Assembly (NCBI GenBank): GCA_903925075.1
Contig: CAIYDQ010000156.1
Span: 1 to 51,517 of the forward strand
Direction: 5' to 3'
DNA length: 51,517 nucleotides
Source: an uncultured Geobacter sp.
GTDB lineage: Bacteria; Desulfobacterota; Desulfuromonadia; Geobacterales; Geobacteraceae
Shown piece after piece: positions 1 to 51,517 of the stretch (position 1 is its first letter; each line of letters opens with the position of its first letter). The notes under the pieces are model-generated. The model was not told the origin of the DNA. It searched no databases and saw only the letters and a program-made list of their open reading frames with translations. The position numbers and the translations under genes are program-made.

Positions 1-917
1 AGGAGCCTCGCCAGGGCGTTGATGATCAGGGTGACGATCAGCAGGATCAGGCCGATCTCCATCAGGGCCGAGCCGTGCAGCTTGGAGGTGGTCTCGGCGA
101 ACTCGTTGGCGATCACGCTCGGCATGGTGTAGGCCGGAGAGAGCAGCGAGGCCGAGATCTTGGGGGCGTTGCCGATCACCATGGTGACCGCCATGGTCTC
201 GCCGACCGCGCGCCCAAGCCCCAGGATGGCCGCGCCCAGGATCCCGGACCTGCCGTAAGGGAGGATCGCCATCATGATCATCTCCCAGCGGGTGGCGCCC
301 AGGGCGATGGCCGCCTCCTTCTGGCTTTGCGGCACGGCGAGCAGCACCTCCTTGGTGATCGAGGTGATGATCGGCACCACCATGATCATCAGGATGAAGA
401 CCGCGGCGAGCATGCTCACCCCGTAGGGTGCCCCCTCGAAGAAGGGGAGAAAGCCGAAGTGGGCGATCAGGAAGGGCTCGACCGTGGATTGCAGCCAGGG
501 GGCCATCACCAGCACCCCCCAAAGCCCGTAGATGACCGAGGGGATCGCCGCCAAGAGCTCGACCAGCGGCGCGATCAGCCCGCTCCAGCGCTTGGGGCAG
601 ATCTCGGTGATGAAGAGCGCGGCGCCGATGCTCAAGGGAGTGGCGAGCAGCAGGGCCAGCACCGATGAGACCACCGAACCGTACAGGTAGGGGAGCGCTC
701 CGAAGACCCCCTGCACCGCGTCCCAGTCGCTGGCGGTGATGAATTTCCAGCCGAATTTCTTGATCGACGGCAGACTCTCGACGCTCATCTCGACCAGCAT
801 CAGCGCCAGGATTGCCAGGATGCTGAAGGCGAAGAAGGTGGTGAGGTAGCGAAAGACGAGGTCCCCGTTTAGCTTTTTGGCGGTCCGGGCGCCGTTTGAG
901 GTGCTGGCTAATGGCAA
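1..917 (-). CDS. pstC: Phosphate ABC transporter permease PstC (partial, C-terminus outside window)
   Basis: Inner-membrane permease of the high-affinity phosphate transporter PstSCAB; it pairs with PstA to form the channel fed by PstS. The reverse-strand translation runs without a stop to the window edge. It shows a TM segment near residues 25-45, a long periplasmic stretch, then several TM segments and the binding-protein-dependent permease signature around EAAIALGATRWEM, followed by GLGRAVGETMAVTMVIG, which is typical of PstC. I chose the TTG at 917 because GGAG lies just upstream and no good ATG is nearby; the exact start is uncertain. It lies 56 bp downstream of pstS on the same strand, and pstA, pstB and phoU are expected beyond the window. 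Confidence 0.93.
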   Translation of the reverse strand, partial: MPLASTSNGARTAKKLNGDLVFRYLTTFFAFSILAILALMLVEMSVESLPSIKKFGWKFITASDWDAVQGVFGALPYLYGSVVSSVLALLLATPLSIGAALFITEICPKRWSGLIAPLVELLAAIPSVIYGLWGVLVMAPWLQSTVEPFLIAHFGFLPFFEGAPYGVSMLAAVFILMIMVVPIITSITKEVLLAVPQSQKEAAIALGATRWEMIMMAILPYGRSGILGAAILGLGRAVGETMAVTMVIGNAPKISASLLSPAYTMPSVIANEFAETTSKLHGSALMEIGLILLIVTLIINALARL

Positions 918-973
918 GATCTTCTCCGTTTGCAACTGTTTGATGCCTGCTCCGTTAACCGCTGTTTTGCGCG

Positions 974-2002
974 TTACTTGATGCTCTTCACCGTCTTCTC
1001 GACCATCTTCGCCACGTTGGCCGGCAACGGCGCGTACAGCAGCTTGTCCGCCATCTTCTGCCCCTGCCTAAGCTCCCAGTTCAGGAACTCGACCAGTTTT
1101 TTCCCCTTGGCCTTGTCTTTTTGATCCTGGTAGACCAGGAGCCAGGTGAAGCCGACGATCGGGTAGGCGCCCTTGCCGGGCTGGTTCACCAGCGAGATGC
1201 GGTAGTCGGCGGGCATCGATTTGGCCGCTCCGGCGGCGGCCGCCGAGGTCGAGGCGATGGAGGGCTCGACGAAGTTGCCGGCGCTGTTTTTCAGAAAGGC
1301 GTAAGGGAGCTTGTTCTCGAAGGCGTAGGCGAGTTCCACATAGCCGATGGTGGCGGGCGTGGTCTTGATCTGACCGGCCACTCCTTCGTTCCCCTTGCCG
1401 CCCAGCCCCACCGGCCACTTGACCGAAGCCCCCTTGCCCACGCTCTTGGCCCATTCGGGGCTGACGCTTGCGAGGTAATCGGTAAAGATGCTGGTGGTGC
1501 CGCTGCCGTCGGATCTGTGCACCACGATGATCGGTTTGTTCGGCAGTTGCACTCCGGCGTTGTCCTTGGCGATCTTGGCGTCGTTCCAGGAGGTGATCTT
1601 CCCCTCGTAGATCTGGGCCAGCGCCTCGGAGGATAATTTCAGCCCCTTGCCGATGCCGGGGAGGTTGTAAGTGACCACCACCGCGCCCATCACCGTCGGT
1701 ATGTGCAGAAGCTTGCCCGGCGCGCCTTTCAGTTCCTCGTCGGAGAGAAACTTGTCGCTGGCGCCGAAGTCCACCGTCTGCGCGCTGATCTGTTTGATGC
1801 CGCCGCCGCTGCCGATCGATTGGTAGTTGAATTTGACGCTGGGATCGATCTTTGCGTATTCGGAAAACCATTTGGAGTAGAGCGGGTAGGGGAAGGTTGC
1901 CCCGGCGCCGTTGATCAGCACCTCGGCCCGGGCGTTTCCCGCGGCGGTGAGGGCGGCCAAGGCGGCCAGCGCCAACATGCTTTTCCTGATGGTCTTTATC
2001 AT
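974..2002 (-). CDS. pstS: Phosphate-binding periplasmic protein PstS (copy 1)
   Basis: Periplasmic phosphate receptor that delivers Pi to PstC/PstA. A 25-residue signal peptide ends in NARA. The mature protein begins VLINGAGATFPYPLYSKW, the family hallmark, and contains YQSIGSGGGIKQI, DFGASD and HRSDGSGTTSIFTDYL, which supply the phosphate-binding residues. The start at 2002 is preceded by AGGAGAGCA; a longer in-frame start 33 bp upstream has no ribosome site and would spoil the signal peptide. It is followed closely by pstC and separated from phoR by a terminator and a Pho-box-like site, so it is probably the first gene of its own Pho-regulated transcript. A close paralogue is at 42080-43108. 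Confidence 0.96.
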   Translation of the reverse strand: MIKTIRKSMLALAALAALTAAGNARAEVLINGAGATFPYPLYSKWFSEYAKIDPSVKFNYQSIGSGGGIKQISAQTVDFGASDKFLSDEELKGAPGKLLHIPTVMGAVVVTYNLPGIGKGLKLSSEALAQIYEGKITSWNDAKIAKDNAGVQLPNKPIIVVHRSDGSGTTSIFTDYLASVSPEWAKSVGKGASVKWPVGLGGKGNEGVAGQIKTTPATIGYVELAYAFENKLPYAFLKNSAGNFVEPSIASTSAAAAGAAKSMPADYRISLVNQPGKGAYPIVGFTWLLVYQDQKDKAKGKKLVEFLNWELRQGQKMADKLLYAPLPANVAKMVEKTVKSIK

Positions 2003-2049
2003 TGGGTGCTCTCCTTTGTTTGTATATGGTGACAAGATGCCAGTCCGAT

Positions 2050-2067
2050 GTTACAGCAGTGTTACGG
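2050..2067 (-). promoter_or_regulatory. Pho-box-like PhoB site upstream of pstS1
   Basis: Read on the minus strand the site is CCGTAAC-ACTG-CTGTAAC, two 7-bp direct repeats at 11-bp spacing, the arrangement PhoB recognises. It lies about 48 bp upstream of the pstS start codon. No strong -10 sits at the ideal distance; TATACA further downstream is a candidate. Assignment is by pattern and by the adjacent gene. Confidence 0.6.
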
Positions 2068-2134
2068 TTCTGGTAAGTTTTCATGAAACGGACAGATTAT
2101 AGCTTAAAGTGGAAAGGGGGCAGGGTAGGGGCGC

Positions 2135-2180
2135 AAAAAAGCCGGCGCCGAAGTGTCGTCAAGGACGGTTCGGCGCCGGC
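2135..2180 (-). terminator. Intrinsic terminator after phoR
   Basis: On the minus strand a 12-bp perfect stem, GCCGGCGCCGAA/TTCGGCGCCGGC, is followed by TTTTTT. It would end the phoB-phoR transcript and separate it from pstS. Confidence 0.75.
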
Positions 2181-2246
2181 TGCGGAGGTCGGCCGGCTGT
2201 TAAAGCTTTGTATGCGGTGAGGCACGAACCGCATCGGTTTGGGAGC

Positions 2247-2277
2247 GATGCGGTTCACGATGTTCACCGCATCCTAC
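2247..2277. repeat. 31-bp REP-like palindromic element, copy A
   Basis: The element consists of GATGCGGT, a short centre and ACCGCATCCTAC, an inverted repeat. Two further copies lie at 41863-41893 and 41925-41955, directly after the second phoB. Here it overlaps the stop codon of phoR (2274-2276). A related half-copy, GTATGCGGTGAGGCACGAAC, precedes it from about 2210. Confidence 0.7.
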
Positions 2278-4031
2278 GCGTCTTTCGCCTTGGGCAGGGT
2301 GAAGGAGAACAGCGAACCTTGCCCCGGATCGCTCTCTACGCTGACGCTGCCGCCGTGCGCCTGCACGATGTGTTTGACGATGGAGAGCCCGAGGCCGGTG
2401 CCGCCCTGGTCGCGGCTGCGCGCCTCGTCTACCCGGTAAAAACGCTCGAAGATACGCGGCAGATCCTTGCCGGGGATGCCGATGCCGCTGTCGCGCACCG
2501 AAACCCTCACCATGTCCCCTTCCTCGGCGGCCAGCACGCTGACCGTTCCTCCCGGGGCCGAGTACTTGACTGCGTTGTCCAAAAGGTTGATCAGCACCTG
2601 GTCCAGCTTGCCCCGGTCGGCTCTGACCCGGACCGCGCCGGTTGCCACCCGCGATTCCAGGACGACCCCTTTTTCCTCCCCGCGTTGCTCCATGAGCAGC
2701 AGCGCGTGGCGCACGGCGCTGTCCAACTGGATCTCCTCCGGCTGCAGGCTCAGTTCGCCCGATTCCAGCTCCGAAAGGGTCAAAAGGTCGCCGATCAGGG
2801 AGCAGAGCCGATCCGAGTGGCTGAGGATGATGCCCAGAAAACGCTCCCTGCGCTGCGGGTCCTCGTCGAGCGCGCCGGACAACAGGGTCTCGGCGTAACC
2901 CTTGATCACCGTGACCGGCGTTCTCAACTCGTGAGAGACGTTGGCCACGAAATCGCGGCGGATCCTCTCCACCTTTTTCAGGGCGCTGATGTCGTGGAAG
3001 ACCGCCACCACCCCGCGCAGGGCGTCCGCTTCCAGCAGAGGCACCCAATGCACGAGCATCGCCCGGCCGCCGGCCAGGTGGAGCTCCTGGCGCCGCTCCT
3101 GCCGCTCGGAGAGCACCTGGCGGCAGCTCTGGTACAGGTCGGGATGTCGACTGACCTCCAACAACTGCCGCCCCAGCACTTGGCCGCCGCCGCCGAACAT
3201 CTCGCCAAAGGCCGGGTTCACCAGGGTGACCACCCCCTGCTGGTCGGTGACCATCACCCCTTCGCCCATTCCCTCGAGAATGGCGTCCAGCCGGTTCTTT
3301 TCCGAGGAGATCCGCTCCATCTGCCCCTCGATGCGCGCCGTCATCTCGTTCATGACCTGGGCGAGTTCCCCCAGTTCGTCCTTGCTGGTCACCGGCATGC
3401 GGGTGCCGAACTCCCCGCGGCCGATGCGCGCGGCGAGCGCCGCCAGATTGCGCAGGTTTCGGGAGGTGACGTTGGAAAGGAAGTAGGATAACAGCAGCGA
3501 GGCGAGCACCGCGGCCGCCAGGGCGGCGCCCAGGCTCCTTTGCAGGCGCTGCTTCGCCTGTTCGATCTCGGAAAGCGGCAGCGCCAGCCGGATCAGACCG
3601 CCGGGAAAGGGGGCCGCGACGTACAGCATGTTGGTGTGCAGCGTGGCCGAGTAGCGCGTCGAGCTCCCCATCCCGGTCGCCTGCGCCTGCCGCACCTCGG
3701 GCCGGCTGCCGTGGTTTTCCAGCTTCTCCAACTCGGCCGGCGCCACCTCCGAATCCGCGGCCACCACGCCGTCGCCGCCGATCACGGTGACCCTGGCCCT
3801 GGTCGCCTTGGCCAGGGAGGCGGTCAGCGCCGGAGCGTCGCGCCGCAGCTCCCGGATCTCCTTGCCGGCCATGAGCGAGGCGACGCGCGCCTCGTCCTGC
3901 AGATGATCGCGGCTGCCGGAAGTAATGGTCTCCTCCAGGCTCAGCGACAGGTAGCCGTAGAGCCCGCTCCCCAGAAACAGCACCAGCAGCAGGTAGGAGA
4001 GGAGCAATTTCCAGCGGAAACTTCCTTTCAT
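2274..4031 (-). CDS. phoR: Phosphate-regulon sensor histidine kinase PhoR
   Basis: Membrane sensor kinase of the Pho system; it phosphorylates PhoB when phosphate, sensed through Pst/PhoU, is low. The 585 residues carry TM1 at about 9-29, a periplasmic segment of about 125 residues, TM2 at about 162-185, HAMP to about 240, a PAS domain at 245-345, a HisKA domain with VSHELRTPVTVIKGY, and a HATPase with NLLDNAVKYS, DSGIGIPGKDLPRIF and GGTGLGLSIVKHI. The periplasmic domain makes it the longer PhoR type common in Gram-positives and deltaproteobacteria. Its ATG overlaps the phoB stop by 4 bp (ATGA), implying translational coupling. Confidence 0.93.
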   Translation of the reverse strand: MKGSFRWKLLLSYLLLVLFLGSGLYGYLSLSLEETITSGSRDHLQDEARVASLMAGKEIRELRRDAPALTASLAKATRARVTVIGGDGVVAADSEVAPAELEKLENHGSRPEVRQAQATGMGSSTRYSATLHTNMLYVAAPFPGGLIRLALPLSEIEQAKQRLQRSLGAALAAAVLASLLLSYFLSNVTSRNLRNLAALAARIGRGEFGTRMPVTSKDELGELAQVMNEMTARIEGQMERISSEKNRLDAILEGMGEGVMVTDQQGVVTLVNPAFGEMFGGGGQVLGRQLLEVSRHPDLYQSCRQVLSERQERRQELHLAGGRAMLVHWVPLLEADALRGVVAVFHDISALKKVERIRRDFVANVSHELRTPVTVIKGYAETLLSGALDEDPQRRERFLGIILSHSDRLCSLIGDLLTLSELESGELSLQPEEIQLDSAVRHALLLMEQRGEEKGVVLESRVATGAVRVRADRGKLDQVLINLLDNAVKYSAPGGTVSVLAAEEGDMVRVSVRDSGIGIPGKDLPRIFERFYRVDEARSRDQGGTGLGLSIVKHIVQAHGGSVSVESDPGQGSLFSFTLPKAKDA

Positions 4032-4708
4032 GATGCCTCCATCTTGTAACCGAAGCCGCGCACCGTCTTGATCATTTCGCCCGCCGCGCCCAGTTTGGTC
4101 CGCAGGCGGGTCAAGTGGGTGTCGACGGTGCGGGTGTCGCCGAAATAGTTGTAGCCCCAGACGTTTTGCAGCAGCAACTCCCGGCTCTGCACCCGGCCGA
4201 TGCGCTCGGCCAGGTTCATCAGCAGCTTGTATTCGGTGGAGGTGAGCAGCACCTCTTCCCCGGCGACCATGACCTGGTGCCGTTCGGTGTCGATGCAGAG
4301 CTCTCCGATGGTGACGGTCGCCCCCTTGGGCGTCGACTCCGCGTTTCTGCGCAAGACCGCCCGCACGCGCAGCATCAGCTCGCGCGTGGAGAAAGGCTTG
4401 ACCACGTAGTCGTCGGCCCCCATCTCGAAGCCGACCACCCGGTCGATCTCCTCCCCCTTGGCGGTCAGCATGATGACCGGAATGGCAGCGGTCTGCTCGG
4501 AGCCTTTCAAGAGCCGGCAGAGCTCGGTCCCCATCATCCCCGGCAGCATCAAGTCGAGCAGGATCAGGTCGGGCTTGGCGCTGCGCGCCTCCTTCAGACC
4601 GGAGGCGCCGTCCCCCGCGATCAGCGCGCGGAACCCCTCCTTTTCCAGGTGAAAGGCGACCAGTTCCGCCAGGTCCTTTTCATCCTCGATCACCAATACG
4701 GTTTGCAT
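4028..4708 (-). CDS. phoB: Phosphate-regulon response regulator PhoB (copy 1)
   Basis: OmpR/PhoB-family transcription factor activated by PhoR. The receiver domain (1-120) has acidic residues at 9-10, the phospho-acceptor D52 in LLDLMLPG, T82 and K104 in VVKPF. The winged-helix effector (about 130-226) ends RTVDTHLTRLRTKLG...IKTVRGFGYKME. I chose the start at 4708 because AAGGGGA precedes it and the receiver fold begins there; an upstream in-frame start adds 32 residues unlike the family. It is the first gene of the phoB-phoR pair, and a paralogue lies at 41169-41849. Confidence 0.95.
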   Translation of the reverse strand: MQTVLVIEDEKDLAELVAFHLEKEGFRALIAGDGASGLKEARSAKPDLILLDLMLPGMMGTELCRLLKGSEQTAAIPVIMLTAKGEEIDRVVGFEMGADDYVVKPFSTRELMLRVRAVLRRNAESTPKGATVTIGELCIDTERHQVMVAGEEVLLTSTEYKLLMNLAERIGRVQSRELLLQNVWGYNYFGDTRTVDTHLTRLRTKLGAAGEMIKTVRGFGYKMEAS

Positions 4709-5167
4709 CTGGTTTGATCCCCTTGCGGCCGTTTCCGCCGGCGGCGTGCAGCATGAGTTGCGACGATTCGTCGTGGCGCAGCGGATTTCCCGGCAGGTCC
4801 ACAACCTTTGTGGAAAGCGCTGTGGAAAAGGTGTGAATCGCCGAAAAAACCGGTTTCAAATTGGGCGTCTCAGCGGATTGCCTAAAAAATGAACAGCGCC
4901 GGATTGCGGCTGCCGGCAAAAACATTATAAATTACGAGATATTAGGTTAAGTGCTGCAACCGCCTGCCGTTTGCCGAGTCAACGTTTTTAATATTAGAAA
5001 GTGCAGCCGGACAAGGCCTGAGGGGGGCGGCAGCGAAAAGCAGTCCGAGGCGTGACCATTATATAGAGTATGAGCCGCATCTTGACAACAATTCCTTTGT
5101 GCGCCGGTCGGAAAAAACTCGGGAAGGGAGCAGGCTTTGCCGGGCCTCGCGCCGCCCTCCATAAATC
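4709..5167. other. Divergent intergenic region between phoB and acyl-CoA synthetase
   Basis: AT-rich stretch of about 460 bp without a convincing gene. On the minus strand TTAACC followed 15 bp later by TATAAT (near 4925-4950) could be the phoB promoter. I see no clear Pho box here, so phoB itself may not be strongly autoregulated. Confidence 0.4.
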
Positions 5168-5194
5168 TTGACATGCCCCGGACGCTGTGATAAT
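5168..5194 (+). promoter_or_regulatory. Sigma-70 promoter of the acyl-CoA synthetase gene
   Basis: TTGACA (5168-5173), 15 bp, then TGT-GATAAT (5189-5194), an extended -10 that compensates for the short spacer. The start codon is about 75 bp further on, behind AAGGAGGC. Confidence 0.55.
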
Positions 5195-5273
5195 CCGTAA
5201 AACTCTTTTTTATTTCATATGGTTAAGTTTAAACGATAAAAAGTTTAGTATCAATAAACAAGGAGGCAAAACC

Positions 5274-6923
5274 ATGTCGCAACAGATCGATTTCACGGTG
5301 GGCGCGCTGCTGGACGACATCGCCGCGAGGTTTCCGGACAACGAGGCGCTGGTTTACGTCGACCGGGGGCTGCGCTACAGCTATCGCCAGTTCAACGAGC
5401 GCTGCCGCCAGGTGGCGAAGGGGCTCTTGGGGATGGGGGTGAAGAAGGGGGATCATCTCTCCATCTGGGCCTACAACGTCCCGGAATGGGTGGTGCTGCA
5501 GTTCGCCACCGCCAAGATCGGCGCCGTGCTGGTGACGGTGAACACCAGTTACAAGTCCGCCGAGCTGGAATACATATTGAGACAGTCCGACTCCAGCACC
5601 CTTTTCCTGGTGCAGGGATTCAAGGATACCGATTACCTGCAGACCCTCGGCGAGGTGGTGCCGGAGCTCGCCCAAAAGGGGGAGGGGGAGCTCTTAAGCG
5701 CGGCGCTTCCCTTTTTGAAGCACGTGGTCTTTCTCGGGGAGGGGACGCCCGGCGGCATGCTCAATTTCGACCAGATGGTGGAGTTGGGCGCCGGGGTCTC
5801 CGACGCGGAGCTGGCCGCCGCGGAAAGCGGGCTTTCCCAGCACGACGTCATCAACATGCAGTACACCTCCGGCACCACCGGCTTTCCCAAGGGGGTGATG
5901 CTCACCCACCACAACGTGGTCAACAACGGCTTCAACATCGGCGAGTGCATGCGCTTCACGGAAAAGGACCGGCTCTGCATCCCGGTCCCTTTCTTCCACT
6001 GCTTCGGCTGCGTGCTCGGGGTGATGGCCTGCGTCACCCACGGCTCCACCATGGTGCCGGTGGAGATCTTCGACCCCCTGAAGGTGCTGCAGGCGATCGA
6101 GAAGGAGCGCTGCACGGCGGTGCACGGCGTGCCCACCATGTTCATCGCCGAACTCGAGCACCCGAGCTTTGGCAGCTTCGACCTGACTTCGCTCAGGACC
6201 GGCATCATGGCCGGCTCCAACTGCCCCATCGAGGTGATGCGCCGGGTGATCCGCGACATGCACGCCGGCGAGATCACCATCGCCTACGGCCAGACGGAAT
6301 CCTCCCCGGTCATCACCCAGACCCGCACCGACGATCCGCTGGAGCTGAAGGTTTCCACGGTCGGCAAGGTGCTGCCCAACGTGGAACTGAAGATCGTCGA
6401 CATCGAAAGCGGCCTGGAGCTTCCCCCCGGCAAGCAGGGGGAGCTCTGCACCCGCGGCTATCTGGTGATGAAGGGGTACTACAAGATGCCGGAAGAGACG
6501 GCCAGGGCCATCGACGCCGACGGCTGGCTCCATACCGGGGATCTCGCCGTCATGGACGAAAACGGCTACTGCAAGATCACCGGTCGGATCAAGAACATGA
6601 TCATCCGCGGCGGCGAGAACATCTATCCGCGGGAGATCGAGGAGTTCCTCTATACCCACCCGAAGATCTCCGACATCCAGGTGTACGGCGTCCCCGATCG
6701 CAAGTACGGGGAGCAGGTGATGGCGGCCGTGGTCCTCAAGGGAGGGATGACGCTGACCGAGGAGGAGGTGCAGGAGTTTTGCCGCGGCAGGATCGCCAAC
6801 TACAAGATCCCCAAATACGTGCGCTTCGTCGATTCCTACCCGATGACCGCCAGCGGCAAGATCCAGAAGTTCAAGCTGCGCGAGATGGCGATCCAGGAAC
6901 TGCAGCTGGAAGGAGCCGAATAG
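5274..6923 (+). CDS. AMP-forming fatty acyl-CoA synthetase (long/medium-chain type)
   Basis: Activates a carboxylic acid to its acyl-CoA through an acyl-adenylate. It is 549 residues long and carries the full set of ANL-superfamily motifs: YTSGTTGFPKGVMLTHHN (phosphate loop), YGQTESSP, GWLHTGDLA, GRIKNMIIRGGENIYPREIE (hinge) and the catalytic lysine in PMTASGKIQKFKLRE near the C-terminus. The start at 5274 follows AAGGAGGC. Sequence style resembles the YngI/FadD-like group used for fatty acids; the substrate cannot be fixed from sequence. It is monocistronic as far as visible. Confidence 0.92.
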   Translation: MSQQIDFTVGALLDDIAARFPDNEALVYVDRGLRYSYRQFNERCRQVAKGLLGMGVKKGDHLSIWAYNVPEWVVLQFATAKIGAVLVTVNTSYKSAELEYILRQSDSSTLFLVQGFKDTDYLQTLGEVVPELAQKGEGELLSAALPFLKHVVFLGEGTPGGMLNFDQMVELGAGVSDAELAAAESGLSQHDVINMQYTSGTTGFPKGVMLTHHNVVNNGFNIGECMRFTEKDRLCIPVPFFHCFGCVLGVMACVTHGSTMVPVEIFDPLKVLQAIEKERCTAVHGVPTMFIAELEHPSFGSFDLTSLRTGIMAGSNCPIEVMRRVIRDMHAGEITIAYGQTESSPVITQTRTDDPLELKVSTVGKVLPNVELKIVDIESGLELPPGKQGELCTRGYLVMKGYYKMPEETARAIDADGWLHTGDLAVMDENGYCKITGRIKNMIIRGGENIYPREIEEFLYTHPKISDIQVYGVPDRKYGEQVMAAVVLKGGMTLTEEEVQEFCRGRIANYKIPKYVRFVDSYPMTASGKIQKFKLREMAIQELQLEGAE

Positions 6924-7347
6924 CTCCTTCTCCTGCAAGGGGCACTGAGTTATAGGTAAGGATCGAAGTGGATCCAAAGCCCCCTCCCCCTTGATGGGCA
7001 TGAGCGCTACCTTAAGCTTTTGCCGAGACTCCCCCTCCCGCAAGGGGAGGGGGGACTCGTTTGGCGCAAAGTTGCCCTGGTAGCCCCAGCGCAATGTCGC
7101 GTTTGACGATGCACCCGTTCAACGCCACCTACCCCTGCCGAAGTCGAGGATCGATGCTGATCAAAAACCCTCCCCCTTGACTCCGGTCCATACAATGGGG
7201 GAGGGGGGGATCTCTCCCTCCGGCCCTTTTCCTCCCTACTTGCCACACGCTGCGGTCACCTGTCAAATACGGCGTTGACTGGCGCTGCCGACTGCGCTAT
7301 CTTGCCTGCTTCTTGACATGAATGGTGGTCGGCCGGCAGGGAGGAGT
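6924..7347. other. Intergenic region with C-rich hairpin repeats
   Basis: 424 bp without a supported gene. It holds several CCCTCCCCC/GGGGGAGGG inverted segments (near 6980-6990, 7030-7050 and 7165-7210) and a GTCGCGTTTGACGATGCACC segment near 7093. A related TCGCGTTTCGTACCTCAACG segment lies at about 37449, in another intergenic region with the same C-rich hairpins, so this looks like a dispersed repeat family. Confidence 0.5.
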
Positions 7348-8538
7348 ATGCGGATAACGCCTAAAAACGAACTGGAATACCGTTACCGGAAGCTGCAGGT
7401 CGAGATGGCGGCGGCCGGTCTGGACGCGGTCATCATCCTGCAAAACGCCGATCTTTTCTATTTCACCGGCACGATCCAAAGCGGCAACCTCTATGTCCCG
7501 GTCGCGGGCGAGCCGGTGTACCTGGTGCGCAGGGATTTCCTGCGGGCGCGCATGGAGTGCGGGCTCGCCCAAGTGGTCCCTTTTCCCTCGCTCGGCGATC
7601 TGCCGGGCATGCTGGCCGAGCACGGCCATCGGACGCCGGCCAGGCTCGGCCTGGAATTCGACGTCCTGCCGGTCAACCTCTACCGGAAATACGCCAGCCT
7701 CTATCCCAACGCCCAAATCGTCGACGCCTCCCCCTTGATCCGGCGAGTCCGGATGCTGAAGAGCCATTATGAGATCCACATCCTGCAGGACGCGGCCCTT
7801 CAGGCCGACAAGGTGTACCGCCGCGCCGCCGAGGTGCTGCGCGAGGGGATGAGCGAATTGCAGGTCGCCGCGGAGCTGGAACACCTGGCGCGCCTGGAGG
7901 GGCACCAGGGAACCATGCGCATGCGCGCCTTCAACGGTGAGCCTTCCCAGGGCCTGGTGCTCTCCGGGCCGGACGCCGCCGCGCCCTCCAGCGCCAACGC
8001 GCCGCTGGGAGGGATGGGGTTGACGCCCGCCTTCGGCTACGGGCCGAGTTACAACCGCATCGGCCGGGACGAGCCGATCGTGGTCGATTTCGGCAGCTGC
8101 TTCGACGGCTACCTGGTCGACCAGACCAGGATCTTCGCCATCGGTTCGCTCTCGGATCGCATGCGCCGCGGCTACGACGACATGCTGGCCGTCGAGGCGC
8201 TCATGCTGGAGCTCGCCGGCAGGCAGTCCAGTTGGGGGGGGATCTACGACGCCTGCCTGGCGCTGGCGCGCAAGCTGGGATACGCCGACAGTTTCATGGG
8301 AACGCCCGGCGGCCAGGTGCCGTTCATCGGGCATGGCGTGGGGATCGAGCTGGACGAATACCCCTTCATCGCCAAAGGGTTCGACCAGGAACAGCTGCTT
8401 CCCGGCATGGTGTTCGCCTTCGAGCCGAAACTGGTCTTTCCCGGCGAGGGGGCAATCGGTATCGAGGACACCTTTTACCTGAGCGAAAGCGGAGTTAAGC
8501 GCCTCACCTTCTCCGATCGGCAACTGGTGATTCTCTAA
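7348..8538 (+). CDS. M24-family Xaa-Pro aminopeptidase/creatinase-like metallopeptidase
   Basis: Cytoplasmic pita-bread-fold hydrolase, probably a proline dipeptidase or X-Pro aminopeptidase. In 396 residues an N-terminal creatinase-N domain (about 1-140) is followed by the catalytic domain. All five metal ligands are present: D247 (VDFG), D258 (VDQTR), H329 (GHGVGIELDE), E359 (FEPK) and E373 (GIEDT). The start at 7348 has GGAGGAG 5 bp upstream; the alternative 30 bp earlier has none. The gene stands alone; metal choice and substrate are not predictable. Confidence 0.88.
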   Translation: MRITPKNELEYRYRKLQVEMAAAGLDAVIILQNADLFYFTGTIQSGNLYVPVAGEPVYLVRRDFLRARMECGLAQVVPFPSLGDLPGMLAEHGHRTPARLGLEFDVLPVNLYRKYASLYPNAQIVDASPLIRRVRMLKSHYEIHILQDAALQADKVYRRAAEVLREGMSELQVAAELEHLARLEGHQGTMRMRAFNGEPSQGLVLSGPDAAAPSSANAPLGGMGLTPAFGYGPSYNRIGRDEPIVVDFGSCFDGYLVDQTRIFAIGSLSDRMRRGYDDMLAVEALMLELAGRQSSWGGIYDACLALARKLGYADSFMGTPGGQVPFIGHGVGIELDEYPFIAKGFDQEQLLPGMVFAFEPKLVFPGEGAIGIEDTFYLSESGVKRLTFSDRQLVIL

Positions 8539-8606
8539 ATAGGGCCGCGCCCCTCTTTCCCAAAAGTAAAACGCAATTTTTGTATTGAATTTGTATTCCG
8601 GCAATG

Positions 8607-8641
8607 GTATACATTTGAAAAATCTGTGTATACAGTATACT
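8607..8641 (+). promoter_or_regulatory. Citrate synthase promoter with triple GTATAC operator-like motif
   Basis: GTATAC occurs at 8607-8612, 8628-8633 and 8635-8640, the last two forming a near-palindrome. A candidate -35 TTGAAA (8615) and -10 TATACT (8636) lie within the same stretch with a 15-bp spacer, so a protein bound to GTATAC would cover the promoter. In Geobacter, citrate synthase is reported as a target of the HgtR repressor; I cannot confirm that this is its site. Confidence 0.45.
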
Positions 8642-8766
8642 TTCCTAAGCGCCAAGAGGCCGATACTGCGGATCTGACCGGCACCGTGTTGAAGAGGGTG
8701 GCAGATACCAACCGTTTTAACTCATCAGTGTGTACTTAACCCCCAACAAAAAAGGAGATCTGGCAC

Positions 8767-10092
8767 ATGACGCAATTAAGAGACAAACTGTTCGAGAAGA
8801 TCCAGGCCCACCGTCCCCGCATCGCCAAGTTGACCAAGGAATTCAGCTCGGTGATCATCGACAAGGTGGACATCGGCCAGTGCATCGGCGGTGCCCGCGA
8901 CATCAGGAGCCTCGTCACCGATATCTCCTACCTCGACCCGCAGGAAGGGATTCGTTTCCGGGGCAAGACCATCCCGGAGACCTTCGAGGCGCTCCCCAAG
9001 GCAGCCGGCTCCGAGTATCCGACCGTCGAGTCCTTCTGGTATTTCCTCTTGACCGGCGAAGTGCCGACCGCCGAGCAGGTCACTGCCGTCGAGGCCGAGT
9101 TCAAGACCCGTCAGAACGTCCCCGAGTACGTCTTCACCGCTGTGCGCGCCCTCCCCAGGGATAGCCACCCGATGGTGATGCTCTCCGTGGGCATCCTCGC
9201 CATGCAGAAGGATTCCAAGTTCGCCGGCTTCTATAGCTCCGGGAAGTTCAACAAGATGGACGCCTGGGAGCACGTCTACGAGGACGCCAGCGACATCGTC
9301 GCCCGCATCCCGGTACTGGCAGCTTTCATCTACAACCTTAAGTACCGCGGCGACCAGCAGATCGCCATCGATCCGACCCTGGACATGGGCGCCAACTTCG
9401 CGCACATGATCGGCCAGACCGACCAGTACAAGGACGTGGCCAGGATGTACTTCATCCTGCACTCCGACCACGAGTCGGGCAACGTCTCCGCCCACACCAC
9501 GCACCTCGTGCACTCGGCGCTTTCCGACCCCTACTACGCCTACTCGGCCGGCCTGAACGGCTTGGCCGGCCCGCTGCACGGCCTGGCCAACCAGGAAGTG
9601 CTCGGCTGGATCATGGAGTTCCAGAAGAAACTGGGCGGCGCCGAGGCGACCAAGGAAAACGTCACCAAGGCCCTGTGGGACACCCTGAACGCCGGACAGG
9701 TGGTGCCGGGTTACGGCCACGCGGTGCTCAGGAAGACCGACCCGCGCTACATGGCTCAGCGCGAGTTCTGCCTGAAGACCCCGGGCCTCAAGGACGATCC
9801 GCTGTTCAAGCTGGTCGCCATGATCTTCGAGACCGCACCGGGCGTGCTCACCGAGCACGGCAAGACCAAGAACCCCTGGCCCAACGTCGATGCGCAGTCG
9901 GGCGTGATCCAGTGGTACTACGGGCTGAAGGAGTGGGACTTCTACACCGTCCTCTTCGGCGTCGGCCGCGCCCTGGGCTGCATGGCCAACATCACCTGGG
10001 ACCGCGGTCTGGGCTACGCGATCGAGCGTCCCAAGTCCGTCACCACCGACATGCTGGAGAAGTGGGCTGCGGAAGGCGGCAGGAAGATGTAA
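8767..10092 (+). CDS. gltA: Citrate synthase, eukaryote-like type
   Basis: Condenses acetyl-CoA with oxaloacetate to start the TCA cycle, the route by which these bacteria oxidise acetate. The 441 residues include the catalytic triad H271 (GPLHGLANQEV), H318 (VPGYGHAVL) and D375 (NVDAQSG), the same spacing as in mitochondrial citrate synthase. The N-terminal style (long helical start, then GGARDIRSL and FRGKTIPE) is also that of the mitochondrial type rather than of E. coli GltA. The start has AAAGGAG upstream. A strong terminator follows, so it is a single-gene transcript. Confidence 0.95.
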   Translation: MTQLRDKLFEKIQAHRPRIAKLTKEFSSVIIDKVDIGQCIGGARDIRSLVTDISYLDPQEGIRFRGKTIPETFEALPKAAGSEYPTVESFWYFLLTGEVPTAEQVTAVEAEFKTRQNVPEYVFTAVRALPRDSHPMVMLSVGILAMQKDSKFAGFYSSGKFNKMDAWEHVYEDASDIVARIPVLAAFIYNLKYRGDQQIAIDPTLDMGANFAHMIGQTDQYKDVARMYFILHSDHESGNVSAHTTHLVHSALSDPYYAYSAGLNGLAGPLHGLANQEVLGWIMEFQKKLGGAEATKENVTKALWDTLNAGQVVPGYGHAVLRKTDPRYMAQREFCLKTPGLKDDPLFKLVAMIFETAPGVLTEHGKTKNPWPNVDAQSGVIQWYYGLKEWDFYTVLFGVGRALGCMANITWDRGLGYAIERPKSVTTDMLEKWAAEGGRKM

Positions 10093-10113
10093 GCAGGTTC
10101 TGGCAGCAAACGA

Positions 10114-10146
10114 AAAGGGGGCGCGCCGCGCCCCCTTTTTTTTTCT
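10114..10146 (+). terminator. Intrinsic terminator after citrate synthase
   Basis: AAAAGGGGGCGCG pairs with CGCGCCCCCTTTT and is followed by a run of T. The A-rich 5' flank means it may also serve the convergent gene from the other side. Confidence 0.92.
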
Positions 10147-10157
10147 AGCCTTGCCGA

Positions 10158-10727
10158 TTATTTTTCAGGATGCGCAGCCTGGGTTTCGCCGAAGACCTGC
10201 GCGGTGAAGACGAAGATGTCCGCTCCTTCTTTCCAGTCGTCCCTTTGCAGCCCCGCCTTTACCGCCGTCTGGTTCAGGAAGGTTTCCCGGTCCCACTTCT
10301 GCTCGACGGCGACCTGTGGCAGCAGCACGCCGCGCGAGAAATTCTTCTCCAGATAGATGCCGTGGGTGCCGACCACCACTTCATCGGGGGACGAGATCTT
10401 GGCCAGCGGGGAAAGCACGGAGATTTCCAGTTCGAAATCGTCCAGGTCCTGCTCCTTCATCGGGTAAAAGCGCGGGTCGCGGATGGCCGCCGACATCGCC
10501 ATCTCCTGCACCAGTTGGTACAGCGGTTTATTGGAATTGAAGTTGCCGATGCACCCCCTGAGGGCGCCGCGTTTCTTGATGGTGACGAAGCACCCCTGCG
10601 CTCCGAGCAGTTGCGCCGCCGTCACCTCCCTGAGCGGCGAGCCACCGGTGCGGACGGCGGCGTTGACGGCCTCGCGGGCCAATTCCAAAAGCAGTTTCCG
10701 GTCTTTGCTGCCGAGTTTGTCGCTCAC
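10158..10727 (-). CDS. amrA: AMMECR1-domain protein (AmmeMemoRadiSam system protein A)
   Basis: AMMECR1 family protein, often encoded with a Memo-like dioxygenase and a radical SAM enzyme. Those partners are not beside it here. It is 189 residues long with the invariant LRGCIGNF motif near residue 60, AAIRDPRFYPM and ELEISVLSPL, all family marks. The start is a GTG at 10727 behind GGGGAG. It is convergent with citrate synthase. The biochemical role of the family is unsettled, though a part in RNA or protein modification has been suggested. Confidence 0.88.
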   Translation of the reverse strand: MSDKLGSKDRKLLLELAREAVNAAVRTGGSPLREVTAAQLLGAQGCFVTIKKRGALRGCIGNFNSNKPLYQLVQEMAMSAAIRDPRFYPMKEQDLDDFELEISVLSPLAKISSPDEVVVGTHGIYLEKNFSRGVLLPQVAVEQKWDRETFLNQTAVKAGLQRDDWKEGADIFVFTAQVFGETQAAHPEK

Positions 10728-11004
10728 AACTCCCCCTCGTGGATCTTGGTGCAGGATTTAATGTACACAAGGTAATATATTTGCTCGCCGTTTACAAGCA
10801 CTAACCTTGGGCCCCCCTAGTTATGTCACATTAGCGGTAACTCCCCCCTCGTCCGGCCGAAAAACGCGGCGACGGAGGGGCGCGGCCGGTTGACGAGGGC
10901 GCAGGGGCCGCTGTCGCGCCTGCGCAGTCCGGGACGCCCGGTTGCTTGCCTGCGCCCAGTAAGATGTCCTAAGTAAATTATACGATTTATCGCTTTAAAA
11001 AATG
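10728..11004. other. Intergenic region upstream of mini-lipoprotein 1
   Basis: About 280 bp with a G+C-rich core (near 10840-10930) of overlapping CG hairpins and an AT-rich 3' end. I see no gene or recognised riboswitch. Confidence 0.3.
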
Positions 11005-11032
11005 TTGACTTTTGTAAGAATGCTAGTATATT
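11005..11032 (+). promoter_or_regulatory. Sigma-70 promoter of mini-lipoprotein 1
   Basis: TTGACT (11005-11010), 16 bp, TATATT (11027-11032). The start codon is about 79 bp downstream of the -10. Confidence 0.65.
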
Positions 11033-11110
11033 CGCCCTTTGTTACGACACAAAAAACTATGCGTTATTCGCAGAATGTTGAAAACTAAAAAGGAACGAGG
11101 TGACTTTACA

Positions 11111-11317
11111 ATGAAAAAAATGATCTCTTTGGCACTTTGCCTGGCTTTGGCTCTTGCTTTCGCAGCTGGCTGCAAGAAGAAAGAAGAAGCTCCGGCGCCC
11201 GCAGCCGAAACCACCACCACCACGACCACCCCCGCCCCGGCACAGGCTCCGATGTCTTCCGCCAAGGCACCGTCGACCACGACGACCACCACCACGGCAC
11301 CTGCAGAGAAGAAGTAA
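11111..11317 (+). CDS. Thr/Ala/Pro-rich mini-lipoprotein (copy 1)
   Basis: A 68-residue exported lipoprotein of unknown function. A hydrophobic leader ends in the lipobox AFAAGC (Cys at about 20), followed by KKKEE, an Ala/Pro stretch and two runs of seven threonines. The start has GAGGTGA upstream; an upstream in-frame start would push the signal peptide inside. It is 65-70% like the next gene (11563-11775) and each is followed by its own hairpin terminator, so this is a tandem duplication. The unstructured Thr/Pro tail could be a glycosylated or cell-wall spacer, but no function can be stated. Confidence 0.75.
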   Translation: MKKMISLALCLALALAFAAGCKKKEEAPAPAAETTTTTTTPAPAQAPMSSAKAPSTTTTTTTAPAEKK

Positions 11318-11341
11318 GCGAGGCAGGGCGAGCCCTGTTTC

Positions 11342-11373
11342 AAAAAGCTCATGGAGAAATCTGTGGGCTTTTT
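11342..11373 (+). terminator. Terminator after mini-lipoprotein 1
   Basis: AAAAAGCTC pairs imperfectly with GGGCTTTTT. It is homologous to the better terminator at 11801-11833 after the second copy. Confidence 0.55.
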
Positions 11374-11562
11374 CAATGCCGCAGTCGACGGCAACAGTGC
11401 GGGATGCCGGCTAAACCTGTGCTGAGGCAGTCGGCAAATGGCAGGAAATCCAGTCCGTCGCTTCGGTTTCAACCGTCGGCGGACGAACAGTGCAACAAAA
11501 GCGTGAACTAACCATGCGTTGAGCGCAGGGTAAATCTAAAAAGAAAAGAGGTGATATCGTCA

Positions 11563-11775
11563 ATGAAAAAACTGATCTCTTTAGCACTTTGCCTGGCTTT
11601 GGCTTTTGCCTTTGCTGCTGGCTGCAAGAAGAAGGAAGAGGCTCCGGCTCCTGCTGCTGAGCAGGCAGCTCCGGCCGCTCCGGCTGCTCCGGCACAGGCT
11701 CCGATGTCTTCTGCCAAGGCTCCGTCGACCACGACCACGACCACGACCACGACGGCACCCGCAGAGAAGAAGTAA
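11563..11775 (+). CDS. Thr/Ala/Pro-rich mini-lipoprotein (copy 2)
   Basis: A 70-residue paralogue of 11111-11317 with the same leader and lipobox (AFAAGCKKKEE), the same PAQAPMSSAKAPST core and ending TAPAEKK. It differs in replacing the first Thr run by repeated AAPAAP. The start at 11563 follows GAGGTGATA. The repeat tracts differ in length between copies, suggesting slippage at ACC/ACG codons. Function unknown. Confidence 0.75.
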   Translation: MKKLISLALCLALAFAFAAGCKKKEEAPAPAAEQAAPAAPAAPAQAPMSSAKAPSTTTTTTTTTAPAEKK

Positions 11776-11800
11776 GGAAAGCGGGGCGAGCCCCGTTTTC

Positions 11801-11833
11801 AAAAAGCCCACAGAGCGATCTGTGGGCTTTTTT
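11801..11833 (+). terminator. Terminator after mini-lipoprotein 2
   Basis: AAAAAGCCCACAGA pairs with TCTGTGGGCTTTTTT around a short loop; a textbook intrinsic terminator. Confidence 0.9.
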
Positions 11834-11858
11834 CGTCTGCTCGCCGGCCCGATTTGGC

Positions 11859-11888
11859 TTGACAACGATCGAGCCGGGATGCTAAGAA
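11859..11888 (+). promoter_or_regulatory. Probable ndk promoter
   Basis: TTGACA (11859-11864), 18 bp, TAAGAA (11883-11888), 37 bp ahead of the ndk start codon. Confidence 0.45.
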
Positions 11889-11924
11889 GTGCGATGGTAT
11901 ACAATTTTGCTACGGGAGGAAACA

Positions 11925-12338
11925 ATGGAAAGAACTTTCGCAATCATAAAGCCTGACGCGATCGAGAGAAACGTGACGGGCAAGGTGCTTGAGATGATAG
12001 AAGCGGCCGGCTTCAACATCGTCGGCATGAAGAAGATCCACCTTTGCAAAAGCCAGGCTGAAGGGTTCTACTACGTGCACAAGGAGCGCCCCTTCTTCGG
12101 CGAACTGTGCACCTTCATGTCCCGCGGTCCGGTGATCGCGCTGGTGCTGGAGAAAGAGGACGCCATCCTTTCCTGGCGCGGCCTGATGGGCGCAACCAAC
12201 CCCGCCAACGCCGAGGCCGGCACCATCCGCAAGGAGCTTGGGGTCAGCATCGAGGAGAACACCGTGCATGGTTCCGATTCCCCGGAATCCGCCTCTTTCG
12301 AAATACCGTACTTTTTCAGCCAGCTCGAACTGGTCTAG
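11925..12338 (+). CDS. ndk: Nucleoside diphosphate kinase
   Basis: Balances NTP and dNTP pools by moving the gamma-phosphate through a phosphohistidine. The 137 residues are of standard length. Catalytic H115 lies in [12 protein letters not shown], and [20 protein letters not shown] and [12 protein letters not shown] are all conserved. The start at 11925 follows GGGAGGAAAC; the in-frame start 36 bp earlier is not supported. A terminator follows, so it is transcribed alone. Confidence 0.96.
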
Positions 12339-12360
12339 TCCGCACGAGTCGAGGCACTGA

Positions 12361-12386
12361 AAGCCCTTCGCCAGAAGGGCTTTTTT
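12361..12386 (+). terminator. Intrinsic terminator after ndk
   Basis: AAGCCCTTC-GCCA-GAAGGGCTTTTTT hairpin with a T run. It ends 10 bp before the rlmN start codon. Confidence 0.88.
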
Positions 12387-12396
12387 ATATCCAACT

Positions 12397-13416
12397 ATGG
12401 AAAAAAAAGACCTTAAAAATTTCACCCTGGCCGGGCTGGAGGCTTACATCTCCGGCCTGGGCAAGGAGCGCTTCCGCGCCAAGCAGATCTTCAAATGGCT
12501 CTACCAGATGGACGCCACCGGCTTCTCGCAGATGACCAACGTCTCCAAGGAGTTCCGCAGCGCCCTGGAGGAAAGCGCCGTCATCAGCAACCTCGAGCCC
12601 GAGGTGGTGGAGGCTTCGCAGGACGGCACCAGGAAGTATCTGTTTCGCCTGGAGGACGGCGCCGCCGTGGAGAGCGTGCTGATCCCGGACGAGGGGCGCA
12701 ACACCCTGTGCATCTCCAGCCAGGTCGGTTGCGCCATGGGGTGCGCCTTCTGCCTCACCGGCAGCTTCGGGCTCTCCCGCAACCTTTCCACCGCCGAGAT
12801 CGTCAACCAGGTGTGCGCGGTGAAGCGCGACCAGCCGGTCAGAAACATCGTCTTCATGGGGATGGGGGAACCGCTGGCCAACCTGTCGGCGGTCATCCCC
12901 GCCGTGCAGATCCTGACCGACCCGGACGGCTTCCAGTTCTCCACCCGCAAGGTGACCGTCTCCACCTGCGGTTTGGTGCCGGAGATGGCGGAGCTTGGCC
13001 GGGGCGTCACGGTGAACCTGGCGCTGTCGCTGAACGCCACCACCGACGAGGTGCGCTCGCAGATCATGCCGGTGAACCGACGCTACCCCTTGCAGCAGCT
13101 GTTGGCCGCCTGCAAGGCCTTTCCGCTCCCCTCCCGGCGCTGGATCACCATCGAGTACGTGCTGATCCGGTATCTCAACGATACCCTGGAGGACGCGAAG
13201 CGGCTGGTGCGCCTGATCAGCAACATCCCCTCCAAGGTGAACCTGATCCCCTTCAACGAGCACGCCGGCTGCGCGTTCCGCAGTCCCACCCAGGAGGCGA
13301 TCGACCGCTTCCACAAGTACCTTTTGGACAAGAACGTCACGGTGATCACCCGCTCCAGCCGCGGCAGCGATATCTCGGCCGCCTGCGGCCAGTTGAAGGG
13401 GCGGCTGGACGACTGA
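12397..13416 (+). CDS. rlmN: Dual-specificity 23S rRNA A2503 / tRNA A37 C2-methyltransferase RlmN
   Basis: Radical SAM enzyme that methylates C2 of adenosine in the peptidyl-transferase centre and in some tRNAs. It is 339 residues long. The CxxxCxxC cluster is C112, C116 and C119 (GCAMGCAFC), the mechanism-specific second cysteine is C330 (SAACGQL), and GMGEPLAN binds SAM. The start is immediately after the ndk terminator, and the usual Shine-Dalgarno is weak (the spacer is almost all AT). Downstream mtnP starts 30 bp later, so the two may be co-transcribed. Confidence 0.95.
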
Positions 13417-13446
13417 AAGTTTAAACAAGCGACTGCGGAGGTTGAC

Positions 13447-14310
13447 ATGATTAGCGAGACGATCGGGGTTATCGGCGGCAGTGGGTTGTACGAAATGGAA
13501 GGCATGACCGAGGTCAGCCGCTTGACGGTGGACACCCCCTTCGGCAGACCGAGCGACGAATACGTTACCGGCACGCTGGATGGCGTGCGGATGGTGTTCC
13601 TGCCGCGCCACGGCAAGGGGCACCGCTTCACCCCCAGCGAGGTGAACTACCGGGCCAACATCTACGGCATGAAGAAGCTCGGCGTGACCCGCATCATTTC
13701 GGTGTCGGCGGTGGGGAGCCTGAAGGAGGAGATCGTCCCCGGGCACATCGTCATCCCCGACCAGTTCATAGACCGCACCCGCGGTTTTCGCAAGGACACC
13801 TTCTTCGGCAACGGCGTGGTGGGGCATGTGCAGTTTGCCGACCCGGTCTGCGCCGAACTTTCCGCCACCCTTTTCGCCGCGGCGGGCGAGGTCGGGGCGA
13901 ACGTGCACCAAGGCGGCTGCTACGTCTGCATGGAGGGGCCGGCCTTCTCCACCCGCGCCGAGTCCCACCTGTACCGCTCCTTTGGCGCCTCCGTGATCGG
14001 CATGACCAACCTGACCGAGGCCAAGCTCGCCCGCGAGGCGGAGATCTGCTACGGCGTGATCGCGCTCTCTACCGACTATGACTGCTGGCACCAGGCCCAC
14101 GCCGACGTCTCGGTGGAGGCGATCATCGCCATCATCAACGCCAACGTCGCCACCGCCAAGCTGATCATCAAGCGCGCCGTGCAGCGCGTCGCCGCCGGGC
14201 GAGGCTGCGGCTGCGGCGAGGCGTTGAAGTACGCGCTGATCAGCGACACCTCGGTGATTCCGGTGGAAACCCGCGAGAACCTGGAACTGATCATCGGCAA
14301 GTATCTGTAA
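13447..14310 (+). CDS. mtnP: S-methyl-5'-thioadenosine phosphorylase
   Basis: Cleaves methylthioadenosine to adenine and methylthioribose-1-phosphate for methionine salvage. It is 287 residues long, beginning IGVIGGSGLYEMEG, with RHGKGHRFTPSEVNYRANI, the phosphate and purine-site segment CMEGPAFSTRAES, and NLTEAKLAREAEICY. TDYDCWH supports MTAP over purine nucleoside phosphorylase. The start follows GCGGAGG. It is followed by a PfkB kinase that may act in the same nucleoside-salvage route. Confidence 0.92.
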   Translation: MISETIGVIGGSGLYEMEGMTEVSRLTVDTPFGRPSDEYVTGTLDGVRMVFLPRHGKGHRFTPSEVNYRANIYGMKKLGVTRIISVSAVGSLKEEIVPGHIVIPDQFIDRTRGFRKDTFFGNGVVGHVQFADPVCAELSATLFAAAGEVGANVHQGGCYVCMEGPAFSTRAESHLYRSFGASVIGMTNLTEAKLAREAEICYGVIALSTDYDCWHQAHADVSVEAIIAIINANVATAKLIIKRAVQRVAAGRGCGCGEALKYALISDTSVIPVETRENLELIIGKYL

Positions 14311-14372
14311 CCCATGCACCCCGGGCCGCCGCGCCCGCAAACTTTCGCTTTTTCAAATCCTGGAGGTCGTAC

Positions 14373-15290
14373 ATGAGCATTTTAGTCGTCGGTTCCGTGG
14401 CACTCGATTCGGTGGAAACCCCCTTCGGCAGCAGGGACCGGGTGCTGGGCGGCTCGGCCACCTATTTTTCCACCTCGGCCAGCTTCTTCACCGACGTCAA
14501 CCTGGTGGCCATCGTGGGCGAGGACTTCCCCGAGGAGCACACCCGCTTTCTCGCCTCCCGCAACATAGACCTGACCGGCCTTTCCAAGGTGCCGGGGGAG
14601 ACCTTCCACTGGAAAGGGCGCTACGGCTACGACCTGAACGAGGCGCAAACCCTGGAGACGCACCTGAACGTTTTCGAGACCTTCAAGCCGGTGATCCCGG
14701 AATCCTACGCGGACGCCGAGTACCTGATCCTGGCCAACATCGATCCCGAGCTGCAGATGGAGGTGCTGAACCAGGTGCGCAACCCCAAGGTGGTGGCCTG
14801 CGACACCATGAATTTCTGGATCTCCTCCAAGCCCGAGGCGTTGAAAAAGGTGATCAGCCGGGTGGACTTCTTCATCATCAACGAGGGTGAGGCGCGCCAG
14901 CTTTCCGGCGAGGCCAACCTGGTGCGGGCCGCGAAGGCGATCATCGACATGGGCGTCAAGAACCTGATCGTCAAGCGCGGCGAATACGGCGTGCTCATGT
15001 TCAACGGCCACTCCGTTTTCGCCGCCCCCGCCTATCCGCTGGAGGAGGTCTTCGATCCCACCGGGGCCGGCGACACCTTTGCCGGCGGTTTCATGGGCTA
15101 CCTGGCCAACACCGGCAACCTGAGCGAAGAAGGGGTGCGGCAGGCGGTGATCTTCGGCTCGGTGATGGCCTCTTTCAACGTCGAGGCCTTCAGTCTGGAC
15201 CGGCTCAAGACCCTGAGCTATCAGGAGATCGAGGCGCGCTACCGCAGTTTCAAGAAGATGACCCACTTCGAGGGGGTGGGCGAACTCTGA
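14373..15290 (+). CDS. PfkB/ribokinase-family carbohydrate or nucleoside kinase
   Basis: ATP-dependent kinase with the ribokinase fold, 305 residues. The N-terminal GG box is VLGGSATYFS, and the C-terminal signature DPTGAGDTFAGGFMGYL contains the catalytic Asp and anion hole. The start follows CTGGAGG. Its place directly behind mtnP suggests a substrate from purine or sulfur salvage (for example adenosine), but the family is too diverse to say. A paralogue of this kind often sits next to mtnP in related genomes, by recollection. Confidence 0.85.
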   Translation: MSILVVGSVALDSVETPFGSRDRVLGGSATYFSTSASFFTDVNLVAIVGEDFPEEHTRFLASRNIDLTGLSKVPGETFHWKGRYGYDLNEAQTLETHLNVFETFKPVIPESYADAEYLILANIDPELQMEVLNQVRNPKVVACDTMNFWISSKPEALKKVISRVDFFIINEGEARQLSGEANLVRAAKAIIDMGVKNLIVKRGEYGVLMFNGHSVFAAPAYPLEEVFDPTGAGDTFAGGFMGYLANTGNLSEEGVRQAVIFGSVMASFNVEAFSLDRLKTLSYQEIEARYRSFKKMTHFEGVGEL

Positions 15291-15328
15291 GCGCGGCTGC
15301 GGGTGCCGGCGGCTCGGCGCCGCCCTCA

Positions 15329-15356
15329 TTGACAAGGAGACGTTAATCTGTTAATT
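15329..15356 (+). promoter_or_regulatory. Possible promoter of the TPR lipoprotein gene
   Basis: TTGACA (15329), 16 bp, TTAATT (15351). It lies 40 bp before the start codon. Confidence 0.4.
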
Positions 15357-15395
15357 TTCCAGACGCAACTCCAGGTTTCTTGCCAATGAGGTATA

Positions 15396-16142
15396 ATGCG
15401 CCATTCAATCACGCTCATGCTGGTCGCCGTGCTAAGCCTTGCCTCCGGCTGCGCCTTAAACCAGGCCCAGAAGAACAGTTCCCTCTATCACTACCAGATG
15501 GGTCAGTCCTTCTACGCTGAGAACAATTTCTCCTCCGCGCTGCTCGAATTCAGCGAAGCCGAGAAACTGACCCCCAAAGACCCCGCGCTGCTGAACGACC
15601 TGGGGCTGACCCTGTTCCGCAAGGGGCGCTACGAGCTGGCCGAGTCTAAGTACCTGAGGGCGCTTGAACTGCGGCCGAGCTATTCCGAAGCCCGCAACAA
15701 CCTGGGGGTGAACTACCTGGAGATGAAGAGGTGGTCCGACGCCATCGCCCAGTTCAAGCTGGTGCAGGACGACCTTTACTACCAGGATCAGGACGGCGCC
15801 GCCATCAACATGGGGCTCGCCCATCTGGGCAACGGCGATTACCAACAGGCCCTGGCCGTGCTGCGCAGCGTCGTCGGCAGGAGACCCGGGGATCCGCGCG
15901 CCAGGCTGCACCTGGGAAGGGTCTACTTCGCCCTGGGCAAGAGCGAGCTGGCCGTCGAAGAATACCGCAAGGCGTTGGCGCTCAACCGCTCCTTTGCCAA
16001 CGCCTACTATTACCTGGCCTTGGCGCAGGTGAAGCTCAAAGATACGGAGGCGGCCAGAAGCGCCTTCAGGGAAGTGCTCCGCATCGCTCCTGATTCCGAG
16101 ATCGGGCAGCTCTCCAGAGAGTATCTGGACCTGCTCAAGTGA
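15396..16142 (+). CDS. TPR-repeat lipoprotein, PilF/PilW-like
   Basis: Outer-membrane-type lipoprotein of 248 residues. A short leader ends in the lipobox ASGC (Cys about 19), then about six tetratricopeptide repeats run from residue 30 to the end (for example ALLEFSEAEKLTPKDPALLN and AESKYLRALELRPSYSEARN). In length and layout it matches the pilotins PilF/PilW, which help the type IV pilus secretin assemble. No pilus gene is adjacent, so the specific role is an inference. It is 6 bp upstream of the RodZ-like gene, probably the same transcript. Confidence 0.72.
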   Translation: MRHSITLMLVAVLSLASGCALNQAQKNSSLYHYQMGQSFYAENNFSSALLEFSEAEKLTPKDPALLNDLGLTLFRKGRYELAESKYLRALELRPSYSEARNNLGVNYLEMKRWSDAIAQFKLVQDDLYYQDQDGAAINMGLAHLGNGDYQQALAVLRSVVGRRPGDPRARLHLGRVYFALGKSELAVEEYRKALALNRSFANAYYYLALAQVKLKDTEAARSAFREVLRIAPDSEIGQLSREYLDLLK

Positions 16143-16148
16143 GGCAAC

Positions 16149-17105
16149 GTGTCTGAGGCAGACGAAGAAATTGGAGCCGGCCTCCCGGTCGGGGAGTTGC
16201 TGCGCAGCGTCCGCGAATCACGGGGAGTGACTCTGGACGAGGCCGCCCGGGTCACCCGGATCGGCAAAAACTACCTGCTCGCCATGGAGGAAGGGGAGTT
16301 CGAGAAGCTCCCCAACCCCGCCTACATCAAGGGGTTTCTCCGCCTGTACGCCGGTTTCCTGTTGCTTTCCGGCGACCGGGTGGTGGAACGGTACGAGCGC
16401 GGCCTCCCTCCTCCCTCGCGTCCCAAGGTCGAGTCTCAGCCGGAGCGCCCGGTGTTCGAGGTCATGGAGCGGGCGAAGCTCGGCGGTCACGGCCGCTGGG
16501 TGATACCGTTGGTGCTTTTGGTGCTGGTGCTAGTGGCCGCTTTTTTCCTGTCCGACAACGAGCCGCACCAGGCTCCGCGCAGCGAAACGCCTTCTTCGGC
16601 GCCCGTGCAGGCTCCCGTGTTGCCGCAGCGCAGCTCCGCCGCCAGGGGAACCGCTCCGGTCCAGGGGGTACCCCCCCAAGGCGCCGCAAAGCTTCCCGGC
16701 GCCCCGGCCGCACCCGGCGCTCCGGCCGCGCCGGCCGCACCGAGCGCCCCTGCCGCCCCTGCCGTTCCCGGCACCCCCGCCGCACCCGGCGCCGCGGCGA
16801 TTCCGGCCGTTCCCGGCCCCGCCAAGGTCGCGCCGCCGCCGGTGGGCGCCGAGAAGCCGGCCCGCGGCATCATCCTGAAATTGCGATTTAAAAAGGACAG
16901 TTGGCTCAGCATCACCATAGACGACAGCATCTCGCAGCGCTACGACCTCAAGGCGGGCGATATCATCGAGTGGAAGGGCGCGCGCTCCTTCGTACTCGAC
17001 CTGGGCGACGGCGGCGCCGTGGAGGCCGAATTCAACGGACGGCCGCTGAAGGTTCCGGCCGAGCCGGGCAAGCCCGCGCACCTGGAGTTGAAAGGCGGCG
17101 AATAG
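16149..17105 (+). CDS. RodZ-like HTH / DUF4115 membrane protein
   Basis: Bitopic membrane protein linking the cytoskeleton to cell-shape control in the RodZ family. Its 318 residues carry an N-terminal XRE-type HTH (about 10-75, with LLRSVRESRGVTLDEAARVT and NPAYIKGFLRLYAGFL, the MreB-contact type), a single TM at about 117-136, an Ala/Pro/Gly linker of roughly 90 residues made of AAPGAP-like repeats, and a C-terminal DUF4115 beta domain (about 240-315). The start is GTG at 16149, 6 bp after the TPR gene. The Pro-rich linker is longer than usual. Confidence 0.82.
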   Translation: MSEADEEIGAGLPVGELLRSVRESRGVTLDEAARVTRIGKNYLLAMEEGEFEKLPNPAYIKGFLRLYAGFLLLSGDRVVERYERGLPPPSRPKVESQPERPVFEVMERAKLGGHGRWVIPLVLLVLVLVAAFFLSDNEPHQAPRSETPSSAPVQAPVLPQRSSAARGTAPVQGVPPQGAAKLPGAPAAPGAPAAPAAPSAPAAPAVPGTPAAPGAAAIPAVPGPAKVAPPPVGAEKPARGIILKLRFKKDSWLSITIDDSISQRYDLKAGDIIEWKGARSFVLDLGDGGAVEAEFNGRPLKVPAEPGKPAHLELKGGE

Positions 17106-17138
17106 CAAAGGCAATCGAAAGAACCAAGGAGAGCAAGC

Positions 17139-17870
17139 ATGCAACTGGCGGCACGCTGCAGAAAATGCGGCAGGGTTATGAAAAGCGAGCGGGTGGACAG
17201 TTACCGGGTGAAGATGAGTTGCAGTTGCGGCTTTTCCGACTTCCGCACCCAGACCGAGCGGGTGAAGACGGTCAACCCCTTCTATCACAAGGCGGGCTTC
17301 ACCCCCTTCGTGGAGAGCGAGAAGGGGAAGATGGTGCTCACCATGCAGAAGGCCAACCGCGAGCACCTGGAAATCATCTCGCTTGAGGAAATCAGCATGC
17401 TGGTCTCCTCCGACTTCGACCTTCCCGAGGTGCTGCAAAACGTGGCGGCCAAGATCGCCGAGCAGCTGAAGGTCAGCGTCTGCTCCATCTATCTGATGTC
17501 CGAGGGGGATCTGCTCTTGGCCGCCACCTACGGCTTCGACCCCTCCTTCATCGGCAAGATCCGCATCCGGATAGGCGAGGGGATCACCGGCACCGTCGCC
17601 CGCGAGCGGCAGTACATCTCCCTGAACAGCGCCTCCCAGGATCCGCGCTACAAGAACTTTCCGGAGTTGCAGGAAGAGAAGTACAATTCCATGCTCTCCT
17701 TCCCGATCGCCGACAAGCAGGACCTCTACGGCGTGATCAACGTCAACAGCACCACCATGAAAACCTTCACCGAGGACGAGATCTATTTCGTCTCGATCAT
17801 CGCCAATCTCATCCTGAGCGCCGTCAAGCTCAGGAAGAAATTCGCGGCGGGGGACCGAGGCGCGGCTTGA
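17139..17870 (+). CDS. Zinc-ribbon GAF-domain sensor protein
   Basis: 243 residues with no kinase or output domain visible. The N-terminus carries CRKCG and CSCG, a small zinc ribbon (residues 7-31). A GAF domain occupies about 85-235 (MLVSSDFDLPEVLQNVAAKIAEQL, GEGITGTVARERQY and FPIADKQDLYGVINV). The start follows AAGGAGAGC. It is followed by a response regulator with its own promoter overlapping this gene's end. A redox or metal role for the ribbon is possible but not shown. Confidence 0.72.
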   Translation: MQLAARCRKCGRVMKSERVDSYRVKMSCSCGFSDFRTQTERVKTVNPFYHKAGFTPFVESEKGKMVLTMQKANREHLEIISLEEISMLVSSDFDLPEVLQNVAAKIAEQLKVSVCSIYLMSEGDLLLAATYGFDPSFIGKIRIRIGEGITGTVARERQYISLNSASQDPRYKNFPELQEEKYNSMLSFPIADKQDLYGVINVNSTTMKTFTEDEIYFVSIIANLILSAVKLRKKFAAGDRGAA

Positions 17871-17894
17871 CAATGCGGCTGCCCGTGCTAGAAT
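17867..17894 (+). promoter_or_regulatory. Sigma-70 promoter of the single-domain response regulator
   Basis: TTGACA (17867-17872), 16 bp, TAGAAT (17889-17894). The -35 overlaps the GAF gene's stop codon. Confidence 0.6.
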
Positions 17895-17934
17895 CGGGTC
17901 TGCTTTTTTTAATAAATTAGCCGGAGAAGGTACT

Positions 17935-18315
17935 TTGCCAAAGCAGCCCAAGCGCATACTGATCGTGGACGACGAGGAAAACGCGCGCATCGGACTCTCC
18001 CGGCTCTTGGCCAGGGAAGGTTTCCTGGTCGACAGCGTGGCCAACGGTTTCGAGGCGCTCAACTTCCTGCGCGAGCAGGAGGTGAACCTGATCGTCACCG
18101 ACATAAACATGCCGCAGATGAACGGCATCGCCTTCTTAAAGGAGCTCAACCGCAGCCACCCGCACAGCAACGTGATCATGATCACCGCCCACGGCGGGGT
18201 GGAGTCGTACATAGAAGCCATGAACCTGGGCGCGTTCGAGTACATCAACAAGCCGGTGAAGATCGACGAGCTGAAGTCGATCGTGAAAAAAATCTTCAAG
18301 GAAACGAGCCACTGA
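17935..18315 (+). CDS. Single-domain response regulator (receiver only)
   Basis: 126-residue CheY-like receiver with D12-D13, phospho-acceptor D56 (IVTDINMP), T at ITAHGG and K in INKPVK. No output domain is present. The start is a TTG at 17935 behind GGAGAAGG; no ATG is nearby. It may act as a phospho-relay partner of the receiver-kinase at 19013. Its stop codon runs straight into a run of 26-bp tandem repeats. Confidence 0.85.
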   Translation: MPKQPKRILIVDDEENARIGLSRLLAREGFLVDSVANGFEALNFLREQEVNLIVTDINMPQMNGIAFLKELNRSHPHSNVIMITAHGGVESYIEAMNLGAFEYINKPVKIDELKSIVKKIFKETSH

Positions 18316-18434
18316 TGCGATGATGGGAAGCAAGAACGTTGTGCGATGATGGGAAGCAAGCCGTTGGTGCAATGATGGATGGGAAACGAACCACTGATGC
18401 GATGATGGGAAGCAAGCCGCTGATGCAATGATGC
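18316..18434 (+). repeat. Imperfect ~26-bp tandem repeat, five copies
   Basis: Units based on GCGATGATGGGAAGCAAG begin at 18318, 18343, 18369, 18399 and 18425, spaced 25, 26, 30 (with a 4-bp ATGG insertion) and 26 bp. The array starts at the stop codon of the response regulator and ends 30 bp before the next start codon. The units are not multiples of three and I do not read them as coding. Confidence 0.8.
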
Positions 18435-18463
18435 CATGCACTACCAATGACAGGGGGTTCCAG

Positions 18464-18907
18464 ATGCCAGCATTCGACAAGATTCTCTTCGCCACCGATT
18501 TTTCTGAGAGTTCAGAGCACGCCTTCCAGTACGCCCTTTCCCTGGCCAAGCAGTTCCAGAGTCGACTGACCATCCTGCACGTCATCAACGAGCCGGTTGA
18601 CCTGCGCGGCTTCTACGTGCCGCATGTCTCCTTCGAGAATCTGGAGAAGGAGATCGAGGAGGGAGCGCAAAAGATGATGGCCAAATTTTGCGAGACCCAT
18701 GCCGCCGATTACAAGCGATTCGAGACGGTGATCGTCACCGGCATTCCCTACGAGGAGATCCTGAAGCGGGCGGAGAGCGACGGCTCTTCCTGCATCGTGC
18801 TCGGCACCCAGGGGAGAAGCGGCATCGACCACCTGCTTTTCGGCAGCACCGCCGAACGCGTGGTGAGAAAAGCGCTCTGTCCGGTTGTGACCGTCAGGCA
18901 TCCCTGA
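18464..18907 (+). CDS. Universal stress protein (UspA family, ATP-binding type)
   Basis: 147-residue Usp-fold protein beginning FDKILFATDFSESSEHAF, with the ATP-binding signature GTQGRSGIDHLLFGSTAERV (GxxGxG...GST). The start at 18464 follows CAGGGGG; an in-frame start 36 bp upstream lies in the repeat array and is less likely. The family is induced under starvation and stress. A terminator follows. Confidence 0.92.
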   Translation: MPAFDKILFATDFSESSEHAFQYALSLAKQFQSRLTILHVINEPVDLRGFYVPHVSFENLEKEIEEGAQKMMAKFCETHAADYKRFETVIVTGIPYEEILKRAESDGSSCIVLGTQGRSGIDHLLFGSTAERVVRKALCPVVTVRHP

Positions 18908-18933
18908 CGCGGTCACTGTCGCCTTACCTATTG

Positions 18934-18960
18934 CGGGGCAGCCTTTGCTGCCCCTTTTTC
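18934..18960 (+). terminator. Intrinsic terminator after the universal stress protein
   Basis: GGGGCAGC-CTTT-GCTGCCCC followed by TTTTT. Confidence 0.88.
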
Positions 18961-19012
18961 ATTTGAACCGGAAAATCGATTCGATCGCCAAAGTCAAGAA
19001 GGATGCAGGCCC

Positions 19013-20203
19013 ATGAGCATTACCCAGAAACAGCCGCGCGGCCGCGTGCTGATCATCGACGACGAGAAAGTGATCCTGGATCTGACCGCCATCATCCTCA
19101 AGAACCGCGGCTACCAGGTCTTCACCGCCTTGAGCGCCCAGCAGGGGCTTGAGGCGATCGAGGCCGAGCGTCCCCAGTTGGTCCTGTTGGACTACATGAT
19201 GCCGAACATGGACGGCCTGACCGCGCTGAAGGAGATCAGGCGGCTGTACCCGGAATGCTACGTGATCATGTTCACCGGCAAGGGGAGCGAGTCGATCGCC
19301 GTCGACCTGATGAAAGCCGGCGCCTGCGACTATATCCTGAAGCCCTTCAACAACCAGGACATGGTGGAGCGGATCGAGAAGGCGCTCAAGCTGCGCGCGG
19401 TCGAGCTGCAGAACCGGGCGCTGTTGAGCGAGCGCGAGCGGCTTTTGGCCGAGATCGCCGAGTGGAACCGGGAGCTTGAGGCGCGCGTGCAGGAGAAGGG
19501 CGAGGAGCTGAGGCTGGCCCAGGCCGAGATCGTGCAGTCGGAAAAACTGGTGGCCTTGGGCTACCTGTCGGCCGGCATGGCGCACAGCATCAGGAATCCG
19601 CTGAACTCCATCGCCTTGTTCGTGCAGTTGATCAAGAGCGGGCTGGACGAGCCGGAGCGCCAGGATTACGTGGAAAAGATCCTGAAAGAGGTGGACCGGA
19701 TCGACGGCATTCTCGGCCAACTGCTGCACGCCGCCAAAAGGCCGCGATTCGAGATCAGCGAAGTGCGGGTCGACCGCGTCCTGGAGAACACCCTGGAAGT
19801 CTTCGCGCCGCAGCTCAACCAGAAGCGGATCACGGTGCTCTCCGAGGTGAGGAGCGTGCCTCCGGCCATCAAGGCGGATCCGATCGAGATCGAACAGATC
19901 TTCACCAATCTGTTTCTCAATTCCATCCACGTGATGTCGGAGCAGGGGACGCTCGGCGTGCAATTGGACCACGACGACAGCTACATCAGCCTGCGCGTTT
20001 CCGACACCGGCCCGGGCATCCCGCCGGAGAACCTGCAAAACGTCTTCGACCCCTTTTTCACCACCAACAGCCGGGGGACCGGCCTCGGCCTCTCGGTGGT
20101 GCTGCGCATCGTCAAGACCTACCAGGGCAAAATCGAGGTGGAGAAGAGCGACGCCTCGGGCACCACCTTCATGGTGCGGCTGCCGATCGGAGCAACCGTT
20201 TGA
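19013..20203 (+). CDS. Receiver-histidine kinase fusion (soluble)
   Basis: 396 residues in the order receiver, coiled linker, HisKA, HATPase. The receiver (10-130) has D60 (VLLDYMMPNMD). The HisKA His is about 191 in AHSIRNPLNSI, the AtoS/NtrB-like H-box, and the HATPase motifs are NLFLNSIHVM, DTGPGIPPENL and GTGLGLSVVLRIV. No TM segment is present, so it takes its input from another kinase or a partner through the receiver. The start is the ATG at 19013; GGA-like bases upstream are weak. Partner output unknown. Confidence 0.85.
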   Translation: MSITQKQPRGRVLIIDDEKVILDLTAIILKNRGYQVFTALSAQQGLEAIEAERPQLVLLDYMMPNMDGLTALKEIRRLYPECYVIMFTGKGSESIAVDLMKAGACDYILKPFNNQDMVERIEKALKLRAVELQNRALLSERERLLAEIAEWNRELEARVQEKGEELRLAQAEIVQSEKLVALGYLSAGMAHSIRNPLNSIALFVQLIKSGLDEPERQDYVEKILKEVDRIDGILGQLLHAAKRPRFEISEVRVDRVLENTLEVFAPQLNQKRITVLSEVRSVPPAIKADPIEIEQIFTNLFLNSIHVMSEQGTLGVQLDHDDSYISLRVSDTGPGIPPENLQNVFDPFFTTNSRGTGLGLSVVLRIVKTYQGKIEVEKSDASGTTFMVRLPIGATV

Positions 20204-20398
20204 GCCGCCTTGGTGCGCTTTCCCTTTCCTTTTGGGACTCTTTTTTGTATCATGGCCCTTTACTGGGGCGCCCGCGCCCCCGGACGGGCGCCGAGCGCGC
20301 CGACGCCGCAAGCCACCTCGCCTCTGATGCCGCCATCGTCGTCGATTTGCCGCTCGACGGCGGCCAGCGCGGCAAAAGCGCCGCCTGACGGAAAACCC

Positions 20399-21970
20399 AT
20401 GCCATTTCAGCTGTGCAATCTCACCCTGAACCCGGGTGAGGACGAATCTTCCCTCCGCTTGCTGGTAGCCCAGAGACTGGGCATCCGCGAGTCCGAGATC
20501 ACCTCCCTCTCTCTGGTAAGAAAAGGGGTGGATGCCCGCAAGAAGGGGAGGATCAAGCTGGTCTACACGGTGGAGTTCGCCCTGAGAGACGAGTCGGCGC
20601 TGACGGCGGGGAACGACCTGTCGCGCCTGGAGCCGCTGCCGGAGCGCTCCTTCCCAAAGCTCGCCCCGCAGGCGGGGATCGTCATCGTCGGCATGGGGCC
20701 TGCCGGGCTTTTCGCCGCCTTGCGGCTCGCCGAGTACGGAGTGAGCGCGACCCTTTTGGAGCGCGGCTGCGAGGTCGATCAGCGCGCGCGCGACGTCGCC
20801 CGCTTCTGGCGCGACGGCGCGCTCATGGCCGAGAGCAACGTGCAGTTCGGAGAGGGGGGGGCGGGGACCTTCTCGGACGGCAAGCTCACGACGAGGGTGA
20901 AGGACGCCAACGCGCCCTGGGTGCTCAAACAACTGGTCCGCTTCGGCGCGCCTCCGGAGATACTCTACGCCGCCAAACCGCACATCGGCACCGACCGGCT
21001 GCGCGCCGTGGTGCGGGGCATCAGGGGAAGGCTCCTGGAGGCGGGGTTCGAAATCAACTTCGGCAGCAGGCTCAGCGGCCTCAGGCTCCATCAGGGAAGG
21101 CTCAGCGGGATCGTGGTGAACGACGAGGCGGAGCGCGCCTGCGGGACGCTGGTGCTGGCGCCCGGTCACAGCGCCCGGGACACCTACGCCATGCTGCACG
21201 AGGCGGGGGTCGCCCTGCAGCAAAAGCCGTTCGCGGTCGGTCTGCGGGTGGAGCATCCGCAGGCCTTGATCGACGCCATACAGTACGGGGAGAAGGCGCA
21301 CCCGAGCCTGCCGCCGGCCGAATACGCGCAGGCCTACAACAACGACCGGACCGGGCGTTCCGCCTACTCGTTCTGCATGTGCCCCGGAGGGGTGGTGGTG
21401 GCGGCGGCCTCGGAGCCGGGCGGGGTGGTAGTGAACGGCATGAGCGGTTACCGCCGCAACTCTCCTTACGCCAACTCGGCCCTGGTGGCGACGGTGGGAC
21501 CGGCCGATTTCGCCGACGGCTCGGCGCTGGCGGGGATCGAGTTGCAGCGGCTCCTGGAGCGCCGCGCCTACCAGGCGGCGGGGGGGGGCTACCTGGCGCC
21601 GGCGCAAAGCCTGCTGGCTTTTCTGGGCAAGGGGAGGGGGCGCATCGTCTCCAGCTATCGTCCCGGCGTGACCGAGAGCGATCTGGCGGCGCTTTTGCCA
21701 AGCGCGGTGGTCGAGACCCTAAGAGAAGGTATCCTCTTTTTCGAGCGGCGCATGCGCGGCTTTATCAGCGCCGAGGCGACCCTCACCGGCGTGGAGACCA
21801 GGACCTCGGCCCCGGTCCGCATCGTGCGCGGCCCCGACCTGCAGTCCGTAAGCCATGCCGGGCTCTACCCTACCGGCGAGGGTGCCGGTTATGCCGGCGG
21901 CATCATGAGCGCCGCTTTGGACGGCATCAGGGTGGCGGACGCCATCGCCCAGCGCCTGCAACAGTCTTGA
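20399..21970 (+). CDS. FAD-dependent dehydrogenase (COG2509-type)
   Basis: Cytoplasmic flavoprotein of 523 residues with an N-terminal small domain (1-90) and the FAD-binding GxGxxG at about 100-120 (IVIVGMGPAGLFAALRLAE...LLERG). FGEGGAGTFSDGKLTTR and GAGYAGGIMSAALDG near the C-terminus mark the uncharacterised group related to fumarate-reductase-like flavoproteins. I placed the start at 20399 because the preceding 190 bp encodes low-complexity Pro/Ser residues unlike the family. The substrate is unknown. Confidence 0.8.
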   Translation: MPFQLCNLTLNPGEDESSLRLLVAQRLGIRESEITSLSLVRKGVDARKKGRIKLVYTVEFALRDESALTAGNDLSRLEPLPERSFPKLAPQAGIVIVGMGPAGLFAALRLAEYGVSATLLERGCEVDQRARDVARFWRDGALMAESNVQFGEGGAGTFSDGKLTTRVKDANAPWVLKQLVRFGAPPEILYAAKPHIGTDRLRAVVRGIRGRLLEAGFEINFGSRLSGLRLHQGRLSGIVVNDEAERACGTLVLAPGHSARDTYAMLHEAGVALQQKPFAVGLRVEHPQALIDAIQYGEKAHPSLPPAEYAQAYNNDRTGRSAYSFCMCPGGVVVAAASEPGGVVVNGMSGYRRNSPYANSALVATVGPADFADGSALAGIELQRLLERRAYQAAGGGYLAPAQSLLAFLGKGRGRIVSSYRPGVTESDLAALLPSAVVETLREGILFFERRMRGFISAEATLTGVETRTSAPVRIVRGPDLQSVSHAGLYPTGEGAGYAGGIMSAALDGIRVADAIAQRLQQS

Positions 21971-22021
21971 CCAGTCCGACCTCCGAGCAGTCGGAGCGTC
22001 CAAGAACAACAAGGAGTTCAC

Positions 22022-23215
22022 TTGAAAAAGAAATGCGTGGCCGACATCAAGGACCGTGACCTGGTGGATGCGGTCTTCCTGGTCAAGGACAAAATCCTGG
22101 CCATGGCCAAGAACGGCAAGCCGTACCTCACCCTGAAACTGATGGACAAAAGCGGCGAGGTGGACGCGAAGGTCTGGGACAACGCGGACGAGGTCGGCAC
22201 GCTGTTCGACAAAAACGACTTCCTGGCGGTGCGCGCCAAGGCCAGCATCTACCTGGGAAAGATGCAACTGATCCTTTCCGAGTTGAAGCTGGTCCCGGAA
22301 GATCAGGTCGACCTGGCCGATTTCCTGCCGGAGACCGAGCGCGACATAAACATCATGGTCGGGGAGTTGCAGGCGCTGCTGGCGTCGCTCAAGGACCCCG
22401 ACCTGGCGAGGCTCCTGCGCTGTTTTTTCGACGACCCCGAGCTGTTGGCGCAGTTCCGGGTGGCGCCGGCCGCCAAGGGGATGCACCACGTCTACCTGGG
22501 CGGACTGCTGGAGCACTCGCTGGCCGTGGCCAAGCTGGTGGACGCCATGGCTCCGCTCTACCAGGGACTGAACCGCGACCTGCTGATCGCCGGCGCGCTC
22601 CTGCACGATATCGGCAAGGTGCGCGAAATGACCTATATGCGCTCCTTCGATTACACCGACGAGGGGAAGCTGATCGGCCACATCACCATCGGTGTCGAGA
22701 TGCTGCAGGAACGGATCTCCTCCCTCCCCGGCTTTCCGGTGGAATTGGGCATGCTCTTAAAGCACATGCTCCTCTCCCATCACGGCCAGTACGAGTACGG
22801 CTCCCCCAAGCGTCCCAAGACCATGGAGGCGACCATCCTCAACTACCTGGACGACCTTGATTCCAAGATCAACGGCATCAAGACCCATATCAAGAAGGAG
22901 CCGGACAACCCGTCGCGCTGGACTTCCTACCACCGGCTCTACGACCGTTATTTCTTCAAGGTGAATTGCCTGCAGGGTGAGGAACTGGAACTCTCCGAAG
23001 AACCGCCGCAGCCCGAACCGCAGCCGGTTTCACGGCCGGTTCAGCAAGCTGCTCCGCAGGCGGCTCCGCATACGGCACAACAGCCGGTTCAACAGCCGGT
23101 TCAGCACCCCTCCGCCCCGCGGCAGGAAGGGGCGCGCGGCAAGGAAGACGCCCGCAAATCGTTCAGCAACAGCCCGTTCGCGGCGCTCAAAAAAGATAAT
23201 ATCGAGCTGTCTTAA
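22022..23215 (+). CDS. YhaM-type 3'-5' exoribonuclease (OB-fold + HD domain)
   Basis: 397 residues with a TTG start at 22022 behind AAGGAG. An OB-fold nucleic-acid domain (about 15-95) is followed by an HD phosphohydrolase domain (150-290) with HHVYLGGLLEHSL and ALLHDIGKVREM, metal residues intact. The C-terminal 75 residues are a disordered Gln/Pro/Ala tail of QPV repeats, which YhaM proteins usually lack. It probably trims RNA or DNA 3' ends. It is followed 44 bp later by a metallo-hydrolase gene. Confidence 0.82.
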   Translation: MKKKCVADIKDRDLVDAVFLVKDKILAMAKNGKPYLTLKLMDKSGEVDAKVWDNADEVGTLFDKNDFLAVRAKASIYLGKMQLILSELKLVPEDQVDLADFLPETERDINIMVGELQALLASLKDPDLARLLRCFFDDPELLAQFRVAPAAKGMHHVYLGGLLEHSLAVAKLVDAMAPLYQGLNRDLLIAGALLHDIGKVREMTYMRSFDYTDEGKLIGHITIGVEMLQERISSLPGFPVELGMLLKHMLLSHHGQYEYGSPKRPKTMEATILNYLDDLDSKINGIKTHIKKEPDNPSRWTSYHRLYDRYFFKVNCLQGEELELSEEPPQPEPQPVSRPVQQAAPQAAPHTAQQPVQQPVQHPSAPRQEGARGKEDARKSFSNSPFAALKKDNIELS

Positions 23216-23259
23216 AATATCCGGGACCGGCACTGGGTCCCATTGGGAGGCAACGTCAT

Positions 23260-23889
23260 ATGTTGATGGAAACCATAGTAGTAGGGCCGCTGGGGGTGAA
23301 CTCCTTCATTCTTGGGGACAAGCAGAGCAACGAGGGGGTGGTGGTCGACCCCGGCGCGGATGGAGAGCTGATCCTGGCGGCCGTCGCCCGATTCGGCCTG
23401 AAGATCAAGTACGTCATCAATACCCACGGGCACTTCGACCATATCGGCTGCAACAAGCAGATCAAGGAGCAGACCGGCGCGGAATTGCTGATCCACGAAA
23501 AGGACCTGTGGCTCTTGTCCGAGGCTGCCCGCAGCGCCCGGCAGTTCGGCCTGAAGGTGGATGATTCGCCGCTTCCGGACCGCTACCTGACCGACGGCCT
23601 GCGCCTTGATTTCGGCAAGCGGAGCATCGAGGTGCTGCACACCCCCGGCCATACGCCCGGAGGGTGTTCGCTTTATTTGCGCGACGAGCAATTGGTGATC
23701 ACCGGCGACACCCTGTTCGCCGACTCGGTCGGCCGCACCGACCTGCCGGGCGGCTCCCACGAGCAACTGATCGCCTCCATCAAGGCGAAGCTGATGCCGC
23801 TTGCCGACGAGACGGTGGTCTGGCCCGGACACGGTCCGTCCAGCAGCATCGGCCGGGAGCGCCGCTACAACCCGTACCTGAACGAATAG
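23260..23889 (+). CDS. MBL-fold metallo-hydrolase (glyoxalase II-like)
   Basis: 209-residue metallo-beta-lactamase fold protein with the metal site THGHFDHIG (HxHxDH), HTPGHTPGG, TGDTLF and WPGHGP. Its length matches the single-domain group that includes glyoxalase II-like and persulfide-type hydrolases. The start is at 23260 with GGGAGG upstream; a second ATG 6 bp later could also serve. The substrate is not predictable from this fold. Confidence 0.85.
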   Translation: MLMETIVVGPLGVNSFILGDKQSNEGVVVDPGADGELILAAVARFGLKIKYVINTHGHFDHIGCNKQIKEQTGAELLIHEKDLWLLSEAARSARQFGLKVDDSPLPDRYLTDGLRLDFGKRSIEVLHTPGHTPGGCSLYLRDEQLVITGDTLFADSVGRTDLPGGSHEQLIASIKAKLMPLADETVVWPGHGPSSSIGRERRYNPYLNE

Positions 23890-23898
23890 GGGGCTCCC

Positions 23899-25095
23899 AT
23901 GCTGAGAGGCAAAACGATCCTGCTCGGAGTCACGGGGGGGATCGCCGTTTACAAGGCCGTGGAACTTCTGCGCCTGCTCACCAAGGCCGGCGCGGCGGTC
24001 CACGTGGTGATGACCCGCGGGGCGACCGAGTTCGTGACGCCGCTCACCTTCCAGACGCTCTCGGGGCAGCCGGTGCACCTGGAACTGTTCAACCTGATCT
24101 CGGAGCAGCAGATCGGCCACATCTCGCTGGCGGAGCGGGCCGACCTGTGCATCGTGGCGCCGGCCACCGCCAACTTCGTCGGCAAGCTCGCCGGCGGCAT
24201 CGCCGACGACCTGTTGACAACCACCATCATGGCGACCAGGGCGCCGGTGCTGATCGCCCCCGCCATGAACGTCAACATGTATCAGAACCCGATCTACCGG
24301 GAGAACGAGGCGCGCCTGAAACGGCACGGCTATCTGTTCGCGGCTCCGGCCTGCGGCATGCTGGCCTGCGGTTACGAAGGGGAGGGGAAGCTGCAGACGC
24401 CCGAGGCGATCTTCGAGGAGGCGCTGGCGGCGCTCACCCCAAAGACTCTGGCCGGCGAGCGGATACTGGTCACGGCGGGTCCCACCCGCGAGGAGATCGA
24501 CCCGGTGCGCTACATCAGCAACCATTCTTCCGGAAAGATGGGGTACGCCATCGCCAGGGCGGCCTGGCTAGCCGGGGCCGAGGTGACCTTGGTGACCGGT
24601 CCGACGGCCATCGCCCCCCCTTACGGGGTCGGCGTGGTCCGAGTGGAGAGCGCGCTGGAGATGAGGGAGGCGGTGCTGGGACGGCTGGAGGAGACCGACG
24701 TGGTGATCAAGGCGGCGGCCGTCGCCGATTATCGGCCCAAGCTGCGGGCCCGGATGAAGGTGAAGAAGACCGCCGCCCAGCTTAGCATCGAGCTGGAAAA
24801 GAACCCCGACATCCTGGCCGAGATCGGCGCTCGCAAGGAGGGGCGCGTGCTGGTCGGATTCGCGGCGGAGACCGAGGAGCTGGTGAGGAACGCCACCTTG
24901 AAGCTTGAGGGGAAGAACCTCGACCTGATCGTCGCCAACGACGTCTCCCAGGAGGGGGCGGGTTTCAACGTCGACACCAACATCGTGAAGCTCTTGTTTC
25001 GCGACGGGCGCGTGGAGGAGTTGCCGCTCATGGGGAAGCACGAGTTGGCCGGGATTATCCTGGAAAGGGTCGAAGCGCTGCGCAGGGGGAAATAA
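23899..25095 (+). CDS. coaBC: Bifunctional phosphopantothenoylcysteine decarboxylase / phosphopantothenate-cysteine ligase
   Basis: Makes 4'-phosphopantetheine for coenzyme A in two steps. It has 398 residues. The N-terminal flavin decarboxylase (about 1-185) carries H74 (GHISLAERAD), PAMNVNMYQNP and C157 (GMLACGYEG). The C-terminal CTP-dependent ligase (about 190-398) shows AGPTREEIDPVR, SSGKMGYAIA and NDVSQEG. The start is at 23899, 9 bp after the preceding gene, so probably co-transcribed. It is convergent with the phospholipase-like gene, 6 bp apart. Confidence 0.95.
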   Translation: MLRGKTILLGVTGGIAVYKAVELLRLLTKAGAAVHVVMTRGATEFVTPLTFQTLSGQPVHLELFNLISEQQIGHISLAERADLCIVAPATANFVGKLAGGIADDLLTTTIMATRAPVLIAPAMNVNMYQNPIYRENEARLKRHGYLFAAPACGMLACGYEGEGKLQTPEAIFEEALAALTPKTLAGERILVTAGPTREEIDPVRYISNHSSGKMGYAIARAAWLAGAEVTLVTGPTAIAPPYGVGVVRVESALEMREAVLGRLEETDVVIKAAAVADYRPKLRARMKVKKTAAQLSIELEKNPDILAEIGARKEGRVLVGFAAETEELVRNATLKLEGKNLDLIVANDVSQEGAGFNVDTNIVKLLFRDGRVEELPLMGKHELAGIILERVEALRRGK

Positions 25096-25101
25096 GCCCT
25101 T

Positions 25102-26022
25102 TCACCCCGACAGGATCTGCAAAAGAAGTTCGGGCTCGCAAATCGCCTGCTTCAGCTTCGGTTTCAGCTCGCTCAACTCGGCGTAGGCCTGGGGCTTGGT
25201 GAGCTTGCCGCTTCGGTACAAAAGCCTCAGATTCTTGCGCACCGCCTCGCCGGTGGCCAAGGCCCGCTCGCCGGTGGGGTCCGCCCGATAGAAACGGGAC
25301 TTTTCGCCGTTGTTGAGAAAGTCGAAGACGGCCTCCTGGGCGAGCTGCATGTACTCCTCCCGGTCGCTCTCCTCGAGGGCGAAGCGGGACGAGTCGGACA
25401 GCGTCTGCAGCAGGCTTTGCCACTTCTCCAGGCGGCTCACCAGCAGGATGGAGTTGAAGATCCGCTTGTTGGTGGCAAAGGAAAAAATGGTGTCGGACAG
25501 CACCTTGCGCAGCAGATGGTCGTTCTTGCTGAAGTGCTCCCGGGACACCTTCTTTCCGGTCTCCCAGATCTCCTTTTCCACGTAGTTCTCGAAGCGCATC
25601 TCCCAGTAGGCGTGCTTGAGGGTGAGCGCCGGGAAACTCCTCATCACCTTGTAGGGCACGAAATAGTTGTGCGCGATGCAATCCGCCGCCAGGTGGCTCA
25701 GGTAGCCGTAGGCGCAGGCCATTTCCGAATCGTCGCCGGCCCGCTCCAGAATCTTGTGGCCGATGCGCCAGCGGTGGCAGTGTTGCAGGTAATGGGTGAA
25801 TTTTTTGCCGATGGTGATGTCGGCCGCGATGGTGCCGTAGAGGAAGTCGAAGGGATGGCTGCCGATGACGGCGGCGACCGCCGGTTCCAGGGCATCGAGG
25901 TGGGAGAGGACGTTCATCCCGAGTTGCAGGTGGATGCCGGCCCCCCAGGCGAGAGCCTGCTGGGGGAGGGCCAAGATCAGCAGCAGGGTTGCCGCAAGAA
26001 GTATAAACATGGCTATGAGCAT
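25102..26022 (-). CDS. Secreted zinc-dependent phospholipase C-like protein
   Basis: 306 residues with a signal peptide ending AWG. The mature N-terminus begins WGAGIHLQLG, and helical segments contain HPFDFLYGTIAADI, LSHLAADCIAHNYF and HAYWEMRFENYVE, the His/Asp/Trp pattern of the zinc-dependent phospholipase C family, which hydrolyses phospholipid head groups. Substrate and export route are inferred. The start ATG at 26022 has a poor ribosome site; an internal ATG at 26010 is an alternative. It is divergent from the glycosylase-like gene by 34 bp. Confidence 0.72.
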   Translation of the reverse strand: MLIAMFILLAATLLLILALPQQALAWGAGIHLQLGMNVLSHLDALEPAVAAVIGSHPFDFLYGTIAADITIGKKFTHYLQHCHRWRIGHKILERAGDDSEMACAYGYLSHLAADCIAHNYFVPYKVMRSFPALTLKHAYWEMRFENYVEKEIWETGKKVSREHFSKNDHLLRKVLSDTIFSFATNKRIFNSILLVSRLEKWQSLLQTLSDSSRFALEESDREEYMQLAQEAVFDFLNNGEKSRFYRADPTGERALATGEAVRKNLRLLYRSGKLTKPQAYAELSELKPKLKQAICEPELLLQILSG

Positions 26023-26056
26023 AGAGAAATAGCCGGGCGAAGTAAAGGAGTTTCGA

Positions 26057-26635
26057 ATGGTTGAGCGGGAAGAGAGGGAGCTGCTGCTGGGCTCGCTCAG
26101 AGGATACCTGGAGGATTTGCTGGATAGCGGGGTGGACGAACTCTTCTATGCCGCGTCCAGCCGGACGCCGGGCGCGGCCGGCAACCTGCCCGGGAAGGTC
26201 GCCGAAGCTGCCGTCAGCGGCGCCGGCAATCCGCGGGCCAGGCTCCTCTTCGTGCTGAACGGCGCCGGATTCGCCGCGCCGTCGGGGGAGCTTTTCTCCA
26301 AGATCATTCAGGCCATGGGGTTCGCCCCCGGCGAGGTATACCTGCTGACTTTCGCGCTCGGAGAGCCCGAAGGCGACGCCTCCCTGCGGGCGACGCTCGT
26401 GGAGCGGATCGCCGCGGTCGGACCGTCTGTCGTGGTGGCGCTGGGAGAGCCGGCGGCGCAACTGCTGCTGGAAAGCCGGGAGCCGATCTCGGCTTTGCGC
26501 GGTCGTTTCCTCGACCTGCACGGCGCCCAGCTGCTGGCGAGCCTGCACCCGGACCAATTGTTGGCCGACGCCGCGCTCAAGCGCCAGGTCTGGAACGAAA
26601 TGCAGTTGGTGATGGCGCGCCTGAAAGCGCCCTGA
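26057..26635 (+). CDS. Degenerate family-4-type uracil-DNA glycosylase homologue
   Basis: 192 residues. The C-terminal fold follows family-4 UDGs (RLLFVLNGAG, LFSKIIQAMGFAPGEVYLLTF, PSVVVALGEPAAQLLL, LRGRFLDLHG and SLHPDQLL, in order), but it lacks the GEAPG catalytic motif (here NGAGF) and the four cysteines that bind the iron-sulfur cluster in active members. It may therefore bind DNA or uracil without excising it, or be a relic. The start follows AAAGGAG. Confidence 0.65.
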   Translation: MVEREERELLLGSLRGYLEDLLDSGVDELFYAASSRTPGAAGNLPGKVAEAAVSGAGNPRARLLFVLNGAGFAAPSGELFSKIIQAMGFAPGEVYLLTFALGEPEGDASLRATLVERIAAVGPSVVVALGEPAAQLLLESREPISALRGRFLDLHGAQLLASLHPDQLLADAALKRQVWNEMQLVMARLKAP

Positions 26636-27052
26636 TCACTGCGGCGCGCCGCAGGTCTTGAGCTTGCCGTTTTCAAAGAGCGAGATCGGTTCCTGCGCGA
26701 TGCAGGTTTTGCCGTCTATCACCGCCTGCGTCGCCAGTATGCAGCCGTCCAACTTCCCTGATTGATAAAAACTCACCTCGCCGTACTCATTGCACGTGAT
26801 CCCCTCGTAGACGAAGAAGTTCTTGCTGGTGCAGCTTTTCAGCATCCCTAGTTCGTAAAAAACGATCTGGGAGTATTGGTTGCACTTCAGATCACCGACC
26901 ACGAAAATGTCCTTGAGCGGACACGATTTCAATTGGCCGTTGGGATAGTAGGATATGGTGGAACCAGGATTGCAGATCGAAGCGTCGGCTCCCAGACATA
27001 TCCCCGCATTGGCGAGAAGCAGTATGCTTAGAAAAAAAACGGCAAACTTCAT
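26636..27052 (-). CDS. Secreted Cys-paired YwqK/MORN-like repeat protein
   Basis: 138-residue exported protein with a signal peptide (about 1-21). The mature part has four repeats of about 30 residues around the YYPNGQLKSC, FYELGMLKSC, FYQSGKLDGC and LFENGKLKTC cores, each with a Cys at the repeat end and another some 20 residues on (C-N/I...), which suggests disulfides. The repeats resemble the MORN-like YwqK antitoxin family, but this copy is secreted. Start ATG at 27052 behind AGGAGAA. Function unknown. It is convergent with the glycosylase-like gene. Confidence 0.68.
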   Translation of the reverse strand: MKFAVFFLSILLLANAGICLGADASICNPGSTISYYPNGQLKSCPLKDIFVVGDLKCNQYSQIVFYELGMLKSCTSKNFFVYEGITCNEYGEVSFYQSGKLDGCILATQAVIDGKTCIAQEPISLFENGKLKTCGAPQ

Positions 27053-27157
27053 AGCGTTTCTCCTGTGTCAGTGAGCCATAGTCATTACTGCAGTAGCGGC
27101 AAGTATAGCGGGGAGAGGGAATTATTCAAATTCTGCCGCTTTGCAGATATCGCTTGC

Positions 27158-27185
27158 TTGACAGGTCAATCGCGCCGGATATGCT
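27158..27185 (+). promoter_or_regulatory. Sigma-70 promoter of a short leader transcript
   Basis: TTGACA (27158-27163), 16 bp, TATGCT (27180-27185). It would start RNA near 27192, 43 bp before a 17-codon open frame. Confidence 0.55.
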
Positions 27186-27234
27186 TGATGCCCGTAAGGC
27201 CAGATATTCCGGCGCCTGCGAAGGAGAAATATTC

Positions 27235-27288
27235 ATGGGAAAGTTCTTGTTCGCAAGCGAGGTCAGCAACGATCCGATCGTCAAATAA
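27235..27288 (+). CDS. Putative 17-residue small protein / leader peptide
   Basis: A 17-codon frame (MGKFLFASEVSNDPIVK) starting at ATG 27235, preceded by GAAGGAGA at good spacing and by a promoter, and followed after 24 bp by an intrinsic terminator. It lies 83 bp upstream of the hydrolase gene. It may be a small protein, an sRNA with an incidental frame, or an attenuation leader. Nothing in the sequence tells which. Confidence 0.4.
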   Translation: MGKFLFASEVSNDPIVK

Positions 27289-27311
27289 TCGGCGCCCGCA
27301 GGCGCGCCGCT

Positions 27312-27332
27312 ACCCGCTCCGGCGGGTTTTTT
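27312..27332 (+). terminator. Intrinsic terminator of the leader transcript
   Basis: ACCCGC-TCCG-GCGGGT followed by TTTTTTT. It sits 39 bp before the hydrolase start codon, so read-through or regulation is needed unless the hydrolase gene has its own unseen promoter. Confidence 0.8.
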
Positions 27333-27370
27333 TGTGCAGACAGTCCCCCGTATACAGGAGGCTCCCCACC

Positions 27371-28639
27371 ATGCAACTGAGAATGCTGATCATCGCCTGT
27401 CTGCTCCTTGTGCCGATGTCCGTGCCGGCTGCCGACGAGGAATACGGCTATCCGATCCCGGGCGCCTACGAAGCCACTATCCTCGGCACGCCCAGTAACC
27501 TGATGCCGACCTTCCCCGCGAAGATGCACACCCGGCAACTGCTGCTGGACGCCGTGCCGGGGCGCGAAAAACCTACGGTTTTTTTCTACGACGAGGGACT
27601 TAGCTGCACCTTCGCCTTCCAAAAGAAGAAGGCGCCGCTGGTCTTTCTGATCGCCGGCTCCGGCTCCAACGATCGCGCCTCCAAATTGCTCACCATGATG
27701 AAGGCCTTCTACAGCCAAGGGTTTCACGTTATCACCCTGCCATCCCCCACGCACGCCAACTTCATCGTCTCCGCTTCCCAAAGCCGCATTCCCGGCGACC
27801 TCGCCGACGACGCGGCCGACCTCTACCGGGTGATGGAGATCGCCTGGAATGAGGTGCAGGGTGACATCGAGGTCTCCTCCTTCAACCTTTGCGGCTACAG
27901 CCTGGGCGCCAGCGAGGCCGCCTTCGTGGCCAAGCTGGACGAGGAGCGCAAACAGTTCAATTTCCGCAAGGTGATGATGATCAACCCGGCGGTCAGTCTC
28001 TATGGCGCGGCGGCCAGAATCGAGGAACTGTTGCAGCACATTCCGGGCGGGCCGGAAAAGGAAGGCGCTTTCTTCAACCGGATGCTGTCCAAATTCAGCC
28101 AGTACTACCGCTACGGCAACTTCGTCGACATCAACGAGGATTTCCTCTACTCCATCTACCAGTCGCGCCTGTTCTCCCCGCAGGAGACCGGCGGCCTGAT
28201 CGGCTTGACCTTCCGCATCAGCCTGGCCGGCATGATCTTCGCCTCCGACGTCATGACCAACAGCGGCTACGTGGTGCCGAAGAACCGCGTGCTGACGGCC
28301 ACCGAGCCACTCTCCGACTATTTCATGGTCTGCACGCACCTCAGTTATTTCCAGTATTTCAACGAGTACTTCTACCCCTATTTCCAGAAGCGGCGGCCGG
28401 GCCTCAGCAAAGAGGAGCTGATCAAGGCCGAAAGCCTGTCGAGCATCGAGGGGTACTTGAAGTCTACGGACAAGTTCGGCGTCATGGCCAACGAGAACGA
28501 CTTCCTGATGTCGGCGGCCGAACTGGACTACCTCAGGCGGCTCTTCGGCGAGCGGTTGAAGGTCTATCCGCGCGGCGGACATTTGGGGAATCTCGAGTAC
28601 AAAGACAACCTGGCCTACATGGTCGCGTTTTTCCGATGA
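27371..28639 (+). CDS. Secreted alpha/beta-hydrolase
   Basis: 422 residues with a signal peptide cleaved near VPAA|DEEYGY. The nucleophile elbow is CGYSLGAS with S177; the preceding strand and oxyanion region is VFLIAGSGSNDRA and a late Asp/His (for example GGHLGN) could complete the triad. I chose 27371 because AGGAGG lies 14 bp upstream and the signal peptide starts there. The next gene encodes MlaA, and the spacing (14 bp) implies an operon, so a lipid or ester substrate is plausible but unproven. Confidence 0.72.
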   Translation: MQLRMLIIACLLLVPMSVPAADEEYGYPIPGAYEATILGTPSNLMPTFPAKMHTRQLLLDAVPGREKPTVFFYDEGLSCTFAFQKKKAPLVFLIAGSGSNDRASKLLTMMKAFYSQGFHVITLPSPTHANFIVSASQSRIPGDLADDAADLYRVMEIAWNEVQGDIEVSSFNLCGYSLGASEAAFVAKLDEERKQFNFRKVMMINPAVSLYGAAARIEELLQHIPGGPEKEGAFFNRMLSKFSQYYRYGNFVDINEDFLYSIYQSRLFSPQETGGLIGLTFRISLAGMIFASDVMTNSGYVVPKNRVLTATEPLSDYFMVCTHLSYFQYFNEYFYPYFQKRRPGLSKEELIKAESLSSIEGYLKSTDKFGVMANENDFLMSAAELDYLRRLFGERLKVYPRGGHLGNLEYKDNLAYMVAFFR

Positions 28640-28653
28640 AGAGGAGGGTCGCC

Positions 28654-29442
28654 ATGATCAACGCCGCTTTCGACCGGAGTTTCCGGGTACTGCTGAGCCT
28701 GCTCCTCGCGTCCTCACTTGCCGGTTGCGCCACCACCGGCGCTCGGTCGGCCGCCGAAGTGCCGCCGATGCACTCGATCAGCGAGTTGACCGATCAGCAC
28801 CTGGCCTACGTCTCGGACCCCTGGGTGGAATTCAACCGGAGCATGTACCGTTTCAATTACTACTTCGACAAGTACCTCTTCCTGCCGGTGGTGCACGGCT
28901 ACGAGTTCGTAACGCCCGTGTTCGTGCAGGATCGGATCTCGAACGTCTACAACAACATCGGCGAGATCCGCACCCTGACCAACAGCGTCTTGCAGTTGGA
29001 CGGCGAGAAATCGGTGAAGACGCTGGGCCGTTTCCTGACCAACAGCACCCTGGGGCTGGGCGGGATCTTCGACCCGGCGACCAAGTTCGGCCTGCAGCGG
29101 CGCCAGGAAGATTTCGGCAAGACGCTGGGGCACTGGGGAGCGGGCTCCGGGCCGTACCTGGTGTTGCCGATATTCGGGCCTTCCTCGGCTCGCGACGCCG
29201 GCGGGCTTGCCGTCGACACCGGCATCACCTACGGAATTTACAGCGCGGTCGACCCCTTCGCCAACTCCGACGACGACTTCGCCATCAGTGCCGGCGTGAC
29301 CACCCTCGAAGCCGTCGACGCCCGCCACCAGCAGAGTTTCCACTACTTCGAGAGCGGCTATCCCTTCGAGTACTACCTGGTCCGCTTCCTCTATCACGAA
29401 AAACGCGAGCTGGAGATAAAGAAACCCGCCGCCGAAAAGTGA
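28654..29442 (+). CDS. mlaA: Outer-membrane lipid asymmetry lipoprotein MlaA (VacJ)
   Basis: Outer-membrane part of the Mla system, which removes misplaced phospholipids from the outer leaflet. The 262 residues begin with a lipoprotein signal ending LAGC. Family motifs include DPWVEFNRSMYRFN, NIGEIRTLTNSVLQ, RFLTNSTLGLGGIFDPA, REDFG-like QEDFGKTLGHWG, GPYLVLPIFGPSS and RDAGG. The start at 28654 has GAGGAGGG upstream; an ATG at 28636 overlaps the hydrolase stop. No mlaBCDEF genes are visible in the window. Confidence 0.93.
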   Translation: MINAAFDRSFRVLLSLLLASSLAGCATTGARSAAEVPPMHSISELTDQHLAYVSDPWVEFNRSMYRFNYYFDKYLFLPVVHGYEFVTPVFVQDRISNVYNNIGEIRTLTNSVLQLDGEKSVKTLGRFLTNSTLGLGGIFDPATKFGLQRRQEDFGKTLGHWGAGSGPYLVLPIFGPSSARDAGGLAVDTGITYGIYSAVDPFANSDDDFAISAGVTTLEAVDARHQQSFHYFESGYPFEYYLVRFLYHEKRELEIKKPAAEK

Positions 29443-29498
29443 CCCGCCATTTAAACTGGCTTTAACCGGCAATTCCCTGTAAAATACGCTGCTGCAAG

Positions 29499-30365
29499 AT
29501 GACGGAGTCGACACCGGACAGCGGTGGACAACGGTCAGACGGGAGGACGGATTTGAAGCGAGGCGCGAAGGGCGGGATTGAGTTGGGCGGTGCCCTCTGG
29601 TTTCACAAGGACGATCAGAAGTACTTGGGCGGCGACAGGATCGCCCTGCTGGAGCAAATCGGCGAACAGGGCTCCATCACCAGGGCGGCCAAGGCGGTCG
29701 GCATCAGTTACAAGAACGCCTGGGATCTGGTCAACATGATCAACAACCTGGCGGATAGGCCGCTCGTGCAGCGCTTGGCCGGCGGCAGGGGCGGGGGGGG
29801 CACGACCCTCACCGAGCACGGCAAGCAGATAATCCGACAATTCACCGTGCTCCAGGAGGAACACCGGAAGTTCCTGGAGAATTTGGAGGGGAGGCTGGGC
29901 GACACCGCGAGCCTCTACCAACTGCTAAGGAGGATATCCATGAAGGTGAGCGCGCGTAACGTCCTGGCCGGAACGGTGACCAAGATCATCCAGGGGTCGG
30001 TGAACTCCGAGGTCGCCCTTACCCTCTCCGGGGGAGCCCCGCTGATCGCCGTCGTGACCAACGGCGCCGTGGAAAACCTGGCGCTGAAGGAAGGCGCGTC
30101 CGCCTACGCCATCATCAAGGCGACCTCGGTGCTCATCGGCAGCGACTTGCACAACACCAAAATCAGCGCCCGCAACGTCATGTGCGGCAGCATCGTCAAG
30201 ATCATCGAAGGACCGGTCTCCACGGAGGTCGACGTCGAGGTGGGGGGCGGCAACACCATCAGCGCCGTCATCACTCACGAGAGCGCCGGCCAGTTGGGCC
30301 TCGCCGTGGGCGGCCACGCCTGCACCCTGTTCAAGGCTTCCAGCGTCATTCTCGGCGTAAGTTAG
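29499..30365 (+). CDS. modE: Molybdate/tungstate-responsive regulator ModE
   Basis: Transcription factor that binds molybdate or tungstate and represses oxyanion transporters. An N-terminal LysR-type winged helix (about 30-140: ALLEQIGEQGSITRAAKAVGISYKNAWDLV) is followed by two Mop/TOBE domains (149-215 and 221-288), each starting KVSARNVLAG or KISARNVMCG. The annotated start is ATG 29499; a TTG at 29553 with GGGAGG before it would give 18 residues fewer and may be the real start. A terminator and a ModE-like operator separate it from tupA. Confidence 0.9.
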   Translation: MTESTPDSGGQRSDGRTDLKRGAKGGIELGGALWFHKDDQKYLGGDRIALLEQIGEQGSITRAAKAVGISYKNAWDLVNMINNLADRPLVQRLAGGRGGGGTTLTEHGKQIIRQFTVLQEEHRKFLENLEGRLGDTASLYQLLRRISMKVSARNVLAGTVTKIIQGSVNSEVALTLSGGAPLIAVVTNGAVENLALKEGASAYAIIKATSVLIGSDLHNTKISARNVMCGSIVKIIEGPVSTEVDVEVGGGNTISAVITHESAGQLGLAVGGHACTLFKASSVILGVS

Positions 30366-30392
30366 CGGACTGAATAATGCGGCAGAGCATGG

Positions 30393-30430
30393 AAAAGGGG
30401 AACCGCTTCGGCGATTCCCCTTTTTTTTTC
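30393..30430 (+). terminator. Intrinsic terminator after modE
   Basis: AAAAGGGGAA..GATTCCCCTTTT stem and a run of T (30417-30429). Confidence 0.9.
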
Positions 30431-30437
30431 GGGACAG

Positions 30438-30461
30438 CGTTGTGTCGATTGTGCTATAACG
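30438..30461 (+). promoter_or_regulatory. Putative ModE operator upstream of tupA
   Basis: A 24-bp element bounded by CGTT and AACG in inverted orientation, with TATAAC at its right end, in the same size and layout as the E. coli modA ModE operator. The TATAAC may be the -10, so ModE binding would block tupA. It lies 60 bp before the tupA start codon and directly downstream of modE. Confidence 0.5.
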
Positions 30462-30520
30462 CGAGCTTCGATTTGTAACTAACGTTTGCAGCATCAAATT
30501 AACGTATAGGAGCCTGGATA

Positions 30521-31390
30521 ATGAAATTTCTTCAAAAATCGCTGTCCGTACTGCTGCTGGCCCTGCTGGTCGTCGCTGCCGCTTCGTCGTCCAACGGCTG
30601 GGGGGCCGACAAACAGAAAAATCTGATACTGGCGACCACCACCAGCACCCAGGACTCGGGACTCCTGGACGTGCTGATCCCGATCTTCGAAAAGCAAAGC
30701 GGCTATTTCGTGAAGACCATCTCCGTGGGGAGCGGTCAAGCCATGAAGATGGGGGAGAGGGGAGAGGCGGACGTGCTGCTGGTGCACTCGCCCGAAGCGG
30801 AGAAGACCTTTGTGGCGCAGGGGTTCGGCGTGGAGAGGAAGCTGGTCATGCACAACGACTTCATCATCCTGGGTCCGCCGGCCGACCCCGCCAAGATTCG
30901 CGGCGCCGCCAGCTCCGCCGAAGCTTTCCACCGGATCGCCAAGGCCGGGGCGCTCTTTTTGTCCAGGGGGGACAACTCGGGCACCGACGCCAAGGAGAAG
31001 GGGCTCTGGAAGGGGGCGGGGATCAGTCCCGCCGGCCAGAAATGGTTCCAGCAGACCGGTCTGGGGATGGGCGAGACGCTGAACGTCGCCTCGGAAAAAA
31101 AGGGCTACCTGCTGTCCGACCGCGGCACCTATCTGGCGCTGGAAAAGAAACGACACCTGGGGCTCGACATTCTGGTGGCCGGCGAGCCGAAACTGCTCAA
31201 CATCTATCACGTCATCGAGGTGAACCCGGTCAGGTGGCCCAAGGTCAACAACGCCGGCGCCAAGGCCTTTGCCGCTTTCATGATCTCCAAGGAGACCCAG
31301 GAACTGATCCGCCACTTCGGCGTCAAGCAATTCGGCGCGCCGTTGTTCTTCCCTGACGCGGGCAAAAAACCGGAGTCGCTGGGGCTTTAA
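30521..31390 (+). CDS. tupA: Tungstate-binding periplasmic protein TupA
   Basis: Binding protein of a tungstate ABC importer. It has 289 residues with a signal peptide (about 1-29). The mature start contains the oxyanion-binding ATTTSTQDSGLLDVL, TTS being the TupA signature. GSGQAMKMGERGEADVLLVHS and FLSRGDNSGTDAKE follow. The protein lacks the DKS-type motif of sulfate proteins. The start follows TAGGAG. It is the first gene of tupABC, with tupB overlapping its stop codon. Confidence 0.93.
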   Translation: MKFLQKSLSVLLLALLVVAAASSSNGWGADKQKNLILATTTSTQDSGLLDVLIPIFEKQSGYFVKTISVGSGQAMKMGERGEADVLLVHSPEAEKTFVAQGFGVERKLVMHNDFIILGPPADPAKIRGAASSAEAFHRIAKAGALFLSRGDNSGTDAKEKGLWKGAGISPAGQKWFQQTGLGMGETLNVASEKKGYLLSDRGTYLALEKKRHLGLDILVAGEPKLLNIYHVIEVNPVRWPKVNNAGAKAFAAFMISKETQELIRHFGVKQFGAPLFFPDAGKKPESLGL

Positions 31391-32088
31391 TGGATCTGAT
31401 CCTGGAAGGGGCCATCAAGGCGTGCCAGCTTCTGCTCTCGCTTGATCCCGAGGTGCTGGGGATCGCCCTGCTTTCGCTCAAGGTTTCCGGCTTGGCGACG
31501 CTTTTGAGCGTGGTTTTGGGGGTAGGCTTCGGCACGCTGATCGCGCTCACCAGTTTCCCCGGCAAAAAGGCGCTGGTGAGCGTGGTCAACACCGGCATGG
31601 GGCTTCCTCCGGTGGTGGTGGGGCTGTTCGTCTCCATCCTGCTCTGGCGCAACGGTCCCCTGGGTTTTCTGGAGCTGCTCTACACGCCGACCGCCATCGT
31701 CATCGCCCAGTCCGTGATCGCCACCCCGATCGTGATGGGGATCACCATCAGCGCCATGCAAAACCTGCCGGCGAGCCTGAGGCTGCAGATATTGGCGCTG
31801 GGCGCCACCCGCAGCCAGATGGTCCTGATGCTGATCAAGGAGGCGAGGCTGCCGCTGATGGCCGGGGTGATGGCGGGTTTCGGAGGGGTGATCTCCGAGG
31901 TAGGCGCCTCCATCATGGTCGGCGGCAACGTGAGAGGGTACACCAGGGTGCTCACCACCGCCACCGTCATGGAGACCGGCAGAGGAAATTTCGATATTGC
32001 CATTGCCCTCTCCCTGATACTTTTGCTATTCTGCTTTCTGATCAACTATTTCCTCACCTACATACAGCAGCGGGAAAGGCCAAGATGA
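31390..32088 (+). CDS. tupB: Tungstate ABC transporter permease TupB
   Basis: 232-residue inner-membrane permease with about five TM helices. The EAA loop is LGATRSQMVLMLIKEARLPL and the C-terminus ends with a last TM (IAIALSLILLLFCFLINYFL). Its ATG overlaps the tupA stop by one base (TAATG) and the tupC start overlaps its stop by 4 bp, so tupABC are translationally coupled. Confidence 0.92.
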   Translation: MDLILEGAIKACQLLLSLDPEVLGIALLSLKVSGLATLLSVVLGVGFGTLIALTSFPGKKALVSVVNTGMGLPPVVVGLFVSILLWRNGPLGFLELLYTPTAIVIAQSVIATPIVMGITISAMQNLPASLRLQILALGATRSQMVLMLIKEARLPLMAGVMAGFGGVISEVGASIMVGGNVRGYTRVLTTATVMETGRGNFDIAIALSLILLLFCFLINYFLTYIQQRERPR

Positions 32089-33209
32089 CACAGGCAGTAA
32101 GCGTGCTCGACGTGAAAAATCTGAGGGTAGATCGGGGTGGCGTGCAAATACTCGATATACCCTCTTTTTCGTTGCACGCCAAGGAGTTCGTCTCCCTCAT
32201 CGGGCCTAACGGAGCCGGCAAGTCGACCCTGCTGCTGGCGTTCATGGGCCTGATAAAAAAAAGAAGCGGCGCCCTCAAGTACCGGGGGGAACTCATCCAC
32301 TGCGACGCCTCCTGGCTGGAGCTGCGTCGCAGGATCGCCATGGTGCTGCAGGAACCGCTGCTCTTCGACAGCACCGTCTACGAAAACGTAGCCAGCGGCT
32401 TGCGGATCAGGGGATTGGGGCGCAGCGAAATAAAAAGCCGGGTCGGGGCCTATCTGGAGCGCTTCAACCTGACCGACATGGCGCAACGCTCGGCCCGCAA
32501 GCTCTCCGGCGGCGAGGCCCGGCGTGTAAGCCTCGCGCGCGCCTTTGCCGTGGAACCGGAAATGATCTTCTTCGACGAGCCCTTCGCCAATCTCGATGCG
32601 CCCACCAGGCAGACGCTGACCGAAGACATGGACAGGATCATCCGGGAGCATGGCATAGCGGCCGTGCTGGTCACCCACGACCAGTCGGAAGCGCTCAGGA
32701 TGTCGAACCGGATCGTGGTCATGAACGGCGGCTCCATCGTGCAACAGGGGACCCCCGCGGCGGTGATGAACAAGCCGGTCAACGAGTTCGTCGCCAGTTT
32801 CGTCGGCATGGAGACCATCCTGGAAGGGGTGGTGCTTGGCAACCGCGACCTGCAAATGACGCTGTCGGTTGCCGGAAACGAGGTCGATGCCATCGGCGAC
32901 CATCTGCCCGGCGACCAGGTGTACTGCTGCATACGCCCCGAGAACGTCACCGTGAGCATCATCGATCCCGGCCGGAAAAGCAGCGCCAGGAACGTGTTCG
33001 CGGCTCGCATCGCCGACATCGCCTCGATGGGGCCTTTTCTCAAGCTGCGGCTGGAATGCGCATTCGTCTTGACCGCCTACGTGACCTGCGAGTCCTTCGC
33101 CAACCTGGAGCTCGCGGAAGGGAGGGAAGTCTACGCCTCCTTCAAGGCGACCTCGGTCCATGCGATCAGCAGAAGAGCGCCCGACACGCCACTAAAGGAG
33201 AGCGCATGA
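32085..33209 (+). CDS. tupC: Tungstate ABC transporter ATP-binding protein TupC with TOBE domain
   Basis: 374-residue ATPase. Walker A is GPNGAGKST, the ABC signature is LSGGEARRVSLARAFA, Walker B is MIFFDEPFANLD, and the switch His is in VLVTHDQSEAL. Residues about 240-374 form a C-terminal TOBE-type extension (PENVTVSIIDPGRK...ASFKATSVHAI) like ModC. The short TupC of other bacteria lacks it, so a regulatory oxyanion site is possible. The next gene's start codon overlaps the stop codon by 4 bp. Confidence 0.92.
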   Translation: MTQAVSVLDVKNLRVDRGGVQILDIPSFSLHAKEFVSLIGPNGAGKSTLLLAFMGLIKKRSGALKYRGELIHCDASWLELRRRIAMVLQEPLLFDSTVYENVASGLRIRGLGRSEIKSRVGAYLERFNLTDMAQRSARKLSGGEARRVSLARAFAVEPEMIFFDEPFANLDAPTRQTLTEDMDRIIREHGIAAVLVTHDQSEALRMSNRIVVMNGGSIVQQGTPAAVMNKPVNEFVASFVGMETILEGVVLGNRDLQMTLSVAGNEVDAIGDHLPGDQVYCCIRPENVTVSIIDPGRKSSARNVFAARIADIASMGPFLKLRLECAFVLTAYVTCESFANLELAEGREVYASFKATSVHAISRRAPDTPLKESA

Positions 33210-34030
33210 CCGAAAATAACCACTCCCGATACGCATGCCTGTGGCCGCTGGCGCTGGCGCTGCTGCTGGTCCCTCTTTTCAGCCAGAGCTGCCTGGGCGA
33301 GACCCTCTACGAGCGCTCGCTGGCGAAGTTCGCTGCCAACACGCAGCAGGCCAAGCCGAAAGATTTCACCTTCGTGGTGCTGGGCGACAGTCGCGACGGC
33401 GACGCCATTTTCCTAAAGGCGCTCCGGCTTGCCAAGACCTTCCAGCCGCTGTTCATCCTGCACGGCGGGGACTATTCCATGAGCGGCGGGAAACACGAGA
33501 CGGCCGGCTTTCTGCGGATGCTGAAGGAGACCGTGCCGGAGATCCCCGTCTTCGTGGTGATGGGCAATCACGAGAACCGGGAGGTTTTTGCCAGGCAGAT
33601 CGGTCCGTTCGACTTCACCCTGAAGAGCGAAAGACTCGGCCTCACCCTGGTGTCCATCGACAATTCCGACAATAGCTTGCAGAGGGCGGAGTTGGAGTAT
33701 CTCAGTTCACGGCTCTCCTCCGCCGCGGGGAGCGTTTTCGTGGCCATGCACGTGCCGCCGAAAACCGAGCGCTGGGACTGGCACACCTTTACCGAGGGCG
33801 CCGACCAGTTGCGCGGCATACTGGCGAGCAGCAAGGCGCAAGGGGTGTTCTTCTCCCATGTGCACCTCTTCGATCGCGCCGAGTTCGGCGGAGTGCCGGC
33901 GATCATCACCGGCGGGGCCGGCGCGCCGTTGTACAAGAACCGCTTCCCGGGAGATCCGGTGCATCACATCCTGGTGGTGCGCGTGAAAGACGGCCGGGCT
34001 GCCTTCAACAAGGTCACGCTCCCCGAGTAG
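33206..34030 (+). CDS. Secreted calcineurin-like metallophosphoesterase
   Basis: 274 residues with a signal peptide (cleavage near SCLG|ETLY). Metallophosphoesterase motifs appear in order: FVVLGDSRDGD, LHGGDYS, VMGNHEN, AMHVPP and FFSHVH. Its ATG at 33206 overlaps the tupC stop by 4 bp (ATGA) behind AAAGGAGAG, so it is translationally coupled to the tungstate operon. Coupling to tupC is unusual and the substrate is unknown. It could act on an exported phosphoester or be a carried-along gene. Confidence 0.82.
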   Translation: MTENNHSRYACLWPLALALLLVPLFSQSCLGETLYERSLAKFAANTQQAKPKDFTFVVLGDSRDGDAIFLKALRLAKTFQPLFILHGGDYSMSGGKHETAGFLRMLKETVPEIPVFVVMGNHENREVFARQIGPFDFTLKSERLGLTLVSIDNSDNSLQRAELEYLSSRLSSAAGSVFVAMHVPPKTERWDWHTFTEGADQLRGILASSKAQGVFFSHVHLFDRAEFGGVPAIITGGAGAPLYKNRFPGDPVHHILVVRVKDGRAAFNKVTLPE

Positions 34031-34076
34031 CCGGGGCGGCCGTTCAGATGCAAAAGGGACCCGGGATCGACATTCG

Positions 34077-35249
34077 ATGAACAAAGATCTGCTGGAAGGG
34101 TGTTACCGTGAAGCGGTCGCGCTCTTGCGCGAAAACTCGACGCCGGGCGGCGTGCTGGCCTCGGCCAGGAACGAGAAATCCGTAGGTCGCCACTACGCCA
34201 GCATCTTCGGGCGCGACGCCTCGATCTGCGCGCTCGGCATGGTCGCCTCCGGGGAGCCGGATTTGATACGCTGCGCAGGCGACGGTCTGCTCACCCTTGC
34301 CAAGCACCAGGCGCTCAACGGCCAGATCCCGAAATACGTGAAGCCGGAACTGGGCGAGGTCGATTTCTGGTATGCCGGCTGCATCGACGCCACCCTCTGG
34401 TGGTTGATCGCCGTCCGCTTCATGGACCGGATCTCGTCCGAGGGTCGCTTGGGCGAACGATTCGCGCCGCAGGTGGCCCTGGCGCTGCGCTGGCTTGAGT
34501 GTCAGGAACACCAAGTCTGGCACCTGCTGCAGCAAAACGAGGCCAGCGACTGGGCCGACATTATGCCTCGCTCCGGCTTCGTACTTTATACCAACGCGCT
34601 CTGGTACTGGACCAAGAGGCTCTACGATCTGCCGAGCGCCCCGCAGACCCGCGATTACGCCAACCTCCTCTTCTGGCCTTTCGGCAAGGTAGTCCCCGAG
34701 CAAAGACGCGCCCGACTGCTCATGCACTACATCCGCAACCGCTGCAAACCGTCCCCTTTTTACCTGAGCTTTGTCAACTTTTCCGTCTGGGGCGAAGAGA
34801 TCGACATCTTCGGCAACATCCTCGCCCAACTGGTCGGCGTCGGAGACGCCACGGGGGCGAACAAAACCGTCTCCAAGATTATGGCGATGAAAGCGGCCCA
34901 TCCCCATCCGATCCGCGTCGTCGGCACCCCCATCGGCCAGCACACGCCCCTGTGGCGTCTCTATATGCAGCGGCATCGGCAGAACCTCGCGTGGCAGTAC
35001 CATAACGGCGGCAGCTGGCCCTTTGTCGGCGGTTTTTGGGTGCTGCTGTTGGCAAAGCTTGGTCGCACCGGGGAGGCGTGGGGCGAACTGGAAAAGCTCG
35101 CCGAGGCGAACCGCGTGAACGATTGGGAATTCAACGAGTGGTTTCATGGCCAAACCGGCGAGCCGATGGGCATGGCGCGGCAGTCCTGGAACGCCGCCTT
35201 GTACATCCTGGCCTATCGGACGCTGGCCGACGGCGCCCGCTATTTCTGA
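34077..35249 (+). CDS. GH100-like (alkaline/neutral invertase-type) glycoside hydrolase
   Basis: 390-residue soluble (alpha/alpha)6-barrel protein. ARNEKSVGRHYASIFGRDAS resembles the YGRDF region; D158 in EASDWADIMPRSGFVLYTNAL matches the catalytic acid motif DWMDR of GH100; E354 in FNEWFHGQTGEPMGMARQSWNAALYI matches the catalytic base. QYHNGGSWPFVGGFW is also conserved. No signal peptide is visible, so it would act in the cytosol, perhaps on sucrose or a compatible sugar. It starts 46 bp after the metallophosphoesterase with a weak ribosome site. Confidence 0.75.
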   Translation: MNKDLLEGCYREAVALLRENSTPGGVLASARNEKSVGRHYASIFGRDASICALGMVASGEPDLIRCAGDGLLTLAKHQALNGQIPKYVKPELGEVDFWYAGCIDATLWWLIAVRFMDRISSEGRLGERFAPQVALALRWLECQEHQVWHLLQQNEASDWADIMPRSGFVLYTNALWYWTKRLYDLPSAPQTRDYANLLFWPFGKVVPEQRRARLLMHYIRNRCKPSPFYLSFVNFSVWGEEIDIFGNILAQLVGVGDATGANKTVSKIMAMKAAHPHPIRVVGTPIGQHTPLWRLYMQRHRQNLAWQYHNGGSWPFVGGFWVLLLAKLGRTGEAWGELEKLAEANRVNDWEFNEWFHGQTGEPMGMARQSWNAALYILAYRTLADGARYF

Positions 35250-35356
35250 CCAAGTTGCGTTTCGCAGCAAGTAACGTCCTTCCGGTTTTTTCCGATTATT
35301 GTCCCTGTTTCTCCCTGTCTACCTCCGCATATCCCCTTAGATCGAGCTTTTACCGG

Positions 35357-35385
35357 CGTAACGCCATCGTCACTATGATGTTGCC
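35357..35385 (+). promoter_or_regulatory. Weak Pho-box-like site upstream of the chemoreceptor
   Basis: CGTAACG-CCAT-CGTCACT-ATGA-TGTTGCC, three 7-bp units at 11-bp spacing. The units are looser than the sites at 37564, 41087 and 42015. A TATCTT/TATGCT stretch lies 20-30 bp further on. Confidence 0.35.
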
Positions 35386-35503
35386 AAATCGGAACAAACC
35401 TTTCGGCTATCTTATGCTTTAATCGGTTTCGTCACCGCTTCCATCGACATCGATATCGATTCGATCAAGAGTCGTAGGCAAACGCGCAGCGAAAGGAGTT
35501 GAA

Positions 35504-37231
35504 ATGAATTGGTATAACGGGCTTACTCTGGGGAGGAAAATCCTGGTTGGTTTTCTGTTGGTGACCGGGATTTCCGGCCTGAGCGGGATTCTGGCCGCCG
35601 GCAGCATTTGGGAGGTCGGCAAGCGCGGCGAACTCATGTACACCGGCAACCTGATCCCGCTTAGCAACCTGCCGGACGTGGTCAAGGGGTACAAGACCTC
35701 CCTCACCCTGATGCGCGACATCATCATCGACAAGGCGCCCCAAGAGCAGACCGAACATCTGGAGAAGCTGAAGCAGTCGGAAGAAAGCGTAAGCAAGGGG
35801 CTGGCAGCGTTTTTCGCCTCGAACCGCTCGGCCGAGGCCTTGGTCCTGCAAAAGAGCATCGACGAAGACCTGAAGCTCTATCAATTCTTCCGCGAAAAAA
35901 TCTGCGACCTGGCCACCACGGATCGGCGTGACGAGGCGATCAACATCATGCGCACCCAGGCGACGGACGTCATTGACCGGCTCGACGAAAGCATCGCCAA
36001 GATCGTCGATCTCAACAAGGCGCAGGCGCGCAAGCGCTACCTGGAAAACTCCGCGGCGGCCCGCTACGCCCTCTCCATCAGCGCACTCTTCCTCTCGCTG
36101 GGCGTATTGTCCGCTCTTTTCGTCGGCTACTTCCTGCACCTGGGGATCACTGCGCCGGTGAAGGCGATCGCCGAGAAGGTGGCGGCCATCGCCGGCGGCG
36201 ACCTGACGGCGCGGGTCGGCGGCTACGGCGACAAAAAATCCAGAAACGAGCTGCATGTGCTGGCGCGTAACGTCGACCAGATGGCGGATACCCTGCACCA
36301 GGTGGTGGCAAGCATCGCCCATGAAGCCCTGAAACTCTCCTCCGCTTCCAGCCACCTGAACAGCGCCTCCGTGACCATGGCCCAGAGGGCCGAGCTCACC
36401 ACCGAAGAGGTGCATGCCGTGGCCAGCTCCAGCACCGAGATGAACCAGACCGCCTCGGAGATCGCCCGCAACTGCACCACGGCGGCGGACAACGTGCTGT
36501 TGGCCAACGCCGCGGTGGAGAAGGGGGGCAAGAGCATGACCGAGACCATCGCCTCCATGCGGCAGATAGGCGAGCATGCCCGCAGCACCTCCAAGGTCAT
36601 CTCGCAACTGGGCGAGCGCTCGCTGCAGATAGGGGAGATCACCGAGACCATCAACGACATCGCCGATCAAACGAACCTGCTTGCCTTGAACGCGGCCATC
36701 GAGGCGGCGCGGGCCGGCGAGCACGGCAGGGGATTCGCGGTGGTGGCCGACGAGGTGCGCGCCCTGGCCTCGCGCACCACCTCCGCCACCAAGGAGATTT
36801 CCGAAATGATCAAGTCCATTCAGGCCGAGACCCGGCAGGCGATAGCGGCCATGGACAAAGGAGTTGCTGAGGCGGATCAGGGGGTGGTGAAGGCGGAAAG
36901 CACCGGCGGTTCCTTGGAAGCGATCATGGCGACCATCTGCTCCATTTCGCTGGAGGTAAGCCAGATCGCCACCGCCGCCGAGGAGCAGAGCTCGACCGTG
37001 CACGACATAACCGGCAACATGCAAAAGGTGACGGAGATCATCAACGAGAGCGCCGCCGGCACCCAGCAGTTCGCCACCGCGGCCTCGGAGATGCATATCA
37101 TGGCGGCGGAGCTGAAAAGAATAGTAAGCGGATTCAACGTCGAGGCGGCCGCCTCCGCGCTGCACGATCAGCGGATGGAAGAAAGCGGCAGCCACGGTTT
37201 TTTCCCGCAAGTCGATTTTTCCGCGGCCTGA
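35504..37231 (+). CDS. Methyl-accepting chemotaxis protein with 4-helix-bundle sensor
   Basis: 575-residue receptor. TM1 at about 10-32, a periplasmic four-helix-bundle ligand domain (about 35-185), TM2 at about 187-210, HAMP to about 265, and a signalling domain with the hairpin [29 protein letters not shown] region and [15 protein letters not shown]. No CheR-tethering pentapeptide is seen at the C-terminus (FSAA). The start has AAAGGAGTTG upstream. Ligand unknown. It heads a block with a GGDEF-EAL protein, PhoB2 and PstS2. Confidence 0.92.
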
Positions 37232-37563
37232 GCAGATCCCGAGGCGACGCCCCGCGGATAGGCGGGCGCTGCCCTGGCATTTCTCCCCCTCCCTCCTTCG
37301 CCAAGGCCTCGGCGGACAAGCCCTTTATGGGAGGGGGCGGGGAGAGCTTTCGCGAGCTTTTCACCCTCTCCCCAACCCTTCCCTCAAGGGAGAGGGGCTA
37401 TGCGATTGGCCCCGTCCTTGCCTTGACGACAGCGACCGTGGCACCGTTGCGACGTCGCGTTTCGTACCTCAACGCGACCTACGGAAACTCCCCACTCCCG
37501 CGACCCTATCCATCCTCCTGATCCCGCAGCTCCCGCGGCTCCCCGCGACTTTTCGTAATGCGG
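37232..37563. other. Intergenic region with C-rich hairpins and a dispersed repeat
   Basis: About 330 bp without a gene. It contains CCCTCTCCC...GGGAGAGGG inverted segments near 37366-37396 and a TCGCGTTTCGTACCTCAACG segment related to one near 7093. Its 3' end leads into a Pho-box-like site. Confidence 0.5.
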
Positions 37564-37581
37564 TTGTAACAATGATGTTAC
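37564..37581 (+). promoter_or_regulatory. Pho-box-like site upstream of the GGDEF-EAL gene
   Basis: TTGTAAC-AATG-ATGTTAC, two 7-bp units separated by 4 bp. It matches the site before the second phoB in spacing and in sequence. It is 67 bp before the start codon. Confidence 0.55.
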
Positions 37582-37647
37582 TTAAACAGAACACCGTTGG
37601 CGGCCTTTTTATGTTTAAATTCGTCAGGCAATGGCGGAGGGCCGGAT

Positions 37648-40548
37648 ATGTTGAACTTGAAAAACAACGCAACGGGAAGCAGCGCGAGAGCGGTACCGCT
37701 CCCCACAACGATTCTCGGCTGTTTGACGATCATGGTCGGCTGGCTGCTGCTGAAGGAGATCGCCGCCAGCTATTCGGGCGGCCGGCAGGGGCCTCCGCTG
37801 GAGTTTTCGGCCGCCAACCTGCTGATCGTCGGCGTGCCGGTTGCCGCCGTTCTCTATCGGATCTTCCGCCGCCTGACCCGGGAGGCCGAGTCGATCCGAG
37901 ACGCCTTCTACAAAGCGATCGGCATCTCGATCAACGCCATCTGCATCAGCCGGGTGCAGGACGGCGTCATTCTCAAAATAAACGGCGGTTTCACCGCGCT
38001 GACCGGCTACGGCGAGGCCGACGCGCTCTCCAAAAAGGTGAAGGAACTCGACCTTTGGGAATCCCCCGCCCATTACGAGTGGCTGGTCAGGGAAATCGTC
38101 AAGAAGGGGAAGGTGCGGGACCTCGAGGTGAGCCTGGTATCGAAGATCGGCGCCCTGAAGAGCGGCCTTTTGACCGCCAGCATGATCGAATGCTGCGGCG
38201 GCCCCTGTATCTTCGCCATCATTCGCGACGTCACCGCCCTGAAGAGCGCGCAGGAGCGGATCGAAAGACTCTCCTATTACGACCTCGGCACCGGGCTCCC
38301 CAACCAGAATCTGCTCATGGATCGGTTGGACCATCTGATCTCGCTCAACGTCAGGCAACTGCGCCCGACCGCCGTCATTTACGTAGGCTTGTGGGGTTTC
38401 AAGGGGATCGTGGACGCCATGGGGCACGCCGGCAGCAACGACGTGCTGAAGGATCTCGCCAGGAGGCTGATTTCGTCGCTGCGCGATTCCGACACCGTCG
38501 CTCGTCTGCACCGCGACGAGCTGGTGGTCTTGTTGGGCGGAGACCTGCGGGACACCGATATCGACGTGGTGATCGCCAAGTTGGAAAAAGTTCTCGCCGG
38601 GCCGATTGCCATCCCGGGCGGGGAGATAACCGTCTCGGCGAGCCTGGGCATCGCCTGTTATCCGTCGGACGGGTTGAGCGCGGAACTGCTGCTGCAGCAC
38701 TCGCACGCCGCCATGAATCAAGCCAGGTCGCAGGGGGGCGGCTTCCAGTACTATTCCGCCTCCATGAATGAAAAGGCCCTGGAGCGTCTGCGCATCGAGT
38801 CCGGCATGATGCGCAGCCTTGACGAGGGCGAGTTCTTCCTTTGCTATCAGCCGAAGTACGCGGGCGACGGCCGGGAGATTACCGGCATGGAGGCGCTGGT
38901 CCGCTGGAGTCGCGACGGCGAACTGGTCATGCCCGGCGCCTTCATCCCGGTGGCCGAGGACAACGGCATGATCGTGAAACTGGGCGAATGGGTGCTGAGG
39001 GAGGCGTGCCGGCAAAACGTCTCCTGGCGCGACCAGGGGCTTTCCCCGGTGCAGGTCTCGGTAAACATCTCGGCGCGTCAACTGCGCGACGCCGATTTCG
39101 CCGACAAGGTCGAAGGGATCGTCAGGGAGAGCGGGCTGGAGCCGGAATTTCTGGAGCTGGAGATCACGGAAAGCGCCATCATGTGCATTTCGGACGATCT
39201 CGTGCTCAAGCTGCTGCGGCTGAAGGAGTTGGGCGTCAGCATCTCCATCGACGACTTCGGCACTGGTTATTCCTCGCTCTCCTATCTCAAGAACCTCCCC
39301 ATCGACAAGATCAAGATCGATCGTTCCTTCGTCATGGACATCGTCACCGACCCCGACGACGCCGCCATCGTGGACGCCGTCATCTCCATCGCCCACGCCC
39401 TGAACCTGTGCGTCATCGCCGAAGGGGTGGAGAGCCAGGCGCAGTTCGACTTCCTGGTCGGCAGGAACTGCACCGAGTTTCAGGGGTACTACTTTTCCAA
39501 GCCGCTCAGCGCCGAGCATTTCGCCGACCTGCTGAGGTCCAGGGAAACCGCCGCCGTCTGCAGGGACGCCGCGAAGTCGTTGAGATTTCGCGAGGCGGCC
39601 GCCTCCCGGAGGAAACCGCGCCTGAGCAGAATTTGCCGGGCGTTGCGGGGGAGGGAGCCCGCCGCCTTGCCTGCGCAGGCGTCCCGTTTCACGGCCGGCA
39701 GAACCGAGACCGGCGGCGGCGCCGAATGCATGCGGGACGTGGCGCGCCTGGTGCAGCCGGTCTCGCCGCAGGACCGGATCATCAACGTGCTGAGCCGGTT
39801 CCAGTTGGACCCCGAGTTGAAGGTGCTCCCGGTAGTGGAGGAGGAGTCGGTGGTCGGCATGGTGAACCGCTCCACCTTTTTCGAGGAACATATCATCGGC
39901 AAACAGGGGTACGCCGCCCATATCAACCATTCCAAAAAGATCAAGGAACTCATGGAGCCGGTGGCCTTCACCTTCGAGGCCTCGACCCGCATCGAGGACG
40001 CGGCGGCCATACTGCAATCGATGATCAGCACCCTGCGCATCGACAACATCTGCATCACCCTGAACGGAGTCTATACGGGGATGATCGACGTGAACCGCAT
40101 CTTCAAGGCGATGACCGAGATCCAGATCGTGCTGGCCAAAGGAGCGAACCCTTTGTCCGGGCTTCCCGGCAACACCAGCATCGAGCGGCAGATCTGCGAG
40201 CGTCTCGACTCCAAGACCCCCTTCGACATCGCCTACATCGACATCGACAACTTCAAGCCCTTCAACGACTATTACGGCTTCCAGAAAGGGGATGAAATCA
40301 TCAAGAAGGTCGCCGAGATCATGGAGCGGGTCGTTGCCGACTCCCCGTTCCACGCCACCACCTTTTGCGGCCACATCGGCGGAGACGACTTCATCCTGAC
40401 GCCGAATCCTTTCGAGCGGAGCAACTGTCGGTGCGGATCGCGGCGGACTTCGACGCGGAGCGTTCCCGGTTCCACGGCGAGAACGATTTCGCCGCCGGCG
40501 GCTATCACGCCTTCAACCGCAAAGGCGAGTTGGAGAGCTTCCCCTTGA
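37648..40548 (+). CDS. Membrane PAS-GGDEF-EAL-CBS-GGDEF c-di-GMP protein (frameshifted near the end)
   Basis: A 966-residue frame as written. Two TM segments (about 17-36 and 52-72), a PAS domain (85-205), a first GGDEF whose motif has decayed to LHRDEL (about 207-375), an EAL domain (384-630) with E414 in MEALVRW, LEITES, DDFGTGYSS, KIDRSF and EGVES intact, a linker, paired CBS domains (about 695-820) and a second GGDEF with GGDDF near 911. Translation leaves the family frame just after GGDDFILT near 40401-40406, giving an unrelated tail. The reading frame that continues the domain (AEQLSVRIAADFDAERSRF) lies one base off and ends at 40694. The likely intact length is about 1,015 residues. 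The start follows GGCGGAGGG. Confidence 0.85.
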   Translation: MLNLKNNATGSSARAVPLPTTILGCLTIMVGWLLLKEIAASYSGGRQGPPLEFSAANLLIVGVPVAAVLYRIFRRLTREAESIRDAFYKAIGISINAICISRVQDGVILKINGGFTALTGYGEADALSKKVKELDLWESPAHYEWLVREIVKKGKVRDLEVSLVSKIGALKSGLLTASMIECCGGPCIFAIIRDVTALKSAQERIERLSYYDLGTGLPNQNLLMDRLDHLISLNVRQLRPTAVIYVGLWGFKGIVDAMGHAGSNDVLKDLARRLISSLRDSDTVARLHRDELVVLLGGDLRDTDIDVVIAKLEKVLAGPIAIPGGEITVSASLGIACYPSDGLSAELLLQHSHAAMNQARSQGGGFQYYSASMNEKALERLRIESGMMRSLDEGEFFLCYQPKYAGDGREITGMEALVRWSRDGELVMPGAFIPVAEDNGMIVKLGEWVLREACRQNVSWRDQGLSPVQVSVNISARQLRDADFADKVEGIVRESGLEPEFLELEITESAIMCISDDLVLKLLRLKELGVSISIDDFGTGYSSLSYLKNLPIDKIKIDRSFVMDIVTDPDDAAIVDAVISIAHALNLCVIAEGVESQAQFDFLVGRNCTEFQGYYFSKPLSAEHFADLLRSRETAAVCRDAAKSLRFREAAASRRKPRLSRICRALRGREPAALPAQASRFTAGRTETGGGAECMRDVARLVQPVSPQDRIINVLSRFQLDPELKVLPVVEEESVVGMVNRSTFFEEHIIGKQGYAAHINHSKKIKELMEPVAFTFEASTRIEDAAAILQSMISTLRIDNICITLNGVYTGMIDVNRIFKAMTEIQIVLAKGANPLSGLPGNTSIERQICERLDSKTPFDIAYIDIDNFKPFNDYYGFQKGDEIIKKVAEIMERVVADSPFHATTFCGHIGGDDFILTPNPFERSNCRCGSRRTSTRSVPGSTARTISPPAAITPSTAKASWRASP

Positions 40549-40694
40549 TTTCCCTGTCGGTGGGCATCGTCAACACCTCCGTCTCGCCGGTCGACTCCTA
40601 CGCCAAGCTGGCGTCGCTGTCGACCGAGGTGAAAAAGGCGGCCAAGAAGAGCCCCGGCACCTCGATCATCGTCCAGGGGCTGGCAGCCGCCTGA
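40404..40694 (+). pseudogene. Displaced C-terminal part of the second GGDEF domain
   Basis: This frame continues the GGDEF domain interrupted in the preceding gene: ESFRAEQLSVRIAADFDAER, GYHAFNRKGELESFPLISLS and VGIVNTSVSPVDSYAKLA are all typical. A single missing base near 40401-40406 (for example CCGGAA read as CCGAA) accounts for the shift. It has no start or ribosome site of its own. Whether the shift is real or a sequencing error is unknown. Confidence 0.75.
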
Positions 40695-40757
40695 CAAAAA
40701 AATGGCCCGAAGGCAGCAACCGCCTCCAGACCGGTGATCATCTCTTGTGGCTCCTCC

Positions 40758-40943
40758 TCATAACGAGGCGGTGGCCGCCCGATGCCCGCTGCTTTCCTTT
40801 ACTCGCTTCGTGACCGGATGCTCTTTGTGGCACCCGCCGCAACATACCTTGCCGGAACCGGTCCGGGTCCAGGGAGTGAGATTCCTGGAATCGCACCAGT
40901 CGCAGTACCAAACGTAATATTCTCCCATAGTCAATAACTTCAT
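40758..40943 (-). CDS. Small zinc-ribbon-like protein
   Basis: 61 residues beginning MKLLTMGEYYVWYC and carrying CDWC and CCGGC, a four-Cys zinc-ribbon pattern (residues 14-17 and 34-38). GGAGAGGG lies upstream of the ATG on the minus strand. It is convergent with the GGDEF-EAL gene. Function unknown; a longer overlapping frame on the same strand is judged a shadow because it lacks the cysteines. Confidence 0.5.
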   Translation of the reverse strand: MKLLTMGEYYVWYCDWCDSRNLTPWTRTGSGKVCCGGCHKEHPVTKRVKESSGHRAATASL

Positions 40944-41086
40944 ATGGCCCTCTCCTCGATATTTTTCTTTCAGGATAGCAGCCTATTATTACATCCATAT
41001 GTCGGCCGTGTGATTTTTCTGCAAAAGGAAGGAGCGGCAGGCGAGGCGGCGGAGCCGTAGCCGGCGAGCGGCGTTTATTTCGCTAC

Positions 41087-41115
41087 ATGTTACACGCCTG
41101 TAACCATTTCTACAT
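41087..41115 (+). promoter_or_regulatory. Pho-box-like site upstream of the second phoB
   Basis: ATGTTAC-ACGC-CTGTAAC-CATT-TCTACAT, three 7-bp units at 11-bp steps, ending 53 bp before the start codon. The first two units match the consensus seen at pstS1 and the GGDEF-EAL gene. Confidence 0.55.
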
Positions 41116-41168
41116 ATTTGCACTGTAGCCTTGGCCCACGAAAAGAAACGCTTGGATGAGGGAACGAT

Positions 41169-41849
41169 ATGCACACCATACTGGTAATCGAAGACGAGAG
41201 GGACCTGGCCGGACTGGTGGCCTTCAACCTGGAAAAGGAAGGGTACCGGTGCGTCATCGCCTGCGACGGCATCCAGGGACTGGAGATGGCCCGGCAGCAT
41301 AATCCCGACCTGATTTTGCTGGACCTGATGCTTCCGGGCATGCTCGGCACCGAGCTGTGCAAATTGTTGAAGAAGGCGGAGAACACCTCGCAGATCCCGG
41401 TGATCATGCTCACGGCCAAGGGGGAGGAAATCGACAAGGTGGTCGGCTTCGAGGTGGGAGCCGACGATTACGTGGTCAAACCCTTCTCCACCAGGGAGCT
41501 GGTCTTGCGGGTGAAAGCGGTCCTGCGGCGTTTCGCGGTGGAAACGGAATCGGAAACCATCATCAATATCGGCACGGTGACCATTGACACCTCGCGGCAC
41601 GTGGTGGCGGTGAAGGGCGAGGAGATCGCCTTCACCAGTACCGAATTCAAGCTGCTGCACACCCTGGTGAAGCGTTGGGGGAGGGTGCAAAGCCGCGACG
41701 TCCTCTTGCGGGACGTCTGGGGATACAACTACGTCGGCGACACCCGGACGGTCGATACCCACATCACCCGTTTGCGGACCAAGATGGGCGAAGCCGGGGA
41801 CATGATCAAGACGGTGCGCGGCTTCGGCTACAAGCTGGAGGAGCGCTAG
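41169..41849 (+). CDS. PhoB-family response regulator (copy 2)
   Basis: 226-residue OmpR-type regulator, an in-register paralogue of the gene at 4028-4708. The receiver has D52 (LLDLMLPG) and K104 (VVKPF); the winged helix ends RTVDTHITRLRTKMG...IKTVRGFGYKLEE. No kinase gene is adjacent, so it may be driven by PhoR at 2274-4031 or act as an orphan. The start follows GAGGGAACG. The last codons and stop are duplicated downstream in a 61-bp tandem repeat. Confidence 0.92.
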   Translation: MHTILVIEDERDLAGLVAFNLEKEGYRCVIACDGIQGLEMARQHNPDLILLDLMLPGMLGTELCKLLKKAENTSQIPVIMLTAKGEEIDKVVGFEVGADDYVVKPFSTRELVLRVKAVLRRFAVETESETIINIGTVTIDTSRHVVAVKGEEIAFTSTEFKLLHTLVKRWGRVQSRDVLLRDVWGYNYVGDTRTVDTHITRLRTKMGEAGDMIKTVRGFGYKLEER

Positions 41850-41955
41850 GAGCAGGTGGGATGATGCGGTTCACGATGTTCACCGCATCCTACCGCTGGA
41901 GGAGCGCTAGGAGCAGTTGCGTAGGATGCGGTTCACGATGTTCACTGCATCCTAC
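41834..41955 (+). repeat. 61-bp tandem duplication carrying two REP-like copies
   Basis: Two units (41834-41894 and 41895-41955). Each starts with GCTGGAGGAGCGCTAGGAGC, the 3' end of the response regulator gene including its stop codon, and ends with the 31-bp palindrome found also at 2247-2277. The first unit spans the real gene end; the second is non-coding. The REP copies are 41863-41893 and 41925-41955 (one mismatch). Confidence 0.85.
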
Positions 41956-42014
41956 CGCCAAGGGAATGCGAAGAGCTAAGAGCACCCCCAAAGATTCACC
42001 TGTATATTTCCCCG

Positions 42015-42049
42015 TTGTCATCATGCTGTCACAACAGGCGCTTTATAAT
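42015..42049 (+). promoter_or_regulatory. Pho-regulated promoter of pstS2
   Basis: Pho box TTGTCAT-CATG-CTGTCAC (42015-42032), very close to the E. coli consensus, then 11 bp, then a perfect -10 TATAAT (42044-42049). This is the classical PhoB-activated layout in which the box replaces the -35. Confidence 0.78.
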
Positions 42050-42079
42050 CTGAGCATCAAAAAACCAAAGGAGGAGTAC

Positions 42080-43108
42080 ATGTTTAAATCGGTAAAAAGA
42101 ACAATTACGGCGCTGGCGTTGGTCGCGGTGACCGCCGCCGCCGGAACCGCCTCGGCAGAGGTCCTGATCAACGGCGCGGGCGCCACCTTCCCCTATCCGC
42201 TTTACTCGAAATGGTTCAGCGAGTACGCGAAGCTCGACACCAGCGTCAAGTTCAACTACCAGTCCATCGGCAGCGGCGGCGGCATCAAGCAGATCACTGC
42301 GCAGACCGTGGACTTCGGGGCGAGCGATAAATTCCTCAGCGACGAAGAGTTGAAAGCGGCCCCCGGCAAGCTGATTCACATCCCGACCGTAATGGGCGCG
42401 GTCGTGGTCACCTACAACGTTCCGGGCGTCGCCAAGGGGTTGAAGCTCAATTCTGAAGAAGTCGCCAACATCTACCTCGGCAAGATCACCATGTGGAACG
42501 ACGCGAAGATCGCGGGCGACAACCCCGGCGTGCAGCTCCCCGCCAAGCCGATCGTGGTGGTGCACCGCTCCGACGGTAGCGGCACGACCAGCATCTTCAC
42601 CGACTATCTTTCCGCAGTCAGCCAGGAGTGGTCGCAGAAGGTAGGCAAGGGCGCCTCGGTCAAGTGGCCGGTCGGTTTGGGCGGCAAAGGGAACGAGGGC
42701 GTTGCCGGTCAGATCAAGACCACGCCCTATTCGGTCGGCTACGTGGAGCTTGCCTATGCCTTCGAAAACAAGCTTCCCTACGCATGGCTTAAAAACAAGA
42801 GTGGCGTCTTCGTGGAGCCTTCCATCCACTCCACCAGCGCGGCGGCTGCCGGTGCGGCAAAGAACATGCCGGCCGATTACCGTATTTCCCTGGTCAACCA
42901 GGCCGGCAAGGACGCTTACCCGGTGGTCGGCTTCACCTGGCTGCTGGTCTATGAGCATCAAAAAGACGCCGTCAAGGGGAAAAAGCTGGTCGAGTTCCTG
43001 AACTGGAGTCTGCACAAAGGGCAGAAGATGGCCTCCCCCATGCTCTACGCGCCGCTTCCCGAAAACGTGCAGAAAATGGTGGAAAAAACCATCAAGAGCA
43101 TCAAGTAG
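42080..43108 (+). CDS. pstS: Phosphate-binding periplasmic protein PstS (copy 2)
   Basis: 343-residue paralogue of the pstS at 974-2002, with a different signal peptide (ends ASA) and the same mature start EVLINGAGATFPYPLYSKWF. The binding motifs GSGGGIKQI, DFGASD and HRSDGSGTTS are intact. It has no permease genes beside it, so it must feed the PstCAB from the other locus. The start follows AAAGGAGGAG. Its upstream Pho box and -10 are the best in the window, so it may be the strongly induced copy under phosphate limitation. Confidence 0.95.
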   Translation: MFKSVKRTITALALVAVTAAAGTASAEVLINGAGATFPYPLYSKWFSEYAKLDTSVKFNYQSIGSGGGIKQITAQTVDFGASDKFLSDEELKAAPGKLIHIPTVMGAVVVTYNVPGVAKGLKLNSEEVANIYLGKITMWNDAKIAGDNPGVQLPAKPIVVVHRSDGSGTTSIFTDYLSAVSQEWSQKVGKGASVKWPVGLGGKGNEGVAGQIKTTPYSVGYVELAYAFENKLPYAWLKNKSGVFVEPSIHSTSAAAAGAAKNMPADYRISLVNQAGKDAYPVVGFTWLLVYEHQKDAVKGKKLVEFLNWSLHKGQKMASPMLYAPLPENVQKMVEKTIKSIK

Positions 43109-43136
43109 CAAGTAGGGATGGACGATTGACTTCCCC

Positions 43137-43179
43137 GCGCCTGACCGGTCGGCTATTGCTGCCGGCCAGGCGCTTTTTT
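43137..43179 (+). terminator. Intrinsic terminator after pstS2
   Basis: GCGCCTGACCGG pairs with CCGGCCAGGCGC (one mismatch) and is followed by TTTTTT. Confidence 0.85.
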
Positions 43180-43212
43180 GTGCGGCCAGGCAGCGCCAAC
43201 GGCAGGGACATC

Positions 43213-43371
43213 ATGGCTATAATCCGGGGTGTGTGGAAGGTGTTGAGAGCGGTGGGCCTGCTGGCGCTGCTGACTTGTCTGGTGAGCGCTGTGCTGATCG
43301 CTTCCTGTCTGGCGAGCCTGTTGTCGGGAGGCGGGATGGCGGCGCGCGGAAGAGTTCGCCTTGGCGCCTGA
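43213..43371 (+). CDS. Possible small single-TM protein
   Basis: 52 residues with one hydrophobic segment of about 22 residues near the middle (VGLLALLTCLVSAVLIASCL). CAGGGA lies upstream. It lies just after the pstS2 terminator and may be spurious. Confidence 0.25.
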   Translation: MAIIRGVWKVLRAVGLLALLTCLVSAVLIASCLASLLSGGGMAARGRVRLGA

Positions 43372-43394
43372 CGGTTGTCGAGGGGAAGGCGTTG

Positions 43395-43700
43395 TTAAAA
43401 GACTCTCCGCAAGAGAGCGTAAACCCTCCGCGAATTGTGAGTCGCTTGACATCTCAGCGCGAGCCTCGGCTGCAGATGGATTTGACGCCTCAGTTCGGAG
43501 GCGGTTTCCGAAGCTGACTGCGAGCTATCAACCGCGGCAGGGAAGCCGCCATAGTTGTCGGCCGATGCTTGCGTAAGGTCGGCGCCGCACGCCAACGGAT
43601 TCCTGATCGGTGCTGCCGGCCTGCGGACGTATACGAGGCGTCGGAACCTCCCCTCGATGATCACACCTCCTGGTACCCACTCGATGATTTTCTGCGACAT
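43395..43700 (-). CDS. Small orphan protein, putative sigma-54-controlled target
   Basis: 101 residues, starting MSQKIIEWVPGGVIIEGRF, behind GGAGGACGCC at ideal spacing on the minus strand. I do not recognise the family. The second half is low-similarity and may not be conserved. Upstream on the same strand lie a -24/-12 promoter (GG-N10-GC) and three TGTCC-N6-GGACA palindromes, so expression is probably controlled by the NtrC-type regulator next door. A frame 144 bp longer has no ribosome site. Confidence 0.45.
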   Translation of the reverse strand: MSQKIIEWVPGGVIIEGRFRRLVYVRRPAAPIRNPLACGADLTQASADNYGGFPAAVDSSQSASETASELRRQIHLQPRLALRCQATHNSRRVYALLRRVF

Positions 43701-43741
43701 GGCGTCCTCCTGAAACACAACGATAATTGAACCTCCTCGTC

Positions 43742-43757
43742 TGTCCTCGACGGGACA
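43742..43757. promoter_or_regulatory. TGTCC-N6-GGACA palindrome in the 5' leader
   Basis: TGTCCTCGACGGGACA, with flanking C and G extending the arms to 6 bp. It falls between the sigma-54 promoter and the start codon of the small gene, about 25-40 bp into the transcript. Same form as the two sites at 44018-44052. Confidence 0.6.
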
Positions 43758-43792
43758 GTTCGCCCCCGTTGCGCCTACCTTCACCATACCCC

Positions 43793-43810
43793 TAGCGATT
43801 TTCGTGCCGT
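43793..43810 (-). promoter_or_regulatory. Sigma-54 promoter of the small orphan gene
   Basis: On the minus strand CGGCACGAAAATCGCT: GG (43808-43807), exactly 10 bp, then GC (43796-43795), with the GGCACG core. It predicts a start near 43783, giving a leader of about 83 nt. Confidence 0.55.
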
Positions 43811-44017
43811 AAGAAATATCCGGAACCGCCGCTCTGCGCCGCAAGGGTGCAAAGGGCGCGAAAAAAGGCGGAAAAGCGATAAAACGCCCGCACCCGAACC
43901 AATCAGGTCAGGGAGTTACCGGAAAACGCCTCCCTTTTCCCGGCGTGCTTGGCGTCGTTGCGGTGCCGGCTATTTTTCGGGGTTGTTGGAGCGTCGCCTG
44001 TCGGTCGCGGGAAAGAA

Positions 44018-44052
44018 TGTCCGAAACGGGACGCCTTGTCCCGAATGGGACA
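44018..44052. promoter_or_regulatory. Two enhancer-like TGTCC-N6-GGAC(A) sites
   Basis: TGTCCGAAACGGGACG (44018-44033) and TGTCCCGAATGGGACA (44037-44052), 19 bp apart, the second a perfect palindrome. They lie about 60 bp after the end of the regulator gene and 235-270 bp upstream of the sigma-54 start site, a normal distance for NtrC-type enhancers. Confidence 0.62.
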
Positions 44053-44108
44053 GTGGGGACGCGCGCGGGAGCGGCGGGTGGGGAGGAGGGGGGAAGCGGG
44101 GGGCTTAG

Positions 44109-45476
44109 TCAGTAGAACAGCTTGCGGGAGGCTTTCAACAGGCGCGCCGCGCTGGATTTGTTGCCGTCGCACTGCTCCAGTGCCCACTCCAGCAGTTGCT
44201 CCGTGACGGCGCTCAGCGAAAAATCCGCGCGCGAGAAGTTGAAACTGAAGGCGATCCGGTCCTGCGCGGGGTCCAGCACGGTCGAGCACTGCACTGCCGA
44301 GCACTGCTTCAGGCGCAGGTGTTCCGGCCGGATCAGATCGCCGCTGCTGACGATGGCGGCATATTCAAGCTGGTTGCGCAGTTCCCGCACGTTGCCGGGC
44401 CAGTCATGGGACATCAACAGATCGAGGGCCGCCGTGGAGATGCCCGGCAACGGTTTCCCCTGGTGCTGCCGGAAGTGGCCGAGAAACTGTTCGGCAAGCT
44501 CCGGGATGTCCTCGCGACGCTCCCGCAAGGGCGGGATGGTCACGGGAAAGATGTTGAGCCGATGGTAGAGGTCGAGCCGGAAGGTCCCTTGTTGGCAGCA
44601 GTCGTCCAGGTTGCGGTGGGTGGCGACGATGATCCTGAAATCGGCGGTCACCTTGCGGTCGGAACCTACCTTCTCGTAGGTCCGCTCCTCAAGCAGGCGC
44701 AGCAGCTTTGGTTGCAGCGACAGCGGCATGTCGCCGATCTCGTCCAGGAACAGCGTTCCCCCGTTTGCCCGGCTGCATTTTCCCTCTCGTTCGCGATCGG
44801 CGCCGGTAAAGGCGCCCTTCACGTGGCCGAACAACTCGCTTTCCAAAAGCGTTTCCGGGATGGCGGCGCAGTTGACCGCCACGAAGCTGGTCATGTTCTC
44901 GCCTGAAGCGATGTGGATAGCCTGCGCCAGGACCTCTTTGCCGACTCCGCTCTCGCCGTAGATGGCGACCGTGGTGCGGGGGGAGGCGGCGACCTGCCGC
45001 GCCGCCGCCAGAGTTCCCTTCATGGCTTGCGAACTGCTGGTGATGTTCTGAAAACTGAATTTCTCCCGCTCGCAATCCAGCATCCGATCGTAACTGACCC
45101 GCAATTGGGCATGTTCCAGCAGCCGTTTTACCACCAACAACAGCTCCACCCGGTTGAGCGGCTTCAGCAGGTAGTCGTCGGCTCCTTCTCTCATGGCGGC
45201 CACCGCGCTGTCGACGCTGCCGTGGGCGGTGACCAGCACGAAGGGGAGCTGCGGATGGCGACCGCGCACCCGGTGCAGCAAGGCCACCCCATCCATCTGC
45301 GGCATGACCATGTCGGAGAGCACCAGGTCGAAGCCGCCGTTCTCCAGTTCAGCCAGGGCCTCGTTCGCGCCGGGGACGCAGGTCGCGCGGTATCCGGCAT
45401 CGTCAAGGTATCCCTTGATCATGAAACGGAAACTCTGCTTGTCGTCCACCACCAGTATCCGTTGCCCGCCGCTCAT
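44109..45476 (-). CDS. NtrC-family sigma-54-dependent response regulator
   Basis: 455 residues. The receiver (1-120) has D55 (LVLSDMVMPQMD). The AAA+ domain (about 135-365) shows GESGVGKEVLAQAIH (Walker A), the sigma-54 contact loop GAFTGAD and LFLDEIGDM (Walker B). The Fis-type HTH ends at SSAARLLKASRKLFY, a few residues short of most relatives. The start at 45476 overlaps the kinase stop by 4 bp (ATGA). It probably binds the TGTCC-N6-GGACA sites downstream and activates the small gene. Confidence 0.9.
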   Translation of the reverse strand: MSGGQRILVVDDKQSFRFMIKGYLDDAGYRATCVPGANEALAELENGGFDLVLSDMVMPQMDGVALLHRVRGRHPQLPFVLVTAHGSVDSAVAAMREGADDYLLKPLNRVELLLVVKRLLEHAQLRVSYDRMLDCEREKFSFQNITSSSQAMKGTLAAARQVAASPRTTVAIYGESGVGKEVLAQAIHIASGENMTSFVAVNCAAIPETLLESELFGHVKGAFTGADREREGKCSRANGGTLFLDEIGDMPLSLQPKLLRLLEERTYEKVGSDRKVTADFRIIVATHRNLDDCCQQGTFRLDLYHRLNIFPVTIPPLRERREDIPELAEQFLGHFRQHQGKPLPGISTAALDLLMSHDWPGNVRELRNQLEYAAIVSSGDLIRPEHLRLKQCSAVQCSTVLDPAQDRIAFSFNFSRADFSLSAVTEQLLEWALEQCDGNKSSAARLLKASRKLFY

Positions 45477-47947
45477 GACTCGTCCTCCCTCGACGCTTGC
45501 GCCATGCCGACTTGACGCGCGGTCCGCAGCTGTTCCATCACCGCTCGCAAGCGTTCGGGCCGGGCGCTTTGAGCGTTCAGCTGCAGCCACTGCGCCAGCG
45601 AGGCCGGTTCCCGGTTTGCCAGGTGTCCGCAGAGCCCCTTCAGGGCGTGCGCGGCCCGCTGCACGCCGTCGCGGTCGTCGCGCTCCAGGACCTCCCGCAG
45701 GCTGTGCAACTCCTCGTCGATATCCTGGAGCAGCATCTCTTTGTACTGCCGCGCGCGTTCCGTATCGTGCCCCAGGTCCGCGCAGGTGGGTTCGTTCAGC
45801 AACAGCTCCTCGTCCGGCGACGATCTCAGCGGCCCCTTGCAGTAGGGAGCCACCGCCAGGGCCAACAGTTCCGGGATGATCGGTTTCGCCAGTACCGAAT
45901 CGATGCCGGCGGCCAGGCAGGCGTCGCGGGTGGCCTTGTCGACGTCGGCGGTTATGGCGATGATCGGCACCGGCGTCTCGGAGCGTTCGCGTTCACTGCC
46001 TCTGATCCGGCGGGCGACTTCGATGCCGTCGATGCCGGGCATGCGGATGTCAAGCAGCAGCAGGTCGAAACGCTGCCGCTCCAGGAACTGCAGGGCCTGT
46101 CGACCGTCCTTAGCCAGCACGACCCGCTGGCCCCAGGACGAGAGCATATCCCCGAGCAGGCGGCGGCTGAATCCGTTGTCCTCGACGACCAAGACCGCGC
46201 TTGGAGCCAGGTTGGTCAGCGTCGCCGGCGGATCGTCCGGCGCCGGATCGGTTTCCCGAAGCGGCAGCTCGACGGTGAAGCAGCTCCCCGCGCCTTCCCG
46301 GCTGTCGACGCCGATGCTCCCCTTCATCATAGTCACCAGGCTGTGGACGATGGCCAGCCCGAGACCGGTGCCGCCGAATTTGCGGTTGATGGTAGGGTCG
46401 AGTTGGCGGAAAGGTTGGAAGAGCAGCGAGCGGCTGTTTTCCGCGATGCCGATGCCGGTGTCGCGCACCTCGAAGCGAATCAGCGGATCCCCCTCTTCCC
46501 CGGTTCGATCGAGCAGGGTTACGGCGCAGGAGACCGTGCCGCTCTCGGTAAACTTGACGGCGTTGGAAAGCAGGTTGGTCAGGATCTGGCGCAGGCGGAC
46601 CGGATCGCCGAGGACCCAGCGGGGTAGCTGATCGGCCACCGTGACCCGGAACGCCAAGTTCTTCCGGTCCGCCAGGGGGCTATACTGTTCTTCCAGGCCG
46701 GCAACGAGCTGCCCCAGATCGAACGGCAGGTTCTCAAGCTCCATGCGCCCCGCCTCGATCTTGCTCATGTCCAGGATGCCGTTCACCAGTTCCATCAGGG
46801 CCCGGGACGATTGTTCCAGGATGCCGAGATACTGATCGATCTTGACGGGATCGGTAGCCTTGCGAGCCATGCTGCTGAAACCGACCAGGGCGTTTAGCGG
46901 CGTGCGGATCTCGTGGCTCATCACGGCCAGGAATTGACTCTTGGCCTTATTGGCCTCTTCCGCGGCGGCTTTGGCCTGGCGGGATTTCTCTTCTACCAGC
47001 TTGCGTTCGGTTATTTCCCGGGTTATGCCGTGGAAACCGGTGACCGTACCGTTCGCGTCGCGCTCGGGGGTGGAGTTTATTTCCGCCCACAACCATCTGC
47101 CGTCCTTGCAGCGGTGCCGCGCCTCGAAGGTCAACGTGCCGGTCCGAGTCCCGCGCCGTTCCGCGTCGTGCCTTAGCAGGGCCATTTTCTTGAGCGAAGC
47201 TATCCCGTCCTCGTCGAACATTTCGAAGACATGGCTGCCAATCACTTCCTCGGCCTGGTAGCCGCGCAGCCGCTCGTCGGCCGGGCTCACGTAGGTGAAG
47301 CGATAATCCCGGTCCAGCTTCCAGACCACGTCCGAGGCGTCTTCGGTCAGCAGTCGGTAGTAGGTCTCGCTTTCCCGCAGGGACTGCACGGCCTGTCTGT
47401 GCTCCGCGATCTCTTTCGCCAGTTCTTCGTTGGTCCGTTGCAGCTTCTCGTTGGCGTCGGAGAGTTGAGCGGTCCGTTCGGCGATCTGCTCTTCCAGGAT
47501 CTGGTTGCGCTCCACCAGTTCCTGCAACGGATAGACCTCACCCTCGCGCACCATGTAGTACGGAATGGATATGCTGCTGTGCGCTATCTTCCAGTCCGCC
47601 GATTCCTTGTGGAAAATCAGCACCAGGCGGACCGTCTCGCGCGACAGGAAGTGGTCTTTGATGGGAAGTTGGATGTTGAAAAAGCTGGTGGCGACGGCGA
47701 CCGTGTCGGCCAGCGATTGGATGGAAAAATCCTTGAGCTCGATATGCAGCGGATCCTTAACCTGGTCGAAGTCCTGGCGGGTAATGGCGACCCACGCTTC
47801 CCTGTCCTTGACCAGAAAATCGCCGCCGCCGGTAAAGCCTGAAAAGTCGTCGCTGAAATGGGCGGTGAGCCGGTCGTCGCGCGCCGCGTACATGCGCAGA
47901 TAGTCGTCAAGCAGTTGCCGGATTTTTTGATGGTCGCTTGCATTCAT
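45473..47947 (-). CDS. Hybrid histidine kinase with N-terminal NTF2/SnoaL-like sensor
   Basis: 824-residue soluble protein. An N-terminal SnoaL/NTF2-like alpha+beta domain (about 1-135) is followed by a coiled coil (140-205), PAS (210-325), HisKA with H345 (MSHEIRTPLNAL), HATPase (NLLSNAVKFT, DTGIGIAENS and GGTGLGLAIVHSL), receiver with D633 (LLLLDIRMPGID) and an Hpt domain with H767 (HALKGLCGHL). No TM segment. The NTF2-like sensor suggests a small cytosolic ligand. It is the first gene of the pair, coupled to the regulator. Confidence 0.9.
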   Translation of the reverse strand: MNASDHQKIRQLLDDYLRMYAARDDRLTAHFSDDFSGFTGGGDFLVKDREAWVAITRQDFDQVKDPLHIELKDFSIQSLADTVAVATSFFNIQLPIKDHFLSRETVRLVLIFHKESADWKIAHSSISIPYYMVREGEVYPLQELVERNQILEEQIAERTAQLSDANEKLQRTNEELAKEIAEHRQAVQSLRESETYYRLLTEDASDVVWKLDRDYRFTYVSPADERLRGYQAEEVIGSHVFEMFDEDGIASLKKMALLRHDAERRGTRTGTLTFEARHRCKDGRWLWAEINSTPERDANGTVTGFHGITREITERKLVEEKSRQAKAAAEEANKAKSQFLAVMSHEIRTPLNALVGFSSMARKATDPVKIDQYLGILEQSSRALMELVNGILDMSKIEAGRMELENLPFDLGQLVAGLEEQYSPLADRKNLAFRVTVADQLPRWVLGDPVRLRQILTNLLSNAVKFTESGTVSCAVTLLDRTGEEGDPLIRFEVRDTGIGIAENSRSLLFQPFRQLDPTINRKFGGTGLGLAIVHSLVTMMKGSIGVDSREGAGSCFTVELPLRETDPAPDDPPATLTNLAPSAVLVVEDNGFSRRLLGDMLSSWGQRVVLAKDGRQALQFLERQRFDLLLLDIRMPGIDGIEVARRIRGSERERSETPVPIIAITADVDKATRDACLAAGIDSVLAKPIIPELLALAVAPYCKGPLRSSPDEELLLNEPTCADLGHDTERARQYKEMLLQDIDEELHSLREVLERDDRDGVQRAAHALKGLCGHLANREPASLAQWLQLNAQSARPERLRAVMEQLRTARQVGMAQASREDES

Positions 47948-48044
47948 TGGGGTAAGGGTGATGGCTCTCTCGCTTCACGGGAAGGGGCGTCTTTTCGAGC
48001 GGATAGTACATGAGAACCACATGCGTGTAAAGAAAACGCGGTTA

Positions 48045-49454
48045 TCAAAGGCCGGCCGCCGCTGCGGCGCCGGCGTCGCCTGCCCGATAGGCGTCGGCCA
48101 GGACCTCCATCGGGTGGAAAACTGGATAAGGCAAGGCATGACGGAACTGCAGCCGGCAGCTCATGCAGTCGGTGACGATCGCCTCAGGGGCCTCCCCTTC
48201 GATTTTGGCGAACAGGCCTTGTCCCACGGCCAGAGATTTGTCGTGGAACCGCGCCTTCATGCCGAAATTGCCGCCCATGCCGCAACAACTCTCCCCGCCG
48301 ACCGGCTCGACCGCCAGCCCGGGAATCTGCGCCATCAGCTCAAGGTAAGGCCGCCCAATCTGCAACTCGCGCTGGTGGCAGGGGGCGAAGTACACCATGC
48401 GCCGGTTCACGGCGGCCAAGCCGCCGTCGAAACGCCCCTCAACATGGAGGCGGGCCAGGTACTCGCCGGCATCGAAGACCTGCTCGGAGAGTCGCAGGCG
48501 CCTCATCGCTGGGAGCGAGGAGAAACAGCCGTCGTCCTTCAAGATCCGCTGGTAGGTTGCCTTTCTAAGTACCCGGAACTTGCCGGCTCCCTGGCTGGGG
48601 TTGGGCACGACGATTTCATCCTCGCCGGCATGTACCGATTGCTGGTAGGCCTCCGAATAGTGAGCCCTTTCCTTTAATAGCGTCCGCAAGTAATAGCCGC
48701 AGGTGGGGCAGGAGCAAACAACATCGTCGCCAGCCTCGATCGCCAGCAGCAACGAATCCATGTTGTAGCGCGTCCGCTGCAAGGCGGCGTCAATCTCCCC
48801 CTCGACCAGATGCGGCATGCCGCAACACTGCTGCTGCGGGACATATACCGCCACTCCGTTTCGCTGCAAAACCTCGACCACGGCCCGTCCCACCTGCGGA
48901 AACAAGTAGCCCGCAGTGCAGCCGGCAAAATAAGCCACCTGGCGAGCGCCCTTTTTTCTGCCGGTTAGCCCCTGGCGCGCGGCCCAGCGGAAAAAGCTCT
49001 CCTTCGGAAACACAGGCAACTGCCGCTCCGGATGCAGTCGGCAGGCCTTTCGCAACAGCGCTCCCCCAAGCGAGCTTTTTTGCATGGCGTTGACCAAGCG
49101 GGGAAAAGAGCCGCAGATCCGGGCCAGGCGCGGCACGTCAGTCAGCAGGCGAACCGCCGGCGGCAGCCCCTCGCTTTTCACATACAAACTCTTGGCCTTC
49201 ATGATATCCGCGGGGACTCTGGGGCAGGGGCAGAGGCCGCAGAGGGTGCAGAGTTCGACCAGGCCGCGCAACCGGGCGTCGTCGATGGCGATGCCGGTCT
49301 CTTTTTCCCGATCCCACAGCCGGTACAGTTCCGGGAAGAAGACGCATTCCAGATCCATCAAGGTGCGGCAGGTGTCGCAGTCGGCGCACAAATCCACCAC
49401 CCCGCGGATAATCCGTTGCGGCGTGCCGCTCTCAGCCATGTTGTCTGCAACCAT
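48045..49454 (-). CDS. GlpC-like Fe-S oxidoreductase (two 4Fe-4S, two CCG domains)
   Basis: 469 residues. Two Cys clusters near the N-terminus (CADCDTC...C and CTLCGLCPCP) bind 4Fe-4S. CCG-type domains follow with AGCTAGYLFPQVGRA, QQQCCGMP, CPTCGYY, APCHQREL and GESCCGMGG. The layout matches GlpC and related electron-transfer subunits of the LutA/HdrB kind. The start at 49454 has GAGAGGA upstream; a TTG two codons earlier is possible. No dehydrogenase partner is adjacent, so the electron donor is unknown. Confidence 0.82.
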   Translation of the reverse strand: MVADNMAESGTPQRIIRGVVDLCADCDTCRTLMDLECVFFPELYRLWDREKETGIAIDDARLRGLVELCTLCGLCPCPRVPADIMKAKSLYVKSEGLPPAVRLLTDVPRLARICGSFPRLVNAMQKSSLGGALLRKACRLHPERQLPVFPKESFFRWAARQGLTGRKKGARQVAYFAGCTAGYLFPQVGRAVVEVLQRNGVAVYVPQQQCCGMPHLVEGEIDAALQRTRYNMDSLLLAIEAGDDVVCSCPTCGYYLRTLLKERAHYSEAYQQSVHAGEDEIVVPNPSQGAGKFRVLRKATYQRILKDDGCFSSLPAMRRLRLSEQVFDAGEYLARLHVEGRFDGGLAAVNRRMVYFAPCHQRELQIGRPYLELMAQIPGLAVEPVGGESCCGMGGNFGMKARFHDKSLAVGQGLFAKIEGEAPEAIVTDCMSCRLQFRHALPYPVFHPMEVLADAYRAGDAGAAAAAGL

Positions 49455-49663
49455 GTCCAAATCCTCTCACGAGCAAGCAAGCCACGCCGAATGGTCCTCC
49501 GGAGAAGTGGCTAAACGCCTTTTGCAGCGGCAGTTGCCAGCCAAGATATATGCGTGAATACAGCTCCGGTCAAGGACAAAAACGGGCGATTATTTCGCAA
49601 TATCAATGGACAGCCTAGCCGGAACGAGATATGGTAACGATGTTTGACGAATAAGGAGGAGAG

Positions 49664-50611
49664 ATGAGCGTGGAACGCAAGGCACTGGACGGTTTCGGGG
49701 CGGGATGCATGGTCGTGCTCTGTGTAGTGCTCGGACTGCATCAGGTGGCGATAAAAGCGGCCGCCCACGACATGGCGCCGACTCTGCAGATCGCCCTTCG
49801 TTCCGGCCTGAGCGCAATTTTGGTCTGCATAGCGATGATCTTGTACAAGGAGAAGTTTCACGTCAAGGGGACGCTCCCTGCCGGGGCTCTCGCCGGCGCC
49901 TTGTTCTCCGTGGAGTTCGTCATGGTGGCGGAGGGGCTGCGCTACACCTCCGCTTCCCACATGTCGGTCTTTCTCTATACGGCGCCTATTTTCACCTCCT
50001 TGAGCCTGCACTGGCTGCAGCCTTCCGAGCGCCTGCGTACCGTCCAGTGGCTGGGCATCTCGCTCGCCTTCGCCGGCATAGCGCTGGCGTTCGCCGGCGG
50101 CTCCCTGCACGCGGGATTCACGGCGCGGGTGCTCTGGGGGGATTTCCTGGCCCTCACGGCCGGCATGCTCTGGGCCGCCACCACCGTTTTGATCCGCTGC
50201 TCCAAGCTTTCCAGCGCGCCGCCGACCATGACGCTGCTCTATCAACTGGCGGCAGCCTTCGTCGTGCTGCTCTGCTATGCGCTCTTTTCCGGGCAGGCGA
50301 GCCATTTCACCATGACCGGCCTGGTCTGGGAGAGCGTGCTCTTTCAGGGCGTCATGGTCAGCTTCGCCGGATTCCTCGCCTGGTTTTCGCTGTTGCGGCG
50401 CTACAACGTCTCGCAACTGTCCGCGTTTTTGTTCCTTTCCCCGCTTTTCGGAGTCAGCTTCGGGGTGCTCCTGCTGCACGAGGCGATGGATCTTTTCTTC
50501 GTTGCCGGAGCAGTCCTGGTGCTGATGGGCATCACCCTGGTGAGCCGGCCCGCCAAGGTCAAGGCCGAGCCGGTGGCAGTCTTCGACGCCATGGCGCTCG
50601 ACGCCGATTAG
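49664..50611 (+). CDS. EamA/DMT-family transporter
   Basis: 315-residue inner-membrane protein with ten predicted TM helices in two EamA repeats (about 10-135 and 150-290). ALRSGLSAILVCIA, YTSASHMSVFLYTAPIFTSL and FLFLSPLFGVSFGVLLLHE are typical. The start follows AAGGAGGAG. The family exports metabolites or amino acids; the substrate is unknown. Confidence 0.85.
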   Translation: MSVERKALDGFGAGCMVVLCVVLGLHQVAIKAAAHDMAPTLQIALRSGLSAILVCIAMILYKEKFHVKGTLPAGALAGALFSVEFVMVAEGLRYTSASHMSVFLYTAPIFTSLSLHWLQPSERLRTVQWLGISLAFAGIALAFAGGSLHAGFTARVLWGDFLALTAGMLWAATTVLIRCSKLSSAPPTMTLLYQLAAAFVVLLCYALFSGQASHFTMTGLVWESVLFQGVMVSFAGFLAWFSLLRRYNVSQLSAFLFLSPLFGVSFGVLLLHEAMDLFFVAGAVLVLMGITLVSRPAKVKAEPVAVFDAMALDAD

Positions 50612-50734
50612 GAAGGAGACTTCTGCCTCATTTGAGGTATGGGTCGGCGCATACGGGGTGAATGATTGGTCTCGGCCCCCCGCGATCATGGCGCAAAGCT
50701 GCGGTTTTAGCGAATTCGCGTTCTTTTTTCAGGT

Positions 50735-50750
50735 TGGCACGGAGAGTGCT
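50735..50750 (+). promoter_or_regulatory. Sigma-54 promoter of the Lys/Ala-rich protein
   Basis: TGGCACGGAGAGTGCT: GG at 50736-50737, 10 bp, GC at 50748-50749; a good match to TGGCAC-N5-TTGC. The start codon follows about 45 bp after the predicted start site. Confidence 0.6.
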
Positions 50751-50804
50751 GTATGGAAAGGCAAGAAGTCAATCATACACTTAGAAAAGATCAGGAGATT
50801 CAAA

Positions 50805-51035
50805 ATGAAAAAAATCGTATCCTCCATCGTTGCCGCTCTCGTCGCCGTTGCTTTCGCTGGTGTTGTTTTCGCTGCTGACGCTGCACCTGCTGCTGCTCCG
50901 GCCGCTGAAGTGAAGAAAGAAGAAAAAGCTCCGGTCAAAAAAGCCAAGAAAGCAAAGAAAGCCAAAAAAGCCAAGAAAGCCGAGAAGAAGGAAGAAGCTG
51001 CTCCCGCCGCTCCGGCTGCTCCGGCTGCCAAGTAA
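50805..51035 (+). CDS. Small secreted Lys/Ala-rich protein
   Basis: 76 residues with a signal peptide ending in VFAAD. The mature part is a KKA repeat tract (KKAKKAKKAKKAKKAEKK) flanked by Ala/Pro stretches ending APAAK. The start follows CAGGAG. The strong positive charge suggests binding to polyanions, but I cannot name a function. Sigma-54 promoter and terminator enclose it as a single-gene unit. A longer in-frame start is not supported. Confidence 0.65.
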   Translation: MKKIVSSIVAALVAVAFAGVVFAADAAPAAAPAAEVKKEEKAPVKKAKKAKKAKKAKKAEKKEEAAPAAPAAPAAK

Positions 51036-51054
51036 TAGGCTCTTCATAGAGTTG

Positions 51055-51090
51055 AAAAAAGGCCGCATCTTCGGATGCGGCCTTTTTTTT
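51055..51090 (+). terminator. Intrinsic terminator after the Lys/Ala-rich gene
   Basis: AAAAAAGGCCGCATC-TTCG-GATGCGGCCTTTTTTTT, a strong hairpin with a T run. Confidence 0.94.
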
Positions 51091-51168
51091 TGTTTTCCCC
51101 GCGCAGCGGGCAAACGCGGCCTCTTGAATTGAGAACCTGTCGAACCGTCATTTGAAATCACCAGCCGT

Positions 51169-51373
51169 GAGTTCTCGTCATGAAAAAAGTTGGCAACGTG
51201 TCGGATCGAGAGTTCTCGTCATAAAAAAAGTTGGCAACATGTCGGATCGAGAGTTCTCGTCACAAAAAAAGTTGGGAACATGTCGGACCGTGAGTTCTCG
51301 TCATGAAAAAAGTTGGCAACGTGTCGGACCGAGAGTTCTCGTCATAAAAAAAGTTGGCAACATGTCGGGTCGT
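51169..51373. repeat. Five tandem 41-bp repeats
   Basis: Units starting GAGTTCTCGTCA begin at 51169, 51210, 51251, 51292 and 51333, each 41 bp. Each unit carries GTTCTCGTCA, an A-run of seven, AGTTGG(C/G)AAC and TGTCGG(A/G)(T/C)CG. Partial copies with TTTGAAAT flank both ends. They abut the IS256 end and are not coding (41 is not a multiple of three). Confidence 0.9.
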
Positions 51374-51383
51374 GATTTGAAAT

Positions 51384-51517
51384 GAGGGTGTAAAAAGGTT
51401 TGTGTAAATGGCCATTCCGGGGTAATCATCTTCCCCCAAGGAGCTGCCATGACCATTGACCTCGCCGTAATCGATGACCTACTGAAAAAGTATCAGACCC
51501 CGGAAGAGATTCTCGGG
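51384..51517 (+). mobile_element. Left end of an IS256-family insertion sequence (cut by window)
   Basis: GAGGGTGTAAAAAGGTTTGT at 51384 resembles the terminal inverted repeat of IS256-type elements. The transposase start follows at 51449. The right end lies outside the window. Confidence 0.72.
51449..51517 (+). CDS. IS256-family transposase (N-terminal fragment)
   Basis: 23 codons from ATG 51449 to the window end, beginning MTIDLAVIDDLLKKYQTPEE, a start typical of IS256 transposases. AAGGAG lies upstream. The DDE catalytic domain is beyond the window. Confidence 0.68.
   Translation, partial: MTIDLAVIDDLLKKYQTPEEILG

Follow-up and report, generated by a model that had tools for sequence, protein, structure and literature searches.

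In the NorR system, three upstream enhancer sites are essential and act as a scaffold for oligomer assembly, according to the available portions of PMC2941729. A second described system, PrsK/PrsR of the PEP-CTERM proteins, corresponds to TIGR02916/TIGR02915 in the accessible sections of PMC1569441. The Os1348 family, or Franean1_4349 peptide, is represented by NF038399 and PF14407; Os1348 comes from Pseudomonas sp. Os17, and in the accessible text of PMC7726476 GacA is reported to control its expression.

We compared these systems with a locus in a stretch of 51,517 nucleotides from an uncultured Geobacter sp. (contig CAIYDQ010000156.1), which was analyzed as a whole and is referred to as the window. 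The locus resembles NorR and the NtrC type in combining an AAA+ sigma-54 activator, a Fis-type HTH and three palindromic sites per promoter. However, all three NorR sites lie upstream of the promoter, whereas the third site of the window cassette lies downstream of the predicted start, and the NorR motif and sensor also differ from those found here. With PrsK/PrsR, as far as the accessible sections of PMC1569441 go, the locus shares a kinase with an NtrC-type regulator, several targets per genome, and an upstream motif, sometimes repeated, which in PrsK/PrsR lies about 63 nt before the -24/-12 motif; the PrsK/PrsR motif, in contrast, ends in TTTACA, and those sections do not describe a leader site. 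Assignment of the window regulator to PrsR (TIGR02915) was rejected, since it scored 329 bits where the cut-off is 502.6. The likeness to Os1348 lies in two cassette peptides of relatives (L041 and L039) that exceed the NF038399 cut-off, whereas in the window protein only about 23 residues are retained; a neighbour of Os1348 matches the HExxH family TIGR04267, for which none of the 9 genomes searched here gave a match. The system is of an already known kind, a two-component sigma-54 regulon. It is unusual, to our knowledge, for sigma-54 systems to have a conserved activator site within the leader at a fixed spacing.

None of the literature matches listed mentions the motif or the cassette in its title or the opening of its abstract. 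A leader site and a link to Os1348-type peptides were likewise absent among the matches listed, which is weak evidence of absence, subscription papers lying mostly outside the scope of the search. By term search, the accessible main text of PMC4641369 and PMC2725144 contained neither TGTCC nor GGACA, and the accessible text of PMC2887384 mentioned neither Geobacter nor sigma.

The sensor and the regulator are both encoded on the minus strand by intact frames, a hybrid histidine kinase of 824 aa (45473..47947) and an NtrC-type response regulator of 455 aa (44109..45476), and the kinase stop and regulator start overlap by 4 bp (ATGA). Pfam assigned SnoaL/NTF2-like (SnoaL_3), PAS, HisKA, HATPase_c, REC and Hpt domains to the kinase, and the match of its N-terminus to the SnoaL/NTF2-like family PF13474 (7.6e-26) agrees with the NTF2-type sensor proposed in the original prediction. 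The regulator, characterized by Pfam and alignment, has the domains of the NtrC type, namely REC, the sigma-54 activation AAA+ domain (Sigma54_activat) and a short Fis-type HTH ending in SRKLFY; PF00072 and PF00158 scored above the cut-off and HTH_8 just under it (21.2 versus 22 bits).

The original prediction placed three copies of TGTCC-N6-GGACA between the regulator gene and the small gene. Motif scanning found two of them exact, upstream site 1 (44037..44052, minus strand), which belongs to a conserved pair, and the leader site (43742..43757, minus strand), which has a conserved position; the remaining copy, upstream site 2 (44018..44033, minus strand), 19 bp from site 1, ends in GGACG and has one mismatch. 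Comparison of cassettes delimited a spacer of 208 bp on the same strand (43810..44017) between site 2 and the -24/-12 sigma-54 promoter CGGCACGAAAATCGC (43795..43809, minus strand), which was recognized from the sequence and the promoter columns of 49 cassettes and lies, as predicted, between the regulator gene and the small gene. By the usual -24/-12 geometry, +1 is predicted near 43783. Relative to this predicted start, site 1 lies at about -269 to -254, the two sites of the pair together span about -269 to -235, and the third copy falls at about +27 to +42, within the leader as originally described.

The unusual feature is the clustering of the sites, not the number of motifs across the window. 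With up to two mismatches, the motif was not enriched window-wide (18 found versus 22.3 expected). Among 400 random windows generated with a first-order Markov model, none had three sites with at most one mismatch inside 320 bp, and 5 had two such sites. A possible fourth copy at 43999 is weak, with two mismatches, and keeps the 19-bp step; it may be due to chance. The site pair (up to two mismatches) occurs only once in its own genome. The 6.55 Mb genome holds 5 exact copies of the motif and 2 of the reversed control; three of the 5 lie outside the cluster (at 26908 in the window and on two other contigs) and were dismissed as chance, being located inside two frames or beside a CRISPR-like array. 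The N7 form of the motif, present in 5 places versus 7 for the control, was also set aside as background, except for a pair on contig 305. The spacer is present once in the genome and lacks inverted repeats of at least 12 bp, and Rfam gave a single match in positions 43000-44200, which was disregarded (E 0.59, 17.1 bits versus a gathering score of 44). As separate observations, the window carries a tandem array near the contig end (51169-51372, period 41, about 5 copies), and another locus of the same genome (L001) contains, by eye, CRISPR-like repeats and a Cas7-like frame, together with one motif copy that is probably there by chance.

Conservation was examined in 277 genomes of the class by two independent routes. 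A DNA-only search for the 19-bp pair, which allowed up to two mismatches and was run without reference to any gene, found it in 30 genomes (2 of 277 for the reversed control). A protein-only search for the regulator (E<=1e-180) also returned 30 genomes, 29 of them other than that of the window and with 73-82% identity. The two sets had 28 genomes in common (Fisher p 9.5e-34, relatedness ignored). In the conservation test set beforehand, which required the -24/-12 promoter and the activator sites to be kept next to orthologues of the kinase-regulator pair, the paired sites, the promoter and the leader site were found close behind the regulator in 26 of 30 orthologues, the window included. The rules allowed N6 or N7, up to three mismatches over the pair and up to two at the leader, and either GC or GT at -12. 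In these 26 loci the pair starts at most 174 bp past the last codon of the regulator; the leader site of one of them (G088) has two mismatches. The REC-Hpt kinase tail stands immediately upstream of the regulator in all 29 other orthologues examined, and the NTF2-like N-terminus was seen in the 5 of 5 loci that were long enough, one of them partial. This conservation strongly supports a predicted sigma-54 circuit made up of the paired sites, the promoter and the leader site.

The exceptions varied in type. Four genomes (G184, G186, G187 and G221) have no cassette within 400 bp of the regulator and carry pairs elsewhere. Two genomes with the regulator that the pair pattern missed, G198 (L179/L197) and G228 (L175/L196), share the layout except that each of the three sites takes the N7 form; at -12 they read GT instead of GC, which means that the promoters called there may be weak or mistaken. 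G151 has a pair with two mismatches, and neither promoter nor leader site was found there; G226 has a good cassette and no regulator orthologue at E<=1e-120. Relatives carry up to 8 site pairs per genome, and the description of the circuit as self-contained is not supported as a general rule.

The leader site was not a selection criterion in the pair searches. In the pair-locus scan, a promoter and a leader site were nevertheless present in 27 of 30 loci. L074 had neither, and L071 and L077 had no leader site; that of L071 appears when two mismatches are allowed, and that of L077 appears as L131. Searching the species-genome collection for the exact pair alone gave 54 stretches, 27 of which had a leader site 136-150 bp from the pair start, with a promoter between pair and leader site in every case (27/27). 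Twenty of these 27 records are labelled Desulfuromonadales, Geobacteraceae, Geobacter or Geomonas and three Deltaproteobacteria, and there is one each from Nitrospirae, Desulfobulbus, Desulfobacteraceae and Proteobacteria. The third site was absent in 27 of the 54 stretches, including records of acetic acid bacteria, Clostridia and the Prevotellaceae type; L135, from the same search, ends at a contig end and was not judged for the third site.

Some exact pairs lie outside the cassette layout. In Gluconacetobacter and Gluconobacter (L106, L120, L126, L133, L138, L143, L145 and L155), exact tandem pairs occur with no leader site, and they perhaps belong to another regulator with a similar site. 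One Clostridia MAG (L111, L125, L134, L137 and L141) holds five exact tandem pairs with no promoter at the cassette distance, which are another repeated element. A Niveispirillum record (L130) and a Sphingomonadaceae MAG (L154) each combine a pair with a good -24/-12 match at 78 bp and have no leader site.

Stricter rules yielded 49 distinct cassettes with a pair, promoter and leader site, in which the site arms are near-invariant and the inner bases variable. The distance from pair start to promoter start is 85-89 bp in 47 of the 49, 98 bp in one, and 243 bp in the window. From promoter start to leader site the distance is 50-54 bp in all 49, in a scan that permitted 45-60 bp, and the 52 bp of the window is the commonest value in relatives. 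This fixed spacing partly reflects shared descent. The spacer of most relatives is about 53 bp, which leaves that of the window about 155 bp longer. The upstream distance, called normal in the original prediction, is as expected in relatives (about -114 to -80), but the window pair lies about 155 bp further out. As this excess does not correspond to a whole number of helical turns, the switch may work less well here or be dead.

A related arrangement was found beside paralogous regulators with about 50-57% identity. In 9 of 22 loci examined, an N7 site precedes the promoter by about 70 bp, and an N6 palindrome with TGTCC or TGTTC arms lies 41-42 bp past the start of the promoter, a spacing shorter by about one helical turn than the 50-54 bp of the cassette. 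The next gene was a chemoreceptor in all four paralogue loci scanned (L048, L051, L055 and L057). The genome of the window has its own paralogue on contig 305 (L056), a regulator of about 50% identity that is followed by a tandem N7 pair and accompanied by a frame that resembles, by eye, the chemoreceptors of this group; cross-talk with this paralogue is possible.

The small frame of the window (43395..43700, minus strand) has 101 codons and an AGGAGG before its ATG, and no operon follows it. Codons 1-23 (43632..43700, minus strand; MSQKIIEWVPGGVIIEGRFRRLV) are likely a remnant of an Os1348-family peptide gene. Residues 1-23 can be aligned with 21 Os1348-type peptides without a gap (HMM domain E 0.00088, calculated for a very small set), and they rank first among the 2926 starts of the window, whether or not residues 1-3 are counted. 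Since the pattern used to assemble the peptide set required an MSQ-like start, residues 1-3 are no evidence; shuffled versions of residues 4-21 reached the score in 2 of 100,000 cases and, with another background, in 0 of 20,000. The full Os1348/Franean1_4349 domain (about 63 residues) did not reach its cut-off in the window protein. Shortened first frames with an Os1348-like start were also seen in L040 (by eye) and L092 (4 of 20,000 shuffles). Codons 24-101 and the stop (43395..43631, minus strand) look non-coding, with GC contents by codon position of 0.60/0.56/0.67, compared with 0.59-0.66/0.36-0.46/0.78-0.86 in five neighbouring genes (pstS left out). Neither Pfam nor NCBIfam matched this part or the small protein as a whole, and the homologue search proposed for the protein returned a single weak match in 47 other genomes of the family (E 0.003, 28% identity), with an internal stop. 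The 101-residue target is probably for the most part not a gene, and its description as an orphan without a family gives way to an Os1348-like start of 23 residues followed by a gene-unlike remainder.

In relatives, the genes behind the cassettes encode Os1348-family peptides, lipoproteins, phosphoesterases, chemoreceptors, sensor kinases, flagellins and an adhesin-type protein. Of the 30 orthologue loci, 18 carry a frame for an Os1348-type peptide no more than 1.5 kb behind the regulator. Against NF038399, the peptides of L041 (59.4 bits) and L039 (49.8 bits) scored above the cut-off of 40; against PF14407, four peptides tested were all below the cut-off of 48 (46.7, 45.1, 40.8 and 36.8). With three peptides as queries, 10 of 48 genomes of the family gave 13 matches in all and the genome of the window gave none, and 11 of the 13 were within 3 kb of a regulator of the cassette family or its paralogue group. 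The Os1348-type peptides had no relative of solved structure at E 0.1. Metallophosphoesterases of TIGR03768, with twin-arginine-like starts by eye, follow the cassette at six loci (L039, L127, L151, L181, L189 and L194); this family was unmatched in the genome of the window, and the control genomes also gave no match anywhere. Further targets include lipoproteins with DUF3089, Kelch, PAP2 or other phosphoesterase types, chemoreceptors (L112, L115 and L185), sensor kinases (L102, L107, L116 and L123), flagellins (L187, and L191 with RCC1 repeats) and a filamentous-haemagglutinin-type protein (L183); the target proteins of L110, L117 and L119 had no family match on scanning. For a modified peptide (RiPP) system, in which maturation enzymes would stand next to the precursor, the search covered TIGR04267, with no match in 9 genomes, and SagB-type TIGR03605, which was above the cut-off in 5 of 9 genomes, at sites away from the listed cassettes. 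Two histidine kinases (L102:5008-6594 and L123:2938-4524) have Os1348-like first codons, a start whose score was reached by 0 of 20,000 shuffles for L102 and 44 of 20,000 for L123; they look as if the cassette and the 5' end of a peptide gene had been placed before a new gene.

Taken as a whole, these results are best explained by a conserved regulon with a decayed local target, an explanation which we consider probable and which is built on the observed sequence, conservation, spacing and linkage. In this model, the NTF2-like domain of the kinase would sense a signal that is probably cytosolic, and the domain order suggests that phosphate would pass from HisKA to REC, Hpt and the NtrC-type regulator. 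Dimers of the phosphorylated regulator would bind TGTCC-N6-GGACA at the two upstream sites and the leader site, three sites providing for three dimers and one hexamer, and would activate transcription from the sigma-54 promoter. The cassette usually stands right behind the regulator gene in relatives and is repeated elsewhere in some genomes. In the window it has been kept, apart from the one-base fault in site 2 and the spacer lengthened by about 155 bp, and the peptide gene would have been worn down to about 23 codons. We infer the binding, the start site, the phosphorelay and the decay of the target from the sequence.

The state of the window copy could be read in other ways. The 101-residue product might be a real lineage-specific effector, with an Os1348-type start and a new tail, expressed through the switch; its frame is open, the ribosome site is good, the promoter is retained, and a similar start seems to be fused to a histidine kinase in L102 and L123. 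However, the codon-position GC of codons 24-101 is unlike that of the neighbouring genes, family matches are lacking apart from the one weak hit among the 47 genomes, and L040 and L092 have shortened frames with the same start, and we regard such an effector as improbable. It is also rather unlikely that the whole switch is dead here through its long spacer and the fault in site 2, with the regulator working through unlisted sites elsewhere. The pair-promoter distance of 243 bp, against 85-98 bp in the other 48 cassettes, the decayed target and the single pair in the genome would fit a dead switch, but the kinase and regulator frames, the promoter and the leader site are all intact. Enhancers, moreover, generally act at variable distance, which speaks against reading the long spacer as fatal.

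For the leader site, we tentatively favor, at somewhat short of even confidence, the reading that it holds a third dimer that would help the activator hexamer to assemble around the promoter. When phosphorylated regulator is abundant, a dimer at +27 to +42 might instead act as a brake that blocks promoter escape or elongation and produces a self-limiting pulse. The leader site has the same sequence as the upstream pair and lies just past the expected polymerase footprint. Yet a brake would need no fixed distance, and the promoter-to-leader spacing stays within 50-54 bp in every cassette; together with the spacing about one turn shorter in the paralogues, this favors contact with the promoter complex. 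That preference is weakened by shared descent, which could explain both spacings, and a brake appears to us unlikely, if worth keeping in mind. More speculatively, the favored third-dimer reading may be extended to a model in which an active hexamer forms only if the three dimers flank the promoter, two of them upstream and one in the leader at fixed helical spacing, and in which the cassette, with the first Os1348-type codons, has been copied before peptides, kinases, adhesins and phosphoesterases across Desulfuromonadales and relatives, the window copy being lost; we hold this combined proposal to be doubtful at present.

If the model is right, Geobacter-type anaerobes would have a compact, testable regulon whose operator, promoter, sensor and regulator can all be read from the sequence. 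The little-understood Os1348-type peptides would be tied to a dedicated sensor-regulator pair, and an activator site in the leader at fixed spacing would make the assembly of the hexamer on DNA directly testable.
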